Source: Halobacteriovorax marinus (GTDB lineage: Bacteria; Bdellovibrionota; Bacteriovoracia; Bacteriovoracales; Bacteriovoracaceae). Taken from it: 64,000 nucleotides of DNA. The position numbers and the translations under genes are program-made. The notes below the pieces were generated by a model. The model worked only from the letters and a program-made list of their open reading frames with translations, had not been told where the DNA came from and searched no databases. How positions within the stretch are numbered: the stretch's first letter is position 1; each line of letters begins with the position of its first letter. Location: the NCBI GenBank assembly GCA_002163155.1, contig MAAO01000006.1, positions 310,001 to 374,000 of the forward strand. Reading direction: 5' to 3'. Below, piece by piece: positions 1 through 64,000 of the stretch.

Positions 1-2
1 TT

Positions 3-1238
3 CCAAGTAGCGATGGGAATTTACTTTCATCAATTAATTGGAGAAATCATGGGAAAAAAGATTGGTCTTTAAACCTCATGCCTATGAATGATTGGGATGT
101 CATTCGCGATAGTAGTGGTCGATTAGATGAATTAACTTTATTCACTGATGAAAGCACTAGAAGAACCTATCAAAGTGTAGGAACACTTGGAGATAATAAA
201 TACCGGGTTTTAAGTTTTGATGATGGAACTAAGAAACTTGTGATTAGAGATTATCTTTTAGAGAATGGAAAGATTACACCTCTTGGGGAAAAAGATATAT
301 TTCTAACAAGACATTTCTTACGTTTACCAATGATTTCTAGGAATGGGCAGGAGCTTATTTCACTTGATGTAAATACAAATGAAACAGTCATTTATAAATT
401 TAAAACTGGATTATTTAGCAAAAAATTAAATGGCCTCGATGAAGTAGATCGACTGCCATTTCCTTCCGGGAAAGGGGACTTTAGTTTTGACGGAAAGAAA
501 GTCGTTTTTCATGTGACTGAGACAGTAGATAAATGGAAAAAAAGATCAGGGAGTGACGAAGTTGCTCTCCCTCCAAATTTTAAAAATAATGCCGAAGTAA
601 GAAATATCTTTATCTATGATAGAGAAACAAAGAGCGTAACTCCGGTAACTCAAAATAAAATTGGAAATTCCTATTTTCCAGTTTTCTTAGAAGACGGGAG
701 TCTTATTTATCTAGATCAACAAGAAGGTCAGAAGTTAAGCTTTGTTTATTCTGAAGTTCCAAAGATTGCTCCTAGATCACTTGAAAAAGCTAAGTCTTGC
801 TACTCTGGTAGAAAATTTGATTCTGTTTTGACTAAGCTCTCTAATCTCTGGATGAAAGTTTGTACAAACTGGGATGGGGCGGATACAGGTGCTAGTAAAG
901 TTATGATGATGAATATGCCCATAAAGCTTTGTTTGCAACTGGCAAAAGAATCACAAGATAAGAATGTTGAGAAAATGTGTCAGGCGCTTAAGAATTCTGA
1001 AATTAAAACTCCATCTATTGTCATAGAAGAAAATCCAGTTAAGAAAATGATTAAAGTGAAGTGCCAAATCTGTCATCAGGGAAATATTCCTTTTGACGAC
1101 GAGAAAGATCTCGCAAAGTATAAAGATAAAATTTTAAAGAGAATTAACTCAAGTGACCCCGCGTATCGTATGCCACTAGGGGGCAGTCTTTCTAAACAAG
1201 AAATTCAAGATTTCAAAAGTTACCTTGAATCTCTTTAG
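3..1238 (+). CDS. Beta-propeller-like protein with C-terminal cytochrome c motif (5' partial)
   Basis: The frame is open from the left edge (first full codon at base 3), and the peptide before the first ATG (base 78) has the same character as the rest, so the true start is outside the window. The body has repeated strand-rich segments with DGS/DG turns (SFDDG, SRNGQE, SFDGKK, LEDGSL), as in TolB/WD40-type propellers. Near the C-terminus a CxxCH haem-attachment motif (CQICH, bases 1062-1076) is followed about 30 residues later by YRMPLGG, whose Met is a plausible axial ligand. This resembles a small c-type cytochrome domain on a propeller. By family logic it would be exported and act in the periplasm or outer envelope. 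The partner and substrate are unknown. Confidence 0.7.
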   Translation, partial: PSSDGNLLSSINWRNHGKKDWSLNLMPMNDWDVIRDSSGRLDELTLFTDESTRRTYQSVGTLGDNKYRVLSFDDGTKKLVIRDYLLENGKITPLGEKDIFLTRHFLRLPMISRNGQELISLDVNTNETVIYKFKTGLFSKKLNGLDEVDRLPFPSGKGDFSFDGKKVVFHVTETVDKWKKRSGSDEVALPPNFKNNAEVRNIFIYDRETKSVTPVTQNKIGNSYFPVFLEDGSLIYLDQQEGQKLSFVYSEVPKIAPRSLEKAKSCYSGRKFDSVLTKLSNLWMKVCTNWDGADTGASKVMMMNMPIKLCLQLAKESQDKNVEKMCQALKNSEIKTPSIVIEENPVKKMIKVKCQICHQGNIPFDDEKDLAKYKDKILKRINSSDPAYRMPLGGSLSKQEIQDFKSYLESL

Positions 1239-1411
1239 TAGAGGTCTTCTCCATCGTACCCGACCACTCTAGTCAGGTGCTCACTAGGTAAAAGCTATCA
1301 TAGCGAAAATACATGAAATTTTAATTATAATAAACATACAAAGGTATTTTTATTTGTAGGAATGGTCCATGGGGAAATTTCGTACAATCAATAGCTTAGT
1401 AGAGATTAACT

Positions 1412-1438
1412 TAAAGTGACTTTTCTTATTTCCGATAC
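1412..1438 (+). promoter_or_regulatory. Sigma-28 (FliA)-like promoter of motAB
   Basis: TAAAGTGA (1412-1419), 11 bases, then TCCGATAC (1431-1438). The enterobacterial FliA consensus is TAAAGTTT-N11-GCCGATAA, so 12 of 16 positions match with the canonical spacer. A start about 8 bases downstream gives a leader of about 30 bases before the motA GTG. Flagellar stator genes are classical FliA targets. Confidence 0.75.
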
Positions 1439-1475
1439 TTGAAGTAGGTAAAGACAAATCACAAGGAAGTAAACT

Positions 1476-2252
1476 GTGGATATAGCATCCATCATTGGAA
1501 TTGTAGTAGCAGGTGGGGCGATCATAGCATCCATTTTAGTTGGTGGGGATCTGATGATCTTTGTCGATGTTCCCTCGCTACTAGTGGTTGGGCTTGGTTT
1601 AGTTGGGGTAACCTTTTTTAAATGGCCCATGGAAATTTTAAAAAATATAGCTGGCTTTGGGATGAAGGCGTTTTTCTTCTCTCCTGCAGATCCAAAATCA
1701 ACAATTGAAGAAATTGGAAACCTAGCTGAAACAGCGAGAAGGGAATCAGTTTTTGCTCTTGAAAAAGTTCCCATCGATGACCCATTTCTTAAAAAGGCAA
1801 TGACTCTGGCCGCTGATAACAGACCGCCTGAAGTTATTGCTTCTATATTACAACTTGAAATTGACGCTTTAATTGAAAGACATAAGGTTGGTGCTGATGT
1901 GTTCCAGTGTATGGCCGATGATGGTCCTGCCATGGGAATGATTGGGACCTTGATTGGTCTGGTACAGATGCTTCAGAACCTTTCTGATCCTTCTGCCATT
2001 GGTCCCGCCATGGCCGTTGCCCTTTTGACAACATTCTACGGAGCGATTATTGCAAATATTTTCTGTATTCCAATAAAAAATAAAATTGCTTTTAGATCAG
2101 GTCTAGAATCAACGAAGATGAGTATTATTATTGCTGGAACTCTAGGTATTGTTGCAGGGGAAAATCCAAGACTTATTAAAGAGAAGCTCAACGCATTCCT
2201 ACCTCCATCAGAGCGTGATAGTGGTGGAGATGATGGCGGTGGTGGAGAGTAG
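1476..2252 (+). CDS. motA: Flagellar motor stator protein MotA/PomA
   Basis: 258 residues, the usual MotA/PomA size. It forms the ion channel of the flagellar stator with MotB. There are two hydrophobic segments near the N-terminus (about 5-22 and 30-48), a cytoplasmic loop, then the conserved third and fourth membrane segments. The third begins DDGPAMGMIGTLIGL, which holds the conserved Pro of the channel. The tail is acidic and Gly-rich. The start is GTG, with AAGGAAG about 7 bases upstream. A gap of 68 bases separates it from motB. Expression is probably from the sigma-28-like promoter at 1412-1438. Confidence 0.93.
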   Translation: MDIASIIGIVVAGGAIIASILVGGDLMIFVDVPSLLVVGLGLVGVTFFKWPMEILKNIAGFGMKAFFFSPADPKSTIEEIGNLAETARRESVFALEKVPIDDPFLKKAMTLAADNRPPEVIASILQLEIDALIERHKVGADVFQCMADDGPAMGMIGTLIGLVQMLQNLSDPSAIGPAMAVALLTTFYGAIIANIFCIPIKNKIAFRSGLESTKMSIIIAGTLGIVAGENPRLIKEKLNAFLPPSERDSGGDDGGGGE

Positions 2253-2320
2253 AGCCTACTCAGCACCAGAGAGAATAAGTAATGAATATGAAGTTATCGT
2301 TTGAGAAGTTGAGGTAAGTT

Positions 2321-3184
2321 ATGGCCGAAGATGCAGAAAATGCGGGTGGCGGAGAAGGCGGCGGCGAATTTGTCGAAGAGGTAAAGTGTCCCGAGTGTCC
2401 CACCGGGATTCCTGCGTGGATGGCGACATTTGCTGACCTTGTTACACTTCTGCTGACTTTCTTTGTTCTGTTACTTTCATTTGCAAAAACGGAAACAGCT
2501 AAGTATGAAGCCGCTCTAGGATCAATTCGTGATGCCTTTGGTGGAAACGTTTTAAAACATGGTGAAGTTATTCAAAGAGGGAAGTCTCCCGATGATTCTC
2601 CCACAATGATCGATTCACAAAATCCAATAAGACCTTTTCCAATTGATTTCCTTACAATGGAGGGAATCTTAGATAAGCATGAAATTAATAGAGAGTCAGA
2701 TGAAGATTTAAATAAAATGAAGAGTGATCTTCAAGAATTCAACTTAGCTGATTCAGTTAATATCTACGAAATGCCAGAAGGAATTAAAGTTAAGGTAAAA
2801 GATAAAATTTACTTTAATGAAGGTAGCCTTACAATTGCAAAATCTAAAGTGTCTATCGAAGTTTACTCTAGATTAACAAAACTTCTCACAAATAAAAATT
2901 GGTCTGTTTTTGTTCAAGGCCACGCCAGTAGAGGGGAAGTTTCTCTAGATAAGCAAAAGGATGCTTTTGAACTTTCAGGTGCCCGCGCCAGTGCAGTCAC
3001 CAGATCTTTAATTAGAAGAGGTGTTAGACCTGAACAAATTACGACAGTTTTCTATGGAGACGTAAGACCTGAAAAATTAACAGGAAGAAGTCAAAAAGAA
3101 ATTGAACAGGCCTCTCGTAGAGTTGACTTTATCATTAGAAAGATCGACTTAAATACTGAAGGACATAAGGTCGATGCAAAATAA
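2321..3184 (+). CDS. motB: Flagellar motor stator protein MotB/PomB
   Basis: 287 residues. After a Gly/Glu-rich N-terminus comes a CPEC element (residues 23-26) and the single membrane helix WMATFADLVTLLLTFFVLLLS. Its Asp39 matches the ion-binding aspartate of MotB/PomB. Residues about 130-280 form an OmpA-like peptidoglycan-binding domain (VQGHASRGE, SGARASAVTRSLIRRGV, RRVDFIIRK). The N-terminus is closer to the Na+-type PomB pattern than to enteric MotB, but the ion cannot be assigned from sequence alone. It overlaps the next gene by 11 bases, suggesting translational coupling. Confidence 0.93.
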   Translation: MAEDAENAGGGEGGGEFVEEVKCPECPTGIPAWMATFADLVTLLLTFFVLLLSFAKTETAKYEAALGSIRDAFGGNVLKHGEVIQRGKSPDDSPTMIDSQNPIRPFPIDFLTMEGILDKHEINRESDEDLNKMKSDLQEFNLADSVNIYEMPEGIKVKVKDKIYFNEGSLTIAKSKVSIEVYSRLTKLLTNKNWSVFVQGHASRGEVSLDKQKDAFELSGARASAVTRSLIRRGVRPEQITTVFYGDVRPEKLTGRSQKEIEQASRRVDFIIRKIDLNTEGHKVDAK

Positions 3185-4052
3185 TTCTAATTTTTGTATT
3201 TTAGATTCATATAATTCACTTGAAGAGCTCCTTATTAAGGAGCTTCTTTATTCTAAGAGTTTTATAAAAAAAAACTTTACCAAAGTTCAACTCGCGAGAA
3301 AGATTCTAGTAAGAGATGAAATCAATATTCCAATTGTTGTAAGAAATAGAGGACTTATTAATCCAAGTTACTCTGCTAAGGGTATTGAGATACTTGAAGA
3401 GGATGAAAACTTCTTGGCCGTTAATAAACTTGCTGGTCTTCATGGTCATCCTCAAAATTACCTTGAAGATGACACCATCTTAAATTTTATCCGAAATCGT
3501 TATCAGTTTCCTTTTCTTTCTCTTCCTCAAGAGTCTCCAGAATCTAATTTACTATATAGGTTAGATAGAGAAACTAGTGGTGTTTTAATTTTTGCTAAGA
3601 ACTTAGAAGCTTATAGAGAAGTTAGGGGCGACTTTAAAAATGTCACAAAAGAAAAGTCCTACATTGCTATTGTGTGTGGTGATTTTGATAAAGAGGGGCA
3701 GCATTCTCATTCTATAAAGGCCACAGGTAAGAAGGGAATGAAAATGGAGTGCTCACTAGATGGCCCAGATAATGTTTCTATTGAAGTTAAAAAGCTTTCT
3801 TATAATAATGAATATGATCTCTCTCTATTAAAGGTCAGCTTGGGTCGAGGTGTTCGACATCAAATTCGCTCACAGTTAAGCGCCATTGGTTATCCAATAC
3901 TTGGAGATACTCTTTATGAAGGTAAGGAGAGCGCTAGGGTTTATCTTCACGCTTTAAGCTATGAGTTTAGGACTGAACATTATATCTTTAAGGCCCAGTC
4001 ACTTTATGAGAAATCATTTTTTGAATTCTTTAACTTGGACAGTTGCCTTTAG
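3174..4052 (+). CDS. RluA-family RNA pseudouridine synthase
   Basis: 292 residues. It converts a uridine in rRNA or tRNA to pseudouridine. The catalytic motif is LLYRLDRETSGVLIFAKN, where the Asp of RLDRETSG is the nucleophile. It is followed by the family blocks KSYIAIVCG, GRGVRHQIRSQLSAIG and YPILGDTLYEG. The N-terminal 65 residues resemble a divergent S4-like RNA-binding region. The start overlaps motB by 11 bases, with AAGG just upstream. The 3' end overlaps the convergent membrane-protein gene by 39 bases. RluA, RluC and RluD subtypes cannot be told apart here. Confidence 0.88.
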   Translation: MQNNSNFCILDSYNSLEELLIKELLYSKSFIKKNFTKVQLARKILVRDEINIPIVVRNRGLINPSYSAKGIEILEEDENFLAVNKLAGLHGHPQNYLEDDTILNFIRNRYQFPFLSLPQESPESNLLYRLDRETSGVLIFAKNLEAYREVRGDFKNVTKEKSYIAIVCGDFDKEGQHSHSIKATGKKGMKMECSLDGPDNVSIEVKKLSYNNEYDLSLLKVSLGRGVRHQIRSQLSAIGYPILGDTLYEGKESARVYLHALSYEFRTEHYIFKAQSLYEKSFFEFFNLDSCL

Positions 4053-4559
4053 ATGTTCTTTTATGAGTTCTGCAGATTTTATTGTCGCAAGTTTAATCAG
4101 AAAGCGCCCTTCAGTCACAGCACTGATTTCTAGTTTAGGGTGATTCATTCGGAGCCTTACTATATCTGTTCTTTCTAGACTATCTATAGGAGAGTTCTTG
4201 GCCACTAGAATGAGGTCATTAGCGAGCTCTCTATACATTATCGCCCTAAGTTGATCAGGGGACTTTATTTTAGATTCTAAGATGGCCACGTTAATACTTA
4301 CCGCTAAGTTATTACCCTCACATATTGAGGACCAATTCGAAGGAATTCTCTTATCGAGTTTTACTCTCACTGCTTTACAAGAAGTAGGAATCATTTTATC
4401 CCTTCTCGCTTTAAACATTCCTTTATCTCTAATTTGAAATAAAACTATGGCCATCATCAGAAGACCGGCCATTAAAATAGGGTATTTTGTTAATAATTTC
4501 GAAGTCATAGGACTATTATGACCTGTTTTCTCATAAAAATCACTAAAGAGCTCAAGCAT
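4014..4559 (-). CDS. Single-pass membrane protein of unknown function
   Basis: 181 residues, not recognised. One hydrophobic segment (about 25-43, YPILMAGLLMMAIVLFQI) is followed by a basic stretch and a roughly 130-residue soluble domain of mixed alpha/beta character (SINVAILESKIKSPDQLRAIMYRELANDL). The start is uncertain: Met18 is an alternative, and neither start has a clear ribosome binding site. If Met1 is used, the start overlaps the divergent sigma-28-like promoter at 4544-4571. Met18 avoids that clash. Confidence 0.7.
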   Translation of the reverse strand: MLELFSDFYEKTGHNSPMTSKLLTKYPILMAGLLMMAIVLFQIRDKGMFKARRDKMIPTSCKAVRVKLDKRIPSNWSSICEGNNLAVSINVAILESKIKSPDQLRAIMYRELANDLILVAKNSPIDSLERTDIVRLRMNHPKLEISAVTEGRFLIKLATIKSAELIKEHLKATVQVKEFKK

Positions 4560-4571
4560 AATAACCGATAG
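4544..4571 (+). promoter_or_regulatory. Sigma-28-like promoter upstream of the WYL-like gene
   Basis: TAAAGAGC (4544-4551), 12 bases, then ACCGATAG (4564-4571). The distance from the T of TAAAG to the C of CGATA is 22, the same as at four other sites in this window. The -35 match is limited to TAAAG. The predicted leader is about 35 bases before the ATG at 4614. This is a weaker match than the sites at 39552 or 47864. Confidence 0.45.
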
Positions 4572-4613
4572 GTTTAGTACATTATGTGAAAATACTTAGT
4601 TAAGGAATGATGA

Positions 4614-5600
4614 ATGCACAATAACTCATTGATTTTAAAGGAAGAATTCTGGACTTTTCTAACCTGTTTAGAAAATCTGCAAGAGGTTATGCCCTTAAAA
4701 GATTTTTTAGATACAGCAGAAATTAACGAAAACTTCTTCACTGATTCAGTTTCTTTTCTGCAGAACTTAAATTACTTTGTGGAAATTAGCGAGATTGAGG
4801 GAAAGAGATTCATTCGACCTATTAAATCGGATCAAATGATTTCTCTTCAACTAACATTTAAGGAGTGGCTGGCTTTCCAGGCACATTTCCCAAAAATGGA
4901 AGAAGAGAGTGGCACTTTTCATCACGAAGTTCTCAGAGACAAATTGTGTGAAGTTGAAGAAGAGTATTCCCATCACGATTTATTTAAGGCCATTCACGAT
5001 GAAGAAAAAAGGTTTGAGCTTTTAGAAAATATAGATTTTAAACATAGAAATTTTTTAAAGAAAACAGAGGAGTCTATGAAGAGAGGCTTTGTTCTCTCTC
5101 TGTCCTTACATGATGGCAGAGGAATAGATTTCTATGCACATAAAGCTGTATTTATAGAAGGTGACTTATGTTTAGTAGGAGAGGATTGTGATGATCGCTG
5201 CTTGATCTATTTTAATATTTTAGAAATTGAAAAAATGAATGTTGACTTAGATTTAAAATATAGACCAAATTATAGCTCTATTGAAATTAATGATTTCATC
5301 GCTGCTATTCGTGCGGTTTCTGATCTTGAGGAGAGACTAGTCTTAAAAATCGTCTCCTCGGAGACAGTAGACCTAAGACCCGCTTATCAGTTTCTAGGGA
5401 ATCCCTACGTAACAACTAATATGAATGGAGATTTAATCTGGGCCGCTTCTGTTGAGGCCTGTGATGAACTCTTTGAGTGGTTGTTAAGTATCAAAGAACA
5501 CGTAGAAATATTAGATCCTAGTAGCTTAAAGAAGAAATATTTAGAATTCTGTGAGCAAAAATTAGAGCACTTAGAAGAGGACTTTAAGAAGGCTGGTTAG
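4614..5600 (+). CDS. WYL-domain-like protein, possible transcriptional regulator
   Basis: 328 residues. The layout resembles WYL-domain regulators: an N-terminal helical region (1-80) that could hold a divergent winged helix, a helical linker, then a strand-rich domain (about 165-235) with FYAHKAVFIEGDLCLVGED and RCLIYFNILEIEKM. A C-terminal module (about 245-328) has the WYL-type ending EWLLSIKEHVEILDPSSLKKKYLEF. The literal W-Y-L triad is not clear, so the name rests on architecture and the C-terminal block. WYL domains commonly sense nucleic-acid or nucleotide ligands; no ligand can be inferred here. A sigma-28-like promoter lies 43 bases upstream. Confidence 0.55.
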   Translation: MHNNSLILKEEFWTFLTCLENLQEVMPLKDFLDTAEINENFFTDSVSFLQNLNYFVEISEIEGKRFIRPIKSDQMISLQLTFKEWLAFQAHFPKMEEESGTFHHEVLRDKLCEVEEEYSHHDLFKAIHDEEKRFELLENIDFKHRNFLKKTEESMKRGFVLSLSLHDGRGIDFYAHKAVFIEGDLCLVGEDCDDRCLIYFNILEIEKMNVDLDLKYRPNYSSIEINDFIAAIRAVSDLEERLVLKIVSSETVDLRPAYQFLGNPYVTTNMNGDLIWAASVEACDELFEWLLSIKEHVEILDPSSLKKKYLEFCEQKLEHLEEDFKKAG

Positions 5601-5636
5601 TGGCCAATATTAGAGGGATTGTGCTAAAAAAACCTT

Positions 5637-6239
5637 ATGAATAAATCCCTCTCTAAAAGTTTCTTTTTGATTTCATTTTTACCGGCGATTGCCTATTGGT
5701 ATCTAGATGAAAATTATCCGGTAAGAATAGCTATTACTGGTGGGCTCATCCTGGCCATATTAGAAATTATTTTAGAATGGTTTTTTAATAAACACGTACA
5801 CACCATATCAAAAGCAAATTTCTTTCTTATTCTATTTTTGGGGGGACTAAGTCTACTTGGAGAGGAAGGTATATGGTTTAAACTTCAACCCTGTTTTACG
5901 GGAGTGGGGATATCAAGTTTTATGTTCTACCGAATTTATCAAGGTAAGGGACTATTAGAAGAATTTTTAAATGATCTTCCCATAAAAACAAAACCTCCCA
6001 TGATTTTCGTTCAATCTATGGAGAAACACCTTACAATATACTTCTTTGTGACAGGTCTCTTTATGGGTTACGTGGCCATATTTTTAAGTACTGACACGTG
6101 GGCATTCTTTAAAACAATTGGTAATTATATTCTCTTTGGCGTTTTCTATATCTTTGAGATTTTTTGGAGTCGTAGACTCGCAAAGAATTATGCTAGAGCT
6201 GAGAGAGCAAAAGAAGTTCTACTTTCAACTAAACCTTAG
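5637..6239 (+). CDS. IspZ/YciB-like inner membrane septation-family protein
   Basis: 200 residues with five or six hydrophobic segments. The family-diagnostic block LFLGGLSLLGEEGIWFKLQPCFTG corresponds to GGLTLxFHDDxFIKWKPT of YciB/IspZ. The N-terminus (FLPAIAYWYLDENYPVRIAITGG) also fits. In enterics YciB is an inner-membrane protein linked to septation and envelope synthesis. The 3' end overlaps pheA (convergent) by 4 bases. Confidence 0.72.
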   Translation: MNKSLSKSFFLISFLPAIAYWYLDENYPVRIAITGGLILAILEIILEWFFNKHVHTISKANFFLILFLGGLSLLGEEGIWFKLQPCFTGVGISSFMFYRIYQGKGLLEEFLNDLPIKTKPPMIFVQSMEKHLTIYFFVTGLFMGYVAIFLSTDTWAFFKTIGNYILFGVFYIFEIFWSRRLAKNYARAERAKEVLLSTKP

Positions 6240-7060
6240 AATTTACCCTGCGGATAGCTTCCAAAAATTTTAATTGATTTTGTATTTTCTTTTAACTTTG
6301 TAAGACAGTCGCTTACATTCTTATCATGAATAGAGCCCAAGAAATCCACAAAGAATGTGTACATAAAGGGGTTTTCTGGAATTGGTCGTGATTCAATTTT
6401 TGTAAGGTTTAATCCATGAGTTGCAAATTCCTGTAGGCATTGTAAAAGTGCTCCAGGATTGTGATTGGTAGAGAAAGCAATACTCGTTTTTTCTTGTTTT
6501 AGACCCTCTGGTATATTCTTTTCTTTTACAAAAACCACAAACCTAGTGAAGTTATTTTCTACTTTTTGAATATCATCTCTTAGAATTTCGAGGTCATAGT
6601 ATTCTGCACTGAGCGAAGAGCTGATTGTCCCTTCATCTTTTATTTGATCATTTTTAGATAGAAGTTCACTAGATCCCGCTGTATCGAATTCAGGAATGCC
6701 TTTTATCTTATTCTTAATGAGAAAGTCATGGCATTGGGCAAGAGCTATAGGATGAGATTTGACGTTTTTAATATCGGTAAGTTTAGTCCCTTTTCTTGCG
6801 AGTAGGCAGTGTTTAATTGGTAAGTAAATCTCACCAATAATAAAGAAATGGTGTTGCAAGAGTAAATCAATGTTTATGGCAACATTACCCACGATACTAT
6901 TTTCAACAGGGAGAACTCCCATTGCGACCTCTTCATTTTCGAGGGCGTCACAAACTTCTTCACTTAAATCATAACCTGTAGGAGTAGCTCCATCTGAAAA
7001 ATAATTTCTGATAGCCATTTCACTATAGGCTCCACGCTTACCCTGGAAAGCAATTTTCAT
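6236..7060 (-). CDS. pheA: Prephenate dehydratase
   Basis: 274 residues. It converts prephenate to phenylpyruvate in phenylalanine synthesis. The dehydratase domain (1-180) opens IAFQGKRGAYSEMA and holds GVLPVENSIVGNV and the substrate-site motif NNFTRFVVF. A C-terminal ACT domain (about 190-270, TSIAFSTNHNPGALLQCLQ and LTKIESRPIPENPFMYTFFVDF) is the phenylalanine-sensing regulatory part. No chorismate mutase domain is present; that activity is fused to the DAHP synthase of the same operon. The start codon overlaps the tyrA stop as TAATG. Confidence 0.95.
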   Translation of the reverse strand: MKIAFQGKRGAYSEMAIRNYFSDGATPTGYDLSEEVCDALENEEVAMGVLPVENSIVGNVAINIDLLLQHHFFIIGEIYLPIKHCLLARKGTKLTDIKNVKSHPIALAQCHDFLIKNKIKGIPEFDTAGSSELLSKNDQIKDEGTISSSLSAEYYDLEILRDDIQKVENNFTRFVVFVKEKNIPEGLKQEKTSIAFSTNHNPGALLQCLQEFATHGLNLTKIESRPIPENPFMYTFFVDFLGSIHDKNVSDCLTKLKENTKSIKIFGSYPQGKF

Positions 7061-7785
7061 TATTTTACACTCTCTAATATATTATTTAGTGAACTTGATA
7101 GTGAAGTTCTCATTTCTTTAGCGTAGGGATTGTACTTATTCATATCTTCAAACAATTGAACACTATCATTTTCTACAGTTTCTAATATCTTTAGAAGTCT
7201 TCTGTATCCCTTTGTGTCGATCTCCATGGATGTGGAATTCATATCCATTAAAGTTCTGCCAATAGTATGAGTTAGGATAAGGCTTTGAGCTATTTGTTTA
7301 TCATGCTCATGGGCAGTGGCCACGATAACTTTTAAGCCGTGAGATTCTAAGTATCCCTTTATATTTTTAAACTTCTCTTCGCAGACATTATCTTTGCAGA
7401 GAACTATCTTGCAACCATAGAGGCTCTTCGCAGCACTATCAGGACCAAACATTGGATGAGTCCCTAAGATCTCAACCTCTTTAGGTAGATGTTTTCTAAG
7501 TTTATCCATTGGGTAAACTTTTACAGAACAGACATCCATGACAAGAGTATCTATTGAAACAAAAGGGGAGATTTCTTTTGCGATATTTTCAATGGAAGAA
7601 ATGGGAACACATAGTATTAAAATTTTACTTTTACAGACCTCTTCTAGAGATACGCTGGTTCCTCCTAAGGATTCAACTTCAGAATTGTCTAGATTTATAT
7701 CGTAAACACAAACCGTAGAGTCTTGGGATAAGTTCTTTACGGCAAGCTTTCCTAGTCTACCAAAACCAATGATTCCAACTCTCAT
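7060..7785 (-). CDS. tyrA: Prephenate (or arogenate) dehydrogenase
   Basis: 241 residues. It carries out NAD(P)-dependent oxidative decarboxylation in tyrosine synthesis. The Rossmann nucleotide site is VGIIGFGRLGKLA at the N-terminus. Family motifs include ILGTHPMFGPDSA and LILTHTIGRTL. It is shorter than many TyrA proteins (about 280 or more residues) and has no ACT or mutase domain. It overlaps the upstream aminotransferase by 4 bases (ATGA) and shares a base with pheA, so the operon is tightly coupled. Prephenate versus arogenate preference cannot be read from sequence. Confidence 0.88.
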   Translation of the reverse strand: MRVGIIGFGRLGKLAVKNLSQDSTVCVYDINLDNSEVESLGGTSVSLEEVCKSKILILCVPISSIENIAKEISPFVSIDTLVMDVCSVKVYPMDKLRKHLPKEVEILGTHPMFGPDSAAKSLYGCKIVLCKDNVCEEKFKNIKGYLESHGLKVIVATAHEHDKQIAQSLILTHTIGRTLMDMNSTSMEIDTKGYRRLLKILETVENDSVQLFEDMNKYNPYAKEMRTSLSSSLNNILESVK

Positions 7786-8939
7786 AACACACCCTTGATT
7801 CGATTGTAAGCTTCCTGGATCTCTTCGCTACTTTGAGCAAAAGAAATTCTAATATGGCCATGTTTTCCAAATGCACTGCCTGGGAGAATGGCAACATTGG
7901 CCTTCTCTAAAATATAGAGTGCAAACTCTTCACAGTTTTTAAGCTTAAGCTTCTTTATGTAATCTTCCACGTTGGGGAAAAGATAGAAAGCGCCGGTAGG
8001 TATTTCCATAGGGAAGAGTTCATTAAATAAATTATAGGCCAAGTCTCTTCTTTGTTGGAGCTCATTAACCATCCCTTTTACAATAGAGGGGTTCATCTCA
8101 AGGGCCGCTAATGCTCCATACTGAGAGAAAGTACAATTATTCCCAGAGAGATGCCCTTGGAGTTTATTTACATCTTGTATGAAGTCATTCTCTGCGCAAA
8201 GATAACCAATTCTAAAGCCTGTCATACAAAAGCTTTTTGAAAATGATTGAACGCTAAGAGTAAGTTTAAAAGCTTCATCACTTAAAGAGGCGATACTAAT
8301 ATGATCACTGTTATCGTAAGTTAAAATTTCATATGCTTCATCTGCAATAATTTTTAAATCGAACTCTATTGCAAGCTCAACAACTTTTAGAAGATCTTCT
8401 TTAACGTAAACGGCTCCTGTTGGATTATTAGGAGTATTTATCAATATGGCCTTAGTTCTCTTTGTTATAGCTTTTCTTATATTTTCAATATTTAATTGAA
8501 AGTTTGCATTTGTTTCAACAAAGACTGGTTCTCCGCCCGCAAGCTTTACCGACTCTGGAAAAGTGACCCAGTAGGGTGTGGGAATAATTACTTCATCTCC
8601 AACATCCAGTAGTGTTTGAAATATTAAATAGAGAATATGTTTTGAACCATTTCCAATAAAAATATTTTCTTTGTCTGAATTTAATTGGTATTTTTCATTT
8701 AGGTAACAAGAGATCTTTGTTCGTAATTCATTAAGTCCCTGAACCAGTGAATAGCGAGTTTTATTCTCTTCCAGAGCTTTAATGGTGGCTTGAATAATTT
8801 CAGAGGGGGTTTGAAAGTCGGGTTCTCCGACATTTAGACCAATAATATCTACTCCAAGAGCTTTCAATTCTGCAATTTTTGCAGAAAGTGAAATACTCTT
8901 AGAGGGTTCAATTTTATTTACGCGTTTAGAATTTTTCAT
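7782..8939 (-). CDS. Class I/II PLP aminotransferase, probably aromatic/aspartate type
   Basis: 385 residues, fold type I aminotransferase. The PLP-binding lysine is Lys235 in QSFSKSFCMTGFRIGY. NTPNNPTGAVY (about 168-178), Asp200 and Tyr203 (ADEAYE) complete the cofactor site. Its position between DAHP synthase/chorismate mutase and tyrA-pheA makes the last transamination of phenylalanine and tyrosine synthesis its likely job. It overlaps tyrA by 4 bases. Confidence 0.9.
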   Translation of the reverse strand: MKNSKRVNKIEPSKSISLSAKIAELKALGVDIIGLNVGEPDFQTPSEIIQATIKALEENKTRYSLVQGLNELRTKISCYLNEKYQLNSDKENIFIGNGSKHILYLIFQTLLDVGDEVIIPTPYWVTFPESVKLAGGEPVFVETNANFQLNIENIRKAITKRTKAILINTPNNPTGAVYVKEDLLKVVELAIEFDLKIIADEAYEILTYDNSDHISIASLSDEAFKLTLSVQSFSKSFCMTGFRIGYLCAENDFIQDVNKLQGHLSGNNCTFSQYGALAALEMNPSIVKGMVNELQQRRDLAYNLFNELFPMEIPTGAFYLFPNVEDYIKKLKLKNCEEFALYILEKANVAILPGSAFGKHGHIRISFAQSSEEIQEAYNRIKGVL

Positions 8940-8959
8940 TTAATTATTATACACGGGAA

Positions 8960-10051
8960 TTATTTTTTTGTATCAATCTCATTCACAATATCACCCTGTA
9001 TTCTCACTGATTCAGTATGAATCGTGTGATAAATATCTCTAATGAACTTTTCTGTCAGACCTAAGTTTACACCGCGTTCGACTCTCATTTTCATCAGTTC
9101 ATCCATTCTATGGATTTGAAGAGGCATGATATTATTTTCTTTCTTAGCTAGACCAATTTTCTTAATTATCTCTGTCCGCTCTTTTAAGGCCTCAAGAATA
9201 TCAAGGTCTGCTCTATCCACTAAATTTCTCAAATGTTCTAGTTCTTGCTCAAAAGATCTATCAACAGCGTATTCTGTTCTTAGAGAGAGCGAGCTAATAA
9301 TTTTAGAGAGAGCTTCTGGGGTAACCTGTTGTGCTGCGTCTGAAAGTGCGACATCTGGGTTAATATGAGTTTCAACCATTAAACCATCCATGTCTACATC
9401 CATGGCCTTTTGACAAATCTGAGCAATGAGATCTCTTCTACCAGCTATATGACTTGGGTCACAAATCATAGGTAGATCTGGAAATCTTCTCTTTAGTTCT
9501 ATGGGGATATTCCACTTTGGAAGGTTTCTATACTTTGATTTATCACCTGTAGAGAAACCTCTGTGGATAGCTGCGAGTTTAGTAATTCCTGCTCCAGCAA
9601 ACCTTTCAATTGCACCAAGCCAAAGAGGAAGGTCCTGATTAACTGGATTTTTTACCATAACTGGAATATTAACACCTTTAAGGGCATCCGCAATTTCTTG
9701 TACGGCAAATGGGCTCACCGTAGTTCTTGCTCCAATCCAGAGAATATCAACATTGTGTTTTAGTGCTAATTCAACGTGCTGAGCATTGGCAACTTCAGTA
9801 GTCGTCAATAGACCTGTCTCGGCCTTTACATCTTCCAGCCACTTTAAACCTTCTGCACCCACTCCTTCAAAACAATTTGGACGAGTTCTTGGTTTCCATA
9901 TACCTGCTCTGAAAATTCTGACATCAGGAATTTTGGCTATTTCTCTAGCAGTGGCCAACATCTGTTCAGGGCTTTCAGCACTACAGGGGCCTGCTATAAC
10001 GAGAGGGTGGTTTAAATTAGGAATCCATTTATTGAGTGGTATAAAGTCCAT
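8960..10051 (-). CDS. Bifunctional 3-deoxy-7-phosphoheptulonate synthase / chorismate mutase
   Basis: The N-terminal 265 residues are a DAHP synthase of the KDO8P-like class (VIAGPCSAES, FRAGIWKPRTRPNCFEG, KLAAIHRGFSTG, MICDPSHIAGRRD). This enzyme joins PEP and erythrose 4-phosphate. Residues about 270-355 are an AroQ-type chorismate mutase helix bundle (LVDRADLDILEALKERTEIIKKIGLAKK). The fusion thus holds the first shikimate step and the chorismate branch-point step. I place the start at the ATG at 10051: GGAG lies 6 bases upstream, while the frame extends four codons further to a TTG inside that site. It is the first gene of the aromatic operon. Confidence 0.93.
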   Translation of the reverse strand: MDFIPLNKWIPNLNHPLVIAGPCSAESPEQMLATAREIAKIPDVRIFRAGIWKPRTRPNCFEGVGAEGLKWLEDVKAETGLLTTTEVANAQHVELALKHNVDILWIGARTTVSPFAVQEIADALKGVNIPVMVKNPVNQDLPLWLGAIERFAGAGITKLAAIHRGFSTGDKSKYRNLPKWNIPIELKRRFPDLPMICDPSHIAGRRDLIAQICQKAMDVDMDGLMVETHINPDVALSDAAQQVTPEALSKIISSLSLRTEYAVDRSFEQELEHLRNLVDRADLDILEALKERTEIIKKIGLAKKENNIMPLQIHRMDELMKMRVERGVNLGLTEKFIRDIYHTIHTESVRIQGDIVNEIDTKK

Positions 10052-10130
10052 CTCATTCTCCAAGAGTAGAATTGTTTTTAACTATTTAAGAGCAAGTCTC
10101 ATGCCATTTATAAAATATTTTCAAGGTCTA

Positions 10131-10158
10131 ACTATAGGAAATTTCGAAAAAGAATCAA
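10131..10158 (-). promoter_or_regulatory. Candidate sigma-70 promoter of the aromatic amino acid operon
   Basis: On the minus strand, TTGATT (10158-10153), a 16-base spacer, then TATAGT (10136-10131). The leader would be about 75 bases before the ATG at 10051. I see no leader peptide rich in Phe or Tyr codons and no attenuator-like terminator in it. Confidence 0.45.
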
Positions 10159-10197
10159 GTTGAAAATGCCTAAAACCCTGTTTTGTCTAGTTTATTG

Positions 10198-10213
10198 ACG
10201 TCATTAGTGACGT
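10198..10213. promoter_or_regulatory. Perfect inverted repeat upstream of the aromatic operon, candidate operator
   Basis: ACGTCATTAGTGACGT: two 6-base arms (ACGTCA/TGACGT) around TTAG. The flanks are partly symmetric as well (TTTAT before, ATAAA after). It lies 40 bases upstream of the candidate -35, a position typical of an activator site. The bound protein is unknown. Confidence 0.4.
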
Positions 10214-10310
10214 ATAAAACAAATATAAAGTAAATCTCTATAAAAATAAAATTAATAAAATTGATACTTCTTATAAAATAAATTTATAACAATACTCTTT
10301 GTTGTTGTCT

Positions 10311-11129
10311 TTAGCTCTTTGGTATCCAGCACGTTTGCGGCATTTGGTTATTTTTCACATAGTTTTTGTATAACCAATGTCTGCGACCATGAATACTATC
10401 GAGACCTAAGTGAAGAAAAGTTTCTCCTAAACCTATTGAAATATTTAATAAAGGAGCTTTGTCACTAATGTCTGTAAAATAATTTTCTTTCCACATTTGA
10501 TCACAAATATAGCGTTCAACTTTAAATCTGTTTTCTTGTCCACCAAGAGATATATCTACGGCCTTTGCAGAGATATGATCACTCTTTGCTTTTCCTTTTA
10601 CCAATTTGTTGTAACATTTATTTCTATAGTGACTGGTAAGATTGGTTTTAACACCTGTTTCATTTTCGATTTTCTTCATTAATAGACCAAATGTTAATGT
10701 TCTGTACCAACACGATCTTGGGGGAACGAGATTCTTTACATTACACTTACTCATTTTAGACTTTGTTCCGGCGTTGGCAAAATCATTTGCATCATTGCCT
10801 TCTAATCCAGAGTCATTCAAGAAATTTTGCAATCCAATGAGTCCTTCTTGGTAATCAGTTAAGTCTAAAAGCTGTCCTCCAAGAGATTCAATCTTTTCTC
10901 TAAATATCAAAATATCTCTTTGAATATTATTTGAATCACAAGAGTCATCAGAAAAACTAATCCCTTTTAAAGAAGAGGTCATAACTCTTTGATCTAAGTT
11001 CTTATCGACACTGGTAGACACAACAGAAGGTTTCTCATCATGAATGATATAGCTCTGATCAGGGTCTTTTTTTTGACCACAACTCAAAGTCATTAGTGAA
11101 ATAAGGATAAGCAATAAGTATCTTTTCAT
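10311..11129 (-). CDS. Lipoprotein with M15-like zinc carboxypeptidase domain
   Basis: 272 residues. The signal peptide ends in lipobox LMTLSC with Cys17, so it should be lipid-anchored. The C-terminal half carries the M15 (D,D-/L,D-carboxypeptidase) pattern: SDHISAKAVDISL supplies His185 and Asp192, and ETFLHLGLDSIHG supplies His240. These are the expected zinc ligands. Such enzymes trim peptidoglycan peptide stems. The residues between the anchor and the domain (20-130) are low complexity and poorly conserved in type. The upstream gene is divergent polB. Confidence 0.72.
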   Translation of the reverse strand: MKRYLLLILISLMTLSCGQKKDPDQSYIIHDEKPSVVSTSVDKNLDQRVMTSSLKGISFSDDSCDSNNIQRDILIFREKIESLGGQLLDLTDYQEGLIGLQNFLNDSGLEGNDANDFANAGTKSKMSKCNVKNLVPPRSCWYRTLTFGLLMKKIENETGVKTNLTSHYRNKCYNKLVKGKAKSDHISAKAVDISLGGQENRFKVERYICDQMWKENYFTDISDKAPLLNISIGLGETFLHLGLDSIHGRRHWLYKNYVKNNQMPQTCWIPKS

Positions 11130-11227
11130 ATAATCATCATGATAGGGTAAGCTGCTGTAAATTGAGTTTTCATTGTAAGAAATTCATAGGGAGTTAGAAA
11201 ACTAACACCCACTAACTAGCTGAAAAT

Positions 11228-13546
11228 ATGGAAAATGTCTCTGGCTTTATTTTATCTTCTCACTACTATGACACTCGCGATGGCATAGAGTTGCATTATT
11301 ACGTTGCTACAAACAATGGTGTAGCGAAAGTCGTTATCACTAACTTTCTTCCCGTCTTCTTTGTAGAAAGAAAGCATGAAGGGATAGAAGTTGCTAATCT
11401 ACACGAAAGAAAATCCGTAAATCTTTTAAACTTTTCTAAAAATGAAGTGGATGCACTCTATTTTAAAAAACAAGCTGATTTATTTTCAGCAAAAGACTCT
11501 TTGAACAGTAAAGGGATCCGAACTTTTGAATCTGATGTTAGGCCCAATGAAAGATTTCTCATGGAGAGATTTATATATGGAGAAGTATTCATTTCTGGAA
11601 CTTCTCTTAATCAAGGAAATTTAAAAATATTTGTCAATCCAACTTTATCGCGAGGACAATTTGATTTAAATCCCAAAGTTCTATCTTTTGATATTGAAAC
11701 AAGTTTTGGTAATGATCTTTATTCAATTGGCGTTCATTACAAATCTAATGGACAGGAATTTAAAAAAGTATATATGGTGGCATCTGAATTCCGTGAAGTT
11801 CATAGTGAACTTAGTTATTATCCAGGTGAAAAAGAAGTACTCCTTGCCTTTAAAGAAGACCTCTTAAAAAAGGATCCCGATATTATTATTGGTTGGCATG
11901 TCATAGGATTTGATCTTTCTTTCTTAGAAAGAAAATATCAACAATACTCAATACCATTTCGACTAGGGAGAGATGGGGAAAAAGTTAGGATCACTGAAAG
12001 AAAGAGTGGAACTTATTTTTGTACCATTCCTGGACGGATAGTCTTAGATGGTCCTCCTACTTTACGTGGAGCCTTTTACCGATTTGAAAATTTTAAATTA
12101 GATACAGTGGCCAGTGAACTTCTTGGAACTAAGAAAGATATCAGTTCGACGGGAATGGAAAAGGTCAAAGAAATTGAGAGAAGATTTCATGACGATAAAG
12201 AAGGTCTTGCTAAGTATAATCTTCTTGATTGCACACTTGTAAGTGATATCTTTCAAAAAACTAATCTGATTGATCTCTGTATTACAAGATCCAAAATTTC
12301 AGGACTTGTTATTGATCGTTTAGGGGCTTCTACTGCTGCCTTTGATCATTTTCTTCTCCCTAAAATCCACCGCAAAGGTTTTGTCGCTCCCAATGTTCTC
12401 GATATTCAAAGAGATGCTCATGCAGCCGGTGGATATGTTATGGAGCCTAAGATGGGACTCTACGATAATGTGATTGTCCTAGATTTTAGAAGTTTATACC
12501 CTTCAATAATTAAAACATTTAAAATAGACCCGTACTCTAGAATCATGAGTGATATAGATCCCGTCAGTACTCCAACAGGTCATCAGTTTTCTAAAACTGA
12601 AAATATTCTACCTGAGTTTATTAATGAACTATTTGATAAAAGAATTATAGCAAAGGAAGAGGGACGTGAGCACCTTTCTATGGCCATTAAAATTTTAATG
12701 AATTCTTTTTACGGTGTAATGGGATCTCCTGGATGCAGGTTTTATCATGCTGATTTACCATCTGCTATTACTGGAACAGGTCAATGGATTCTCTTAGAGG
12801 CCATCGCTTATTTTGAAAGGCAAGGGTATGAAGTTCTTTACGGGGATACAGATTCTGTTTTTGTAAAATTAAAACAAGAAGATTCCTTTAAAATAAAAGA
12901 AAAAAGTAAGGAACTGGTTAATGGCGCCAACAGTTATTTCACTAAACTTATTAAACAAAAGTTCAATGTCGAATCCTATTTAGAAATTCAATTTGAAAAA
13001 GTTTTTAAAAAATTCTTCTTACCTATTGCTAGAGGTGGTGAAGGTGGCGCAAAGAAGAGATATGTAGGATCGATTCAAAAGGACTTAGAAGAAGAACTTT
13101 ATTTTTCAGGAATGGAGTTTGTAAGATCTGACTGGACTAAACTTGCTAAGAAGTTTCAATATACTCTCTTTGAAAAACTTTTCTTAGAGCAATCTCTAGA
13201 TGAATATATTAAGGAGTTTGTTGAATCCTTAAAAAATGGTGAATTCGATGATTTACTTATTTATAGAAAACGTCTGACTAAGAGTTTAGATGAGTACACT
13301 AAAACTATTCCACCGCATGTAAAAGCTGCAAAAATTCTGGTAGAAAAGTCAGGGCGCTCAGGTGATAAAAGTATTGAATATATAATGACGGCTTCGGGAC
13401 CATTTCCAGTGGAACTAGAGTATTCGAATATCGATTATGATCACTATATAGAAAAGCAGATAAAACCATTGGCCGATGCAGTACTTTTTATTTTTGAGAA
13501 GACTTTTGATGATATAATCTGTGGAGATCAGTTATCTTTATTTTGA
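11228..13546 (+). CDS. polB: Family B DNA polymerase (DNA polymerase II)
   Basis: 772 residues, against 783 for E. coli Pol II. The 3'-5' exonuclease motifs are intact: Exo I FDIET (Asp155, Glu157), Exo II GFDLSF (Asp229), Exo III YNLLD (Tyr330, Asp334). So are the polymerase motifs: A LDFRSLYPSII (Asp419), B KILMNSFYGVMG (488-499), C YGDTDS (Asp540, Asp542). It should act in replication restart and damage tolerance. No LexA-type box is obvious just upstream. Confidence 0.95.
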   Translation: MENVSGFILSSHYYDTRDGIELHYYVATNNGVAKVVITNFLPVFFVERKHEGIEVANLHERKSVNLLNFSKNEVDALYFKKQADLFSAKDSLNSKGIRTFESDVRPNERFLMERFIYGEVFISGTSLNQGNLKIFVNPTLSRGQFDLNPKVLSFDIETSFGNDLYSIGVHYKSNGQEFKKVYMVASEFREVHSELSYYPGEKEVLLAFKEDLLKKDPDIIIGWHVIGFDLSFLERKYQQYSIPFRLGRDGEKVRITERKSGTYFCTIPGRIVLDGPPTLRGAFYRFENFKLDTVASELLGTKKDISSTGMEKVKEIERRFHDDKEGLAKYNLLDCTLVSDIFQKTNLIDLCITRSKISGLVIDRLGASTAAFDHFLLPKIHRKGFVAPNVLDIQRDAHAAGGYVMEPKMGLYDNVIVLDFRSLYPSIIKTFKIDPYSRIMSDIDPVSTPTGHQFSKTENILPEFINELFDKRIIAKEEGREHLSMAIKILMNSFYGVMGSPGCRFYHADLPSAITGTGQWILLEAIAYFERQGYEVLYGDTDSVFVKLKQEDSFKIKEKSKELVNGANSYFTKLIKQKFNVESYLEIQFEKVFKKFFLPIARGGEGGAKKRYVGSIQKDLEEELYFSGMEFVRSDWTKLAKKFQYTLFEKLFLEQSLDEYIKEFVESLKNGEFDDLLIYRKRLTKSLDEYTKTIPPHVKAAKILVEKSGRSGDKSIEYIMTASGPFPVELEYSNIDYDHYIEKQIKPLADAVLFIFEKTFDDIICGDQLSLF

Positions 13547-13552
13547 GGGCGT

Positions 13553-13813
13553 GTGAAATTTCAGTATAAATTGGCAACAATTGTCTTTACCATTTTTACT
13601 CTTGTAGTACTTTATGTTCGCTTTGAGACTGCTCTCTATTCTTGGTTCTGTGATAATGAGGATAATGGAGCAGCTTGTTTTGTCGCTTCCAACCTCTATA
13701 TTGAAGGCTCAGATCAAGATACAGCCGATAGATATTTAAAGAAGAGCTGTAAGTTAAAATACTCTCTCGCCTGTGAGAAGTTAGATTTACCTAAGCAAAT
13801 AATTCAACCTTAG
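13553..13813 (+). CDS. Small membrane-anchored Cys-rich protein
   Basis: 86 residues from a GTG start 6 bases after polB, probably co-transcribed. An N-terminal hydrophobic segment (about 7-24) is followed by a short domain with four Cys (WFCDNEDNGAACFVASNLY and YLKKSCKLKYSLACEKL). The spacing resembles one or two Sel1-like helix pairs held by disulphides. The function is unknown. Confidence 0.6.
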   Translation: MKFQYKLATIVFTIFTLVVLYVRFETALYSWFCDNEDNGAACFVASNLYIEGSDQDTADRYLKKSCKLKYSLACEKLDLPKQIIQP

Positions 13814-13931
13814 ATACTGTACCTTTTTAGGTCGTTATTTCAAGTTCCTAAAATCACTTACCCTTGTTTCAATTATAAAAAAACTTTACTAGTTTTAGAA
13901 AAACTACTCCCATTCTTTTAACTTTTGAGGC

Positions 13932-14097
13932 TATGATGCTTTATCGATATTATTGGGACCTTGGAATAGCTGCCTAAGTGCCCGATATTTATCTGTTTTT
14001 TAAGTTTACAAAGACTTACCATCCATTGACATTCTCCTGGTCTTTGTAAGTTTCCCTCCTAGTTTTTTAGCTGGAACTAGGAGGGTCTTTTCTTTTT
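13932..14097 (+). ncRNA. Candidate structured small RNA with its own terminator
   Basis: This is most of a 319-base gap between genes. A TATGAT (13932-13937) could be a -10 element, though I find no good -35. Three hairpins follow. The first is TATTGGG/CCCGATA (about 13950-13988, GU-containing). The second is a 10-base stem TTACAAAGAC/GTCTTTGTAA. The third is an 11-base perfect stem CCCTCCTAGTT/AACTAGGAGGG (14054-14064/14075-14085) ending in a T-rich tract. No open frame of note lies in it. A 6S-like or other regulatory RNA is possible, but I recognise no family. Confidence 0.45.
14054..14097 (+). terminator. Strong Rho-independent terminator
   Basis: The 11-base perfect stem 14054-14064/14075-14085 has a 10-base loop and is followed by TCTTTTCTTTTTT. 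It would end the candidate small RNA, or transcripts from polB, before the YihY/BrkB gene. Confidence 0.85.
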
Positions 14098-14132
14098 TAT
14101 CACAAAGAGATTTTTCTTAGTAGAATAGGTTC

Positions 14133-15044
14133 ATGTTAAAAAAAATACTTAATCTCACTCAGAGTTCATTAAAATTGTTTCAAGAGAAGAGGGGAACAAC
14201 ACTTGCTTCATCTTCTACTTTTTACATTCTCTTAACTATTGTTCCTTTTTGTTTATTACTTATTAGAGTTGTAGGAATTCTTATTGGGGATATTAACTCT
14301 ACTCAAACACAAATATTTGAATTGCTTTCAAGATTTTTTCCAGATGTTGCTCCTGAAATATTGTCCCAAATTCAAACTACAGTAAAAGGGCCCTTGTTTG
14401 CTGCAGGTCAATTTACGATATTAAACTTCTTTATTCTTCTAGTGACATCACTGTCTTTTTTCAATTCAATATGGAATGGATTATTTCTTATTACTGAAGA
14501 TAAGAGCTACTTAAAGTTTAATAAACATCTAAAAGGAATTTTTGTTATTGGCGTGACAATAGTTCTTTTGAGTTTTTTCTTTTTTCTTCCTTCTGTGTAC
14601 TTCTATATTGGAAAAGTTTTGACTAATAATGTCGTTATAAATTTTATAAGTGAATCTTTTCCAACTCTAAGCGGTTCTAGTAAATACTTCTCTCAGGTTA
14701 ATTTTGGTTTCTTATACTTTATAAAATCAAACTTCTTCCATGCCGTAATTTTCTCAGTTTTCTTTGCCTTTCTTTATAGATGGTTTTTCTCTTGGAAAAT
14801 ATCTCTTAAGCAGTCGTTTGTTGGTTCCATTATTTTTAGTATTTTGATTATTTTAGGAAAAAACCTATTTTGGATTTACTTTATGTATGTTCGCGAATCT
14901 TTAATGAGAAATTATGGAGATTACTATACTTTAATTGTGGGAATTGTTTGGCTTTATATGACGATGAGTTTCTTTTACTTTGGAGCTTGTGTTTGTACAG
15001 TATTGCTTAAGAATGAAATTTTAACAAAGAGTGTAAGAGAATGA
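14133..15044 (+). CDS. YihY/virulence factor BrkB family membrane protein
   Basis: 303 residues with about six hydrophobic segments. The N-terminus FQEKRGTTLASSSTFYILLTIVPFCLLL matches the AxALAYYxLLSLxPLL block of the YihY/BrkB family. The C-terminal part FSWKISLKQSFVGSIIFSILIILGKNLFWIYF followed by YGDYYTLIVGIVWLYMTMSFFYFGA is also typical. It is an inner-membrane protein of uncertain function, sometimes misnamed ribonuclease BN. It overlaps the next gene by 4 bases (ATGA). Confidence 0.85.
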   Translation: MLKKILNLTQSSLKLFQEKRGTTLASSSTFYILLTIVPFCLLLIRVVGILIGDINSTQTQIFELLSRFFPDVAPEILSQIQTTVKGPLFAAGQFTILNFFILLVTSLSFFNSIWNGLFLITEDKSYLKFNKHLKGIFVIGVTIVLLSFFFFLPSVYFYIGKVLTNNVVINFISESFPTLSGSSKYFSQVNFGFLYFIKSNFFHAVIFSVFFAFLYRWFFSWKISLKQSFVGSIIFSILIILGKNLFWIYFMYVRESLMRNYGDYYTLIVGIVWLYMTMSFFYFGACVCTVLLKNEILTKSVRE

Positions 15045-15775
15045 ATTTTTCAATTTTCTTCCTTTCTGTATTTCTTTGCTTTAATACTTTTGCCAAAAAA
15101 GTCACAATAGCTACCTTGGAATGGCCCCCTTACATAAGTGAAAAAATTGAAGGCCATGGCAGTGTCGCTAGAATTGTGACCATGGCATTCAAATCTGTAG
15201 GTTATGAAGTTCAGTTTGAATTCCTACCTTGGGCGAGGGCCCTTTCATATGTTGAAAGAGGAAAGGTCGATGCTATTGTGCCTATTTATAAAACAATTGA
15301 GAGAGAAAAAAAATTACATTTTTCTTCTTCTTCTTTTCAGAGTAGTCCTCTTGTACTTTACAAAAGAAAGGATGCAAATGTTCAGATAGGAAAACAAATT
15401 GATTTATTAAACTATAAATTGGGTCTCGTTAACGGCTATAACAACACAGAATTCATAGATACAAATAAGAAAATTTCAAAATCCTATTCTAGGGATGATT
15501 TTATTAATTTAAAGAAGTTGTTGAGAAATAGGATTGATGTCATTTCTATAGATAGAGAAGTTGCACGGTATTTAATCTCAAAAAATAAAACTAAGTTTCA
15601 AGATCATCTTTCATTAATAAGTCCTGCTCTAGACATAAAGAAATTATTTCTTGGTATTTCAAAGAATACGAGTAAATCGAAGAAAACCTTTAATGATTTT
15701 AATACTGGACTAAAGAAAATTGAACATCTAATTCCTCAATTAATCAACGATTCTTTTTCGGAATTAGGAATGTAA
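15041..15775 (+). CDS. Periplasmic solute-binding protein, family 3 type
   Basis: 244 residues. The signal peptide (1-18, ending NTFAK) is followed by the start of a bacterial extracellular solute-binding domain (ATLEWPPYISEKIEGHGSVARIVTMAF, FEFLPWARALSYVERGKVDAIVP). These bind amino acids or similar small molecules in the periplasm. No ABC permease or ATPase genes are adjacent, so it may be an orphan receptor or sensor protein. It is coupled to the YihY-like gene by ATGA. Confidence 0.8.
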   Translation: MNFSIFFLSVFLCFNTFAKKVTIATLEWPPYISEKIEGHGSVARIVTMAFKSVGYEVQFEFLPWARALSYVERGKVDAIVPIYKTIEREKKLHFSSSSFQSSPLVLYKRKDANVQIGKQIDLLNYKLGLVNGYNNTEFIDTNKKISKSYSRDDFINLKKLLRNRIDVISIDREVARYLISKNKTKFQDHLSLISPALDIKKLFLGISKNTSKSKKTFNDFNTGLKKIEHLIPQLINDSFSELGM

Positions 15776-15886
15776 TAATTTTTTCTTTAATTCTCTAGGT
15801 ATATAACAAGTTTGTCTAAGTTTATAAGAGTTGCGACTTGAGTATTTTGTAAAAAGAGATTATATTTTTTACTACAGGAGATTACC

Positions 15887-16114
15887 TTGGGAATTATACG
15901 ATCACTAATTGAAATATATATTTTACTTCTCTTTGTAGATGTTATTTTAAGTTACCTACCTCAGTTTAAAAGAAACGTTTGGGTCATGAGAATTCATAAG
16001 GGAGCGAACTATACTTGTGCTCCCATTAGAAAGTACTTACCAAATGATCTACCATTTGATTTTTCTCCCTTAGTTGTGATTTTAGTTTTAACTATTCTCA
16101 AAGCTCTTTGGTAA
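15887..16114 (+). CDS. YggT-family membrane protein
   Basis: 75 residues, TTG start with AGGAG 6 bases upstream. It matches one YggT unit: hydrophobic helix IYILLLFVDVILSYLP, a link with HKGANYTCAPIRKYLP, then FDFSPLVVILVLTILKAL. YggT proteins often sit near cell-division genes; an FtsB-like gene lies 1 kb downstream. The function is not established. Confidence 0.82.
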   Translation: MGIIRSLIEIYILLLFVDVILSYLPQFKRNVWVMRIHKGANYTCAPIRKYLPNDLPFDFSPLVVILVLTILKALW

Positions 16115-16192
16115 GAAAGCTTGTCATTTTAACTAATATAGTCCACAATTTTTATAAGTTTACTTTTTTCATGGATAGAAAAAAGGGGTCGA

Positions 16193-17056
16193 ATGGAATC
16201 GCCGAATATTGACATTGATTTTTTAGCAAAAGAAACTCTTGCTTTAAGTGAAGCCTTAAAGGGATCGCATGGCTTTGGCCAGACTTCACTTTTTGATGAT
16301 AGCTTTACTTTCTCTAGAGTACACGAAAGTGTAGAAATTCCTCCAGTCGTTGAGGAGCAACTCCCTGATATTTCCCCATTTCCAATTTCAACAGGTTTAG
16401 TATTTAAAATTGATGCCGGCGTGAGTACTTTTTGCGTTCGAGGAATTGTTACTCACGATATTAATGAATCAATTAATGAAGTCATGGGTGGTAATGAAGC
16501 TCTAAGCCGAAAATTAAAAATACAGAGTCGCTCTGACCTTTCCAATGTTCATTATTTTGAAACAGATTCAATTGAACATGCAGAAATTATAGCAGAATAC
16601 ATTGTAAATAAGAGATTTCCTGTTCACGAGGAAATGGTTTGTAATTTATCTGACCCTGGTTTTAGTTGGTGGTTAGAAAGTAACGAACAAGGCCTCAAGG
16701 TTTTCTTTAAGGCCCAGTCAGTTGAAAGAGACGAAGAATACCTAAGATTGGGTCCAATAGGCGACAGGGGAATTGCAGCCCTTAAATTTGCAAAGTGCGA
16801 AGGGCTCCTAAGAAAAGTATTTTCAATAGCTGAGTATTCCAGTACAGAAAAGAGTTTTGAGATGTGCCCAGTTCGTAGCGGTGATTTAAACTACGAAATG
16901 TTCAGAGACATATTTGAAATTGGGCAGTTTAATTTTGATTTTAGCCAATTAGATTTAACTCTTGAAGACAGAAGGTTAGTTCTTTTTCTTAAGGAAATTG
17001 CTGCAGTTCGCGGTTTTTGGATTTCCGTAGAAGAAATTTTACAGAATAAGCCTTGA
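16193..17056 (+). CDS. Protein of unknown function
   Basis: 287 residues, cytoplasmic by composition, and not recognised. The N-terminal 60 residues look disordered and acidic. A mixed alpha/beta region follows (about 65-230), with FKIDAGVSTFCVRGIVTHD and YFETDSIEHAEIIAEYIV. It ends with a helical segment (LEDRRLVLFLKEIAAVRGFWISVEEIL). AAGGGG precedes the ATG. Its place between YggT and an FtsB-like gene is compatible with an envelope or division role, but nothing in the sequence shows it. Confidence 0.7.
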   Translation: MESPNIDIDFLAKETLALSEALKGSHGFGQTSLFDDSFTFSRVHESVEIPPVVEEQLPDISPFPISTGLVFKIDAGVSTFCVRGIVTHDINESINEVMGGNEALSRKLKIQSRSDLSNVHYFETDSIEHAEIIAEYIVNKRFPVHEEMVCNLSDPGFSWWLESNEQGLKVFFKAQSVERDEEYLRLGPIGDRGIAALKFAKCEGLLRKVFSIAEYSSTEKSFEMCPVRSGDLNYEMFRDIFEIGQFNFDFSQLDLTLEDRRLVLFLKEIAAVRGFWISVEEILQNKP

Positions 17057-17149
17057 GTGAAATGGACCATTCCATTAGAATAATAATAACAGGATGTTGC
17101 CACAAATAATGAATTTGTGGATATTAAACTTTAAACAGGATGTTTAAAT

Positions 17150-17995
17150 TTGGAATTTTCATTCGACTCCCAAACGAGGGGTCAGGCTGCGCCAGGTTCA
17201 GGAAGTAACTCGGCCAGTGATCGTCTTAAGAAGGCCATTGAGCGCAATCGCGCCAAACAGTCTAAAAGAGAACAGGTTCACGATCAAGCATCGATGGGAC
17301 AGGGTTCAGAAGCCTCGCTTTTTTCAAGTAATACAGGACCGCGTCCAGCAGTAGCTAGACCGTCAGGTGGAGGGTTGGGTTCTCGTTTAAGGGCCAGTGA
17401 TAGTGGAACAGTACCTAATAGACCTAAAAGACCTACGTCTAGATTGTCTAGAGGAGCAGAAGCTGAACAACCGCCAGCTGCCCCACCAACAAGAGATTCT
17501 CGCTCTTGGGGAAGTGGATTACTAAAAGGCAAAGCTGAGGAGTCCCTTCCAGCAACTACTCGAAAGTCTGTTGCAAAGGCCGATAATGTTGAGTTTGTAA
17601 AACCTATGCGAAAGGCCGTCACTAGGGCCCCTGCAAAAGTGGGTTACGCAACGGCTAAGAGGAAAGTTAATACTAAATCCAAGAAGGGCACAGACAAGAA
17701 TTTTATTGATTACTTGGTTAAATTTGGCTGGGCATTTTGTAGTTTTCTACTTTTTAGACTTATATTTTCTGCAGGTGGTGTAATGGATTATTACTCATCT
17801 TTAAATCTATTAGATGAGAAGCATTACGAAAATCAAAGCATCATTGATGATAATAAGAAATTGGCTGTCGAGATTAAGAAAATTGGTAAAGATTCTATAT
17901 TTCAAAAGAAGTTAGTTAGAGATAATTTAGGTTTTATTGCTAGGGATGAGTATCTCATTCTCTTTGCTAGGGAAAAAAGCCTTTCTTCAAATTAA
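17150..17995 (+). CDS. FtsB/DivIC-like septum formation initiator with long basic N-terminal tail
   Basis: 281 residues from a TTG start. Residues 1-180 are low-complexity, Arg/Lys/Pro/Ser-rich and probably disordered. One membrane helix (187-208) is followed by a short coiled coil (216-245) and the FtsB/DivIC-type ending KKLVRDNLGFIARDEYLILF. The type II topology puts the coiled coil in the periplasm, as expected for the FtsB/FtsL/FtsQ divisome complex. Typical FtsB is about 100 residues, so the cytoplasmic tail is unusual. The competing ATG at 17139 is in another frame and stops quickly. Confidence 0.75.
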   Translation: MEFSFDSQTRGQAAPGSGSNSASDRLKKAIERNRAKQSKREQVHDQASMGQGSEASLFSSNTGPRPAVARPSGGGLGSRLRASDSGTVPNRPKRPTSRLSRGAEAEQPPAAPPTRDSRSWGSGLLKGKAEESLPATTRKSVAKADNVEFVKPMRKAVTRAPAKVGYATAKRKVNTKSKKGTDKNFIDYLVKFGWAFCSFLLFRLIFSAGGVMDYYSSLNLLDEKHYENQSIIDDNKKLAVEIKKIGKDSIFQKKLVRDNLGFIARDEYLILFAREKSLSSN

Positions 17996-18479
17996 GTTTA
18001 TGACCTGGTTTAATTTTACGGGCCAGGTCTGAATCACTTCTCATTTCTAGAACATGTCTCGAAAAGTATACTTTAGTTCTATATATCGCAGGTGGCTCTG
18101 AAAATCCTGGATGGTGAGGAACATTTCTTTCTACATATTTAACTTCAAGCTTTGCGTCTAAAAAGAAGATATCTAAATCAAAATAAGTGTTGGGCATCCA
18201 GAATTTACGCATCCCGTCTTTTTTGTAATGAAAGAGCATGGCATGATTTTTTTTAAATGATTTTTTTTTAATGCCACTCAATCCCTGATTCTTATTCTTT
18301 TCACTAATCGCTAGGACTGTCTGAATCTCTTTTCCCTCAGAGGTAGAGAGTACGACATACTTCCTTCCTTTGAAGATTCCTGCTTCAGTGGCGCTACTTG
18401 CCCCACATGCCAAGAATAATGAAATTAGGATAACATTTTTGATGAGCATTGGTGTTTTATGCGTTATAAACTTAATCAT
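17967..18479 (-). CDS. DUF192 family exported protein
   Basis: 170 residues. A hydrophobic signal segment (about 11-30) is followed by the DUF192 domain: NQGLSGIKKKSFKKNHAMLFHY, then FWMPNTYFDLDIFFLDAKLEV and FSRHVLEM. The WMxNTxxxLDIxF block is diagnostic. Members are small secreted or periplasmic proteins of unknown function. Met11 is an alternative start. It overlaps the 3' end of the FtsB-like gene by 29 bases, convergent. Confidence 0.88.
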   Translation of the reverse strand: MIKFITHKTPMLIKNVILISLFLACGASSATEAGIFKGRKYVVLSTSEGKEIQTVLAISEKNKNQGLSGIKKKSFKKNHAMLFHYKKDGMRKFWMPNTYFDLDIFFLDAKLEVKYVERNVPHHPGFSEPPAIYRTKVYFSRHVLEMRSDSDLARKIKPGHKLNLKKGFFP

Positions 18480-18514
18480 AATTCAACTCTAAAAGATGCG
18501 AGGAGATTTTGCAA

Positions 18515-20302
18515 ATGAGCGAATTAAAGGGATTACTTAGGACTCACAATTGTGGTGAGCTAAGAGAAGATCAAGTAGGACAAACAGTAACCCTATGTGG
18601 ATGGGTGAATAAGTATAGAGACCTTGGAGCATTACACTTCATTGATTTAAGAGATAAGTACGGATTGACTCAATTAGGCTTTGAACAATTTGAAGGCGAT
18701 CTCACTATTTTAAAAGACTGTGCACTTGAGTCGGTAATTAAGGCGACTGGAGTTGTTGCTCTAAGACCTGATGCTGCAAAAAATAAAAAGATGGATACAG
18801 GGCTTGTTGAGATTCAAGTAAAATCTTTAGAAATCCTTTCAAGAAATGATATTGATAATATTCCTTTTCTTCCTTTTGGCCAAGTAGAGGCAACTGAAGA
18901 TTTAAGGCTTAAATATAGGTACTTAGATTTAAGAACTAAAAAGTTACAAGATATCCTTGCACTTAGATCAAGAACTACAAATACAGTTAGAGCTCTATTA
19001 ACTGAAGAAAATTTCATAGAAGTGGAAACTCCAATTCTCTATAAATCTACACCTGAAGGGGCAAGAGATTATGTTGTACCTTCAAGGGTGCATGCAGGAA
19101 AGGTATACGCTCTTCCACAATCTCCGCAAACTTTGAAACAATTACTAATGATTGGTTCAACTGATAAGTATTTTCAAATTTGTCGTTGTTTTCGAGATGA
19201 GGACTTAAGGGCAGATAGACAACCTGAGTTTACTCAAATTGATATGGAAATTTCTTTTGCTACTCAAGAGTATGTTAAAAATGTAGTGGAAAAAATTCTG
19301 AAAAACCTTTTCAAACTCTCAAGTGACTTTGTCTTACCTATGATGACGTATGATGAAGCCTTGACTCGTTACGGTTCGGATAAACCAGATTTAAGATTTG
19401 CACTAGAGCATAAAACAGTAACTGATATATTCAAAGATTCTGATTTTTCTGTTTTCTCTTCAGTGGCTAAAGAGGGTGGCTTGATAAAGGCCATCTTTGT
19501 GCCAATGTCCAATGGAACCTTCTCAAGAAAAGATACTGATGCTTTAACTGACGTTGTTAAACCTCATGGTGGAAAAGGTGTGGCATTCTTTAAGGTGACT
19601 GAAGGTGCTAGATCCGGTGGAATTTCAAAATTTGTAACTGATGAAATCTACTCAGAACTATGTACTTTAGAAGAGAAGTCAGGAGATGGTACTTGGTTAT
19701 TCTGTGCCTCTGCTGATCGTGATACAACTCATTCTTGTGCTGATGCACTTAGAAGACACCTTGGAAAGAAACTTAATCTTATTGAAGATGGATACAAGTT
19801 CCTATGGGTTTATGACTTTCCTCTTCTTGAGTGGAACGCTGATGACAAACGCTATATAGCCAGACATCATCCGTTTACAATGGTTAAGTCAGAGCAAAGA
19901 GATGCTTTTATGGCTGCAGACCCAAAGGATCCTGAAGCTCTTAAAGATATGCCTTCAGAAGCTTATGACGTGGTTTGCAATGGTTATGAACTTGGTGGTG
20001 GATCTATTAGAATTCATGAGCCGGGTGTACAAAAGAAAATGTTTGAAGTTCTTGGTATGAGTGAAGCAGAAGTTAAGCATCAATTTGGTTTCTTTGTTGA
20101 GGCCTTGAATTATGGTGTTCCTCCTCATGGTGGTTTAGCTTTTGGTCTAGATCGTATTATTATGATGCTTGCAAAAACTGAATCTATTAGAGACGTCATC
20201 GCGTTTCCAAAAACTTCTTCAGCAAGTGATATTATGGCCGAGGCTCCTTCTGCGCCAGGAGAGAGTCAGCTTAGAGAGCTTCACTTTAACTGGACAAAGT
20301 AA
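18515..20302 (+). CDS. aspS: Aspartyl-tRNA synthetase
   Basis: 595 residues, bacterial-type class II synthetase. The N-terminal OB-fold anticodon-binding domain begins VTLCGWVNKYRDLGALHFIDLRD. Class II motif 2 is FRDEDLRADRQPEFTQIDME, and motif 3 is HGGLAFGLDRIIMML. Between them lies the roughly 120-residue GAD insertion of bacterial AspRS. The ATG at 18515 is chosen because AGGAG is 9 bases upstream; the in-frame TTG at 18509 is only 3 bases from it. A terminator follows. Confidence 0.97.
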   Translation: MSELKGLLRTHNCGELREDQVGQTVTLCGWVNKYRDLGALHFIDLRDKYGLTQLGFEQFEGDLTILKDCALESVIKATGVVALRPDAAKNKKMDTGLVEIQVKSLEILSRNDIDNIPFLPFGQVEATEDLRLKYRYLDLRTKKLQDILALRSRTTNTVRALLTEENFIEVETPILYKSTPEGARDYVVPSRVHAGKVYALPQSPQTLKQLLMIGSTDKYFQICRCFRDEDLRADRQPEFTQIDMEISFATQEYVKNVVEKILKNLFKLSSDFVLPMMTYDEALTRYGSDKPDLRFALEHKTVTDIFKDSDFSVFSSVAKEGGLIKAIFVPMSNGTFSRKDTDALTDVVKPHGGKGVAFFKVTEGARSGGISKFVTDEIYSELCTLEEKSGDGTWLFCASADRDTTHSCADALRRHLGKKLNLIEDGYKFLWVYDFPLLEWNADDKRYIARHHPFTMVKSEQRDAFMAADPKDPEALKDMPSEAYDVVCNGYELGGGSIRIHEPGVQKKMFEVLGMSEAEVKHQFGFFVEALNYGVPPHGGLAFGLDRIIMMLAKTESIRDVIAFPKTSSASDIMAEAPSAPGESQLRELHFNWTK

Positions 20303-20324
20303 GAATAAAATATATCTTCAGAGC

Positions 20325-20351
20325 ATCCCCCTTTTTAGGGGGATTTTTTTT
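20325..20351 (+). terminator. Rho-independent terminator after aspS
   Basis: Stem ATCCCCC (20325-20331)/GGGGGAT (20338-20344), 6-base loop, then a run of eight T. Confidence 0.88.
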
Positions 20352-20401
20352 GGCTTTAAAAAAGCTCGTTTTCTGATATTCTATTAGTCAAAGAGAAAAA
20401 T

Positions 20402-20701
20402 ATGGCCATAAGTTTAAACGACATTAACAACAAATCTAAAAAAGGCGTGAAGTCTATTTTGGATGTCATACTTGAGAGAAAAGAAGAAAAGCTCTCTGGT
20501 AAAGCTATAAAGAAGAAAGTTCTTAGGCCCTGGCAAAGAACGAGTGAAAGTCATGTGAATTTTGAAGAGCAATCTTCAAAAAAGAAAATTATGAATCCAT
20601 TTGAAAAACGTCAAACTAAATTAAGTGAAGATGAGATCATGGCGATAAAAATTACCGAAAGAGCAAAAGAGTTATTTATAAATATTCAAGATTTTCTATA
20701 G
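20402..20701 (+). CDS. Small Lys-rich protein of unknown function
   Basis: 99 residues, basic and mostly helical, with no membrane segment and no family I recognise. It lies between two terminators and so is probably its own transcript. The codon use looks like its neighbours. The ribosome binding site is weak (AAAGAGAAA). Confidence 0.6.
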   Translation: MAISLNDINNKSKKGVKSILDVILERKEEKLSGKAIKKKVLRPWQRTSESHVNFEEQSSKKKIMNPFEKRQTKLSEDEIMAIKITERAKELFINIQDFL

Positions 20702-20706
20702 AGTAG

Positions 20707-20730
20707 GGCTTCTTTTAAGAAGCCTTTTTT
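20707..20730 (+). terminator. Rho-independent terminator
   Basis: Stem GGCTTCTT (20707-20714)/AAGAAGCC (20717-20724) and six T. It overlaps the last codons of the convergent RDD gene. Confidence 0.85.
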
Positions 20731-21335
20731 ATATCAGGTTTATCACTTGAAATTTGTTCTGAGATAGGATCTTCCGGGAATAGGGAAGTGACTTTAGCTG
20801 AACCAATATCGTCTTCAAGAGATTCAATATATTTTTCTTCTTCAGTTCCCATGACAAATGAGTTTGAGAGCCAATCAGGAATACCTTTATGATCTTTTCT
20901 AAAAAAAGGAATAAGTAGTAGTGTGAATGCCGAAGGGATAGTTACAAAGTAACCAAGAGTTCTAAGTATTGATGCTTTTAGGGTTAAATGACTTTCATGA
21001 GTATGTGGACTTTGAACTTTCAAATGAAAGATTATCTTTCCAGGAGTTTTCCCTTCCGATAAGTAGTATGAAAGTAAGAAGTACCCTGTGAAAACTATGA
21101 GAAAATTTATAAAACTCACCTCTGTCATCTTGTTCGCGAGATTAGATCGAACCCCAACAGGCAATTGATGAAAGAAAGTCTTAACGAAGTTAACATATGT
21201 GAACATAATCGCTTTATTGATAATTCCAATTAAGAAAAGATCCATAGTAAAAGCGTAGGCACGATCCTTAATTAAGTTTCTAACCTTTGGTGCTTTTGTC
21301 GTTAAATGTACTACATTTATTTTTTCATTCCACAT
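20715..21335 (-). CDS. RDD family membrane protein
   Basis: 206 residues. RDD-family signatures are DRAYAFTMDLFLIGIIN in the first membrane helix and the SEGKTPGKIIFHLKV block. There are three or four hydrophobic segments and an acidic C-terminal tail. Members include transporters and proteins of unknown role. No ribosome binding site precedes the ATG, and a sigma-28-like promoter ends only 8 bases upstream, so the mRNA may be leaderless. Confidence 0.85.
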   Translation of the reverse strand: MWNEKINVVHLTTKAPKVRNLIKDRAYAFTMDLFLIGIINKAIMFTYVNFVKTFFHQLPVGVRSNLANKMTEVSFINFLIVFTGYFLLSYYLSEGKTPGKIIFHLKVQSPHTHESHLTLKASILRTLGYFVTIPSAFTLLLIPFFRKDHKGIPDWLSNSFVMGTEEEKYIESLEDDIGSAKVTSLFPEDPISEQISSDKPDIKKAS

Positions 21336-21342
21336 AAGTCTT

Positions 21343-21370
21343 ATATCGGACTTAATGAAGAAAAAGTTTA
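21343..21370 (-). promoter_or_regulatory. Sigma-28-like promoter of the RDD gene
   Basis: On the minus strand, TAAACTTT (21370-21363), 12 bases, then TCCGATAT (21350-21343). The spacing is the 22-base T-to-C distance seen at the other sites. The expected start of transcription falls at about the ATG (21335), which predicts a leaderless message. Confidence 0.5.
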
Positions 21371-21453
21371 AGAAGTGCTTAGTTTATTTAATAGGGTAAT
21401 AAAGTGCTCGCAACTAGAATTGTCAGGCTTTTATCCGAGTAAAATTGTTTCTG

Positions 21454-22161
21454 CTACATACATTGAGGAACATAAGAATAGAGGAGACTTCCACCACTTA
21501 TCTTTGAAATGATATGTTTCATTCGTCCTACAGGTACGGCGGGACAGCCAAGAGTTCGTCCTTGCACCACGGATTCATCTTTCACATAATCGGCTTCATG
21601 AATGACAACAGATCTCTTTCTAACGTCTTTTGAGCTTCTTGATAGTCCTGTTAGTCGAATAGAATTATGACCTTTCATAGATCCATAATCGAACTTCTTA
21701 GAGCGGTAAGTTTCATCTACCCTCATAAAGCCTGGTCGAGTCATTCCCCAGCGCCTATGTTTAACTAATCTCATAAAACGACTAAACTTTGAGTGTTTAC
21801 ATTTATTTAGAAATCCATCGTGATTTTTGTCTGCCACAGGAAAGCCTAAGCGGTTTCTTCCACTTCCATGGGCCACGTACTCCCTTTGGACCATTCCAGT
21901 TTCAAGATTTAATATATAAAGTCTTTTTTCTCTTGAACTTTGCGAGTAGTCGGCAAGACTTATATAAGTTTTATTTCTAAAGGAGTTTCTATTTTTGAAG
22001 TAAAAACTCAAGGCAGTTCGTAGTGGTGTTTCTGGAACATTAGATGCCACAAAGTGCTCAATCGTTTCTTCGTAAGTTTCAAAACCTATTCCATCGAAGG
22101 AGTAGATGTTTAAAGGCAGTAGGAAAATCAGGATTATATTCACGTAGTTTAAAATTCTCAT
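21454..22161 (-). CDS. Murein L,D-transpeptidase catalytic domain protein
   Basis: 235 residues with an N-terminal signal segment (about 3-20). Residues 60-230 match the YkuD-type L,D-transpeptidase catalytic family of secreted murein enzymes. The active site is made by VVIHEADYV (His188) and GRTLGCPAVP (Cys206). It would act on peptidoglycan in the periplasm, or on prey wall if the host is a predator (inference). It lies downstream of the divergent promoter region of the RDD gene and upstream of the mutS terminator. Confidence 0.85.
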   Translation of the reverse strand: MRILNYVNIILIFLLPLNIYSFDGIGFETYEETIEHFVASNVPETPLRTALSFYFKNRNSFRNKTYISLADYSQSSREKRLYILNLETGMVQREYVAHGSGRNRLGFPVADKNHDGFLNKCKHSKFSRFMRLVKHRRWGMTRPGFMRVDETYRSKKFDYGSMKGHNSIRLTGLSRSSKDVRKRSVVIHEADYVKDESVVQGRTLGCPAVPVGRMKHIISKISGGSLLYSYVPQCM

Positions 22162-22193
22162 GAATATAATTATATGATGTTTGAAAGAAGGAT

Positions 22194-22227
22194 TTAGGAA
22201 ATCGGAAAGAGTTTCCGATTTCCCTAA
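22194..22227 (-). terminator. Hairpin terminator after mutS
   Basis: A 12-base perfect stem GGAAATCGGAAA (22197-22208)/TTTCCGATTTCC (22212-22223) with a 3-base loop, extended by TTA/TAA. The T tract on the minus strand is weak, so termination may be partial. Confidence 0.6.
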
Positions 22228-22234
22228 GAAATGA

Positions 22235-24889
22235 CTACTGCAAGAAGTCTTTTAATTCATTTAACTTATTTAAGGCCTGAAGAGGTGTCATATTCATCAC
22301 ATCTAAGTTTGATAGATCTGATTCAAGTTTTTGAAGATTTTCAGGAATTTCCTTTTCTACAATTATTTCAGTTTCACCAAAGAAGCTCAATTGATCATTG
22401 CTGATTTTAGATGCAACGACTTTCTGTTCATCACCCTGTTCAAGAGTGTTAAGTAAATTAGTTGAGCGATCTAAAATAGATGCAGGAAGTCCTGCTAATT
22501 TGGCTACATAAATACCAAAACTTTGCGAGGCACCTTGTTCAATGAGTCTGTAGAGAAATTGTACGTCACCATTCTTATTGAGAGTTTCAACAGTAAGGTT
22601 TTTAGCACCCTCAAGATTATCGACGACTTCTATGAGTTCATGATAATGAGTGGCAAAGAGTGTGAGCGCTTTAGTTTTAGTGACAAAATGTTCAACTAGA
22701 GACCAAGCAATACTTAGTCCGTCATAGGTAGAAGTTCCTCTTCCTACTTCATCAAGAATGATAAGAGATTTCTCTGTCGCGTGACGAAGAATTTCTGCTG
22801 TCTCTGCCATTTCTACCATAAATGTTGATTGACCTTTTAAGATGTCATCACTGGCTCCTAAACGGCTAAATAAATAGTCACAGAGACTAATTTCAGCAAG
22901 CTCAGCAGGAACAAAAGAACCTACTTGGGCCAAAATTTGAATAATGGCCACTTCTCTCATCACTGTTGTCTTACCGGCCATGTTGGGACCAGTGATAAGA
23001 CCAAAGAAGCAGTCTTCATCGAGATTCAAGTCGTGAGCAACAAATTGATCTTTAATGATTGATTTAATTAATGGATGCCATGCCCCTTCTAATTTACTTC
23101 GTTTAACCTTGTTTGAAATTAAAGGTTTAGTGAAATCTTCTTGATGGGCAATCCAAGCAAAACTTTGAAAGACATCGAGCATTCCTATTGATTTTGCTAA
23201 AGTTAAAATACTTTGATTATTTGTGGCGACTAATGTCGTAAGAGATTTAAAAATTTCTCTTTCCAGCCTTTCAAGTTTTTCTTTCGCTGAAAAAATCTCT
23301 TTTTCAAAAGCTGTCAATTCCTCAGTTGTATATCGCTCAGCGTTTACAAGAGTTTGTCTTCTTTTGAAATGTTCAGGAACTTTATCAGAATGAGATTTTG
23401 AAATTTCAATAAAGTAACCAGCAACATTATTTGATTTTACACGAAGTTTTGGGATTCCCGTTTCTTCTCGGTATCTCGCTTCTAATTCTAATAACTCATT
23501 TGCAACATTAGTACTCAGCTTGGCTAGGCGATCTCTTTCCTTATCACTACCAGCTTTGATTAAGTTGCCTTTATCAAGAGAAGCTCCAATCTCATCATTT
23601 ATTGTCTTTTCAATTTTCGTGGCAATTGATTTTAATGATGTGAGTTCTGTCTTTTTAAGACTCGTGAGTACCTTGGCTTTTTCGTGAGAAAAGACAACTT
23701 GTAGTTGATCGTAAACTCTTATGGCCCTGGCAAGATTAATTAAATCACCTGGTGTTGTCTTATTAGTTGAGACCTTTGCCATAATCCTTTCTAAATCTCT
23801 AACTTCAGAAAGTGTTTCTCTGACTAGTGAGTGAGTATCACTTTCCTCTAGAAAGTATGTAATGAAATCTTGGCGTAGAGTAATTTCTTTCAAATCATTT
23901 AAAGGATTTGAAAAAACTTGTTTTAAGTTTCTTGAACCCATAGCAGTTTTTGTCTTATCTAAAAAACCGAGTAGGGAATCACCATAAGACTCTCTTGATT
24001 TAGGTAAAATTTCTAGACCTATAAGTGTAGGAGCAGTCACTTTCATATGACCTTTTTCACTAATCATTTTAAAGGGTCTAATATGGCAAAAATCTTCAGT
24101 ATTTTGGGTAGAACAAATATAATAAGAGAGGGCCCCAATAGGAGAAAGTATCTCACTAGTTGCAGAGATGACTTTATCTCTCTTATAAGCAGGTATTATT
24201 TTTTCAATATAAATGTCAGTATATTTTTCAGTAAAAAATTCTTCAGATAGGTGAGTCTTTAATACACCTAAAGCTTCAAGTAATGTATCCAGGTCTTTTA
24301 ATTCATCCCATTGACCCATTTTGCAAATAAACTCTTTGGGAGAAATCATTCTTAGCTTATCGAGAAACTCTTCGGAACTTGAAATTTTATGACCACTAAA
24401 TTCTCCAGTCGTAAAATCAATGGCCACGAGATAGAAATTACCATCAATTTGAATAGCGGAAGCTATATACTTATGTTCTGTTGAATCAACTTTTTCTAAA
24501 TCATAAGGAAGTGCAGGTGAGACGACTTGTGTGACCGCCCTTTTTACAATTCCCTTAGCTTCCTTTGGGTCTTCTATTTGTTCACAAATGGCGATTTTTA
24601 ACCCAAACCCACTTAAGCGATCAACATAGGCTGCCGCTGCATGGTGAGGCATTCCGGCCATCGGAATGGGGATATCTCCAAGCTTGCCTCTATGTGTAAG
24701 GGTAATGTTGAGTAATTTTGAAACAACCTTAGCGTCATCAAAAAAGACTTCATAGAAGTCACCCATCCTAAAAAAGACAATGTGTTCAGAGTAATTTTTT
24801 TTAACTTGGTAGAATTGCTCCATCATAGGAGTAAGTTTTACGCCATTATCTATAATGGTATTTAAGGTCTCTAGTGTTTGTGAGGACAA
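22235..24889 (-). CDS. mutS: DNA mismatch repair protein MutS
   Basis: 884 residues. The mismatch-reading Phe-x-Glu is in MGDFYEVFF (Phe45, Glu47). The connector, lever and clamp domains follow. The ATPase has Walker A GPNMAGKTT (634-642), DEVGRGTSTYDG (713-724) and FATHYHEL. The length and domain order are standard for MutS1. The start is TTG with AAGGA upstream. It is divergent from the lptCA operon. Confidence 0.97.
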   Translation of the reverse strand: MSSQTLETLNTIIDNGVKLTPMMEQFYQVKKNYSEHIVFFRMGDFYEVFFDDAKVVSKLLNITLTHRGKLGDIPIPMAGMPHHAAAAYVDRLSGFGLKIAICEQIEDPKEAKGIVKRAVTQVVSPALPYDLEKVDSTEHKYIASAIQIDGNFYLVAIDFTTGEFSGHKISSSEEFLDKLRMISPKEFICKMGQWDELKDLDTLLEALGVLKTHLSEEFFTEKYTDIYIEKIIPAYKRDKVISATSEILSPIGALSYYICSTQNTEDFCHIRPFKMISEKGHMKVTAPTLIGLEILPKSRESYGDSLLGFLDKTKTAMGSRNLKQVFSNPLNDLKEITLRQDFITYFLEESDTHSLVRETLSEVRDLERIMAKVSTNKTTPGDLINLARAIRVYDQLQVVFSHEKAKVLTSLKKTELTSLKSIATKIEKTINDEIGASLDKGNLIKAGSDKERDRLAKLSTNVANELLELEARYREETGIPKLRVKSNNVAGYFIEISKSHSDKVPEHFKRRQTLVNAERYTTEELTAFEKEIFSAKEKLERLEREIFKSLTTLVATNNQSILTLAKSIGMLDVFQSFAWIAHQEDFTKPLISNKVKRSKLEGAWHPLIKSIIKDQFVAHDLNLDEDCFFGLITGPNMAGKTTVMREVAIIQILAQVGSFVPAELAEISLCDYLFSRLGASDDILKGQSTFMVEMAETAEILRHATEKSLIILDEVGRGTSTYDGLSIAWSLVEHFVTKTKALTLFATHYHELIEVVDNLEGAKNLTVETLNKNGDVQFLYRLIEQGASQSFGIYVAKLAGLPASILDRSTNLLNTLEQGDEQKVVASKISNDQLSFFGETEIIVEKEIPENLQKLESDLSNLDVMNMTPLQALNKLNELKDFLQ

Positions 24890-25070
24890 AATAAAAATCC
24901 TTGATTATATAGTGTGGTTATAGGGGAAACAATATCATAGGGGCAATTTATCCGTAAAATAAAAAGCTTAAACTCTGTGATATATGAGTGGGCGAAGATA
25001 TTTTTAAGTTATTGAAACTTTAGGGAAAAAAGGGGATTATAAAACTTTGGCACCCATTATATTGCGATAG

Positions 25071-25079
25071 TGGTATAAT
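25071..25079 (+). promoter_or_regulatory. Extended -10 promoter of the lptCA-lptB-rpoN-hpf operon
   Basis: TGGTATAAT carries a perfect TATAAT (25074-25079) with the upstream TGn of extended -10 promoters. No good -35 stands at the usual distance; TTGGCA is 21 bases away. The leader would be about 30 bases. Confidence 0.6.
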
Positions 25080-25115
25080 TCTTGCTGAATGGTGGTGACG
25101 CGGAGCATGATCTAG

Positions 25116-26120
25116 GTGAATAAATTTAAAAAATCGGTCATAGTATATTCTTTCTTTTTAGCGTTAGCGGCAGTGACCGTTTGGGGTGAGTCCGTTTCCT
25201 GGAAGAGGTCCCGCGCACTTCGAAATGATGCTGAAAAACGCATGCAAATTTACGATCAAGAAAGTTATTTTCAAGGTGTGTCTTTTTATAAAGTTAGAAA
25301 TCAAAAGAAGATACTACATTTAGACTCCACTGAGCTAACAGTTAACTCCTTCACCGGTAAATCACTCTTTGTTGAACCTAGGGGAGTGGCCTACACTGAA
25401 AGTGCACAGGCCATTCAGTATCAGGCTAAGAAAGGTTTTCTTATTCAAAAAGAGAATAAGGTCATCTTTGAAAATCAGGTTAAATTTAATTTAGATAAGT
25501 CTCTTTTAAAGGCCGATAAAGTTACTTACTTCATGAATAAAGAAGAAATAGTATCTCTGGGAAATGTCTACACTCTTAGTAGATCTGAAGACAAACTGTC
25601 TCCTGAGAAGATCGAAGTTTGGTCTAAAAAAGCCTATTCATGGCCGTCTCTTAATAAGTCCACCTACATAGGAAAAGTAAGAGGAATTATTAAACGTAAA
25701 AAGGTCTATGAGGAGAGTGTTAAATTTCGTTCTGAAAAAGTAGAAATTGATTTAAATACTCTCAAGATTGATCTAATTGAAAATGTTCAATTGATAAAAC
25801 AACTACTTACAGCAAATTCTCACCGAGGTGAAATATTCCTTGAAAACTATAATAAAAAGCTCAAGTATTTCGTTCTTTATGACGATGTGAAGGTTGTAGA
25901 GAAAGTAGAACTTGAGAAGGATGGTCGTGTTTCCTCCTTCGAAAGGCGTGCTTTTGGTGAAAAACTTGAGGGTTTAATGAGTGAGAATAAAATTATTCTC
26001 ACTGGTTACCCGAAGGTTTTTCAGCTTAAGGATGTGATTACCGGAAATAAGATTGTGTTACGTGAGAATAATGAGATTATAGAAGTTGATGATGCGAACA
26101 CTAGTTTTATTTTAAGGTAA
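25116..26120 (+). CDS. LptC-LptA-like fusion, LPS transport bridge protein
   Basis: 334 residues from a GTG start. An N-terminal membrane anchor (about 8-24) leads into an LptC-like segment (about 50-170, YQAKKGFLIQKENKVIFENQV, LKADKVTYFMNKEEIVSLGNV). A second OstA/LptA-like block follows (about 205-330, FRSEKVEIDLNTLKIDLIENVQL, GEKLEGLMSENKIILTGYPKV). In most Gram-negatives LptC and LptA are separate beta-jellyroll proteins that carry LPS across the periplasm. Here one polypeptide seems to hold both. lptB starts 3 bases downstream, which supports the call. Confidence 0.75.
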   Translation: MNKFKKSVIVYSFFLALAAVTVWGESVSWKRSRALRNDAEKRMQIYDQESYFQGVSFYKVRNQKKILHLDSTELTVNSFTGKSLFVEPRGVAYTESAQAIQYQAKKGFLIQKENKVIFENQVKFNLDKSLLKADKVTYFMNKEEIVSLGNVYTLSRSEDKLSPEKIEVWSKKAYSWPSLNKSTYIGKVRGIIKRKKVYEESVKFRSEKVEIDLNTLKIDLIENVQLIKQLLTANSHRGEIFLENYNKKLKYFVLYDDVKVVEKVELEKDGRVSSFERRAFGEKLEGLMSENKIILTGYPKVFQLKDVITGNKIVLRENNEIIEVDDANTSFILR

Positions 26121-26123
26121 TTT

Positions 26124-26855
26124 ATGAAAGAAAAAAGTTTCTTAGAAGCAAGAAACCTAAGGAAGACGTACTCAGGCAGAACCGTTGTAAAAGACGTAAG
26201 CTTAAGAGTTGAACAAGGTGAAGTCGTGGGCCTTTTAGGACCTAACGGAGCAGGAAAAACCACTTCCTTTTATATGATAGTGGGATTAGTTAAAGCAGAT
26301 CAGGGCGATATTGAAATGTCCGGAGTTGATTTAACTGAGTTTCCGATTCATATCCGCGCTTTAAAAGGTGTAGGATATTTACCGCAGGAAGCTTCAGTAT
26401 TTAGAGATTTAACAGTGGAAGAAAATATTTACGCTGTTCTAGAAAATAGAAAGTTACCAAGAGTTAAAAGAAAAAACCTTCTTGAGTCCCTGTTAGATGA
26501 TTTTGGATTGGGACACATTAGAAAATCCTTAGGATCAGCATTATCCGGGGGAGAGAGAAGAAGGGTAGAAATTGCAAGAGCACTTGCTTTAGAGCCAAGA
26601 TTTATTTTACTAGATGAACCCTTTGCAGGTGTTGATCCATTGGCCGTAAAAGATATTCAAAGTGTGATTATAAATTTGAAGAATAGAAATATTGGAGTTT
26701 TGATTACGGATCATAATGTTAGAGAAACTTTAGGAATCGTAGATAGAGCTTATATAATGAATAGTGGTGAACTACTAGTTAGTGGAACACCTGATGAAAT
26801 TGTAAATAATGAAAGAGCACGGAAGTTCTATTTGGGTGAAGAATTTAAAATGTAA
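26124..26855 (+). CDS. lptB: LPS export ABC transporter ATPase LptB
   Basis: 243 residues. Walker [13 protein letters not shown] signature [15 protein letters not shown], Walker [14 protein letters not shown] and the switch His in ITDHNV are intact. The sequence is typical of LptB, which powers LPS extraction by LptFG. lptF and lptG are not in the window. It sits between the LptC/A fusion and rpoN, the conserved gene order of proteobacteria. Confidence 0.95.
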
Positions 26856-26895
26856 ATTCTTTCCCATTTTTTTAAAATACTAAAAAGGTGGAACT

Positions 26896-28371
26896 ATGGC
26901 CGTTAAGCTGTCACAAAGTTTAAAACAATCTCAAAATTTGATGATGACGCCGCAATTACAGCAGGCGATCAAACTTCTCACTTTAACCCACCTCGAAATG
27001 ACGAGTGTCATTGCTGAAGAAATGGTTGAGAATCCAATGTTAGAAGAGTATGGCAATGGTAATGAAGTGCCAGATGCAAAATCTGAAGCAGATTATAAAG
27101 TTGAGAAATTAGAGAGTCAAGGTGCCGAAGCTAAGAGTGAAAACTTTGATGAAGCACCTATTGTTAAACAAGATAACGATGACTTTGATTGGCAAAAATA
27201 TGTAGAAACATATAATAATTCTTCATCTACCCCTTCAATGGTGGGACCTGCCTCAAATGATGATACTCCAAATTATGAGAATATTATTTCAAAAGGGGAG
27301 TCCCTCGCTGACCACCTTGAGTGGCAAATGCGAATGGAAGAACTCACTGAAGCCGAAATGAAATTGGCACTTGAAATTATTCACAATATTAATGACGATG
27401 GTTATTTAAGTCTCTCATATGAAGAAGTCATATCTAATACTGAACTAGAAAGGGACCATGCCTTTGATGTTCTTGAGATGATTCAACGTTTTGATCCTGT
27501 GGGTTGTGGAGCAGCAAATTTAACTGACTGTCTATTAGCTCAGGCGAGAATTGCTGAAGAAAGATCACCTCTACTTGAAAAAATTATCAGTAATCACTTA
27601 GAAGATTTACATAGGAAAGATTATTCAAAAATTTGTAAAGCAACAGGAGCCTCTGAAGAAATTATCATGGAGACTTCTAAACTTCTGCACCAGTTCCATC
27701 CAAAGCCAGGACGTTTAGTTTCTGGACAGGAAACACATTATATCACTCCTGATATCTATGTTGTTTTTGTTGGAGGAGAGTTTGTTGTTCAAGTAAATGA
27801 CGACGGTATCCCTCGTCTTAGAATTTCTAAACTGTATCAGCAACTGCTTGCAAGTAATACTGGTGAAAAGAATGAAGCTAGTGAATATGTATTAGAGAAA
27901 TTGAAGTCAGCAAAGTGGTTATTAAAATCTATTCAGACTAGACAGCAAACTATTTATAAAGTTTCAAAGGCCATTGTTAGACAACAACAAGAATTCTTTA
28001 AAAAAGGGCCCAAATATTTAAAGCCAATGGTTTTAAAAGACGTGGCAAATGAAATAGGCATGCACGAATCAACTGTATCTAGGGTGACAACTAGTAAGTA
28101 TATGCACACTCCAATTGGATTATTTGAACTTAAATATTTCTTCAATACAGGTATTGGGGGAAAGAATGGTGGTGTGGATATTTCAAGTGAAGTTCTTAAA
28201 TTAAAAATTAAGGAACTAGTTGAGAACGAAAGTCCTAAAAAACCTCTTTCAGATCAGAAAATTGCCGACCTTTTAAGTCGTGAAGACGTTAAGGTAGCTA
28301 GAAGAACGGTCGCTAAGTATCGAGAGATTCTAGGAATCGATTCTTCTTCAAAAAGAAAGGTAAAATCTTAA
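26896..28371 (+). CDS. rpoN: RNA polymerase sigma-54 factor
   Basis: 491 residues. Region I is Gln/Leu-rich (LSQSLKQSQNLMMTPQLQQAIKLLTL). An acidic region II follows (about 60-125), then the core-binding domain, and the C-terminal RpoN box ARRTVAKYREILGI. AAGGTGG precedes the ATG. It requires enhancer-binding ATPases, none of which is encoded here. Confidence 0.97.
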   Translation: MAVKLSQSLKQSQNLMMTPQLQQAIKLLTLTHLEMTSVIAEEMVENPMLEEYGNGNEVPDAKSEADYKVEKLESQGAEAKSENFDEAPIVKQDNDDFDWQKYVETYNNSSSTPSMVGPASNDDTPNYENIISKGESLADHLEWQMRMEELTEAEMKLALEIIHNINDDGYLSLSYEEVISNTELERDHAFDVLEMIQRFDPVGCGAANLTDCLLAQARIAEERSPLLEKIISNHLEDLHRKDYSKICKATGASEEIIMETSKLLHQFHPKPGRLVSGQETHYITPDIYVVFVGGEFVVQVNDDGIPRLRISKLYQQLLASNTGEKNEASEYVLEKLKSAKWLLKSIQTRQQTIYKVSKAIVRQQQEFFKKGPKYLKPMVLKDVANEIGMHESTVSRVTTSKYMHTPIGLFELKYFFNTGIGGKNGGVDISSEVLKLKIKELVENESPKKPLSDQKIADLLSREDVKVARRTVAKYREILGIDSSSKRKVKS

Positions 28372-28443
28372 GTGAATCGTACGATAAGACTCTATGTTCG
28401 TAATTAGAGCATGGAAAATTAAAACTACAGGAGTAGGACGTTT

Positions 28444-28812
28444 ATGAAAGTGACTATTACATTTCTTCATTTAGAGCACACTCAAGCACTTGATGAAAGA
28501 ATTCATGAAAAGTCGGCTAAACTTGAAAAGTTTATCGACGGTAATATTAACGTAAAATGGAGCTGCTATGTTAAAGAGGGAAACCACTATGCTGAAGTAG
28601 ATCTAAATGGACCTACCTTTCATTATCACGCGACAGGATCTACTGATAGTCTTTATAAGACGATTGATGTTGTTGTAGATAAGCTTGAAAAACAACTTTC
28701 TAAAAAGAAAGGTAAGTGGAAGAACGGTAGACAAAAAATGGCAACGAATCAACTGGAAATTAATGAGCCAGAGATTGCTTGGGCCGATTACGACGAAGAT
28801 TATGTAGCTTAA
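28444..28812 (+). CDS. hpf: Ribosome hibernation promoting factor
   Basis: 122 residues, close to short HPF/YfiA plus an acidic tail. The family blocks are VTITFLHLEHTQALDERIHEKSAKLEKF and YHATGSTDSLYKTIDVVVDKLEKQLSKKK. It binds 30S and holds ribosomes idle in starvation. The gene order rpoN-hpf is conserved widely. A palindromic terminator follows. Confidence 0.92.
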   Translation: MKVTITFLHLEHTQALDERIHEKSAKLEKFIDGNINVKWSCYVKEGNHYAEVDLNGPTFHYHATGSTDSLYKTIDVVVDKLEKQLSKKKGKWKNGRQKMATNQLEINEPEIAWADYDEDYVA

Positions 28813-28819
28813 AAATATA

Positions 28820-28846
28820 GGCCCTCAATTGAGGGCCTTTATTTTG
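28820..28846 (+). terminator. Rho-independent terminator after hpf
   Basis: The perfect palindrome GGCCCTCAATTGAGGGCC (28820-28837) is followed by TTTATTTTG. It would close the lptCA-lptB-rpoN-hpf operon. Confidence 0.88.
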
Positions 28847-28929
28847 TCTAAACTTGGCACAAATCCTGAATTAACTAAGTCAAAGATGAATAGAATCATC
28901 ATAGTATTAATGACTTAGGAGTTCTTTAA

Positions 28930-30114
28930 GTGTCTAAAGTTTTGTCAAATCTTCGTGTATTGGTCACTTTATTCTTTGTGGTCTCCTGTGGAGTAGGAAA
29001 GAATTCATCTTTAAATCATGAAGCTCAACTGAGCTACTTTAAGGCCTCTGAAGCGACTGGAACCTGTGGTGGTGAAAAGGCTATCTCTCTAGATAAGAGT
29101 GCTAGTGAATTAATCGAAACTATTAAAAATCAAAGCACACTTCAAGGACTTCAATATTTAATTCAAACGAATTCAATGCTCGAAAGACATGGTAATTTCC
29201 TAACTCCGATTATCTTAGGAAGTCATGAAATTGAAAGTTCAATTGATGAACTTAGAAGTCTCTACGAACGAGAAGCTGAGAGATCTTTTGTGGGAACGAA
29301 CTGGTTAACTCTATTAGAAAAAGCAGACTTCTTAGATATGAGTATTAAAAGATGGACTTTTCATCAGTGTCATTTAACTAACCTTGTTGATAGTGACTCT
29401 CAAGAGTTGAGCGATTACTTAGAAATTGAAAGTCTCTACTGTACTGAAGGGTGTGTGGAAAGTGATTTTAGAAGGGCTAAATTAAACGATAAAGAACTTA
29501 GAAAGAAATTTATTAGCATGTGCTCACTGGTTGAAAGAAGGAATTCTTGTGCTGTGAAATTTGATATCGCTACTTTAAATAAATTAAAAACTCCCTACAT
29601 ACAAGAAAAATTAAGTCACGTAAAAAACTACTTTGAAAAGGCAATCTATGGCATCAAGAATCCTGCTTTTGATTTTAGTTGTAAGAAAAATACATCTTCT
29701 CAGTATGAATTAACTATTCCCATTAAAGCTGGCCCCGGTAAATTTGAACTTGAAAATGCGATAAGAAAATTCTGGGAGAGTGATAAGTTAGTAGTGAAAT
29801 TTTCAGATAGTGAGCAAGGCGTGAGACTTCAATATTCAAGTGAAGTTGTTTCTAGGGTTGAAAGTACTAATCCTCATATTATTCTTTTGAATGGTAAATT
29901 AAGTGGTGATTTTAGAGTCAAGACCATTGCTCACGAGTTTGGTCATGTCTTAGGGTTTAGAGATTGTTACATTGAATACTATGATACTTCTAAGGAAGAA
30001 ATAATTTACTATGAGTTAGAGAGATCTCAGGGAAATTTAATGTGTTCTCTAAGTTATGGAACCAATATCCCAAAGAAATACAGTGAGATATTGATTCAAA
30101 GATTTTGTAATTAA
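28930..30114 (+). CDS. Lipoprotein with zinc metalloprotease motif
   Basis: 394 residues from a GTG start. Lipobox FVVSC with Cys20. Near the C-terminus IAHEFGHVLGFRD gives His335, Glu336, His339 and Asp345. This is the HExxHxxGxxD variant of the metzincin-type zinc site. The preceding region (240-330) is strand-rich, as in the upper domain of such proteases. Several Cys suggest disulphides. It is probably a surface or periplasmic protease; the substrate is unknown. It ends 1 base before the convergent TerB-like gene. Confidence 0.75.
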   Translation: MSKVLSNLRVLVTLFFVVSCGVGKNSSLNHEAQLSYFKASEATGTCGGEKAISLDKSASELIETIKNQSTLQGLQYLIQTNSMLERHGNFLTPIILGSHEIESSIDELRSLYEREAERSFVGTNWLTLLEKADFLDMSIKRWTFHQCHLTNLVDSDSQELSDYLEIESLYCTEGCVESDFRRAKLNDKELRKKFISMCSLVERRNSCAVKFDIATLNKLKTPYIQEKLSHVKNYFEKAIYGIKNPAFDFSCKKNTSSQYELTIPIKAGPGKFELENAIRKFWESDKLVVKFSDSEQGVRLQYSSEVVSRVESTNPHIILLNGKLSGDFRVKTIAHEFGHVLGFRDCYIEYYDTSKEEIIYYELERSQGNLMCSLSYGTNIPKKYSEILIQRFCN

Positions 30115-30115
30115 T

Positions 30116-30622
30116 CTATTTATTTAATGCACCAATAAACTTAGCAACAGTAGCTCTCGCTGCAACAAAGTGTTTATGCTCTAAAAGTAGACCTGTTGCA
30201 ATAACTCTAATTTCTTCACTTTCTTTTGCTTCAACATGGTCATCAGCAGCTGAAACTTGAAAGAGAGTTTCTAGAATATGCATCTTCTTAGTGTTATCCA
30301 AAAAATCATTCAAAGTAGTACAGTATTTTCTAGCATCAAGCCCGGCTAGTTCTTTAACTTCGAGAACGGCTATTTCAGCAATAAACTTTGCTTGATCCTC
30401 TGGTAGCTCCATCCACTTCTCTAAAGCCTTTTCAATGGCCTCTTGCTCTTTCTCACAGACATTAAAGTCAACGTAGGCGACACGGGCACAGAGGGCCGCA
30501 AGGCTCGCTAGGAGGATTCTTTTCTCTTCATCCATGGTAGGAAAGTGCTCAATTATACTCTGCTGTAGGTTTGTAAGTCGCTTTGACTCTTGTTTTGTGT
30601 TGAAAATATCCCAAAAACTCAT
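30116..30622 (-). CDS. TerB/DjlA-N-like helical protein
   Basis: 168 residues, all-helical. Two repeated acidic motifs typical of the TerB fold are present: LCARVAYVDFNVCEKEQEAIEKAL and LFQVSAADDHVEAKESEEIRVIATGL. TerB-like domains may bind metals through these acidic turns and occur in stress-response contexts, but this is a stand-alone domain with no ter operon. The function cannot be stated further. Confidence 0.7.
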   Translation of the reverse strand: MSFWDIFNTKQESKRLTNLQQSIIEHFPTMDEEKRILLASLAALCARVAYVDFNVCEKEQEAIEKALEKWMELPEDQAKFIAEIAVLEVKELAGLDARKYCTTLNDFLDNTKKMHILETLFQVSAADDHVEAKESEEIRVIATGLLLEHKHFVAARATVAKFIGALNK

Positions 30623-30732
30623 ATTTAAGGCCCTTTTTATTAAAATTATATCAATTCTCCTTTTGTTTAGTTGAAAAGGGAATTTATAAAAAGGATAATA
30701 ATAATAAGTACTAAAGGCAAATGAGGAAAGAG

Positions 30733-31107
30733 ATGTCTAAAGAATATATTTATAACACCCTTGACGCTAAAAATATTATTCCCATCTTTGGTGAGGAAGA
30801 GGACGAGCATAATGAAGGTGGCGTAGCGACGGTTAAGAAAATTAAAGTAAAAAAACCTAAAAAGTATAAAGTCCTTATCCATAATGATGATTACACAACA
30901 ATGGAATTTGTAGTTTATATTTTGCAGAAGTTTTTTAATAAATCTATGGCAGAGTCCCAGGCCATAATGCTGAAGGTACATAACGAAGGAACTGGAGTTT
31001 GCGGAGTTTATAGTTATGAGGTCGCTGAATCAAAATCGACCAAAGTGGCTCAAGAAGCTAAAGAAAGCGGACACCCCCTCAGATGCACTATTGAATCTGA
31101 GACTTAA
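30733..31107 (+). CDS. clpS: ATP-dependent Clp protease adaptor ClpS
   Basis: 124 residues from the ATG at 30733, chosen because GAGG lies 6 bases upstream; the ATG at 30721 lacks a site. The N-terminal 45 residues are charged and probably flexible. The ClpS core then gives YKVLIHNDDYTTMEFVVYIL and HNEGTGVCGVYSYEVAESK. ClpS delivers N-degron substrates to ClpA, encoded 12 bases downstream. Confidence 0.95.
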   Translation: MSKEYIYNTLDAKNIIPIFGEEEDEHNEGGVATVKKIKVKKPKKYKVLIHNDDYTTMEFVVYILQKFFNKSMAESQAIMLKVHNEGTGVCGVYSYEVAESKSTKVAQEAKESGHPLRCTIESET

Positions 31108-31119
31108 AAGGTAAGAATT

Positions 31120-33474
31120 ATGTCAATTAAGTTAGAAATTATCATTAATCAGGCCATACGGTTAGCCAATGAGCTAAACCATGAATACTTAACTCTGGAA
31201 AGCGTCTTTCTTGCGATGCTTGATGATGACCATGTATTAGAAGTTTTACATGAATGCGGGGTTAATGTTGAGGAAGTGAAAGAAGAACTCGACAACTACT
31301 TAAATGACAGCTCAAATTTTAGTATCCTGACTGATGAGCAAATGACTGACCTTGGTGAAAAGCAATTTATTGATGAAGAGCTGAGAAAACTTGCTCTTGA
31401 GAATGGAATCCGCTATCAACCTGAGATTTCAATGGGGCTTCAAAGAGTTATTCAAAGGGCGGCAATTCACGTTCAATCCTCTGGAAAAAGACATATTCGA
31501 GGAATTAATATTCTCGTTTCAATGTTTGGAGAAAAAGAAAGTTTTGCATTGTACACAATTGCAAAACAAGGTGTAGAGCGCTTTGATGTTGTTAAATTCA
31601 TTGCTCATGGAGCTGATGAGTCACTGACAAATGAAGAACCCTTTGATGAAGAACTTCACTCTGGTGATGAACTTAATCCAACCAAGTTAAAGAAAGAGAA
31701 GCGTGAAACTTCAGCGTTAGAAGAATTTTGCGTAAATCTAAATAATCTTGCTAAGAAAAATAAAATTGACCCTTTGATAGGTCGAGAAGATGAACTTGAC
31801 CGAGTCGTTGAAATACTTTGCAGAAGGCGAAAGAATAATCCACTCCTTGTGGGTGAAGCGGGAGTTGGTAAAACAGCTATTGCTGAAGGTCTTGCAAGAA
31901 ATATAGAAGAAGGTAATATTCCTGAAGTTTTAGAGAATACTATAATTTATAGTCTTGATATGGCCGCCTTATTGGCCGGGGCAAAATTCCGTGGTGATTT
32001 TGAGCAACGATTAAAAAATGTCTTAAAAGAACTTGCTAAAATTCATGAAAAGGGCGAAAAGTCGATTCTCTTTATAGATGAGATTCACACCGTAATGGGG
32101 GCTGGCGCAACTAATGGTGGAAGTATGGATGCCTCTAATCTTTTAAAACCTGCTCTCTCGTCTGGAAATATTCGTTGCGTTGGAAGTACAACACATGATG
32201 AATTTAGAAAATTTATTGAAAAAGATCATGCCTTTAGTAGAAGATTTCAAAAAATTGATATTGATGAACCAAGTTTGGATGATACTTACAAAATATTGAA
32301 AGGTTTAAAATCTAAATTTGAAGAACATCATAATGTTAAATATTCAAATACTGTACTAAGAAGTGCAGTAGATCTCTCTGCAAAGTTTTTAAGTGATAGG
32401 AAAAATCCAGATAAGTCGATTGATGTTATCGATGAAGCTGGAGCAGCGGTACATCTTCTTCCAAAAAATAAAAGAAAGATGAATATCACCAAGAAAGATA
32501 TTGAAATAATTATAGCCAAACTGGCAAAAATACCCAAATTAACTGTTACTGGAAATGATAGAGATCAATTAAAAAATCTTAAATCAAATCTTGAAATGGT
32601 TATTTTCGGACAGAATGAAGCAGTCGATAAGGTCACTGATGCAATCATTCTTTCTCGCTCAGGCTTAGGCCATGATAACCGTCCTATGGCCAATTTTCTC
32701 TTTGCTGGTCCAACAGGAGTAGGGAAGACGGAATTAGCAAGACAACTTGCTCAGAACTTAGGATCACATCTTGAAAGATTTGATATGTCTGAATATATGG
32801 AAAAGCACTCTGTCGCAAAACTGATTGGAGCGCCTCCTGGTTATGTGGGATATGATAATGGAGGAATTTTAACTGATGCTGTTAAGAAAAATCCACATTG
32901 TATTTTACTCTTAGATGAAATAGAAAAGGCTCATCCTGATATTTACAATATTCTGCTACAGGTTATGGACCATGGTGTTTTAACTGATTCTCAGGGAAGG
33001 TCTACTGACTTTAGAAATACTGTCATTATTATGACGACAAATGCCGGCGCAAAACAAATGGAAGCAGGTTCAATTGGCTTAGGAAAAGCTAGCGAAGATG
33101 GAAATACTTCTAAGAGAGATCATACTTTAAAGAACTTCTTTAGCCCTGAATTTAGAAATAGATTAGATGCTATTATTCACTTCAATAAACTCGGAAATGA
33201 ATTCATAGTAAAAATTGTGGATAAGTTTATTTTAGATTTAGAAAATAGACTTGCCGCTAAGAATGTTGAGCTTGTTGTAACAGAAAAAGCTCGTCTTTGG
33301 CTTGCTAAAACTGGTTATGATCCAAAAATGGGAGCACGACCAATTTCTAGAATTATTGATCAACAAATTAAAAAAATACTTTCCAATGAAGTTCTTTTTG
33401 GGTCCTTAGAAAAAGGCGGAAAAGTAATAGTTGATTTAGAAAGTAACAAGAATCTTGTCTTTAACTACTCTTAA
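31120..33474 (+). CDS. clpA: ATP-dependent Clp protease ATP-binding subunit ClpA
   Basis: 784 residues. The N-terminal double Clp repeat domain (1-150) binds ClpS. There are two AAA+ modules: Walker [10 protein letters not shown] with Walker [10 protein letters not shown], and Walker [10 protein letters not shown] with [14 protein letters not shown] short middle segment without the long ClpB coiled coil marks it as ClpA. It unfolds proteins for ClpP, encoded at 58.9 kb. Confidence 0.95.
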
Positions 33475-33481
33475 AAATCAA

Positions 33482-33541
33482 AAAAAGGATAAACTATTAG
33501 GCACTTTTTAATAAAAGTGCCAATAATAGTTGTCCTTTTTT
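33482..33541 (+). terminator. Long hairpin terminator after clpA
   Basis: Nested stems: GGCACTTTT (33500-33508)/AAAAGTGCC (33513-33521), AACTATTA (33492-33499)/TAATAGTT (33524-33531), and an outer AGGA/TCCT. A T run follows. The mirrored A run would also allow reverse termination. Confidence 0.85.
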
Positions 33542-33732
33542 ACGTTTTAGGGGCACTTTTTTCGTAATTAATGCAAAGAGAGTAAAAAAAACTGCATTTT
33601 TTTTTACTTCTTTTTTCTCTTAATTTTTCTTCATATTCATAAGTGAATTCTAAAAATTCCTTAAAAATGTAAAAAAATAAAACTTGTAACGGGCGTGACC
33701 ATCGGTGTTTCAAGCAATGAACATTTTTTTAG

Positions 33733-33760
33733 TAAAGTAATCATAAACTTTAGCCGAAAT
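33733..33760 (+). promoter_or_regulatory. Sigma-28-like promoter of the histone-like gene
   Basis: TAAAGTAA (33733-33740), 12 bases, then GCCGAAAT (33753-33760). The spacing equals that of the other sites in this window. Predicted leader about 118 bases. It competes with the sigma-70-like candidate at 33822. Confidence 0.45.
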
Positions 33761-33821
33761 CATTATATAAAGTTATAAAAAAAGTTTTTCGCGGATTCGC
33801 TGTAAAACGTAATTTTTTTAT

Positions 33822-33850
33822 TTGCGTTAAAATAAAATTATGTTTATTCT
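33822..33850 (+). promoter_or_regulatory. Candidate sigma-70 promoter of the histone-like gene
   Basis: TTGCGT (33822-33827), 17-base spacer, TATTCT (33845-33850). Predicted leader of about 30 bases before the ATG at 33886. Confidence 0.4.
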
Positions 33851-33885
33851 GAATCTATAAGTGTTAAAAATCCAGGAGGATGTCA

Positions 33886-34281
33886 ATGGCAGTAAAAAAG
33901 AAAGCAACTAAGAAAGTAGCTAAAAAAGCCACTAAAAAAGTTGCAAAGAAAGCAACTAAGAAAGTAGCTAAGAAAAAAGTTGCAAAGAAAAAAGTAGCTA
34001 AGAAAGCAACTAAGAAGAAAGTTGCAAAGAAAAAAGTAGCTAAGAAAGCAACTAAGAAGAAAGTTGCAAAGAAAAAAGTAGCTAAGAAAGCAACTAAGAA
34101 GAAAGCAGCTAAGAAAAAAGTAGCTAAGAAAGCAACTAAGAAGAAAGTAGCTAAAAAAGCGACTAAAAAAGTAGCTAAGAAAGCAACTAAGAAAAAAGTA
34201 GCTAAAAAAGCGACTAAAAAAGTAGCTAAGAAGAAAGTTGCTAAGAAAGCAACTAAGAAAGCACCAGCTAAAAAGAAGTAA
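33886..34281 (+). CDS. Alanine/lysine-repeat histone H1-like DNA-binding protein
   Basis: 131 residues made almost only of Lys, Ala, Val and Thr in repeats such as KKVAKKATKK and KKKVAKKATKKK. It resembles the C-terminal tail of histone H1 and bacterial H1-like proteins (Bordetella BpH1, chlamydial Hc2). It should bind and compact DNA without sequence preference. The ATG at 33886 is used because AGGAGG is 6 bases upstream, whereas the ATG at 33880 abuts it. The DNA repeats themselves are near identical, so copy number may vary by slippage. A strong terminator follows. Confidence 0.88.
   Translation: MAVKKKATKKVAKKATKKVAKKATKKVAKKKVAKKKVAKKATKKKVAKKKVAKKATKKKVAKKKVAKKATKKKAAKKKVAKKATKKKVAKKATKKVAKKATKKKVAKKATKKVAKKKVAKKATKKAPAKKK
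33889..34266 (+). repeat. Tandem coding repeats in the histone-like gene
   Basis: Degenerate tandem units built from AAGAAAGTAGCTAAG and AAAGCAACTAAG. Each unit encodes KKVAK or KATK. Some longer blocks repeat exactly (for example the AAGAAAGCAACTAAGAAG type). Expected to be unstable by recombination or slippage. Confidence 0.85.
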
Positions 34282-34304
34282 TTGTTATAAAATCAAATAC
34301 TTAG

Positions 34305-34334
34305 AAGCTTCTCCTCGGAGAAGCTTTTTTTTTG
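34305..34334 (+). terminator. Rho-independent terminator after the histone-like gene
   Basis: Stem AAGCTTCTCC (34305-34314)/GGAGAAGCTT (34317-34326), then a run of T. Confidence 0.88.
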
Positions 34335-34406
34335 CCTCTAACGAAACCTCCATACTAACAACAGCCTATTTCAACAGAAGCCCTATACGTAAATATAATA
34401 AAATCA

Positions 34407-34593
34407 GCAAGTTACCTTCTGTAAAGATAACAAACCTTCATTTCAATGTTTACTTTTATAAATGAAATTGGTAACTTGCGCCAACTTTCAGACTAAATCG
34501 ACAGGCTAAATAACTGTAGGGATTTTGAATGAACAGGCAATTTCTAGAGTTCGCACTTCTTGCGAATTTATAGTGGTCTATTCTAAAAATCCC
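34407..34593 (+). promoter_or_regulatory. Candidate structured leader upstream of miaB
   Basis: The gap before miaB holds two nested structures. The first is GCAAGTTACC (34407-34416)/GGTAACTTGC (34470-34479) enclosing TTCATTT (34437)/AAATGAA (34460). The second is GGGATTTT (34519-34526)/AAAATCCC (34586-34593) enclosing TTCGCA (34550-34555)/TGCGAA (34561-34566) with a 5-base loop. The second ends 20 bases before the ATG. They may be an RNA leader or an independent RNA; no known class is recognised. Confidence 0.4.
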
Positions 34594-34613
34594 ATTTGAT
34601 TCGGAGATTACTT

Positions 34614-36086
34614 ATGGACACTACTCCAAGCGGATTAGGATTAAGAGATGCAGATGGACCAACAGAAGAATGGTTCACTGATCAAACTACAGGACAAAGA
34701 TTTGTAAAAATGGGCGATATTGTTTTTCCTCCTAGAAAAGTATGGATGAAAACTTACGGATGCCAGATGAACTATCATGATACCGATAGAATCATCGATC
34801 ATTTGAAAAGTCTTAATTTTACCCAGGCTCTGGAAGTTGAGGATGCTGATTTAGTATTATTTAATACTTGTGCTGTAAGAGATTTGGCCAATAACAAATT
34901 CTATTCACATCTTGGAAACATGAAACACCAAAAAGCTTTGAAAAAAGATAAATTGGTCGTTGGTGTTGGTGGATGTGTTGCTCAAACTGAAGGAAAAGAG
35001 TTGATTAAGAAATATCGACACTTGGACTTTGCGTTTGGACCGGACACTATTGATTCTATAAATGATATGGTTTACCGAACTTATGCTGGAGATTCAAAAT
35101 TCTTCATCAATAATTGGGATCGCTCAGAAAATTTTTCAATTCAAACAAAAATTTCTCATGGAACACCACAGGCCTTCGTAAATATTATTAAGGGCTGCAA
35201 TAAATACTGTACCTATTGTATTGTTCCGTACACGCGAGGAAAAGAAAGATCTAGAAAGTTGGATGAAGTCGTAGAAGACATCAGACGACTTGTAAAATAT
35301 CAAGGAATTCAAGAAGTGACTCTCTTGGGTCAAAATGTGAATTCTTACGGTAAAGAAAATGGTGAATCTCTTGCTCAGTTAATTCTCGAGCTAGAAAAGT
35401 TAGATGGTCTAGAACTTATTAGATACACGACTAGTCATCCTTACGATATTTCTGATGACTTAATTAAAGTTCATGGAATTTCTAAGAAACTTTCAAAACA
35501 TCTTCATCTACCTGTTCAGTCAGGATCAAATACTGTTTTAAAAAGAATGAATAGAGAGTATACGATTGAGCACTACCTTGATCGCATTGCAAAACTTAAA
35601 GAAGCACAACCTGAAATTATTATTTCAACCGATATCATTGCTGGATTTCTTAATGAGACGGATGAGGAGCATCAGGACACGCTAAAGCTTTTGGATACTG
35701 CGAAGTTTGATTTTATTTATTCTTATGCTTATTCAAAAAGAAATAAAACTCGAGCAGCTAGAAGTGAAGATCACCTTACTAAAGAAATTCGAAGTGCAAG
35801 ACTTAGAGAAATTCAGCTGCATCAGTTAGACTTACAAGCCGTAACCAGAGAAAAATTGGTTGGGAAGACATTTCGAATTCTAGTTGAAGGTAAAAATACT
35901 TTTAAGGACGAAACGAAATGGAAGGGAAGAACAAATTGTAACCGAATTATTCATTTCCTTCCTAGTGATGAAGACGAAAACCTCCAGTGGCACTGGGTGA
36001 ATGTTGAGGTTACAAGTACAACAGCACTCTCTTGTCAGGGGAAATTTATCTCAGATCTTGGTAAGAAGTTAATCCCCATTCAATAA
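34614..36086 (+). CDS. miaB: tRNA-2-methylthio-N6-dimethylallyladenosine synthase
   Basis: 490 residues. It adds the methylthio group at A37 of tRNAs. The N-terminal cluster Cys are Cys50 (TYGCQMN), Cys86 (NTCAVRD) and Cys121 (GGCVAQ). The radical SAM motif CNKYCTYC gives Cys195, Cys199 and Cys202. A C-terminal TRAM domain follows. Start at ATG 34614, with GGAG 7 bases upstream; the frame extends 6 codons further to a TTG without a site. A short N-terminal extension of about 40 residues precedes the usual start region. Confidence 0.95.
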   Translation: MDTTPSGLGLRDADGPTEEWFTDQTTGQRFVKMGDIVFPPRKVWMKTYGCQMNYHDTDRIIDHLKSLNFTQALEVEDADLVLFNTCAVRDLANNKFYSHLGNMKHQKALKKDKLVVGVGGCVAQTEGKELIKKYRHLDFAFGPDTIDSINDMVYRTYAGDSKFFINNWDRSENFSIQTKISHGTPQAFVNIIKGCNKYCTYCIVPYTRGKERSRKLDEVVEDIRRLVKYQGIQEVTLLGQNVNSYGKENGESLAQLILELEKLDGLELIRYTTSHPYDISDDLIKVHGISKKLSKHLHLPVQSGSNTVLKRMNREYTIEHYLDRIAKLKEAQPEIIISTDIIAGFLNETDEEHQDTLKLLDTAKFDFIYSYAYSKRNKTRAARSEDHLTKEIRSARLREIQLHQLDLQAVTREKLVGKTFRILVEGKNTFKDETKWKGRTNCNRIIHFLPSDEDENLQWHWVNVEVTSTTALSCQGKFISDLGKKLIPIQ

Positions 36087-36104
36087 AATTAGTCACTTAT
36101 CTTC

Positions 36105-36140
36105 GTGTCAGGCAAGCAAATAGTGCCTGATGCGGACTTT
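36105..36140 (+). terminator. Possible weak terminator after miaB
   Basis: Stem TCAGGCA (36108-36114)/TGCCTGA (36124-36130), extendable by three wobble or regular pairs, followed by GGACTTTTCT. Confidence 0.45.
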
Positions 36141-36181
36141 TCTCCTCAATTTTTAGTAGAATATTAATGGTTGAGGTAAAA

Positions 36182-36799
36182 ATGCGTACTAAATTACTCC
36201 TTTCATTTCTAATTTTTATACTTTCATTAAAGTCTTTTGCTCTTTTAGAAATAGGGGCGGACTTTAGCTACGATAGAAATATTTTTGGATCCGATAGGCA
36301 GAGTAAACACACTTCAAGGACTTGGAGAGGATCGATCGCTGCTTATCTTTGGAAGAATACCGCTCTTGAAATCAATTACAATGATTCTGAAGATGAAACT
36401 ATTGTGAGAGATACTGTGGAGTATCCTGATTTAAATGTTTCAATCCTGGGTCAGCAAACGACTATTGCAACAAAAACATATGGAGTAGGACTTAGACAGG
36501 CCTTCGCATCTAGAAAATCTCTTATTCAGCCTTCGATTAGTCTTGGTTATGCAAAATCATTTAAAACAACAACTTCAGATTATACTATTAGAGATGATGC
36601 AGGCGGAGCTGTTTCAACATCTGTGCAAGCGCCAGTCAAATCAAGAAGAGACTCTATGTTTGGAACTTTTTCTTTAAAGTTAAGATTGTCCAAGCGGTTA
36701 GGAATCAGAGGTTCAATTCAAACTTATATAAATGCTTTCGATTGGAATGGTGCTAAAGATGATTTGAGGTACACCGTCGGATTAACTTGGCTTCTATAA
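36182..36799 (+). CDS. Outer membrane beta-barrel protein
   Basis: 205 residues. Signal peptide 1-20 (LLLSFLIFILSLKSFA). The mature part has alternating polar and hydrophobic strands (ALEINYNDSEDE, KTYGVGLRQAFA, SISLGYAKSFKT, FGTFSLKLRLSKRLGIRGSIQTYINAF) and a terminal strand RYTVGLTWLL ending in a hydrophobic residue. This fits an 8-stranded OmpX/OmpA-like barrel. ATG 36182 is preferred over 36167 because GAGG lies 6 bases before it. It overlaps the next gene by 13 bases. Confidence 0.75.
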   Translation: MRTKLLLSFLIFILSLKSFALLEIGADFSYDRNIFGSDRQSKHTSRTWRGSIAAYLWKNTALEINYNDSEDETIVRDTVEYPDLNVSILGQQTTIATKTYGVGLRQAFASRKSLIQPSISLGYAKSFKTTTSDYTIRDDAGGAVSTSVQAPVKSRRDSMFGTFSLKLRLSKRLGIRGSIQTYINAFDWNGAKDDLRYTVGLTWLL

Positions 36800-37839
36800 A
36801 ACTCCTCCTACTTACAATTCTTTTTAGTTCTTGCGCAAAAATTGGCTATTTGGCGGAGCAGGGAACTGGTCAGATGGCACTTTTGACGAGAGCTAAAAGT
36901 AATGAAGATGTTCTAAGAGATGTCACGATCTCAAAAAAAGATAAAGAGAAAATTAAAAAAATAAGAGTCTACAAGAATTACTTCTATGACTTTTGGAATA
37001 AACGAGAGACGAGTATCTATTCTAAAACAACCATTCTTCATGATGAAGCGGTTACATATCTAGTTATTGTTTCTCCTTTTGATAAAATAGAGGCTAAGAA
37101 GGAATGTTTTCCTGTCATGGGTTGCTTTCCTTATCTCGGGTTTTTTAAAAAATCTTCTGCAAAGGATTACGCTCAAGATATGAAGAAGAAGGGATATGTA
37201 ACTTATACAAGACCCGTCTACGCATATTCTACTTTAGGCTACTTCACAGACACTATTCTATCTTCGTTCTTCATCTTTGATGATTTTGAATTAGCAGAGT
37301 TAATTTTTCATGAGTTGTTTCATACTATCTTCTTTATAAAAAATGAGGTTGAACTCAATGAGAACCTTGCTAATTACTTTGGGAAGGAGATGGCCTTAAA
37401 ATATTTTATGAAAGATGAGACTCTTAGATCTAAATTAGAAAAAGAGAGACTACTTAGTCGGAAATTATCTGAGCATACGGTAAAGATTGCTAGAGAAATT
37501 CAATCTGCACTGCTAGAGAAAAAACCTATTATGAAAAATGAGGCGACGAAGATTCTTGCAGAGTATATAGAACAAAAGCTAATTCCTGGTCATAAAGAAA
37601 TTTGTTTAAATCAGAACGTTCCTGACGAGAAGTGTTATATCTTAAAAAGAAAGTGGAACCAGGCTTCACTTGCAGCTCTCATGACCTACGAAAACAAAGT
37701 TGATCAATTAAAGCTTCTTCGTGGGCGAATATCAGGTGACCTAAAAGGTTTTTTTCACTATATTGAGCTAGAGTTAAAAAACTATAAGAGCTCGGGTTCC
37801 AAAGAACCTTTTTCAAAGTGGCTCTTTAAAAACGAATAG
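36787..37839 (+). CDS. Lipoprotein of the predicted aminopeptidase family (PF10023-like)
   Basis: 350 residues. The start is TTG, inside the end of the barrel gene. Lipobox LFSSC with Cys16. Family features include CFPVMGCFPYLGFFKKSSAKDYA, YVTYTRPVYAYSTLGYFTDTILSSF, and the zinc motif FHELFHTIFFIKNEVELNENLANYFG, where HELFH gives two ligands and a downstream Glu the third. It is probably a membrane-anchored metallopeptidase in the periplasm. Lack of a ribosome binding site and the 13-base overlap suggest translation depends on the upstream gene. Confidence 0.75.
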   Translation: MASIKLLLLTILFSSCAKIGYLAEQGTGQMALLTRAKSNEDVLRDVTISKKDKEKIKKIRVYKNYFYDFWNKRETSIYSKTTILHDEAVTYLVIVSPFDKIEAKKECFPVMGCFPYLGFFKKSSAKDYAQDMKKKGYVTYTRPVYAYSTLGYFTDTILSSFFIFDDFELAELIFHELFHTIFFIKNEVELNENLANYFGKEMALKYFMKDETLRSKLEKERLLSRKLSEHTVKIAREIQSALLEKKPIMKNEATKILAEYIEQKLIPGHKEICLNQNVPDEKCYILKRKWNQASLAALMTYENKVDQLKLLRGRISGDLKGFFHYIELELKNYKSSGSKEPFSKWLFKNE

Positions 37840-37848
37840 GCCCCATTC

Positions 37849-38799
37849 ATGAAAAAACATATACTCCTAATTGACCCTCTTTCTAAGTTGAGTATATCTA
37901 AAGACTCAACTTTAATGTTTGCTCTTTCTCTAAAAGAAAAAGGTTTCGATGTTTCACTAATATTCGAAGAAGACTTCTTCGTTGTGAATAATGAAACTCC
38001 AAATCTTAGAGTCTATGATTTTGAAGGGACATTTGAAGAGGATGGCTGCTACTTAGAGAGCTTTGAGTTAACTACTTCGAGAATATGGCTAGCGGATAAA
38101 CAAAGTTGCTTACACATGAGATTAGACCCTCCATTCGATGGAAGGTACCTTCGGTTTTTATGGATGCAGAGATATTTTAAAACTTTGGGAGTAGAAGTTC
38201 TAAATGATCCTGATGGAATTTTACTTTTTAATGAGAAGCTTTATGCCTATGAACACGAATCAAGCCTTGAGACATACGTAGGAAGCTCTTTAAATGGTTT
38301 TTTGAGCTTCGTTACGAATATTAAGTCTAAAGGCCATACAGAGCTAATTCTGAAGCCCTTAGACCTTTATCAAGGGATAGGTGTTCAGAAGATTTCGCTA
38401 GATGAAGATTTTGAATCTATTTTTCAAAAGAAAATTGTAGAGTTTCAAGGTCCAGTAGTTGTTCAGCCTTTTGCGAAGGAAATTTCAAAAGGTGAAGTGA
38501 GAAGTTTATACTTTAAGGGAAAAGAATTAGGTTCAATTTTAAAAGTTCCAAAGAGTGGAGAGTATCTTGCAAACATTGCTCAAGGAGCAAGCTTTGATAA
38601 ACACGATTTAAATGATTACCAAAGAAAATCTTGCGAAGAAATCTGTACTGAACTTTCAAAATATGGAGTTGAATTGGTGGCCTTTGATATTTTAGGAGAT
38701 AGTATTTCAGAAGTGAATATTACCTGCCCAGGCCTTTTGGTTGAAGTTTCTAAGGCCTATGGCAAGAATTTGAGCTTTGATATAATTGATCTACTTTAG
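37849..38799 (+). CDS. GshB-like ATP-grasp protein (glutathione synthetase family)
   Basis: 316 residues. Bacterial glutathione synthetase features are seen in order: N-terminal Rossmann-like strand ILLIDPLSKLSISKDST, MRLDPPFDGRYLR, LNDPDGILLFNEKLYA, the ATP-grasp LILKPLDLYQGIGV, VVQPFAKEISKGEVRSLYFKGKELG, and the metal site EVNITCPG. The usual RANxxxGG block is degenerate (LANIAQGASF), so the substrate may differ from gamma-glutamylcysteine. No gshA lies near. Convergent overlap of 4 bases with the next gene. Confidence 0.75.
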   Translation: MKKHILLIDPLSKLSISKDSTLMFALSLKEKGFDVSLIFEEDFFVVNNETPNLRVYDFEGTFEEDGCYLESFELTTSRIWLADKQSCLHMRLDPPFDGRYLRFLWMQRYFKTLGVEVLNDPDGILLFNEKLYAYEHESSLETYVGSSLNGFLSFVTNIKSKGHTELILKPLDLYQGIGVQKISLDEDFESIFQKKIVEFQGPVVVQPFAKEISKGEVRSLYFKGKELGSILKVPKSGEYLANIAQGASFDKHDLNDYQRKSCEEICTELSKYGVELVAFDILGDSISEVNITCPGLLVEVSKAYGKNLSFDIIDLL

Positions 38800-39521
38800 T
38801 AACGAGGACCTGGTAGATCTTGCGTTTCATCGGTAGAAAATTCAATTTGAAATTTTACACAATCAGCATATCCTACAGCTGAAAATGGGCAATACCCTGG
38901 CTGATTTGGAAAACCATTATTTGCATAATAGTTACAAGTGTAATCCCATTGTACATCTTTAACTTCAATAACTAGTGGATCACTAGTATTCGCTGGCACA
39001 GAAAATTCTTTCACGTAGGAATATGATCCTACCGCGATATCATCAAATGTATGTTGAAAGACACAAGAACCCTGACTCGATCTTACACAAACTGATAATT
39101 TCAATTTTGTGTAGGGAAGTGGTGAGTAGTTACATTGCACATTATTTGAATCTGTCGAATAAATGGAAGGTCCACTGAGCGCTTTAATTCTAATATTTAA
39201 TTTAGAATCTGTTTGAAAGATGTATTGATCATTGGAACCAATATTTCTATTAGAGGCCCAGAAAATTCCATTCGGAGGTGGATTTCGATTTGGACTAGCT
39301 GTTCCGTGCACAACGACTTCAGGTAGTGAGTAATAACTTGGTAGGGATGGATCAACGTATGGATCTCCCGCAGGATCATCTGTTCCTGGATCTGTTGACG
39401 GGGGAACAACCGAAGATTGAGTCGTAGAAGTACTACTTGATTTCTTGTTAGTCGTTTTCTGAACACACGAAGTGAGCGATAGTATTACTAATAAGGTTAA
39501 TATTTTCTTTTTCCGATTCAT
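38796..39521 (-). CDS. Ser/Thr/Pro-rich lipoprotein of unknown function
   Basis: 241 residues. Lipobox LSLTSC. A Ser/Thr/Pro/Asp-rich linker (about 20-65) leads to a strand-rich Cys-containing domain (paired cysteines in VQCNYS, LSVCVRSSQGSCVF, DYTCNYY, PGYCPF, YADCVKF), probably disulphide-stabilised. The domain is not recognised. The ATG at 39521 is preferred: GAGGA sits 7 bases upstream, while the ATG at 39527 abuts it. One of the best sigma-28-like promoters of the window lies just upstream. Confidence 0.68.
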   Translation of the reverse strand: MNRKKKILTLLVILSLTSCVQKTTNKKSSSTSTTQSSVVPPSTDPGTDDPAGDPYVDPSLPSYYSLPEVVVHGTASPNRNPPPNGIFWASNRNIGSNDQYIFQTDSKLNIRIKALSGPSIYSTDSNNVQCNYSPLPYTKLKLSVCVRSSQGSCVFQHTFDDIAVGSYSYVKEFSVPANTSDPLVIEVKDVQWDYTCNYYANNGFPNQPGYCPFSAVGYADCVKFQIEFSTDETQDLPGPRY

Positions 39522-39551
39522 AATCATTCCTCGTCTTTCTATTCCTTAGTG

Positions 39552-39579
39552 TTATCGTCAAAATCTAAAAAAAACTTTA
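39552..39579 (-). promoter_or_regulatory. Sigma-28-like promoter of the Ser/Thr-rich lipoprotein gene
   Basis: On the minus strand, TAAAGTTT (39579-39572), 12 bases, then GACGATAA (39559-39552). The -35 is a perfect FliA consensus and the -10 matches 7 of 8. Predicted leader about 23 bases, with a proper ribosome binding site. Confidence 0.7.
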
Positions 39580-39677
39580 GTTTTCAAGGTGAGCAAAACT
39601 GTACAGTATATAAGTCTTTGATAATATTAAGGTCTAAGAGGTTGCGTGGATAAGGGGCTAAAGGTAAAATATTAGAG

Positions 39678-40151
39678 ATGAATGAACACTTTGAAACTTT
39701 TTTTAATAAGAAATCCTTGGAACTTTTCCCTTTTGCTTATGCATTAATTCCTGATGATCTACAGGCTTGTCAGTTAATTGTGGATGCATCTGAGCTTTTA
39801 CAAATTGATTCAAGAGTCTCGAACAAGTTAACGAGATATTTTGTAGATTCAGAATTGTTGAGAGAGGATCAAGTTCTACTAACGACAATTCTGTATTCTC
39901 ATGTCTATAGATTGGCTAAGAAGCGAATTTCTCAGTTGAGCGGTAGCTTTATCATACCAAAGGGACATGGTGCTTTTTATCGAACTCCTTTGGAGAACCG
40001 CGCTGTAGTATTTCTAAGAGAGAAGAATTCTTTTGATTGGGAGCGAATTGGGACTATTTTTGGAAGTGACAGAATTAAATCAATTCAGGAATATCATATT
40101 GGAGTAAATTCAATGCACGATTTCCTCGGAAGACCTGTGGAGTTAAGTTAA
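39678..40151 (+). CDS. Probable divergent ECF-like sigma factor
   Basis: 157 residues, helical. The C-terminal part has a region resembling sigma region 4 (RTPLENRAVVFLREKNSFDWERIGTIFGSDRIKSIQEYHIGV), with the RAVVxL...SxxEIxxIxG rhythm of ECF factors. The N-terminal half would be a reduced region 2. The main support is context: a zinc-motif membrane protein of anti-sigma type starts 3 bases downstream. It could instead be a related helix-turn-helix protein with no sigma activity. Confidence 0.5.
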   Translation: MNEHFETFFNKKSLELFPFAYALIPDDLQACQLIVDASELLQIDSRVSNKLTRYFVDSELLREDQVLLTTILYSHVYRLAKKRISQLSGSFIIPKGHGAFYRTPLENRAVVFLREKNSFDWERIGTIFGSDRIKSIQEYHIGVNSMHDFLGRPVELS

Positions 40152-40154
40152 TTT

Positions 40155-40565
40155 ATGCAAGAAGCCATTTCAATTCAAAATATCTGTCCTCACACGCATA
40201 AAGCGCCACTTGTTCTTGAAAATGGAGAACTCTCTGGTAGCTTTCTTTCAAGACACTTTGAACAATGTAGTACTTGTAGTGATAAAATTGAGGCATTAAA
40301 AATAGATCGTAATTCATACTTAAAACAAATTCCTTTTGTTAGTGCTCCCAAAGAAATTAAAGTCATTTTCAAACAAGAATCAAATGAGCTTAGCGTAAGA
40401 GTGAAAAGACGAATACGCTCCATGAAGATGAAAAGGTTTGAAGAGTTGACTAGTGGTCTTAAGGATTTCAGTTTGGATGTGAGAAAAGCCTTACTAAGTA
40501 TGGAGTTCACTTTAGGAGCAGGCCTTGTTCTTAGCGTTTGGGCTTACTTGAAATTTATAAATTAA
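40155..40565 (+). CDS. Membrane-anchored zinc anti-sigma (ZAS)-like protein
   Basis: 136 residues. The N-terminus holds Cys11 and, 23 residues on, His34-x3-Cys38-x2-Cys41 (HFEQCSTC), the zinc anti-sigma signature. The spacing is close to RsrA (Cys11, His37, Cys41, Cys44). A basic middle segment (VKRRIRSMKMKR) is followed by a C-terminal membrane helix (about 113-133). This predicts a cytoplasmic zinc domain that binds the upstream sigma-like protein. Almost no periplasmic part remains, so release may be by zinc or thiol chemistry rather than an outside signal (inference). Confidence 0.62.
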   Translation: MQEAISIQNICPHTHKAPLVLENGELSGSFLSRHFEQCSTCSDKIEALKIDRNSYLKQIPFVSAPKEIKVIFKQESNELSVRVKRRIRSMKMKRFEELTSGLKDFSLDVRKALLSMEFTLGAGLVLSVWAYLKFIN

Positions 40566-41506
40566 TTTATATATAGAGAATAATAAATAGTAAAAGTTCC
40601 ATCTTTTTGCAGAAGATCTTTGGGAGGATTTGGAACTTTCCTCATTAGATCAAGTGTCTTTAGAAATAAATCATGGACTTCATCACTTTGCGTCGATTGT
40701 AAAATTTTAACAGATGTTATGTTGCCATCTCTATCAAAAGTAACTCTTCCATTTAGCCTGTGGCGATCATTGTTGAGATGTTTCTTCAATATAGGTTTCG
40801 ATCTCAAAATATTGTAATAAGTTTTAATAAAAGAGTTTAAATAAGTTTCATAAGTTCTTTTTTGAAAAGAATAAAAAATCTTCTCAACACTGTTTAGCTC
40901 ATCCTCAGGAATTCCTTCGGGAGGGTCAAATTGGAGATTGAAGCCTTTTCCAGCAATGGCCTGGGCAGCATTAGAATTAGCAGAAAGTTTTTTTAATATA
41001 TCGCCTTGAAGTTGCTTTTGTTGCTTTCTTAAGCGTTGTTTGACGGGTGGTTTTGCTGTGAAAAGCAGTTTAGATTTATCTGGAACTGTTCGTAGTTGCC
41101 TTTGAATATTTTTAAGAGGTTTTGTATTTGTTCCTACATTCGGATTGGCCCCTAACTGACTCATATCTATAGATTTAGGACTTTTTTTAGATCTTACTGA
41201 GCTGGTCGCTTGAGTTCCCTTTCTCGTTTTGGTAGCTCCATTTCCCTTTGCCGTTTTAGTCGGTGTTGAGAAAGTATTTTTGCGTCCACTTTTGACTCCC
41301 ACTGTTCGGAGTTTCTTTGAAGGGAGCTTTTTAAAGCTCTCTACTGTGAATAGTTTGCGCTCAGGCTTTACGCTTAAGTCGCTTTTTATATCTGAACCTA
41401 AATTGAATACGAGGGTACTAGCTAAGAAAAGTATTAAGTTAAATACAAGTGAAAATGCAAAGGAAATGGAATATCTTTCGATTTGATTGTTTTCCCAGGT
41501 GGCCAT
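40562..41506 (-). CDS. TonB-family C-terminal domain protein
   Basis: 314 residues. One N-terminal membrane helix (about 15-35). A long Lys/Thr/Ser-rich linker (40-200) is followed by a C-terminal domain (about 215-314) with LNGRVTFDRDGNITSVKILQST and LDLMRKVPNPPKDLLQKDGTFTIYYSLYI, as in TonB/TolA-type domains. It would transmit inner-membrane energy or span the periplasm. No exbB/exbD genes are nearby. Convergent with the anti-sigma-like gene (4-base overlap). Confidence 0.8.
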   Translation of the reverse strand: MATWENNQIERYSISFAFSLVFNLILFLASTLVFNLGSDIKSDLSVKPERKLFTVESFKKLPSKKLRTVGVKSGRKNTFSTPTKTAKGNGATKTRKGTQATSSVRSKKSPKSIDMSQLGANPNVGTNTKPLKNIQRQLRTVPDKSKLLFTAKPPVKQRLRKQQKQLQGDILKKLSANSNAAQAIAGKGFNLQFDPPEGIPEDELNSVEKIFYSFQKRTYETYLNSFIKTYYNILRSKPILKKHLNNDRHRLNGRVTFDRDGNITSVKILQSTQSDEVHDLFLKTLDLMRKVPNPPKDLLQKDGTFTIYYSLYIN

Positions 41507-41581
41507 AACTAAATGTACACCAGAAAACAGCTATTTAGATAGGAGATTCTTGATAATTACGGGCATATTTCACCTCTTCTT

Positions 41582-41627
41582 GACGGCGGTAGCCTGACTT
41601 GCAAAAATGGTAGTAGCAGGTTACGTC
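41582..41627 (+). other. Hairpin in the leader of the kinase-like gene
   Basis: GTAGCCTG (41589-41596)/CAGGTTAC (41617-41624), with one G-U pair, and an outer GAC/GTC. It lies 80-125 bases before the ATG at 41707, in a locally GC-rich patch of an AT-rich gap. Possible leader RNA structure or operator; nothing more can be said. Confidence 0.3.
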
Positions 41628-41706
41628 CCGCTATGAATTTTCAATAGGTTAAAGGAATTATCACTGTTGTAAATTGATTCACTTAGGTTTTTCCAAGGAT
41701 AGGAAA

Positions 41707-43152
41707 ATGAAGAAACAAGTTCAAACATGGTTGAAAAATAAAAAGGCAATTGTTGGAGTAGGTGTAACTGCTGTATTAATCCTTTCTGGAGTTTTTCAAC
41801 ATCGATTGAATACTAAATCAACTAATATATCTTCTCTTCAGGGAAATCTCTCAACCTGTTTCTCTAGAGTTAATCAAAGTTATACAGCGAAAGTTATAGG
41901 GGACAGTTCTTCTATGTATCTTGAGTCTGGTTTTATGAAAACAACAGAAGAGTGTTTTGCTGAAACTAGTAGTCAGTTTGAAGAAATTTTTAGTTCTACA
42001 GCTAAGAAAATGGGACAGGCATTGAATGCTCTCGTGAGCGATGTTCATTGGTTTCATGAACGAGTAGAGGAAACTACGAATTCGTTCTCGGAGCAGGACT
42101 CTGAGGTCGTTCTGAGTAACCTAAGTGATCGTTTCGAAAAATTAGAAATGAAATATGATGAAGTAGATGGTGAAGTCATAAGAAAAGTAGAGAGCATTTC
42201 ACTCTCAATAAGTAATATGACTGTTTTATTATTTATTTTATCTATACTTGCTCCTTTATTACTCCTTTGGGATTTAGCTGAGAGAAAAAATTTAAAACAA
42301 AGAAACGGTCTCACTGAAAAATCCGCAAGAGATAGGCTGGCCAGTGATAAAGCAGTTGTTCATTCTGAAGTCGCAGATATTATTAAAGAGGCCTTAGAGC
42401 AGAATAAGCTAGTTTATTGTTCAAAGTTATTTTCTCAATATCATGCTTTAAATCCAGTAAAAAATGTTGAAGACACTGTAGGGCGCATACAAACGATTTC
42501 TCTAGAGGCTGGAGAGTTAAGTGAAAATCAAATTGATGACATTTGGAGTCAAACAGAAAATGATGACTCACTTGTTATGAACGCTGAGGGAACTGAAGTT
42601 TCTAATGATGTTTATGATGGACCAGTGACAAATTTAGATTCGACTCTGACAACAGTTTCTACTCACTTGTCGAATAAACTCCTCGCTGAGGGTGTCGTTA
42701 TAGATTTAAATATTTCTGAAAACTTATTTGTCCAAGCTGAAGAAGAGGCAATAGAGCAAGTTGTTTATAATTTAATTATGAATGCTGTAAAAAATTGTCA
42801 AGTATCTGATGCTTCTCCCAGAATTCAAATCGAAGCCAAAAAGCTTGGTGATAATATTTTTGTAAATATTGAAGATTCAGGTCTTGGTTTTTCAAAAGAT
42901 TTTTTAAGTGCAGCTAATGGCCTAGGGGATCTTGATGATGAAATGCCTTTATCTCTTAAAATTTCGAGAGAACTGGTTGAGGACTTTAATGGCTCAATGT
43001 CATTTGAAAACCTTTATGAAGATAAAGAGATTTCAGGCTCAAAGGTTCAAGTTGTATTAAGAAGCAATGGAGAACAGCTTAAAAGAGTCGCGAGTATTAC
43101 AAAGGGTACTAAAAGAGAGATTCTAGAGTCAATGAAACAGCAATCTGTTTAA
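41707..43152 (+). CDS. Membrane sensor histidine kinase-like protein without a clear phospho-acceptor His
   Basis: 481 residues. Membrane helices 14-30 and 171-190 enclose a helical periplasmic domain. The C-terminal 320-455 is an HATPase_c fold: N box EQVVYNLIMNAVKN (Asn355/Asn359), G1 DSGLGF (390-395), G2-like NGLGD. The region where the dimerisation/phospho-acceptor helix should lie (195-320) shows no H-box; nearby His (HSEVADIIKEAL) has little family context. It may be a divergent kinase or a regulatory ATPase. ATG 41707 is used (AAGGA 7 bases upstream). No response regulator is adjacent. It ends 1 base before the convergent ChaN-like gene. Confidence 0.7.
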   Translation: MKKQVQTWLKNKKAIVGVGVTAVLILSGVFQHRLNTKSTNISSLQGNLSTCFSRVNQSYTAKVIGDSSSMYLESGFMKTTEECFAETSSQFEEIFSSTAKKMGQALNALVSDVHWFHERVEETTNSFSEQDSEVVLSNLSDRFEKLEMKYDEVDGEVIRKVESISLSISNMTVLLFILSILAPLLLLWDLAERKNLKQRNGLTEKSARDRLASDKAVVHSEVADIIKEALEQNKLVYCSKLFSQYHALNPVKNVEDTVGRIQTISLEAGELSENQIDDIWSQTENDDSLVMNAEGTEVSNDVYDGPVTNLDSTLTTVSTHLSNKLLAEGVVIDLNISENLFVQAEEEAIEQVVYNLIMNAVKNCQVSDASPRIQIEAKKLGDNIFVNIEDSGLGFSKDFLSAANGLGDLDDEMPLSLKISRELVEDFNGSMSFENLYEDKEISGSKVQVVLRSNGEQLKRVASITKGTKREILESMKQQSV

Positions 43153-44784
43153 TTAAAAAAACCTCTTTCTAAAGGTCTTGTACTTTCTTTTTGGTAGCAA
43201 GACCTTACAAAGATATAAGTAATTTTCTTGATTCATTTCTTTATGGCATAGAACTTCCATTATCTCCGGAAGTTTTTTCGATTTTTTCTCAAAATATTGA
43301 TCAAATAAAATGTCGCCAAACATATACCCAATAATTTTAGCCATCTTATAGATCTTAGAAAGATTTTGTCCTTTCAAAATTTCAGATATATTAATCTCTC
43401 TAGTGTCGTGTTCAATTAATTCGAGACACTGTAAATGGTAATTTCTTTCTAGATTTGTTTTCATTCTAGATTTCTCAAAAAGATCTGAATAGAGATCACA
43501 CTTTCTGTAGGGATTAATAATCTTGGAACAAAAGTAGGCAAAACAAAATTGAGACACAAAGAATGTGAATCTCTTCTCTTGAGAGGAGTGTGAAAGTATG
43601 CTTACTGCCTCATTCTTTTGTAAATTTCTTTGGATTTGCCATAAGTGTATTCCCCCAAGATAGGAAAGACGATTAATTGAATAATTAGAGCAATAGTAAT
43701 CATTTGTATTAGGAACTTTAAAACTTCTACCTTTAACCACAAGATCTTTAAAATATTTAGAAACAGTTGGCTTTTTTATTTTCTCTACCTTCTGCAAGAT
43801 GAAATTCATCTTTTGGTGATCATATAGGTTGAAATCTTCAAGAATATCTCTATCTATTTTTAAGTTTAATCCCTTGGCCATTTTCTCCGCTAAGAAAACA
43901 AAGGTGTCTGTGGCATTTTCATTAAAGCTCTTGAGTCCAGACTCCATTATATATTCATGAATATCAAACTCAGGATCTTCAAGTAAATTTTCGTACCAGT
44001 AAATCATACTTTCGTACTTAACCCATGGGGCAGAGGATTGAATTGAAAATTCATTTTCCTCAAATTCAATGATTTGAGTTTTTTTTCGGCCCATCTGGGT
44101 ATCTTCTAATTTCCAGTAAACAGCATCTAAGTTCTGGTGGATTATTGTTTGCTTGAATTTCGCATTAGTCCTTTTTTCTACTTCTCTTGGAAGTTTTGTG
44201 GGGATGATATGGTATTCACCAAAGAGAACTAGAATTTTAGACTTTGGAAAAATTGATAGATATTCAACAATGATTTCTGAAGCTTTATTATCACGCGCAG
44301 AAAGAGCGCCATTTGAATTTAGAGCAAGTATTTGATGACCACCCTTTTTAGCTAATTCAAAGAATACTTTGTACTGACTCCATGGAAATCTCCATGATTC
44401 GTAATAATTTATATTCTCTAGGAATTCAATTTCAGTCAAATGACCTCTTATATACTTATCAATTTCTTTTTGATGTTTAATATGAACAAATTCAACGCCT
44501 AGTACTATATGGTCATTCGTTTCAGTTATTGAGCGAATTAATCGCTGAAGGTTTCTAGAGCTTTGGTCAAATGAATGGAAATCTCCTAGATAAATAATCT
44601 GAGATCTTTTGATAGATTTGATTAATTTTTGATAACTTGAAATTAAGAAATCTCTGCTGGCGTATCTTCTTTGACTTCTTTGATAAGAAATAAGCTCTTT
44701 TGAAAGTTGGCCTTCGAGGGACAAGGCCTTCTTCTTCATATAATTGTAAATATTTTTTCGAATATTAGTTATATCTGTTTTCAT
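43153..44784 (-). CDS. Long ChaN-like (haem-binding uptake family) protein
   Basis: 543 residues. Residues about 40-240 match the ChaN/PF04187 domain: IIYLGDFHSFDQSSRNLQRLI, VLGVEFVHIKHQKEIDKYI, YESWRFPWSQYKVFFELAKKGGHQILALN and ILVLFGEYHIIPTKLPREV. No signal peptide is seen, and the C-terminal 300 residues have no family I recognise. ChaN itself is a roughly 300-residue lipoprotein, so this is a longer, apparently cytoplasmic relative. Its 5' end faces away from the 949-residue gene upstream; both are on the minus strand 58 bases apart. Confidence 0.65.
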   Translation of the reverse strand: MKTDITNIRKNIYNYMKKKALSLEGQLSKELISYQRSQRRYASRDFLISSYQKLIKSIKRSQIIYLGDFHSFDQSSRNLQRLIRSITETNDHIVLGVEFVHIKHQKEIDKYIRGHLTEIEFLENINYYESWRFPWSQYKVFFELAKKGGHQILALNSNGALSARDNKASEIIVEYLSIFPKSKILVLFGEYHIIPTKLPREVEKRTNAKFKQTIIHQNLDAVYWKLEDTQMGRKKTQIIEFEENEFSIQSSAPWVKYESMIYWYENLLEDPEFDIHEYIMESGLKSFNENATDTFVFLAEKMAKGLNLKIDRDILEDFNLYDHQKMNFILQKVEKIKKPTVSKYFKDLVVKGRSFKVPNTNDYYCSNYSINRLSYLGGIHLWQIQRNLQKNEAVSILSHSSQEKRFTFFVSQFCFAYFCSKIINPYRKCDLYSDLFEKSRMKTNLERNYHLQCLELIEHDTREINISEILKGQNLSKIYKMAKIIGYMFGDILFDQYFEKKSKKLPEIMEVLCHKEMNQENYLYLCKVLLPKRKYKTFRKRFF

Positions 44785-44841
44785 ATACTTACCTTAATTC
44801 TAGTTAAGAATTAGGATAAACGATATAGAAAAATTAAAATT

Positions 44842-47691
44842 TTATGAATTAATATTATTTGTAAGGATAGAGAGGATTCTAGAGTTGCAATTTTTCTCTA
44901 AATGGCTAATTGAGTCTCTAAGGCTCGTGTGATTTATAAGTATTGACTCTAGTTCTTTTGAGCTAGGAACTTTTAGATTTTGTAAAATAGAAGAGACTGG
45001 CATATCAACAGCAGATGAGAGAATAAACTTCATAAACTTTGCAAGGAGATCGGAAGTATACAGTTGAACAATTACCTTATCGCCAGAGATGAGCTGAATG
45101 TAGTGAGTGTTGTTATCAGGCTCAAGTCCCGTTTCAATGCTCGTAAGAGGTAAGTGTATATCACTAGGGTTCTTTAGAGGGATCTTAGGGAATATGTCCT
45201 CGTTCTTTGGGTAGATATTGTATGAAGAGCTCTTGATTAGCTGCTCTACAATCACAGGGTTCTTAAAGATCTCTGCAGGAGTTTGATCTAATTTCTCAAG
45301 TGAGTTGTTGAGACCTGTTTTAAAATGAGAAAGCATGCTCATTGTGTGCCAAGAGTATTTCTTAACTATTGAGTCGAGGAGCATGGCTGACTTTTCATAA
45401 TTTTCTTTTAAAGTTTCTGGGTGAGAATTTAAAATCTCAGATGAAGTTAGATTAAAAACATTGAAAGACTCTAAAAGATGCTCAGGAATATGTTGATTCT
45501 CTAAGAAGAATTTTGGAATAAGTAGAGATCTCAACTTTGACTTAATTTTGGTATATCCACCATTCAAGAAGAGTTGAATAATTTGTTTTCCAAGTTGAGT
45601 ATTAAAATACTCTCTAAATACATTTAAGTTAATATCATTTCTTTTTGGTATAAGTCCAAAATATTGAAAATAAGCCATTCCGTATTGTTCTAACTTAGCC
45701 TGGTAAACATCAGAAGAAGTTAGCTCAAGTATAATATTTTTTGGGTTTGTGTAGTTCACTATAAGAAGAAGTGGAAATCTTTCTTCATTTCTTATGGTAA
45801 TTCCTAAAAGTTCAGAAGTTACTCTGTTTTTTCGTCCAGAATTGTATTCACTGCTTAAGGTTTCAATCTGAAAGAAAGTATCAAATGGAGTACAAGAAGT
45901 AGTGAGGTTCTTGAAAAAGTTAGGATGTGTAATATTGGAAGAATCATTAGAAGTTGAGCTAAGTAGTAGTCCGTCTAATATTGCATCTTGATGAAAATCA
46001 AATGTTACACCTTCTGCGGGCTCTCCTTGATAAATAGGAGTAGAAGAAGGAGATTTTTGATCCATAAACCTATGAAGCTCTCCGACGAAGCTGTGAAACT
46101 TATTAAAAATTTCTAAATTTCCATTCCATCTAAAACTTAGGCAAGATTCTTTATCAGAACTAGCAATTGGAGTTAAGAAGGCAGGTTTAGAGAAATGTTT
46201 TCTCTTCTTAAAGATATATAAGTAACTGGCTATCTCACCACGACCAGTTAGCTGGTCAAAGTTAAATAAGGCTTCAATTTTAGTATCTTTTAAAAAATGT
46301 TCGATCTTATCACTTTGAGAAGGAACGAAGAACTTTTGATTTGTAAAAACGTAGAGATAACCACTCTTATCTAGCTCTTTTAATTGCGAACTAATTTGAG
46401 ACATCAGGTAGTGATGTGGGTTTTTCTTTGGAAGCTCCGTAAGGTTTAAAACAATTCTATCGAAAACTTGAGAGGTTTCCTTTATTTCGCTATTGTTAAA
46501 AATAGACATTTGTCCGGCTTCATTTGCTGAAGACTTTAAATGTTTGTCATTCATGACTGAACAAATAAGAGGAAGAACGTCGTGACCTTGAAATGTAGAC
46601 AATTCAATTAAAAAAGTTAGAAACTGAATTTCCTGACATATCTTAGTATATTTTCCATGAAAGAATTCTGAACCTGAGAACTCTGGACAAATAACCTTTT
46701 GCCAGTCTTCAAGAACATTATTCTCTTGGGCCATCCAATGGGAAAGGCTGAGTGAAGATAAATTATTTCCAGAGAACTTTGTTGAAAGAGTTGTTAACTT
46801 TTCTTTAGATCTCGTTTTGAATAGATTTTCAAATGGAGTTCCTTGCTCTTCACCATCATTTTCTAGCCAAGTAGGGAGACTGGTCAAAAGACTGTTCACA
46901 AATAGACCAAATGATTTGTGAGAATATGAGTGAGAGTATTCAAGCTCTGAAAGATCATATGTCGCAAGCTTCATCATTTCAGTAGTTGAAATTCGAGCAA
47001 GATTATTTTTAATATCAGTAACACTTTCACTTGTGTTTATTGATGGTCGGTACCAGCTGTATTGGTGAATTTTGAAAGACTCACATTTCAATTCTGTACT
47101 AGATCCTGTTTTAAAAATTCTACTAAGAACTGAGTTAGGATTATGTAAATCAATTTTATCAACACTAATCTCTAGTTTAGTTGCCAGAGCTAAGAGAAAT
47201 CTAGCTTTGTATAGGTAAACTGTTACAGATCTAAAGCAGTAGAGGTCAATAAAATTATCGATCTCTGGGGCGTATTGCTTAGATGTTGAAATGTAATTTG
47301 AAAACTTCGTAGAGTTATCTAATTTATTAGTATGAATGTTTTTAAATTCTATATAATTTAAAAATTCACTAAAAACTATTTTCTGATGGGATTTATTTCT
47401 ATTAATAATTTCTTTGAATTGGTTTTTAGCATCTGCAATTAAGGCGTTATGAGCCCTCTTAATACAGAAGCCTGGTCTAGATAGAAGACCTTCACCGCTC
47501 CACCCTGGAACAAGAAATGATTGTGGTTCAAATGATACTGTGTGATTTCCAGAAAATTCTGGAGGCAACTCGAGGTCTAAACTCCCTTGATTGGAGCTTC
47601 CAAGTTGTGCGGCCATAAGTCCTTGATTTATAGGGGACGAATTAAGCCAAGATAGTGCTGTAAATTGATCAGTATTCAATTCACACACCAA
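44842..47691 (-). CDS. Large protein resembling an N6-adenine DNA methyltransferase lacking the catalytic motif
   Basis: 949 residues from a TTG start. The middle (about 400-500) looks like the second half of an N6-adenine methylase: VFDRIVLNLTELPKKN where FDxIxxNPPY is expected, then LDKSGYLYVFTNQKFFV, FLKDTKIEALFNFD and ASYLYIFKKR (compare PGGxxxxVxPxxFL...RxxLLxxxxIxxIIxL...TxxLxFxK). A later block LGKQIIQLFLNGGYTKIKSKLRSLLIPKF resembles target-recognition or C-terminal parts of type I/IIG enzymes. NPPY is replaced by NLTE (416-419) and no FxGxG SAM loop is seen. It is therefore probably a non-catalytic relative. No partner restriction gene is present. Confidence 0.5.
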   Translation of the reverse strand: MVCELNTDQFTALSWLNSSPINQGLMAAQLGSSNQGSLDLELPPEFSGNHTVSFEPQSFLVPGWSGEGLLSRPGFCIKRAHNALIADAKNQFKEIINRNKSHQKIVFSEFLNYIEFKNIHTNKLDNSTKFSNYISTSKQYAPEIDNFIDLYCFRSVTVYLYKARFLLALATKLEISVDKIDLHNPNSVLSRIFKTGSSTELKCESFKIHQYSWYRPSINTSESVTDIKNNLARISTTEMMKLATYDLSELEYSHSYSHKSFGLFVNSLLTSLPTWLENDGEEQGTPFENLFKTRSKEKLTTLSTKFSGNNLSSLSLSHWMAQENNVLEDWQKVICPEFSGSEFFHGKYTKICQEIQFLTFLIELSTFQGHDVLPLICSVMNDKHLKSSANEAGQMSIFNNSEIKETSQVFDRIVLNLTELPKKNPHHYLMSQISSQLKELDKSGYLYVFTNQKFFVPSQSDKIEHFLKDTKIEALFNFDQLTGRGEIASYLYIFKKRKHFSKPAFLTPIASSDKESCLSFRWNGNLEIFNKFHSFVGELHRFMDQKSPSSTPIYQGEPAEGVTFDFHQDAILDGLLLSSTSNDSSNITHPNFFKNLTTSCTPFDTFFQIETLSSEYNSGRKNRVTSELLGITIRNEERFPLLLIVNYTNPKNIILELTSSDVYQAKLEQYGMAYFQYFGLIPKRNDINLNVFREYFNTQLGKQIIQLFLNGGYTKIKSKLRSLLIPKFFLENQHIPEHLLESFNVFNLTSSEILNSHPETLKENYEKSAMLLDSIVKKYSWHTMSMLSHFKTGLNNSLEKLDQTPAEIFKNPVIVEQLIKSSSYNIYPKNEDIFPKIPLKNPSDIHLPLTSIETGLEPDNNTHYIQLISGDKVIVQLYTSDLLAKFMKFILSSAVDMPVSSILQNLKVPSSKELESILINHTSLRDSISHLEKNCNSRILSILTNNINS

Positions 47692-47863
47692 GGATTGTTT
47701 AGTTTACAGTAGTGCATATTATATTAATATCTCATTAAAATAAGTGGGTATGGTTTTGTACACGAAGGATGGTTGAAAGTCATTTTAAATGACAGTCAAT
47801 TTAGTATTAAAATGTCCGACTTATAAGCTAAGGTATTGTTATTCCTCATTAAATTTAAAATGT

Positions 47864-47891
47864 TAAAGTTTCTTACATCTGAGGTCGATAA
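47864..47891 (+). promoter_or_regulatory. Sigma-28-like promoter of the acidic-protein gene
   Basis: TAAAGTTT (47864-47871, perfect), 12 bases, then GTCGATAA (47884-47891, 7 of 8). Predicted leader about 44 bases to the ATG at 47943, which has AGGAG 6 bases upstream. Confidence 0.7.
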
Positions 47892-47942
47892 GAATAAGAG
47901 CAATAATTATGCGCGTCAATACGACAAGAGCAGGAGATTCAC

Positions 47943-48608
47943 ATGGACGAAAACAAACTAGAGGAAGCAATGGCCGAAACAGTTGAACAGAGTTTTAATG
48001 ACTCTGAACTTGAGGACATAATGAATGAAATTGAAAACCTTGAAAAAGAGTTTGTTGAAGATGGTGAAAGTGCTCCAGAAAACTTAGTTGTAACTGAGAC
48101 TAAGCAAAATGAAATGCAAAATGAAATTGATAAAGAAGTTGAGTCTATTTCTGAAGAAATGACACCAGTCGCTAGCGATGAAGAGCCAGTTGAGGAGATT
48201 CAAGAAGTATCAATGGCCGCAGAGCCGGAAGCTACAATTGAAGAATCAGTTGAAGAATCATTTGATGAAGTTGCAGATGAATTAGTAGCAGAAATGGAAG
48301 AAGAAGAAATAGAAATAGAAAATAATGTTGTTGAATTACCAACTGCCAAGGAATCTCCTGCAGCAGATAGTGGAGCAAATATGGACTTCACTGCGTCAGG
48401 ATCTATGGACTTTAACCTTAACTTTAAAATTGGAAGTGAAACAGCTTCTTTGAAAGTTGATGGTGAGAAAGGACTAACTGTTGAAATGGGTGGAGTTAGT
48501 ATCAAAATAACTGAATCTGAAGGTTGTACTGTGACAATGGATGGTGGTGTCAACTTCAATATTCCTTTGACCACAGCAGATGATGCAGCTAAAAAGAAAG
48601 CGGCATAA
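47943..48608 (+). CDS. Highly acidic protein with C-terminal strand-rich domain
   Basis: 221 residues, not recognised. Residues 1-140 are extremely Glu/Asp-rich (EEMEEEEIEIENN type) and probably disordered. Residues about 148-212 look like a small beta structure with repeated strands (MDFNLNFKIGSETASLKVDGEKG, GVSIKITESEGCTV, GGVNFNIPL). The tail is Lys/Ala. No signal or membrane segment. Its very acidic charge is opposite to the histone-like protein, which shares the same promoter type; a link is only speculation. Confidence 0.72.
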   Translation: MDENKLEEAMAETVEQSFNDSELEDIMNEIENLEKEFVEDGESAPENLVVTETKQNEMQNEIDKEVESISEEMTPVASDEEPVEEIQEVSMAAEPEATIEESVEESFDEVADELVAEMEEEEIEIENNVVELPTAKESPAADSGANMDFTASGSMDFNLNFKIGSETASLKVDGEKGLTVEMGGVSIKITESEGCTVTMDGGVNFNIPLTTADDAAKKKAA

Positions 48609-48654
48609 GTAAATGCTTAAAAGATAGAATCAATAAAATTCAGACGGTAAAAAT

Positions 48655-49236
48655 ATGTCTATAAAAATATTGGGGGGTTTGGCTAAAGGTCAAACCCTTT
48701 TAGTTCCTAAGGGTGATCTCATTCGCCCAACCTCGGTCATGCTAAGAAGAAAAATTTTTGATGCTCGTCAGGATATGAGTGGCTATTCATTTTTTGATAT
48801 TTGTGCAGGTAGTGGTGCTGTTGGCCTTGAGGCCCTATCTCGAGGTGCTGATGAAGTGACTTTAGTTGAAACTAACTCAAAAGTTTTTTCTTTAACAAAG
48901 ACAAATGTTAAAACTATTCAAAATTCATCTGCAGACTTAGGTAACATTCAACTTCAAAAAGGTGATGCAATAAAGTGGCTTTCAAAATTTCAGTCCACTT
49001 ATATGGCCATGTCTGAAATAGAGAAAGAGTCGGTTATTATTTTTATAGATCCACCTTATGAACAGCATGAGATATATAAGTCAGCACTTAATATATTAAA
49101 TGAAATAAATTTCTGTGGTGAAATTTGGATTGAATCTGATGAGCAGAAAGGTATCAAAAAGTCTTACTTGCAAGAGCTCTTTCCTGACAAAAAAATTTAT
49201 TCTCAAGGAACAAGTTTTATTCTCATCGTACGCTAG
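48655..49236 (+). CDS. rsmD: 16S rRNA (guanine(966)-N2)-methyltransferase RsmD
   Basis: 193 residues. It methylates G966 of 16S rRNA. The N-terminal KILGGLAKGQTLLVPKGDLIRPTSVMLRRKIFD is the RsmD pattern. The SAM loop is FFDICAGSGAVGLEALSRGA (46-65), and the catalytic DPPY is at 132-135. coaD follows at 59 bases, the conserved rsmD-coaD pair. Confidence 0.93.
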   Translation: MSIKILGGLAKGQTLLVPKGDLIRPTSVMLRRKIFDARQDMSGYSFFDICAGSGAVGLEALSRGADEVTLVETNSKVFSLTKTNVKTIQNSSADLGNIQLQKGDAIKWLSKFQSTYMAMSEIEKESVIIFIDPPYEQHEIYKSALNILNEINFCGEIWIESDEQKGIKKSYLQELFPDKKIYSQGTSFILIVR

Positions 49237-49295
49237 GCATTTACTCATTTTATCTATAAAATATCTCTGTTGATAAAAAAATCTCGGAGTTATCC

Positions 49296-49769
49296 ATGTC
49301 TAAAACAGCCCTTTATGCAGGAACATTTGATCCTTTTACAAACGGTCACGAAGATATATTAAAAAGGTCTTTAAATCTTTTTAATAAAGTAACTCTTTTA
49401 GTTGCTGTCTCTCCATCTAAAAAACCCCTTTTTACAACTGAAGAGCGACTCGAAATGTTGAGAGAGCTTTTTAAAGATGATCCACGAATTACAGTAGACT
49501 CTTGGGATGGACTCTTAGTTGATTATGCTAAGAACAATAAAATAGATGTCGTAATAAGAGGACTAAGACCTACAGGTGACTTTGAAGTTGAGTTTCAGAT
49601 GGCTTCAATGAACAATAAATTATTTCCAGAGATGGAGACTGTTTTTCTTATGACGGAAGGGCAGAATTACTTTATTTCCTCTTCTCTTGTGAAGGAAGTT
49701 CATAATCACAGTGGTCATGTTAAAGACTTCGTACCAAAGATAATTTATAAATGGCTGACTAAGGGCTAA
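49296..49769 (+). CDS. coaD: Phosphopantetheine adenylyltransferase
   Basis: 157 residues. It catalyses the penultimate step of coenzyme A synthesis. The nucleotidyltransferase motif GTFDPFTNGH ends at His18, and the second site is YFISSSLVKEV. Size and sequence are standard. The downstream aminotransferase starts 7 bases later. Confidence 0.95.
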   Translation: MSKTALYAGTFDPFTNGHEDILKRSLNLFNKVTLLVAVSPSKKPLFTTEERLEMLRELFKDDPRITVDSWDGLLVDYAKNNKIDVVIRGLRPTGDFEVEFQMASMNNKLFPEMETVFLMTEGQNYFISSSLVKEVHNHSGHVKDFVPKIIYKWLTKG

Positions 49770-49776
49770 GGATTAT

Positions 49777-51000
49777 ATGAAAATAAGTAAAAGAGTTTCT
49801 AAGATTTCTGAAAGTGTAACATTACAATTAAACTCACTTGCTGTGAGTATGGAAGAAGAAGGAAAGAAGGTTTGGAATCTCACTGCTGGTCAACTTCCTT
49901 TTAGACCGGGAAACGAATTTACTGAAAGTTTAAGGAGTGAGTTAGTTTTCTTAAACAGTTTTCAATATTCCCCAGTGGCTGGTTTTAAGAAATTAAGGGA
50001 AAAGGTCATAGACTATTATAATACTTCTAGGGAAGTTGATGTAAGTGAAACTCACAATGTATTAATCAGTAATGGTGGTAAACATTCCATTTCAAATGTT
50101 CTTGCTTCAATCATTGATCCAGGAGATGAGGTCATTCTTCTTGCTCCATATTGGGTTTCATACCCTGAATTGGTTAAGCTTTATGAAGGGAAGCCTGTCA
50201 TTATTTCTTCAAGTATCTATGAAGAATTTCATCCGTCGATTGACGATATAAAATCGGCCATAAATTCAAAAACTAAAGCAATTATAATAAACAGTCCTAA
50301 TAATCCTGGTGGAATTCACTATAGTGAATCTTGGATGAAAGAGTTTGCAAGTCTTGTCCTAGAATACCCTGAACTCATTCTCATCAGTGATGAAATTTAT
50401 TTTGAATTGAGTTACTTTGATCCGAAACCAACTTACTTCTATCAATTTGAAAAATCATTACTAGAGAGAACTATCGTTATTGATGGTGTTTCAAAAAATA
50501 TGGCCTTAACTGGTCTTCGAATTGGATTTTGTATTGCTCCTAATGAGCTCATTTCGGCAATGACAAGACTCCAGGGGCAGACAGCTTCAGGAGCTAATAG
50601 TTTGGTTCAAAAAGCACTTTTAGGTTATAACTTCAGTTTAATTCATGACTACTTGGAGCCAATTAAAGGGCACCTAAGAGAAAATGCTAGAACGATTCAA
50701 GATATTCTCAGAGAAAACCAGCTATCTCAGTGTTGGTATCAATCTAAATCAGCATTTTACTATTTAATCGACTTTTCTGGTGCTCCAATTATTAATAAAT
50801 ATAAAAAGAATGATGACGATATGACTGACTACTCTAGTCAGATATGCCAGGGACTCTTAACTCAAAAAGGTGTTGCCGTTGTGCCTGGAGAGGCCTTTGG
50901 GGTACCTAATACTGCCAGGTTATCATTGGTTCCAACTAAGGAATTCTTTGCAGAGGCCATTACAAAAATTGTTGAATTTATGAAAGAGGCTGAGGGTTAG
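49777..51000 (+). CDS. Class I/II PLP aminotransferase
   Basis: 407 residues, fold type I. PLP lysine Lys240 in DGVSKNMALTGLRIGF; NSPNNPGG (172-179), Asp205 and Tyr208 (SDEIYFE). It is a paralogue of the aminotransferase of the aromatic operon (shared ISxxGGKHSI-like and DPGDEVIxxxPYWVSYPE blocks). The substrate is unknown. It is coupled to coaD. Confidence 0.88.
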   Translation: MKISKRVSKISESVTLQLNSLAVSMEEEGKKVWNLTAGQLPFRPGNEFTESLRSELVFLNSFQYSPVAGFKKLREKVIDYYNTSREVDVSETHNVLISNGGKHSISNVLASIIDPGDEVILLAPYWVSYPELVKLYEGKPVIISSSIYEEFHPSIDDIKSAINSKTKAIIINSPNNPGGIHYSESWMKEFASLVLEYPELILISDEIYFELSYFDPKPTYFYQFEKSLLERTIVIDGVSKNMALTGLRIGFCIAPNELISAMTRLQGQTASGANSLVQKALLGYNFSLIHDYLEPIKGHLRENARTIQDILRENQLSQCWYQSKSAFYYLIDFSGAPIINKYKKNDDDMTDYSSQICQGLLTQKGVAVVPGEAFGVPNTARLSLVPTKEFFAEAITKIVEFMKEAEG

Positions 51001-51042
51001 AGTTTTTTTCTCTCTACCCATTAACAAGGGGTTTGGGGGATA

Positions 51043-51084
51043 ATGAGTGTGGACCGGACTTTAATGTCTGATAGGAACACTCAT
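51043..51084 (+). promoter_or_regulatory. Hairpin that covers the start codon of the following lipoprotein gene
   Basis: ATGAGTGT (51043-51050) is complementary to ACACTCAT (51077-51084), which includes the first two bases of the ATG at 51083 and abuts the AGGA ribosome binding site. An 8-base stem with a 26-base loop could block initiation; this may be translational control. Confidence 0.4.
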
Positions 51085-52063
51085 GAATAAGATTACTTCT
51101 ATTTTAATGCTTTGTTTTCTTCTTACTTCCTGCGGAGGGAGTAAAGAAGATAAAGTTGATAATGCAATACTAAGAGCAAATCTTGCTTTAACAAGAGGTG
51201 ATTGCCAAACGGCAATATCAATTCTTGAATTACAAGGCAGACAAACATTAAATGATATCTATCTCAAAACTCTAGCCTCTTCCTATGCTTGCAGGGCAGG
51301 TTATAAAACTACAGTTCTCTTCGCCACAGATATTCCAAAAGTCACAGATGCTGCTCTTCTTCTTAGAGGACTTAGTACTTTTACAACAAGTCCAAATGAT
51401 TCTTTTGATAATCTAGAATACGTTGATCTACAAGTTGCTCTAGACATTCTTCTCTATGCAGGTGGAACTTTACTTTCACAGAATCCAACTTCAGCTATTA
51501 GGGATGAAATTTTTGGAAACGCAGGACAGGATATAAATGCCTTTGGCTTTTATTTAAGCTTTGCACAGTTAGGAAAATTTTCTTATTTCTATGGAAATGC
51601 TTCTGCCGTAACGGGAATAAAAGGAACGGGGGGAGTAACAAGTACTAACCCTTGTTACCTTGATTACAATGCAAACGTAAATGCTTTCTTAACAGCACTT
51701 AGTGGAGCAGGTTTGCCCACTGGAGTATGTGCAGCTGGTTCTGATGATGGGCATCCTGATTTAGTTTCAGGCGTTGATACGGTTGATGCTGCAAGAGCAT
51801 GTGAAGGAATCGTTGGCTTTAATAATATGGTTGATACTCTTGATAGTTTTATTGCTTCTTCAACCAGTGGCGACTTTGGAAATTTAATAGGAATTAAAAC
51901 TGCTGTAGATGTTGTTGAGGCCCTTATTTTAGTAGCTAAGCCAACCTTTGATACTGCTATTTTTGATACCACCAGCCAAGATCGTTGTGAACTTCTCTTC
52001 GCTGGAAACGATGAAGACATAATGTATTTTTATGCTGGAATTTTTGAAACACTACATAGGTAA
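51083..52063 (+). CDS. Lipoprotein of unknown function
   Basis: 326 residues. Lipobox FLLTSC with Cys17. The N-terminal part has a TPR-like helix pair (AILRANLALTRGDCQTAISILELQG and IYLKTLASSYACRAGY). The rest is helical with Gly/Thr/Ser turns and several Cys. An outer-membrane barrel gene starts 6 bases downstream and is probably co-translated; the pair may form a surface complex (inference). Confidence 0.7.
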   Translation: MNKITSILMLCFLLTSCGGSKEDKVDNAILRANLALTRGDCQTAISILELQGRQTLNDIYLKTLASSYACRAGYKTTVLFATDIPKVTDAALLLRGLSTFTTSPNDSFDNLEYVDLQVALDILLYAGGTLLSQNPTSAIRDEIFGNAGQDINAFGFYLSFAQLGKFSYFYGNASAVTGIKGTGGVTSTNPCYLDYNANVNAFLTALSGAGLPTGVCAAGSDDGHPDLVSGVDTVDAARACEGIVGFNNMVDTLDSFIASSTSGDFGNLIGIKTAVDVVEALILVAKPTFDTAIFDTTSQDRCELLFAGNDEDIMYFYAGIFETLHR

Positions 52064-52068
52064 CTTAA

Positions 52069-53181
52069 TTGAAAAAAAGTTTATTATTTCTTCTATTCAT
52101 TTTTGAACTCTCTTGTTTAGGACAAGAAGTTATTCACGTAGGAAGAAGTCCAAAAGCACTACTACTAGGGGATGCCTATACAGCTAGAGCGGATGATGAA
52201 TACACTCTTTTTTATAATCCAGCTGCCCTAGGAAGAAACTCTGGAATTGAAATTACTCCGCTCAACCCACAGATTGGTGTGACAAATGCTCTAGATGAAT
52301 CAGACCGCTTTAAAGATTTCCCTAGTGGGGATGCTTCGTTAATCGCTGATAGAATTTTAGGTTTTCCTCTATATTTACAAGCAGGAGTTTTTCCTGGTTT
52401 GAAGATGGCCACTTTTGGTTTTAATCTCTTTGCTCAAAGTAGAACAAGCTTTGTCCTACAAAATGCTACTCATCCGTTCATTGATATAGATTATAGAGTG
52501 GATAGAGGCTTTGTCGCCGGTTTTGCTTTTAACTTTGGCAATGGGGGAGGAAAGAGCAATAGAGGGCTTAGAACTTCGGTGGGAGTCTCCATAAAGCATA
52601 CGCAGAGAGAAGGGATTAAAGGAGTTTTTGATCTCTTTGGAATTGATCTCTTAAATACTATTTCTCAAAATGCAGAAAGTATTGATGATGTGAGAAATGC
52701 CCTTGGTTGGTCAAAGGGAAAAGCTTGGGGAGGAGACCTTGGTTTTGAGCAGAGTTTTACAACTGAACGCACCGAGCTTACCTGGGGCGTGAGTGTCTTA
52801 GATGTTGGTGGGACAAAGTATAGAAAAATTTCTGGAGATGTCGATATCCCCGAACAAGAAATGTTTGTAAATGCAGGAGTAAATGTTAAGCAAAGTTTAG
52901 GCCTTTTAGCATATTCTCTTTCGGCGGACTTAGCTCCATTGAATAAATATTTACCTTTTTCAAGACGATTTCACATTGGACTTGAATTAGATATTCCTTT
53001 TATCTCTATTCTTGGAGGCTTTTCTGAGGGCTATTTGAGTTATGGAGTAGAAGTCAGACTTTGGCCTGTAAAACTCATTGCTGGCTTCTACAGCCAAGAA
53101 CTTGGAGTCGAATATAAGGAATCTGAAGGTAAAAGAGCTGTCTTTCAGCTTAATTTCTTCGATATTGATATAGATCTCTAA
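52069..53181 (+). CDS. Outer membrane beta-barrel protein, PorV/FadL-like
   Basis: 370 residues from a TTG start. Signal segment 1-16 (LLFLLFIFELSCLGQE); ELSC could also be a lipobox. The mature start RSPKALLLGDAYTARADDEYTLFYNPAALGRNSG is typical of the PorV/PorQ and FadL-related barrel families. Many alternating strands follow, ending FQLNFFDIDIDL. It may be a transport barrel or a secretion-linked protein; specificity is unknown. Confidence 0.75.
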   Translation: MKKSLLFLLFIFELSCLGQEVIHVGRSPKALLLGDAYTARADDEYTLFYNPAALGRNSGIEITPLNPQIGVTNALDESDRFKDFPSGDASLIADRILGFPLYLQAGVFPGLKMATFGFNLFAQSRTSFVLQNATHPFIDIDYRVDRGFVAGFAFNFGNGGGKSNRGLRTSVGVSIKHTQREGIKGVFDLFGIDLLNTISQNAESIDDVRNALGWSKGKAWGGDLGFEQSFTTERTELTWGVSVLDVGGTKYRKISGDVDIPEQEMFVNAGVNVKQSLGLLAYSLSADLAPLNKYLPFSRRFHIGLELDIPFISILGGFSEGYLSYGVEVRLWPVKLIAGFYSQELGVEYKESEGKRAVFQLNFFDIDIDL

Positions 53182-53339
53182 TTTATTTTGCAACTTCCTT
53201 CTCTTTTCTCTACAATAAATATAAATGGATATAATCAAGGAAGACGATATTTCATTTCCCAACCTGATTTCCTATTACTCACATAAAAAAACTTATTTAA
53301 ATATTAAGAGTGCTCTTAGCATTCTCTATGGAGGTTTCT

Positions 53340-54650
53340 TTGAAAAAGACTTTTGTCCTAGATACTAATGTTATTCTATTTGACCCAACTGCAATTTTTC
53401 AGTTTGGAGATAATACCGTCTTTATACCACTTGTGGTTGTTGAAGAAGTAGATCGTTTTAAGAAAGATCAAAATGAAAATGGACGAAATGCTCGTCATTT
53501 CTCAAGACTTATAGATGAATTAAGAACAAAAGGACCTCTTTCAAAAGGGGTGGATCTAGATAGAGGTGGAAAACTAATAATAAGTATTGATAAAATTGTC
53601 TCAGGAAAATATGACAATACTATTGATCTGAAAATTAATGATAACCTCATTCTTTCTTCTGCTCTTTGCTTACAGGAAGAGGGAGAAGACGTAAGTCTCA
53701 TCACTAAAGATATTAACCTTCGCCTAAAAGCAGATATCTTTGGAGTTCCTGCTGAAGATTATGGAAAGAAGAATATATCTCTTGATGAAATTTATCACGG
53801 TCACAGAGTGATTGAAATTGAAGCTGATGACTTATCAAAATTTGAAAAAAATAGACACCTTGCTTTTGATGATGCAGAAGAGATGGAAATTTACCCTAAT
53901 GAATATTTGATTCTTCAAGAAAAGGGTAACGAAAGAAAGAGAGCACTGGGAAGATATTCTTTAGCTAAGAAAGGTATCGTTCCTCTTATTCCAATGAGAG
54001 AAGGAATTTGGGGTATTTATCCAAAGAATATGGAGCAACAGTTTGCTCTTGATGCGCTTTTAAATGATGATGTAAAATTGGTGACATTAGTTGGTAAAGC
54101 AGGGACAGGTAAGACGTTGCTAGCGATTGCAGCTGGTCTTGAATTGACAATAAATCAAGAGAAATTCTCAAGACTACTTGTTTCAAGACCTGTTCAGCCA
54201 ATGGGAAAAGACTTAGGATTTCTTCCAGGTGACGTGAATGAAAAACTTGCTCCATGGATGCAACCAATTTTTGATAATATGGACTTTCTCTTTAATCAGC
54301 ATAAAGGCGGAACTTCTTCCTATGATGATTTAATTGAACATGGTCTTCTTCATGTTGAACCATTGACGTACATTAGAGGTCGTTCAATTCCTGGACAGTA
54401 CTTAATTGTTGATGAGGCACAGAACTTAACTCCACATGAAGTAAAAACAATTATTACGAGAGCTGGAGAAGGGACAAAGATCGTTCTTACTGGGGATCCT
54501 CAACAGATTGATAGTCCATACTTGGATGAGATTAATAACGGTTTATCTTATTGTGTAGATAGACTTAAAGTTGAAGATATTGTTGCTCATACAACTCTAA
54601 CAGTTGGTGAGAGATCGGCACTTTCTGAGGTTGCAAGTAGACGACTTTAG
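53340..54650 (+). CDS. PIN domain-PhoH family ATPase
   Basis: 436 residues from the TTG at 53340, 5 bases after GGAGG; frames reading further up to GTG 53310 or ATG 53328 lack a site. The N-terminal PIN nuclease domain (1-130) has FVLDTNVILFD and VVVEEVDRFK with acidic metal residues. The C-terminal PhoH-like ATPase has Walker A GKAGTGKT and Walker B LIVDEAQNLTP. The fusion (YlaK type) is probably an RNA helicase/nuclease of the PhoH2 toxin-like class. No small antitoxin gene is adjacent. Confidence 0.88.
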   Translation: MKKTFVLDTNVILFDPTAIFQFGDNTVFIPLVVVEEVDRFKKDQNENGRNARHFSRLIDELRTKGPLSKGVDLDRGGKLIISIDKIVSGKYDNTIDLKINDNLILSSALCLQEEGEDVSLITKDINLRLKADIFGVPAEDYGKKNISLDEIYHGHRVIEIEADDLSKFEKNRHLAFDDAEEMEIYPNEYLILQEKGNERKRALGRYSLAKKGIVPLIPMREGIWGIYPKNMEQQFALDALLNDDVKLVTLVGKAGTGKTLLAIAAGLELTINQEKFSRLLVSRPVQPMGKDLGFLPGDVNEKLAPWMQPIFDNMDFLFNQHKGGTSSYDDLIEHGLLHVEPLTYIRGRSIPGQYLIVDEAQNLTPHEVKTIITRAGEGTKIVLTGDPQQIDSPYLDEINNGLSYCVDRLKVEDIVAHTTLTVGERSALSEVASRRL

Positions 54651-54653
54651 ATT

Positions 54654-55223
54654 ATGAGTGATTCAAGATTTAAACGAAAACATTTAAGATCACCACTACC
54701 TACAGTCGCTCTCTATCAGAGCGACTGCTATGTTTTTAAGGCCCACGCTCTAAATATTTCAGAGGGTGGGGTTCTTTTAGAAAACCTACCAAGTATTCCA
54801 GAAATTAGTGCTATTCCTCTTTTATTATCTCTTCCCCAATTTCCTGAACTTAGTTCTTTGAGTAATGAAAATGTTCTTCAGGTTGAAGTGAATGAACTTG
54901 AAGCTAAGGTGTTAAGAGTAAAAGCTAGGATTGTTCGCCAATTTGAAGGAATGACGGCCGTTGATCAGATTTTTGTGACTCGTATTGGTTGTGAATTTGT
55001 GAATGTGAGTGATGATAGTATTTTTGAAATAAAAGAATATGTTTCAACGTTTGCAAAGAATACAATTTTTCTTTTAAACCTTTTTGAATCTCACGGAAAT
55101 AACGAATCTAAGAAGACTGTGCTCAGGCATGTAGCTAAACTTCTAGGTTACGATCAAGAGCAAAAGCTTTCACTTCTTAGACAAAAAGTTCTTCACGATT
55201 ACCAGTCTCTCGAATCTCTTTAA
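54654..55223 (+). CDS. PilZ domain c-di-GMP-binding protein
   Basis: 189 residues. The two c-di-GMP motifs are present: RKHLR near the N-terminus (RxxxR) and ALNISEGGVLLE (NxSxxG). Domain size and strand pattern fit PilZ. A helical C-terminal region (about 130-189) is extra. It starts 3 bases after the PIN-PhoH gene and is probably co-transcribed. It would link c-di-GMP levels to motility or surface traits; the effector is unknown. Confidence 0.85.
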   Translation: MSDSRFKRKHLRSPLPTVALYQSDCYVFKAHALNISEGGVLLENLPSIPEISAIPLLLSLPQFPELSSLSNENVLQVEVNELEAKVLRVKARIVRQFEGMTAVDQIFVTRIGCEFVNVSDDSIFEIKEYVSTFAKNTIFLLNLFESHGNNESKKTVLRHVAKLLGYDQEQKLSLLRQKVLHDYQSLESL

Positions 55224-55519
55224 TTCACTACTGAAATAAATCAAATTCAACACTCAATATAAATTTATCTAAATATTTTTTTAGTATAGATAAATGAAGT
55301 CCTCGGTTATCTCTAATAGTCCCAATGAAGAGGCCCTTTTCAGAAGGAGAGGTCATGAAGTTATTAACTGCTATCCTTGAATTATTAAAGTGAACTTTAG
55401 GAGTAAGTGTTCGCGCACTTGCTCAACCTTATGAATTTTATCATGAATTAAACCTTGAAATCAATTTAAGAAAACTGAGAATCTAAGTGACTTAAAGTAC
55501 GAAAAGGACCCGCGTACCT
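55224..55519. other. Non-coding stretch with a possible tiny interrupted reading frame
   Basis: No ordinary gene. An ATG at 55355 follows AAGGAGAGG and gives 12 codons, a TGA at 55391, then 30 more open codons in the same frame to TAA at 55484. A 9-base stem GAGTAAGTG/CACTTGCTC lies 8 bases after the TGA. It may be a decayed gene or chance. A second frame (ATG at 55293, 28 codons) overlaps it and looks no better. Confidence 0.3.
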
Positions 55520-55546
55520 AAAAAAAAAGCTCCCCGAAGGGAGCTT
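55520..55546 (-). terminator. Rho-independent terminator after the porin gene
   Basis: On the minus strand, stem AAGCTCCC (55546-55539)/GGGAGCTT (55534-55527) with loop TTCG, then a T run (A run 55520-55527 on plus). Confidence 0.9.
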
Positions 55547-55577
55547 GATTTAATTGTAAATTTCTTTTTAACAAAGA

Positions 55578-56699
55578 CTAGAAAGAAACAGTCGCACCAG
55601 CGATGATCGCGTTAGCTTTGTTTGTTTTTGAAGTTCCAGCAACTGTTCCAGTTCCTTTAGTTTCAATTTTTTGGCTTCTGTAAAGAAGTCTAGTCTTAAC
55701 ATTCTTAGCTAGCTTGTAGATAACTCCAAGACCTAGTTGAGATTGTGATCCACCTTTGTTGTCAGTAGAAGATCCAAGATTTTCTTTGTCATCAAATGAA
55801 GTTTTTCCGTAGTTAACACCAAAAGTAAACATACCCATATTGTACCAAACGGCAGCTAATAAGTGTTTTCTTTCAATATCTGTAGCAACTGTTGGAGTTG
55901 CTGCAGTGTTGATTTGACCTTTGTCATCAAGAGTATAAGCAGCTGATGCTCCAAAACTTGGACAACTAAACTTTAAACCTAGAGTCGTGAAAGCTTCATC
56001 GTTATCAGCAGTCATTACTGAAGTATTCTCAACAGAACCCGTTGCACGAGTAACGTGAACATTTAAAGAACTCTTACCAAAAGTTTTTCCGTAAGAAACA
56101 ACTAGAGTAGTCCATTTCTCAGTATTACCATCAAGATCTTGATTTAAATCATCATCATCAGATTGATCATAAGTTAAACTTGCTTGAATACCAGCAAACT
56201 TAGGAGAGGTATAAGTTAGACCGTCATTGAAGTAACGAGCTTTCATCCCGAAGTTTCCACCAGTAGCACCTACGACATCACCAGACTCAAGACCTAGTAG
56301 CTGAGCACCAGTTGCAGTGAACGGGTCAAGAGCAAGCATCTTTAAAGTGTTTGGGTTCCAGTGTTGACCAATAGTTACTTTACCAATAGATCCAGCAAGA
56401 TCGATTTGAGCAAGTCTAATTCTGATTCTATCATCGTTTGCACCGTCTCTGCTTGAGTTGATACCAAGTTCAACTTTTCCTGAAGCAGTAATTCCACTTT
56501 CTAGTTCTTGAGAAGCTTTAGCTCCAAGACGAGTTTCGAAACCATCAACATCAGTAATACCTGTTGATTTACTCATTCTAGCAGTCTTCTCTTGCGAGAG
56601 TGATCTGTATTCTTTGTTGATTAAAATGTACGGAGTTAGTCCAGCAGCATTTGCAGTCATTGCAGGAAGTATTAACATCCCTAATAGTAATTTCTTCAT
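55578..56699 (-). CDS. Porin (Gram-negative general porin family)
   Basis: 373 residues from the ATG at 56699, with AAAGGA 6 bases upstream; a longer frame to 56717 lacks a site. Signal peptide 1-19 (LLLGMLILPAMTANAA). The mature protein has the porin rhythm of short strands, ETRLGAKASQELESGITASGKVELGI, VTIGQHWNPNTLKML, and a last strand NAIIAGATVSF ending in Phe as in outer-membrane porins. It forms a 16-strand trimeric channel in the family. A strong promoter is present upstream. Confidence 0.88.
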   Translation of the reverse strand: MKKLLLGMLILPAMTANAAGLTPYILINKEYRSLSQEKTARMSKSTGITDVDGFETRLGAKASQELESGITASGKVELGINSSRDGANDDRIRIRLAQIDLAGSIGKVTIGQHWNPNTLKMLALDPFTATGAQLLGLESGDVVGATGGNFGMKARYFNDGLTYTSPKFAGIQASLTYDQSDDDDLNQDLDGNTEKWTTLVVSYGKTFGKSSLNVHVTRATGSVENTSVMTADNDEAFTTLGLKFSCPSFGASAAYTLDDKGQINTAATPTVATDIERKHLLAAVWYNMGMFTFGVNYGKTSFDDKENLGSSTDNKGGSQSQLGLGVIYKLAKNVKTRLLYRSQKIETKGTGTVAGTSKTNKANAIIAGATVSF

Positions 56700-56751
56700 A
56701 AAAAATCCTTTGTTCATGAATAATAAAAAAATTTAAATAACTAATAATGAA

Positions 56752-56779
56752 ATCATAATTATTTTGTAGGGTTTTGCAA
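56752..56779 (-). promoter_or_regulatory. Sigma-70-like promoter of the porin gene
   Basis: On the minus strand, TTGCAA (56779-56774), 16-base spacer, TATGAT (56757-56752). Predicted leader about 45 bases. Confidence 0.55.
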
Positions 56780-56906
56780 TTATTAATTTCAATGATTTAG
56801 GGGGAGTTTTTTTTTGAAAGTGGTGTTGAAGCCCTCTAACATTGGAGATAGAGGGTTTTATAAAGATTAGCTTAATTCTTTTTTTAGTGTTTTATTCCTA
56901 TGCGAA

Positions 56907-57206
56907 TTAGAGTAATTCCTTTAATTTCCCGAATTTATCTTCAATAGAGTCACTAATGACGGAAAGAGTTCCAGCAAAGCCATCGCGGTCTGCTTTCAAT
57001 CGATTTGAAAATTCTTTTAAGATGGATTTTGATTTTAAAGTAATTTCTTTATTGATAGGATTAGAATTCAGCTCTTTTAGGGCCTGTTCTGCTTCAGTCA
57101 TAAGGTCATGAAAGTTTAAAACTCTTAGATACTTCATAAGAGACTTCTCTTCTTGAAATTCTTTCCAGTCACTTAATTTTAAAACATTTGATTTAATCAT
57201 GCTCAT
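56907..57206 (-). CDS. Small helical protein of unknown function
   Basis: 99 residues, helical and charged, with no signal or membrane segment. Contains NINKEITLKSKSILKEFSNRLK-like helices and ends DSIEDKFGKLKELL. Met3 is an alternative start; neither has a clear ribosome binding site. The leader carries a hairpin (57235-57262). Not recognised. Confidence 0.55.
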   Translation of the reverse strand: MSMIKSNVLKLSDWKEFQEEKSLMKYLRVLNFHDLMTEAEQALKELNSNPINKEITLKSKSILKEFSNRLKADRDGFAGTLSVISDSIEDKFGKLKELL

Positions 57207-57355
57207 TATAACTTTCTCTCATTTTAGTTTTGTTGAACAAGAAAGTTGAAGTTTTCTTGTTCACAAATTTTGTGAAGCAGTTATCGCAAAAGGTTTTTAC
57301 TTTCACAAGCAAGATGCAAAGCGGCTATATTAATTACACATTTTTTGTGAAAGCT

Positions 57356-57958
57356 TCATGATTTTGAAGGTTTAGATGTCTTTTTCTTGATGATGATGCC
57401 TATTGCCAAAATAGCAGCTATTGAAAATATGATGATATTTCCTTTTTTCACATATTCGATAACTGTATTTCCATATGTGTAGTAGAGCCAAAAGAAAGTG
57501 ACACAAGAAATAGTGCATGCAAGGAGATCACTTAGAGCAAATTTCCAAGCATTCATCTTCCCAAGTCCCGCCGTTAAAAAGAGGGCATTTCGTACACCAA
57601 AAGGAATAAATCTACCAACTAGGAGAGTGATAATTCCGTATTTTTCGTAGAAAGAATGAACCTTATCAATCTTTTCAGGTGAGGCCATACTGGCGAAGAG
57701 TTTCATTTTAAAGATTTTACTGCCTAGATACCTCCCCATCACTGCGTAACAGATGAGATCACTAATGTAAGCGCCTAGGAAGACACCTATAAAGAGCTGA
57801 GGCATGTACTCAGGGTTCTTAGCTGCGAGGATAGCTGATATGAAGAGCATAACGTCTTCTGACACGGGAATGTTAAAACCTGCTAAGAATAATAAACCAA
57901 ATATAAGGTACGGGGCCATGGCTACGTTTGCCTGAATATATTCAATCATTGATTCCAT
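57356..57958 (-). CDS. DedA family membrane protein
   Basis: 200 residues with about five hydrophobic segments. DedA/SNARE-associated blocks: IPVSEDVMLFISAILA, GAYISDLICYAVMGRYLG and the diagnostic IITLLVGRFIPFGVRNALFLTAGLGKMN. DedA proteins are polyprenyl- or phospholipid-handling membrane proteins. The prx terminator lies just upstream. Confidence 0.9.
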   Translation of the reverse strand: MESMIEYIQANVAMAPYLIFGLLFLAGFNIPVSEDVMLFISAILAAKNPEYMPQLFIGVFLGAYISDLICYAVMGRYLGSKIFKMKLFASMASPEKIDKVHSFYEKYGIITLLVGRFIPFGVRNALFLTAGLGKMNAWKFALSDLLACTISCVTFFWLYYTYGNTVIEYVKKGNIIIFSIAAILAIGIIIKKKTSKPSKS

Positions 57959-57970
57959 TAAGCTTCCTTA

Positions 57971-58003
57971 AAAAAAGAAGGGCCGCAATAAGTGCGACCC
58001 TTT
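57971..58003 (-). terminator. Rho-independent terminator after the peroxiredoxin gene
   Basis: Stem AAGGG-C-CGCA (57978-57987)/TGCG-A-CCCTT (57993-58002) on the plus strand. Read on minus, it is followed by CTTTTTTT. Confidence 0.85.
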
Positions 58004-58030
58004 ATAAACATATATATTTCTATCAGAAAA

Positions 58031-58633
58031 TTATAGCTTATTGAAGTATTCCTTAGAACCTTTTGGATCAGGCTTCATTGTGTCAGAACCTTTGTTCCAA
58101 CCAGCAGGACAAACTTCGCCGTGCTTTGCGGTATATTGGTAACCTTCAAGAAGTCTTGCAATTTCATCAACGTTTCTACCAACAGAAAGGTTGTTGATTG
58201 AACAATGTTGTACGATGTTATTGTCATCGATAATGAAAGTTCCTCTAAAAGCAACTGCTTCATCCATTAGGACTCCGTAGTTTCTTGAAATTTCTTTAGT
58301 AAGGTCAGCAAGTAGTGGGTAGTTAATTTCACCAAGTCCACCGTCATTTCTTGCTTGTTTTGTCCAAGCTAGGTGAGAGAATTGAGAATCAACAGAACAG
58401 CCAATAACTTCACAGTTCATGTCTTTAAACATTTGTACTTTGTCAGAGAAAGAAGTGATCTCAGTAGGACAAACAAATGTAAAATCTAGTGGGTAGAAGA
58501 AAAGTACTTTCCACTTTCCTTTAAAATCAGAAAGAGAAATTTCTTTGATGTCACCATTTACAACGGCTTCACCTTTAAATTCTGGTGCTTCTTTTCCAAC
58601 AAGTGTTGTTGGGTAGACTTTTTCAGTAGTCAT
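58031..58633 (-). CDS. Typical 2-Cys peroxiredoxin (AhpC/Prx family)
   Basis: 200 residues. The peroxidatic Cys55 is in FTFVCPTE, and the resolving Cys175 is in [12 protein letters not shown]. The eukaryote-like C-terminal tail ([13 protein letters not shown]) marks a typical 2-Cys peroxiredoxin. It reduces peroxides using thioredoxin or AhpF; no ahpF is adjacent. Divergent from clpP across 319 bases. Confidence 0.93.
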
Positions 58634-58952
58634 AAAATACTCCTTAAATAGGGTTAATTAAAAATTTATTTTTAAGACTCTATGTTCAATTGATTTTAAT
58701 TTCAAGACTAGGCAAGCTATAAAATGTCTAATTCTGCTGAACAAAAAGCCCTAAGTTTAATCTGAAGCTCATTATTCTAATACTTGTCTAATCTAGTTGC
58801 CGTAAGTTCTCGAAATAACTAGGCGAGCCTAAGGTTTTCTGTTGTATGATACTTAAACAAAGATTAACCTTAATGATTAAAGTATTTGCGATGAACGGTC
58901 GAGAAGTACCAAAGAATACAATCATTTATTACAACAACAAAAGGTAGAAACC
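58634..58952. other. Divergent promoter region between peroxiredoxin and clpP
   Basis: No open frame. On the clpP side a TATGAT (58845-58850) is a possible -10, with no good -35. On the prx side TTGAAA-N17-TAGAGT (minus, near 58684-58712) is a weak candidate. I see no OxyR, CIRCE or sigma-32-type site. Confidence 0.35.
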
Positions 58953-59561
58953 ATGAGTGATCCCAAAATGCACATTCCAAATCCAATTGTTATTGAACAA
59001 ACGGCGCGTGGGGAAAGACAATACGATATTTATTCAAGACTTCTCTTAGATAGAATTGTTTTCCTTGGAACACAAGTAAACGATACTGTGGCGAATCTAA
59101 TTATGGCGCAAATGCTATTTTTAGAAACAGATGATCCTGAAGCCCCAATTCATTTCTATATAAATAGTCCAGGTGGATCCGTATATGCAGGTCTTGGTAT
59201 TTATGATGTTATGCAGTACATTTCTTGTCCAGTTCATACTTACTGTGTAGGTCTGGCAGCTTCGATGGGATCTTTACTTCTAACAGCTGGTACAAAGGGA
59301 CACAGATACTCTATGCCACACTCTAGAATTATGATTCACCAACCATTAGGTGGAGCTCAAGGGCAGTGTTCAGATATTCAAATTCAAGCTAAAGAAATTC
59401 AAGATCTAAAAGATCAGTTGAATGGTATTTATATTAATCATTCAGCTAAAGATATGACTATGGCCAAGATTATCGAAGAAACGGATAGAGATAATTACCT
59501 ATCTCCCAAAGATGCTATAGAACTTGGTATCATTGACCAAATAATTGAAAAAAAGAAATAG
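58953..59561 (+). CDS. clpP: ATP-dependent Clp protease proteolytic subunit
   Basis: 202 residues. The catalytic triad is Ser104 (AASMGS), His129 (IMIHQP) and Asp178 (EETDRD). Other blocks: [18 protein letters not shown] and LGGAQGQ. It forms the tetradecameric chamber used by ClpX (19 bases downstream) and ClpA (31 kb). Confidence 0.97.
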
Positions 59562-59580
59562 ATAATAAAGGACCAGAGAA

Positions 59581-60891
59581 ATGACTAAAGAAAAAGGAAG
59601 CTACAACAGCACTCTTCATTGCAACTTTTGTGGGAAGTCACAAAAAGAAGTGAAGAAGTTAATTGCTGGGCCTGGCTGCTACATCTGTGATGAATGTATT
59701 GAGCTTTGTAATGATATTATTTACGAAGACTCAGTGAAGTCCACAAGTAAAGCGGCGCTGGATAATGTACCAAAGCCTCATGAGATTAAAGCCCATTTAG
59801 ATAACTACGTTATTGGGCAGGACAGAGCAAAGAAGATTATTTCTGTTGCCGTTCATAATCACTACAAGAGAGTTTCTCACGGTACTGCAACTAAAGGTCG
59901 TAAAGACGAAGTTGAACTTGCTAAGTCGAATATTCTTCTGGCGGGACCAACAGGTTCAGGTAAAACTTTAATTGCACAATCACTAGCAAAGTATCTAAAC
60001 GTACCTTTTGCTATTGCTGACGCTACTTCATTAACAGAAGCTGGTTATGTAGGTGAGGATGTTGAAAATATCATTCTTAATTTACTTCAGTCTTGTGACT
60101 ACGATGTTGAAAGAGCTGAACGTGGAATTGTTTATATTGATGAGATCGATAAGATCGCTAAAAAGAGTGAAAACGCATCTATTACCAGAGACGTTTCAGG
60201 TGAAGGTGTGCAGCAAGCTCTTTTAAAACTTATTGAAGGAACTGTTGCGGCAGTACCTCCAAAAGGTGGAAGAAAACATCCTCAACAAGAATTTATTCAG
60301 GTGAATACAAAGAATATTTTATTCATTGTAGCTGGAGCTTTTGTTGGTCTCGATAAAATCATTGAGAAGAGGCTGACTAAAAGACCTATGGGACTTGTTA
60401 AACATGCAACAGAAGTTGAACTTTCCGTAGTTGAAAAGCTTGGTGGTATTGAAGTTGAAGATTTAAGTAAATTTGGTTTGATTCCAGAATTTATTGGGCG
60501 ACTACCTGTTAATGCTCTCTTAGAAGAGTTAGACGAAAGTGCTCTTGTTCAAATCTTAACTGCACCAAAAAATGCAATTACAAAACAATACAAAAGACTC
60601 TTTGATTATGATGGGATTGAGTTAGAGTTTGAAGACGATGCTCTAACAGAAGTTGCTGCAATTGCCATGAAGAAGAAAACTGGCGCAAGGGGGCTTAGAG
60701 CAATTCTTGAACAGACTATGTTAGACGTTATGTATGAAGTTCCATCTAACGATAAGGTATGTAAAATTATTGTGACAAAAGCTTCTATTCAAGGGAAAGA
60801 GTCACCAAAAGTCATCGAAGGGGAGAGAACTCCAAAAGGTGGTGGTGGAAGTACTTTGAAGGCGAAGAGTACTATTGAGTCAGCTTCATAG
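59581..60891 (+). CDS. clpX: ATP-dependent Clp protease ATP-binding subunit ClpX
   Basis: 436 residues. The N-terminal C4 zinc domain has CNFCGK and [11 protein letters not shown]. The AAA+ core holds Walker A GPTGSGKT, Walker [11 protein letters not shown] and the pore motif YVGEDVEN. It unfolds substrates for ClpP. The C-terminal tail (about 25 residues, [18 protein letters not shown]) is slightly longer than usual. Terminated at 60931. Confidence 0.97.
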
Positions 60892-60930
60892 TCTTTAGTT
60901 CTTCTAAAATTAAATTTTAAATCAATTTTA

Positions 60931-60956
60931 AAAACCCCGACTTAGTTCGGGGTTTT
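60931..60956 (+). terminator. Rho-independent terminator after clpX
   Basis: Stem AAAACCCCGA (60931-60940)/TCGGGGTTTT (60947-60956), loop CTTAGT. It is symmetric, so it could also act in reverse. Confidence 0.88.
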
Positions 60957-61307
60957 CTTATTCAATAAAGTCTCTTTTCTATGAAAAAAAAACATGGTGT
61001 CATGATGATCAAACTATCTAACATTTAGTCACTTTAAAAAAATATGTTAATTTTTTATGCAAATAACTTTTTCTAACATCTAGTTAACAAAAAATAAGCT
61101 CCCAAATATTTCAATCGTTTACGGTGCTGTGATGCCCCTACAGGCCTGTTATTACAGTCTATAAATATATTTAGAGGAACATTTGTCCGAAACTTTTATT
61201 TTGACCCAAATTTGTTTTTACGAGACAATTTGTACAAGACATATTTTTAGCGACATGAAGTCCTCTAAATTTGTTACCCAAACAATACCAGTAGTGCAGG
61301 AGGTACT
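60957..61307. other. Non-coding region upstream of lon with a candidate promoter
   Basis: No gene. TTGACC (61201-61206), 17 bases, GACAAT (61224-61229) is a possible sigma-70 promoter with a leader of about 70 bases. ATTTGT occurs at 61181, 61210, 61228 and 61269 with irregular spacing; its meaning is unclear. AGGAGG (61298-61303) is the lon ribosome binding site. Confidence 0.4.
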
Positions 61308-63728
61308 ATGTCAGACAAAAAGTCTCTAGATTCAAAGAGATTTCCTCTACTTCCCCTTAGAGATGTCATTATTTTTCCACACATGGTGGTTCCACTCTTT
61401 GTTGGACGTGAGAAGTCTATCGCGGCGCTTGAAGAAGCTGCCAAGAACAATAATGAACTCTTTTTAGTAACTCAAAAAGATGCCAATGTTCTAAACCCTG
61501 AAAGAAGTGATGTTTACGAAGTAGGTACTGTCGTTAACATTATTCAAATGCTGAGGTTACCTGACAACACTGTTAAGGTTTTAATCGAAGGTAAGTACAG
61601 AGCTAACATTGATGAGTTCGTTGCCAAGCCTGAAGGTTATTGGGCCGAAGTTACAAAAGCTCAGTCAGGTGTTGTTGATGCTGTAAATTTAGAAGCAACA
61701 ATGAGAAGTATTAAAAGTACCTTTGAGCAGTATGTAAAACTTAATAAGAGAATTCCACCAGAACTTCTTATGAGTATTTCTTCTATCACTGACCCTTCTA
61801 GATTAGCTGACATTATTGTTGCTCATCTAAGTATGAAGATTCCTGAGAAACAGGAAATTCTTGAAGCGATTGATGCTGAAAGTAGACTGCACTTATTATT
61901 AGAAAAGATGCAAGGTGAGATTGAAGTTATTAACGTTGAGAGAAGAATTAGAACTCGCGTTAAGCAACAAATGGAAAAGTCTCAAAAAGAATATTATTTG
62001 AATGAGCAAATGAGCGCTATTCAAAAAGAACTTGGGCAAAAAGAAGATGGTAAGTCTGACATCAATGAGATGGAAGAGAAACTTGCTAAGAAAGTTATGC
62101 CTGATGATGCTAAAGACAAAACTCTCAAAGAAATTAAGAAGCTTAAATCAATGTCTCCAATGTCTGCAGAAGCTGCAGTCGTAAGGAACTACATTGATTG
62201 GATGACTAATCTTCCTTGGGGAGAGTATTCAACAGATGATAATTCTGTAAGTAAAGCTTGGGAAGTTCTTGATGAACACCACTATGGTATGAAAGATGTA
62301 AAAGAAAGAATAGTTGAATATCTTTCGGTTAGGTCTCTTGTTAAAGATGAAGGAAAGGGAACAATTCTTTGTCTTGCAGGTCCTCCAGGTGTTGGTAAAA
62401 CTTCAATTGCTAAATCTTTGGCAGAATCACTTGATAGAAAGTTTGTAAGAATTTCTTTAGGTGGTGTTAGAGATGAATCAGAAATTCGTGGACATAGAAG
62501 AACCTATGTTGGAGCGATGCCAGGTAAGATTATTTCTGCTCTTAAGAAAGCTGGAACTAGTAATCCAGTGATCCTTTTAGATGAAATTGATAAAATGAGT
62601 TCTGATATGAGAGGAGATCCAGCTGCAGCGATGCTTGAAGTTTTGGATCCTGAACAAAATAAGAACTTTGCAGATCATTATATTGAGTGTGAGTACGATC
62701 TTTCTAAAGTTATGTTTATTATGACTGCAAATGATCTAGGTCAAATTCCAGGACCTCTAAGAGATAGAATGGAAATCATTCATGTCTCTGGATATACTCC
62801 ACAAGAAAAGCTTCAAATTGGTAAGAGATACCTTTTCAAGAAAGCTATCAAGAATAATGGACTAGCAAATTATGAAGTAAACATGAGCGATAATGCAGTT
62901 ATTGAAATTGTTCGTGGATACACCAGAGAAGCAGGTGTTAGAGAGTTTGAAAGACTTTTAAATACTGTTTGTAGAAAAATTGCCACTGATGTTGTTGCTA
63001 AGGAACATAAAGAAGGGAAGAAGTTCTCAGTAAGTCCTAAGCAATTATCTAAATACCTTGGACCTAAGAGATTTGATCGTACGTCGATTGAAGATGAACC
63101 ACAAGTTGGTTTAGTTAACGGCTTGGCATGGACTTCTGTTGGTGGAGAGATGTTAAATATTGAAGTTGTAACTCTTCCTGGTAAAGGCGTAGTTAAGGTC
63201 ACAGGTAAACTAGGTGAAGTTATGCAAGAGTCTGCTCAAGCTGCACTTAGTTATGTTAGATCAATTAGTGGAAGGCTAGGAATAGATGCTACGTGGTATG
63301 AGAAAAATGATATTCATATTCATGTACCTGAAGGGGCGACTCCAAAAGATGGTCCTTCTGCCGGTGTGACTATGGTTACGGCACTAACTTCAGCGATTAC
63401 AGGAATTCCTGTTCTACAAGATGTTGCGATGACTGGAGAAGTCACAATTAGAGGACGTGTTCTTCCAATTGGCGGACTTAAAGAAAAGTTATTAGCGGCA
63501 AAGCAAGCTGGAATTGTAACAGTTATCATTCCTATAAAGAATGAAAAGGATCTTCCAGATATTCCTGCGGAAGTGAAAAGTGGTTTAACTATTATTCCAT
63601 GTTTTCATGTTGATAATGTGCTCAAAAATGCTCTTCAGTTACAAAATCCTGAACAGTTTATGCAGCATGTAGCAACACCGCTTAAAGTTATCGATTCAGA
63701 AGTTGCAACGATGGAAGTTGCGAATTAG
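61308..63728 (+). CDS. lon: ATP-dependent Lon protease
   Basis: 806 residues. The N-terminal LonA substrate domain (FPLLPLRDVIIFPHMVVPLFVGR) and coiled region precede the AAA+ module with Walker A GPPGVGKTS, Walker B VILLDEIDKM. The protease domain has the catalytic Ser in PKDGPSAGVTM and Lys in IGGLKEKLLAAKQAGI. The length is that of bacterial LonA. Confidence 0.97.
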   Translation: MSDKKSLDSKRFPLLPLRDVIIFPHMVVPLFVGREKSIAALEEAAKNNNELFLVTQKDANVLNPERSDVYEVGTVVNIIQMLRLPDNTVKVLIEGKYRANIDEFVAKPEGYWAEVTKAQSGVVDAVNLEATMRSIKSTFEQYVKLNKRIPPELLMSISSITDPSRLADIIVAHLSMKIPEKQEILEAIDAESRLHLLLEKMQGEIEVINVERRIRTRVKQQMEKSQKEYYLNEQMSAIQKELGQKEDGKSDINEMEEKLAKKVMPDDAKDKTLKEIKKLKSMSPMSAEAAVVRNYIDWMTNLPWGEYSTDDNSVSKAWEVLDEHHYGMKDVKERIVEYLSVRSLVKDEGKGTILCLAGPPGVGKTSIAKSLAESLDRKFVRISLGGVRDESEIRGHRRTYVGAMPGKIISALKKAGTSNPVILLDEIDKMSSDMRGDPAAAMLEVLDPEQNKNFADHYIECEYDLSKVMFIMTANDLGQIPGPLRDRMEIIHVSGYTPQEKLQIGKRYLFKKAIKNNGLANYEVNMSDNAVIEIVRGYTREAGVREFERLLNTVCRKIATDVVAKEHKEGKKFSVSPKQLSKYLGPKRFDRTSIEDEPQVGLVNGLAWTSVGGEMLNIEVVTLPGKGVVKVTGKLGEVMQESAQAALSYVRSISGRLGIDATWYEKNDIHIHVPEGATPKDGPSAGVTMVTALTSAITGIPVLQDVAMTGEVTIRGRVLPIGGLKEKLLAAKQAGIVTVIIPIKNEKDLPDIPAEVKSGLTIIPCFHVDNVLKNALQLQNPEQFMQHVATPLKVIDSEVATMEVAN

Positions 63729-63773
63729 TTTGGCATAAAAATTATATATTTTTTGCTTGATGGTATTGGGGTG

Positions 63774-63801
63774 AAAAGGGAGACTTAGTCTCCCTTTTCT
63801 A
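63774..63801 (+). terminator. Rho-independent terminator after lon
   Basis: 11-base perfect stem AAAAGGGAGAC (63774-63784)/GTCTCCCTTTT (63788-63798), loop TTA, with T-rich flank. Confidence 0.85.
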
Positions 63802-63817
63802 TTTTGGAGAACTATAC

Positions 63818-64000
63818 ATGAAATTCCTACACTCAATGATCAGAGTTAAAGATCTTGAAAAATCCCTAGAATTCTATGTTGGTAAGTTAGGTCTAAAAGA
63901 AATGAGAAGAAGTGAATATCCTCAGGGGAAATTTACACTTATATATTTGGCGACCGGACCTGGTGAAAGCGAAATAGAACTTACTTACAATTGGGATCAA
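63818..64000 (+). CDS. Glyoxalase family protein, probable lactoylglutathione lyase (3' partial)
   Basis: 61 codons run to the window edge. The N-terminus MKFLHSMIRVKDLEKSLEFYVGKLGLK is the first beta-alpha-beta-beta unit of the glyoxalase/VOC fold, with a metal-ligand position (His5) like GloA. GGAGA lies 7 bases before the ATG. The rest is outside the window, so GloA identity is likely but not certain. Confidence 0.8.
   Translation, partial: MKFLHSMIRVKDLEKSLEFYVGKLGLKEMRRSEYPQGKFTLIYLATGPGESEIELTYNWDQ

Follow-up and report, generated by a model that had tools for sequence, protein, structure and literature searches.

A divergent ECF-shaped sigma and class I anti-sigma gene pair, predicted to be membrane-tethered, in Bacteriovoracaceae

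Our analysis of the window (the whole 64,000-nucleotide stretch of DNA, taken from a genome of 4.5 Mb with its close relatives in Bacteriovoracaceae) indicated that two adjoining genes probably encode an ECF-shaped sigma protein and a class I anti-sigma partner; this assignment and the vertical inheritance of the pair are well supported by sequence comparisons and structure models. As the most likely single reading, to which we give about even weight, the two products would form a divergent, membrane-tethered ECF-type sigma/class I anti-sigma pair with a functional sigma factor. The sigma-like protein (157 aa, with sigma2 at residues ~1–90 and sigma4 at ~97–152) is encoded on the forward strand at 39,678–40,151, and the protein with the class I anti-sigma domain (ASD; 136 aa) follows on the same strand at 40,155–40,565, the two open reading frames (ORFs) sharing a frame and being separated by 3 bases. 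A sequence-only reading of this DNA had proposed these ORFs, with Cys11, His34, Cys38 and Cys41 and a C-terminal membrane helix in the downstream product, and all were confirmed. The four residues follow the H-x3-C-x2-C pattern with an upstream Cys (putative zinc site; codons at 40,185–40,277, forward strand), and hydropathy predicts a membrane helix at residues ~115–134 (40,497–40,556, forward strand; best 19-residue Kyte-Doolittle mean 1.58), which is also helical in the model and has almost nothing beyond it. Neither window protein had a convincing match in Pfam or NCBIfam. The suggestion of an unclassified group is plausible in that no model of these two collections recognises the window proteins, the ECF classification lying outside this comparison. 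The pair was also absent from the openly accessible literature that we found, including PMC11656739 (in which the word "sigma" does not occur), subscription journals lying outside that coverage.

With the family alignment as input, AlphaFold predicted a two-domain ECF-sigma fold for the upstream product with high confidence (pLDDT 91.3, pTM 0.87). The model holds sigma2 and sigma4 across residues 3–149 with a short linker, which is the domain make-up of an ECF factor, and contains no sigma1.1, sigma3 or receiver domain. When compared with solved structures, its best match was SigW from the SigW-RsiW complex (Z 16.0, rmsd 2.8 over 135 residues), in an alignment that spans residues 1–153 of the sigma-like protein; Bartonella RpoE (Z 15.4), SigG1 (Z 15.0) and the PhyR sigma-like domain (Z 14.3) were further matches. 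The predicted-structure check that the earlier reading had named for an ECF-like sigma factor therefore came out in its favour. SigW from the same complex and other ECF factors were also the top matches in Foldseek, which taken alone gave no match at E ≤ 0.001 for this model. A 35-row family profile had SigR sigma4 as its top match among solved structures (E 2e-4), followed by SigW (4e-4), and matched both halves of B. quintana RpoE (5uxx; E 5.6e-4); within its own genome it found another ECF factor at full length (columns 8–151, E 3.1e-4). A five-row profile of the genus matched no sigma factor, which suggests that this branch has moved far. As for the proposed HMM search with ECF regions 2 and 4, Pfam and NCBIfam gave no sigma match for the window protein itself, but Sigma70_r4_2 was matched by 5 of 35 relatives (best E 1.8e-4) and Sigma70_r2 by 1 of 35 (E 0.02). 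With so few HMM matches, the earlier description of a weak sigma region 4 is fair, although it overlooked region 2, the better conserved half.

The arrangement of the two genes is not due to chance, since relatives of both proteins keep the same order across Bacteriovoracaceae. In 94 of 105 loci a separate partner follows immediately downstream, often with a 4-base overlap, and a recognisable anti-sigma domain is fused into the sigma ORF in five (L079, L175, L184, L164 and L078; a fusion was flagged in seven, of which L182, with no fusion, and L185, with an unrecognisable C-terminal part, were excluded). The remaining six loci have no usable partner, in some cases at a contig end. The L079 fusion carries both the zinc site and the membrane helix; the other fusions, apart from that of L175, are less secure, because a single indel can fake a fusion of overlapping genes in draft assemblies. 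The 35-row profile matched in 112 of 129 Bacteriovoracaceae genomes and in 69 of the 73 good ones (≥90% complete, ≤5% contaminated), counts in which some weak matches (e.g., G129 and G053) may be other ECF factors. Among 98 relatives, single-sequence searches recovered the sigma-like protein in 34 and its partner in 15. In a sample of the phylum, 90 of 290 genomes matched at E ≤ 1e-6, 84 of them from Bacteriovoracaceae and the remaining six only weakly, and the named matches of the genus profile were Bacteriovorax or Bacteriovoracaceae assemblies, with one exception named only as Bdellovibrionales. The pair is one vertically inherited, syntenic Bacteriovoracaceae locus.

Both genes of the pair are missing from G006 with their neighbours intact, and the pair is absent beside the TonB-like and kinase-like genes in G026, G122 and G123. 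A very divergent sigma-like protein with no recognisable partner occurs in G130 (L202) and G035 (L203), and the sigma-like protein of G021 (L075) has no recognisable partner downstream. Among eight stretches taken from genomes where the sigma match was weak or missing, none showed a partner lacking a sigma; two of the eight (G036 and G054) break off too soon to judge. From these stretches it appears that the pair can be lost as a unit, that the sigma-like protein can outlive its partner and that the neighbours do not depend on the pair. The sigma/anti-sigma pairing that had been proposed is supported by co-inheritance, by a few fusions and by the match of the partner profile to the anti-sigma RsiW among solved structures (E 1.3e-3). 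A single-chain model of the pair, read through the in-frame stop, reached pLDDT 92.0 and pTM 0.81, with only the junction poor; this supports the compatibility of the two proteins, in a model where joining the chains forces contact. Coevolution was flat, in a test underpowered for so small a set of sequences: among the top 100 couplings of a mean-field DCA (98 pairs, Neff 89), 7 fell between sigma2.1-2.2 and anti-sigma helix 4 (null 7.0) and 4 between sigma4 and helix 1 (null 6.0).

Gene order around the pair is largely fixed in the first 37 loci, with MiaB (32 loci), a barrel protein (30) and a putative aminopeptidase (33), then a glutathione-synthetase-like ATP-grasp protein (32), a divergent lipoprotein-like gene (38,796–39,527, reverse strand; 33; invariant Cys21), the sigma/anti-sigma pair, a TonB_2-like protein convergent with the pair (40,562–41,506, reverse strand; 35), a histidine-kinase-like membrane protein (41,674–43,152, forward strand, probable start at 41,707; 36) and, after it, a ChaN-like protein (26). 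The TonB_2 domain was detected in 11 of 18 relatives of the convergent product, and a TonB-like gene in 113 of 129 genomes (68 of 73 good ones). The kinase-like gene is present in 122 of 129 family genomes and in all 73 good ones. HATPase_c was matched by just 9 of 28 relatives of its product, which has no conserved cytoplasmic His; four residues flanked by two membrane helices (Cys51, Arg54, Phe76 and Cys83) are invariant, as is the C-terminal Lys (K469) of KGTKRE. These sequence features suggest a pseudokinase whose tail is conserved. Another conserved neighbour (44,842–47,691, reverse strand; 949 aa, 29 of 37 loci) had no Pfam match at E ≤ 0.01. Further upstream, 33,880–34,281 (forward strand) encodes a 133-aa product that consists almost entirely of repeats of Lys, Ala, Val and Thr (KKATKKVAKK), which by eye we take to resemble histone-H1-like bacterial proteins. 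The same genome also carries a second, ordinary ECF factor (L190, G000:C12:166800-169000), matched in 48 of 124 family genomes, with an adjoining 86-aa soluble H-x3-C-x2-C partner.

A search for a promoter upstream of 39,678, as the sequence-only reading had advised, predicted one of sigma70 type on the forward strand, with a –35-like TTGCGT (39,642–39,647) and, 17 bases on, a –10 box TAAAAT (39,665–39,670) that ends 7 bases before the sigma ATG and predicts a leaderless start. With start codons set by the family profile, 78 of the 105 loci show a –10 box ending 5–8 bases ahead of the sigma start codon (500 shuffles: mean 9.1, maximum 19), and in the aligned loci a TT(G/T) –35 is enriched at an 18-base spacer and TGn often precedes the –10. 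No ECF-type autoregulatory promoter was recognised upstream of the sigma gene in the 105 loci, where the conserved pattern is sigma70-like. The close sigma70-type –10 box predicts a leaderless mRNA without ECF-type self-activation. Leaderless starts would not be unique to the sigma gene, since a close –10 box also precedes the TonB-like (14/35), barrel (11/30) and ChaN-like (7/26) genes, compared with 0–3 of 24–36 in the other six gene clusters. Leaderless mRNAs may be frequent in Bacteriovoracaceae, with the TonB-like (40,562–41,506), barrel (36,167–36,799) and ChaN-like (43,153–44,784) genes as candidates. In addition, a sigma28 (FliA)-like promoter, TAAAG-N17-CGATAA (39,552–39,579, reverse strand), faces the divergent lipoprotein gene; it is perfect in the window, and 43 of 105 loci carry it with ≤1 mismatch, against a mean of 1.4 and a maximum of 4 in shuffles. 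It is close to the FliA site TTAAG-N16-CCGATA given for Bdellovibrio attack-phase genes in the available part of PMC3627812, and the divergent lipoprotein gene may be an attack-phase gene.

The residues through which an ECF factor usually acts have diverged throughout the family. The D-L-V-Q-E pattern of region 2.2 and a basic –35 recognition helix are typical, not strictly defining, of ECF factors, and the 102 aligned relatives (of 105 loci; L182, L187 and L174 were left out) have Q-L-V-I-D in place of D-L-V-Q-E. The core-binding Gln is kept in none of them and is hydrophobic in 95, the Asp position is acidic in 7, and the last acid is retained in 97; these region 2.2 positions are presumably RNA polymerase contacts. 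Out of four basic recognition-helix positions, none is left in 6 relatives, one in 50 and two in 46, and the window protein has none, compared with 2, 3, 2 and 4 in the four ECF factors of the same genome that could be aligned there (4 of 6 alignable at sigma4, 2 at region 2.2). Because the relatives share ancestry, this loss may represent one evolutionary change rather than 102. In the available part of a class I ASD survey (PMC7406223), anti-sigma helix 4 is placed against regions 2.1-2.2, with helix 1 against sigma4, so these surfaces could serve the partner and not RNA polymerase. Taken with the contact loss, this makes a serious rival of a pseudo-sigma that has kept the sigma shape to bind an anti-sigma domain and has lost its role in transcription, a possibility that we nonetheless regard as doubtful. 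Sigma mimicry is known for PhyR (PMC4598750, as far as its available part goes), PhyR sigma-like domains are among our best structural matches, and the promoter looks constitutive. However, the protein has no receiver or other input domain, its region 2.4 helix stays basic (K/R at column 84 in 95 of 102), and three genomes (G021, G130 and G035) keep a sigma-like protein with no recognisable partner. Moreover, the two other sigma factors of the genome that we searched for were matched in 9 and 48 of 124 family genomes; neither is universal, and mimicry would thus have no obvious beneficiary. The narrower version, a family-wide pseudo-sigma locked to its own class I anti-sigma and made from a leaderless constitutive mRNA, seems to us rather unlikely.

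The anti-sigma partner bears on a different alternative, in which zinc loss or thiol oxidation at Cys11/His34/Cys38/Cys41 would free the sigma factor under intracellular stress, as in RsrA or ChrR. It draws on a complete H-x3-C-x2-C plus upstream Cys in the window, retained in 5/5 genus members, and the four ligands are invariant in 25/25 partners of one alignment, whose rows were chosen for having the motif (zf-HC2 is matched by 2 of these 25). Across 100 scored partners (of 105 loci; L182, L187, L174, L177 and L075 had no usable partner; the L186 zinc site was assigned by hand), however, the site is present in 57 and absent in 43, and the zinc-less partners are homologous to the others (hhalign Prob 97, E 8.8e-11). 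On the sigma tree, a quick tree with many weak branches, the zinc trait changed at least three times and the membrane helix at least nine. The zinc or thiol stress sensing suggested by the sequence-only reading is not supported, since 43 homologous partners have no zinc site in a pair that persists. Its "RsrA-spaced" label describes no more than the general ZAS pattern. In the available part of PMC7406223, the zinc motif occurs in ~48% of membrane-bound class I anti-sigma members, is dispensable for binding in RsiW, and is argued to be structural where members with and without zinc occur together. Together with the common zinc-less homologues, this survey speaks for a structural zinc site rather than a sensor, as judged from sequence, and we consider the RsrA/ChrR-type sensor improbable. 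Zinc site and membrane helix (the helix being called at a Kyte-Doolittle mean ≥1.25 and assigned manually in L047 and L057) occur together in 44 partners, the zinc site by itself in 13, the helix by itself in 1 and neither in 42. We dropped joint loss of the two (independent-pairs test, p = 1) and claim no association, given that despite its strong look it rests on about three zinc-trait changes. A further reading, to our mind very improbable, would make the pair and the histidine-kinase-like membrane protein one unit, in which the Cys pair of the latter senses the periplasm and signals to the anti-sigma. The kinase-like gene is a same-strand neighbour in nearly all loci, is present in every good genome and encodes invariant periplasmic C51, R54, F76 and C83 with the C-terminal K469, but block synteny may reflect vertical inheritance alone, and the kinase-like and TonB-like genes persist without the pair in G006, G026, G122 and G123, which argues that they have their own function.

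We therefore return to the ECF-type sigma/anti-sigma pair as the preferred reading. In its favour we counted the fold, the profile matches, the pairing, the one-chain model, the co-loss in G006, the promoter pattern, the sigma-like proteins without a partner (G021, G130, G035) and the lack of any partner without a sigma. Against it we counted the loss of contact residues, the lack of a self-activating promoter, the flat coevolution, the Foldseek search without a match at E ≤ 0.001 and the contact forced by the one-chain model. In the mechanism that we infer, a housekeeping-type promoter would drive basal production of the sigma-like protein from a leaderless, translationally coupled mRNA. The anti-sigma would wrap sigma2 and sigma4 and sequester the complex at the inner membrane; in the window model, a long predicted helix precedes its membrane helix. 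A membrane-side signal would then free the sigma factor; since hardly any of the anti-sigma is periplasmic, that signal would probably pass through a further membrane protein. The freed sigma would bind RNA polymerase and take part in transcription. The zinc site would play a structural role, with no sensor role assigned to it.

When compared with known systems, the pair is nearest to SigW-RsiW of Bacillus subtilis, the best structural match and the system whose anti-sigma is matched by the partner profile. The two share a two-domain sigma factor, an H-x3-C-x2-C motif, one membrane helix and an anti-sigma encoded next downstream. RsiW has a large extracytoplasmic part that is cut by proteases, whereas the window anti-sigma is almost without one. 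Likewise, the recognition-helix K/R residues of SigW are not kept in the window protein, and SigW autoregulates whereas a sigma70-type leaderless promoter is predicted here. With the soluble ZAS redox pairs SigR-RsrA and RpoE-ChrR, our pair shares the zinc ligand pattern and gene order, and the sigma-like family finds its best sequence match in SigR region 4; RsrA is a soluble protein, whereas the window partner is membrane-anchored and the zinc site is gone in many of its relatives. The PhyR-NepR-EcfG system has a sigma-like domain of similar length and fold, and, as a general likeness short of a residue-by-residue comparison with PhyR, our family likewise lacks usual contact residues. In contrast to PhyR, the 157-aa window protein consists of sigma2 and sigma4 with no receiver domain, and its partner is a class I ASD protein and not NepR. 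Sigma factors fused to an anti-sigma, some with a zinc finger and membrane helices, are described for ECF48, ECF52, ECF53 and IutY in the available part of PMC8999054; in our family such fusion is the exception (5 recognisable among 105 loci), with L079 having both zinc site and helix. Finally, the RpoE-like factors Bd0743 and Bd0881 of the related predator Bdellovibrio are ECF factors that, in the accessible part of PMC3464611 and unlike the window pair, have no downstream anti-sigma gene.

The variant described here, core in its family and predicted to be leaderless, with contact residues lost and the zinc site optional, appears to be new as judged from the literature covered here. Most ECF sigma/anti-sigma pairs are accessory genes, and this pair is near core in Bacteriovoracaceae, in a fixed neighbourhood, and is missed by Pfam and NCBIfam in the window genome. 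It also provides a natural experiment: with nearly half of the relatives zinc-less and the pair kept, the question of structural versus sensing roles of ZAS zinc sites becomes testable. If the pseudo-sigma reading were true, sigma mimicry would extend past alphaproteobacterial PhyR to a protein without a receiver domain, and a pseudo-sigma would be core to a whole, largely predatory, family.

Follow-up and report, generated by a model that had tools for sequence, protein, structure and literature searches.

The window analysed here is a stretch of 64,000 nucleotides. On its reverse strand, the open reading frame at 44842-47691 holds 949 codons counted from the first TTG, without an internal stop. 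In the alignment of orthologues, the conserved start (MN..F.A..WL) falls on the TTG at 47679, giving a protein of 945 aa, and residue numbers throughout are counted from that codon. The gene so delimited (44842..47679, reverse strand) was named pMT and annotated as a pseudo-N6-methylase gene on the basis of the reading frame, the conserved start, orthologues in 137 of 241 genomes, and purifying selection. Families of the compared genomes carry sampling labels without taxonomic names (f1, f4, etc.), f1 being the window's own family. A putative pMT promoter, ATGACT-N17-TACAAA, lies at 47755..47783 on the same strand and represents an element enriched upstream of the f1 orthologues, where ATGACA is found in 19 of 34 upstream regions (1.8 expected) and CATGAC in 14 of 34 (0.8 expected). 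Autoregulation of pMT was considered and set aside: the strongly conserved intergenic ATGACA, followed after 17 bases by a -10-like box, was read as a promoter, and a further operator was not demonstrated.

Downstream of pMT and on the same strand is a gene for a ChaN/Tiki-superfamily-like protein of 543 aa (43153..44784), identified by a match to Pfam Cofac_haem_bdg (2.1e-20), its adjacency, and the motifs GDxH and GExH. On the forward strand, divergent from pMT, follow a gene for an acidic protein (47943..48608) that is conserved at the same locus in other families, rsmD for the 16S rRNA methyltransferase (48655..49236; Pfam Cons_hypoth95 4.1e-32 and synteny), and coaD (49296..49769), which was used as the synteny anchor. 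The initial annotation had described the gene as standing alone beside a ChaN-like gene and had proposed checking whether that neighbourhood is conserved. Conservation was confirmed, the ChaN-like gene being directly 3' of pMT in 28 of the 29 f1 genomes that hold both, and together with the divergent acidic-protein/rsmD/coaD operon it does not support the picture of an isolated gene.

Within the protein, all features being encoded on the reverse strand, the N-terminal helical region (residues 67-245; 46945..47481) is followed by the expected motif I site at residues 296-310 around TKFSGNNLSSLS (46750..46794), which lacks FxGxG, is placed by its collinearity in the hhalign alignment with related families (group B, below), and includes G304, invariant across f1. 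The motif IV relic D407-RIVL-N412-LTE stands in place of DxxxxNPPY (46435..46461), as judged from the D+5 spacing and collinearity, and R408, N412, P417, K418, and N420 are conserved in f1. The methylase-like block after motif IV (beta5-beta7, residues 427-495; 46195..46401), recognised by hhalign and conservation, is among the best-conserved parts of pMT. A target-recognition-like block (residues 671-735, FREYFNTQLGKQIIQLFLNGGYTKIKSKLRSLLIPKFF; 45475..45669) is conserved and basic and, taken alone, shows weak homology (0.021) to the TaqI_C-like part of group B. The C-terminal domain (residues 736-945; 44845..45474) has a pLDDT of about 60-90 as a block.

Searches of Pfam, NCBIfam, PADLOC, and PDB sequences with the window protein gave no significant match. 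The 34-row f1 alignment likewise gave nothing real against the same collections, and no methylase family was among the matches of its 34 members. Weak listings of HTH_54, PHA_granule, ZorC (0.001, 3 of 34 members), and colicin E9 were judged to be noise. An adenylosuccinate lyase encoded beside one ChaN-like gene had seemed a weak pMT homologue (0.03) and is an unrelated enzyme.

Close homologues of pMT were found in 36 of the 37 genomes of the window's own family, nearly always in one copy each; at that level of similarity, 22 genomes from other families yielded none. A profile built from 34 f1 homologues (A1) gave weak but real matches in other families, to ORFs of equal length, and two of those ORFs, used as queries, revealed the remaining relatives. 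Running a 26-row profile (A2) on 241 sampled genomes of the predatory phylum Bdellovibrionota gave homologues of 770-1100 aa in 137, nearly always as a single copy; one of these 137 matches is to be discounted, as the f9 protein concerned is a genuine methylase bearing NPPY. Thirteen families bear pMT (f1, f4, f5, f8, f10, f12, f13, f15, f17, f19, f20, f24, and f25), and with the A2 profile it was not found among the 241 genomes in f3, f6 (Bdellovibrio-like), f11, or the remaining sampled families.

The position of the gene is fixed. In 101 genomes pMT and coaD share a contig; the two genes are divergent and no more than 7 kb apart in 100 of these, and divergent at 8.6 kb in the remaining one; 12 further genomes have them on separate contigs and were outside this count. 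At the loci where neighbours were read, rsmD and often the acidic protein gene lie between them. In the pMT gene tree, every family forms one group, with the minimum possible changes for all groups together, and no relatives were found in plasmids, phages, or IMG/VR viral contigs. From the fixed coaD-side locus, the family-wise tree, and the absence from plasmids, phages, and viral contigs, it follows that pMT is a vertically inherited gene. Comparisons within the genus show saturation at synonymous sites (pS about 0.7) alongside protein identities of 61-86%. The dN of pMT is comparable to the values for chaN and rsmD and a little higher than that of coaD; with dS saturated, the ratios are rough. 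The gene is under clear constraint, that is, purifying selection, and the earlier proposal of a retained protein is supported, as a single-copy gene kept across the whole clade. A decaying pseudogene is ruled out by this selection and by a reading frame that is open in nearly all lineages.

Ancestry was traced through sister families still recognisable as methylases (f4, f5, f10, and f13, together group B). The group B protein L126 matches Pfam Eco57I at 4.2e-16, N6_Mtase at 2e-9, and MmeI_Mtase at 1e-6, and the crystal structure sequence of BseCI at 4e-4 with CCPPES aligned to ANPPYV; matches of group B to TaqI_C are weak (0.0012-0.034). Against 18 genuine Eco57I-type methylases of Bdellovibrionota, group B aligns at 1.3e-27 over 383 columns (reversed 0.39). 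The window family in turn aligns with group B by hhalign at 2.9e-14 over 747 columns, collinear from residues 70 to 906; the reversed control gave 0.31 and the shuffled one 0.56. Three segments of pMT match group B independently and in order, namely, 67-245 (8.7e-9; reversed 0.54), 400-500 (2e-5; reversed 0.19), and 736-945 (3e-5). For residues 400-500, the aligned part is about 432-497, and matches to three other groups range from 3e-5 to 3e-4, including f8 (3e-5) and gX (1e-4). Residues 501-735 (TRD-like) reach 0.021 alone against group B and are included in the full-length collinear alignment, and residues 246-400, around the lost motif I, are not significant alone against group B in hhalign. 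Compared directly with genuine methylases, the window family scores only 0.05.

Descent of pMT from Eco57I-type N6-adenine methylases, together with loss of catalysis, is highly probable, the descent being supported by the three independent, ordered segment matches and the full-length collinear match with its controls. The methylase-like character noted by the initial annotation is thereby supported, with profile statistics, controls, and conservation in 137 genomes behind it, as is the strand/helix rhythm seen at residues 400-500. The target-recognition-like block fared less evenly: it is conserved, basic, and within the collinear alignment, and reaches only 0.021 alone. The exact assignment of motif I and motif IV residues in the window protein is a putative one, resting on collinearity and spacing.

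Structure prediction contributed little. AlphaFold was run on the window protein with alignments of 4 rows (full length) and 3 rows (residues 250-505), drawn from the window, L031, L032, and L033, and gave mean pLDDT values of 43 and 41, respectively. Only about the C-terminal 215 residues of the 4-row model were folded with fair confidence. In these low-confidence 3-4-row models, the strand/helix order of residues 406-492 fits a class I methyltransferase. Foldseek searches with the same low-confidence models against the PDB gave no significant fold match; a type I S subunit, which ranked first for the full model at E 0.11, was not taken as evidence.

Both catalytic signatures are missing from the window protein. 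Its motif IV region reads NLTE, as initially reported, with canonical D+5=N spacing and without PPY, and NPP[YFWH] is found in 0 of 83 unique proteins of the family. The SAM motif (D/N)PxxG[SAT]G is absent from the window protein and from every f1 orthologue, which agrees with the earlier statement that no SAM loop is visible. Other Eco57I-profile ORFs fetched from Bdellovibrionota carry NPP[YFW], having been chosen by that pattern, and the only two loci failing it are members of the pMT family. Since (N/D)PP(Y/F/W) in motif IV and (D/N)PxxGxG in motif I are two defining features of the Eco57I-type class and neither is present when tested, pMT is not classed as an Eco57I methyltransferase.

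The sister families retain more. SAM motif I is intact in seven orthologues of f4, f5, and f10 (e.g., IFDPTMGSGNFL or DPTMGSGNFL), with motif II as GLFGCDID, and motif IV in these seven proteins reads GCPPE, CCPPES, SAPPEQ, or AHFPDH. Elsewhere motif I is partly eroded (f13, LNLCAGSG), replaced (f8 and f12, SPTLRDGS), or gone (f1). Orthologues with both FxGxG and NPPY, named by the initial annotation as evidence against its reading, are thus represented by their first half only, the SAM motif being kept in some and NPPY in none. As no member among the 83 holds NPP[YFWH], NPPY was lost before the family radiated, and on the simplest reading of the sequences this loss would have come first, with SAM-site erosion occurring repeatedly afterwards. 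In f1, strong conservation of the former motif IV loop as N[LI]xxxPKxNPHH suggests that it has been put to a new use instead of decaying; residues 408-422, which form this former active-site loop, and residues 440-493 both rank among the best-conserved regions of the f1 proteins.

The best overall explanation, to which we give a probability of about 0.55, is that pMT is a dead Eco57I/TaqI-type methylase domesticated as a non-methylating, nucleic-acid-binding housekeeping protein. It derives from an Eco57I/TaqI-type gamma N6-adenine DNA methyltransferase, of which it represents the methylase half, comprising helical connector, MTase domain, and specificity region; common descent with that class is shown through the intermediate families. 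The sequences show that NPPY was lost ahead of the radiation and that the SAM-binding motif was eroded or lost in most lineages, the window's included. The gene then became fixed as a vertical, purifying-selected single copy divergent from rsmD-coaD, often followed by the gene for a ChaN/Tiki-like predicted enzyme. In the last step, pMT would have become a non-methylating nucleic-acid-binding platform with fixed specificity, using the retained groove, the specificity part, and PKKNPHH, a new basic loop that is conserved directly behind the former NPPY site. It would do so together with the ChaN-like enzyme, serving housekeeping and not defence. These parts differ in strength. A housekeeping role, as opposed to defence, is very probable because a single copy is kept at one chromosomal spot throughout one Bdellovibrionota branch. 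Binding of nucleic acid, as predicted from sequence, has about an even chance of being correct. More tentatively, pMT may belong to an undescribed core system of one large Bdellovibrionota clade, in which the dead methylase binds nucleic acid with fixed specificity, whether in the nucleoid, in replication or transcription, or on RNA. Its partners would be a ChaN/Tiki-like hydrolase and, as a third conserved protein in several families, c38.

The neighbouring genes bear on a second reading, in which pMT is a protein scaffold or allosteric partner, its dead fold holding or regulating the ChaN-like hydrolase or a second methylase in the manner of the inactive subunits of heteromeric methyltransferases. 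The close adjacency of chaN in f1 is consistent with this, as is the order pMT-c38-chaN in f8, f17, and f20. The c38 family, of about 240 aa and without a confident Pfam match (only a weak ATC_hydrolase below the cut-off), is found in 51 genomes, 50 of which also hold pMT, although both track the same clade. The ChaN-like protein keeps its active-site-type motifs, GDxH, GExH, and further near-invariant residues. Against such a partnership, pMT lacks an adjacent chaN in several lineages and c38 is missing from f1, f4, f5, and f13. The ChaN-like gene is present also in families without pMT, and since each occurs without the other in some lineages, the two are not strictly interdependent. The old motif IV loop and the TRD-like block also carry conserved basic residues, which suit nucleic acid better than a protein partner; a scaffold is considered possible and on the doubtful side.

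It is improbable that pMT is still a methyltransferase with an unusual motif IV, acting on DNA, RNA, or protein. Motifs I and II are retained in f4, f5, and f10, and the PP pair in f4 and f5 (GCPPE, CCPPES, and SAPPEQ), which speaks for an active enzyme; however, both the SAM motif and the PP pair are missing from the window family and from f8, f12, f17, f20, and f24, and the motif IV residues vary among families with no new catalytic residue in common. A competitor or defence-type role, in the form of a restriction-site decoy or part of an undescribed anti-phage system, is highly improbable; the initial annotation had entertained a competitor protein or part of an undescribed system. Descent from restriction-type methylases and a large multi-domain protein with a conserved neighbour speak for it. 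Defence genes are normally patchy and mobile, whereas almost all genomes of its families carry pMT, as a single copy at one fixed locus, with a vertical tree and no homologue found in plasmids, phages, or IMG/VR. No convincing PADLOC model was found, and neither pMT nor its neighbours contain a nuclease or other defence-system component. That pMT is an unrelated fold with chance methylase-like motifs is hardly credible: the window protein has no Pfam or PDB match, AlphaFold was uninformative, and genuine methylases are reached only at 0.05, but this is outweighed by the strictly controlled full-length match, the common genomic position, and a syntenic sister gene that is a recognisable methylase.

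The preferred reading of pMT as a domesticated dead methylase makes it a new family within an already known general class, that of inactive adenine-methylase-like proteins. No description of the family was found in the main texts of the open-licence papers searched, and a keyword search of the main text of a 2024 Bdellovibrionota comparative-genomics paper gave no mention of it; the bacterial family appears to be undescribed. Restriction-type methylases are usually mobile and short-lived within a lineage. This one was seemingly captured before 13 family-level lineages split, stripped of catalysis, and retained at a single chromosomal position by almost all descendants. Sister families display intermediate stages, with the SAM motif intact and NPPY gone and then with the SAM motif eroded, and therefore provide a rare sequence record of an enzyme becoming a non-enzyme. 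Together, pMT, the chaN-like gene, and c38 form a well-defined gene set for testing what a dead methylase became.

Among known systems, the neighbour at 43153-44784 shares with the ChaN/Tiki superfamily (PF04187) its profile match and the GDxH and GExH motifs. Unlike ChaN, it has neither a signal peptide nor a lipobox visible by eye at its N-terminus (MKTDITNIRKNIYNYMKKKALSLEGQ), and its length exceeds the 213 positions of the profile more than twofold; it is therefore distinct from ChaN proper, the iron-regulated haem lipoprotein. The Eco57I/TaqI/BseCI-type gamma N6-adenine methyltransferases (PF07669, PF02384, and PF12950) are like pMT in descent, via group B, in the order of helical connector, MTase domain, and specificity region, and in a length of about 900-1000 aa. 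pMT differs from them in that NPPY is absent from every member, the window lineage lacks the SAM motif, neither a nuclease domain nor a partner is recognised, and the gene is vertically inherited at a fixed, housekeeping-type locus. PglX of BREX and similar large methylases belong to a large N6 methylase superfamily with an attached specificity domain. With PglX, pMT has this broad superfamily in common, likened by description; unlike PglX/BREX, pMT and its ChaN-like neighbour match no BREX, PGL, or other PADLOC component and lie outside a defence island. The mitochondrial TFB factors have an adenine-methylase fold without catalysis and serve as a nucleic-acid-binding or regulatory platform. 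METTL14 is the inactive partner of METTL3 and has been termed a pseudo-methyltransferase (PMC6112310). These eukaryotic proteins come from other methylase lineages and have known partners, unlike pMT, and the resemblance is an analogy of working only, implying no membership, in which a non-catalytic adenine-methylase fold would serve as a binding or regulatory platform.

The pseudo-N6-methylase gene (pMT) is preceded, in family f1, which includes the window, by an unusually strict -35-like box, (C/A)ATGACA, often itself preceded by a T-rich tract; the putative promoter in the window spans 47755-47783 (-). The variant CATGACA occurs in 11 of 34 f1 upstream regions against 0.3 expected. The element could be a lineage-specific promoter, or could conceal an operator. 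One member of f1 has a genome reduced to 1.6 Mb; its pMT is shortened to ~764 aa (L091:4761-7067) with the reading frame intact and the location by rsmD-coaD retained, and no chaN-like gene was found in that genome.

Directly 3' of pMT at other loci lies c38, a protein family of ~240 aa (L088:8322-9041, L179:9567-10298, and L171:5187-5891, among others), which precedes chaN in several families and gave a weak, sub-threshold Pfam match to ATC_hydrolase (PF14196). A HATPase_c gene, identified using Pfam at 41674-43152 in the window, is retained at this position in 17 of the compared loci, and in other families it adjoins a response-regulator-like gene. Its product is probably membrane-anchored at the N-terminus, and the Pfam search found no phospho-acceptor domain in it.

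On the divergent side, the acidic protein (47943-48608) adjoins rsmD in f1, f8, f12, f15, f17, f19, f20, and f25 among the compared loci. Its family has no convincing Pfam match and is laid out as a conserved N-terminal helix (like ELxDIMxEIExLEKE), a long acidic linker, and a C-terminal beta-like segment.

Two elements in the window were called sigma-28 (FliA)-like against the consensus. One, with one mismatch (TAAAGTTT-N12-GACGATAA, 39552-39579, -), lies shortly 5' of the start of a 243-aa ORF (38796-39527, -) without a Pfam match. The other (TAAAGTTT-N12-GTCGATAA, 47864-47891, +) sits 5' of the acidic-protein/rsmD/coaD operon, and elements resembling it were seen by eye at the equivalent position in several orthologous loci. 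If genuine, this promoter would tie an rRNA-methylation/CoA operon into the motility regulon.
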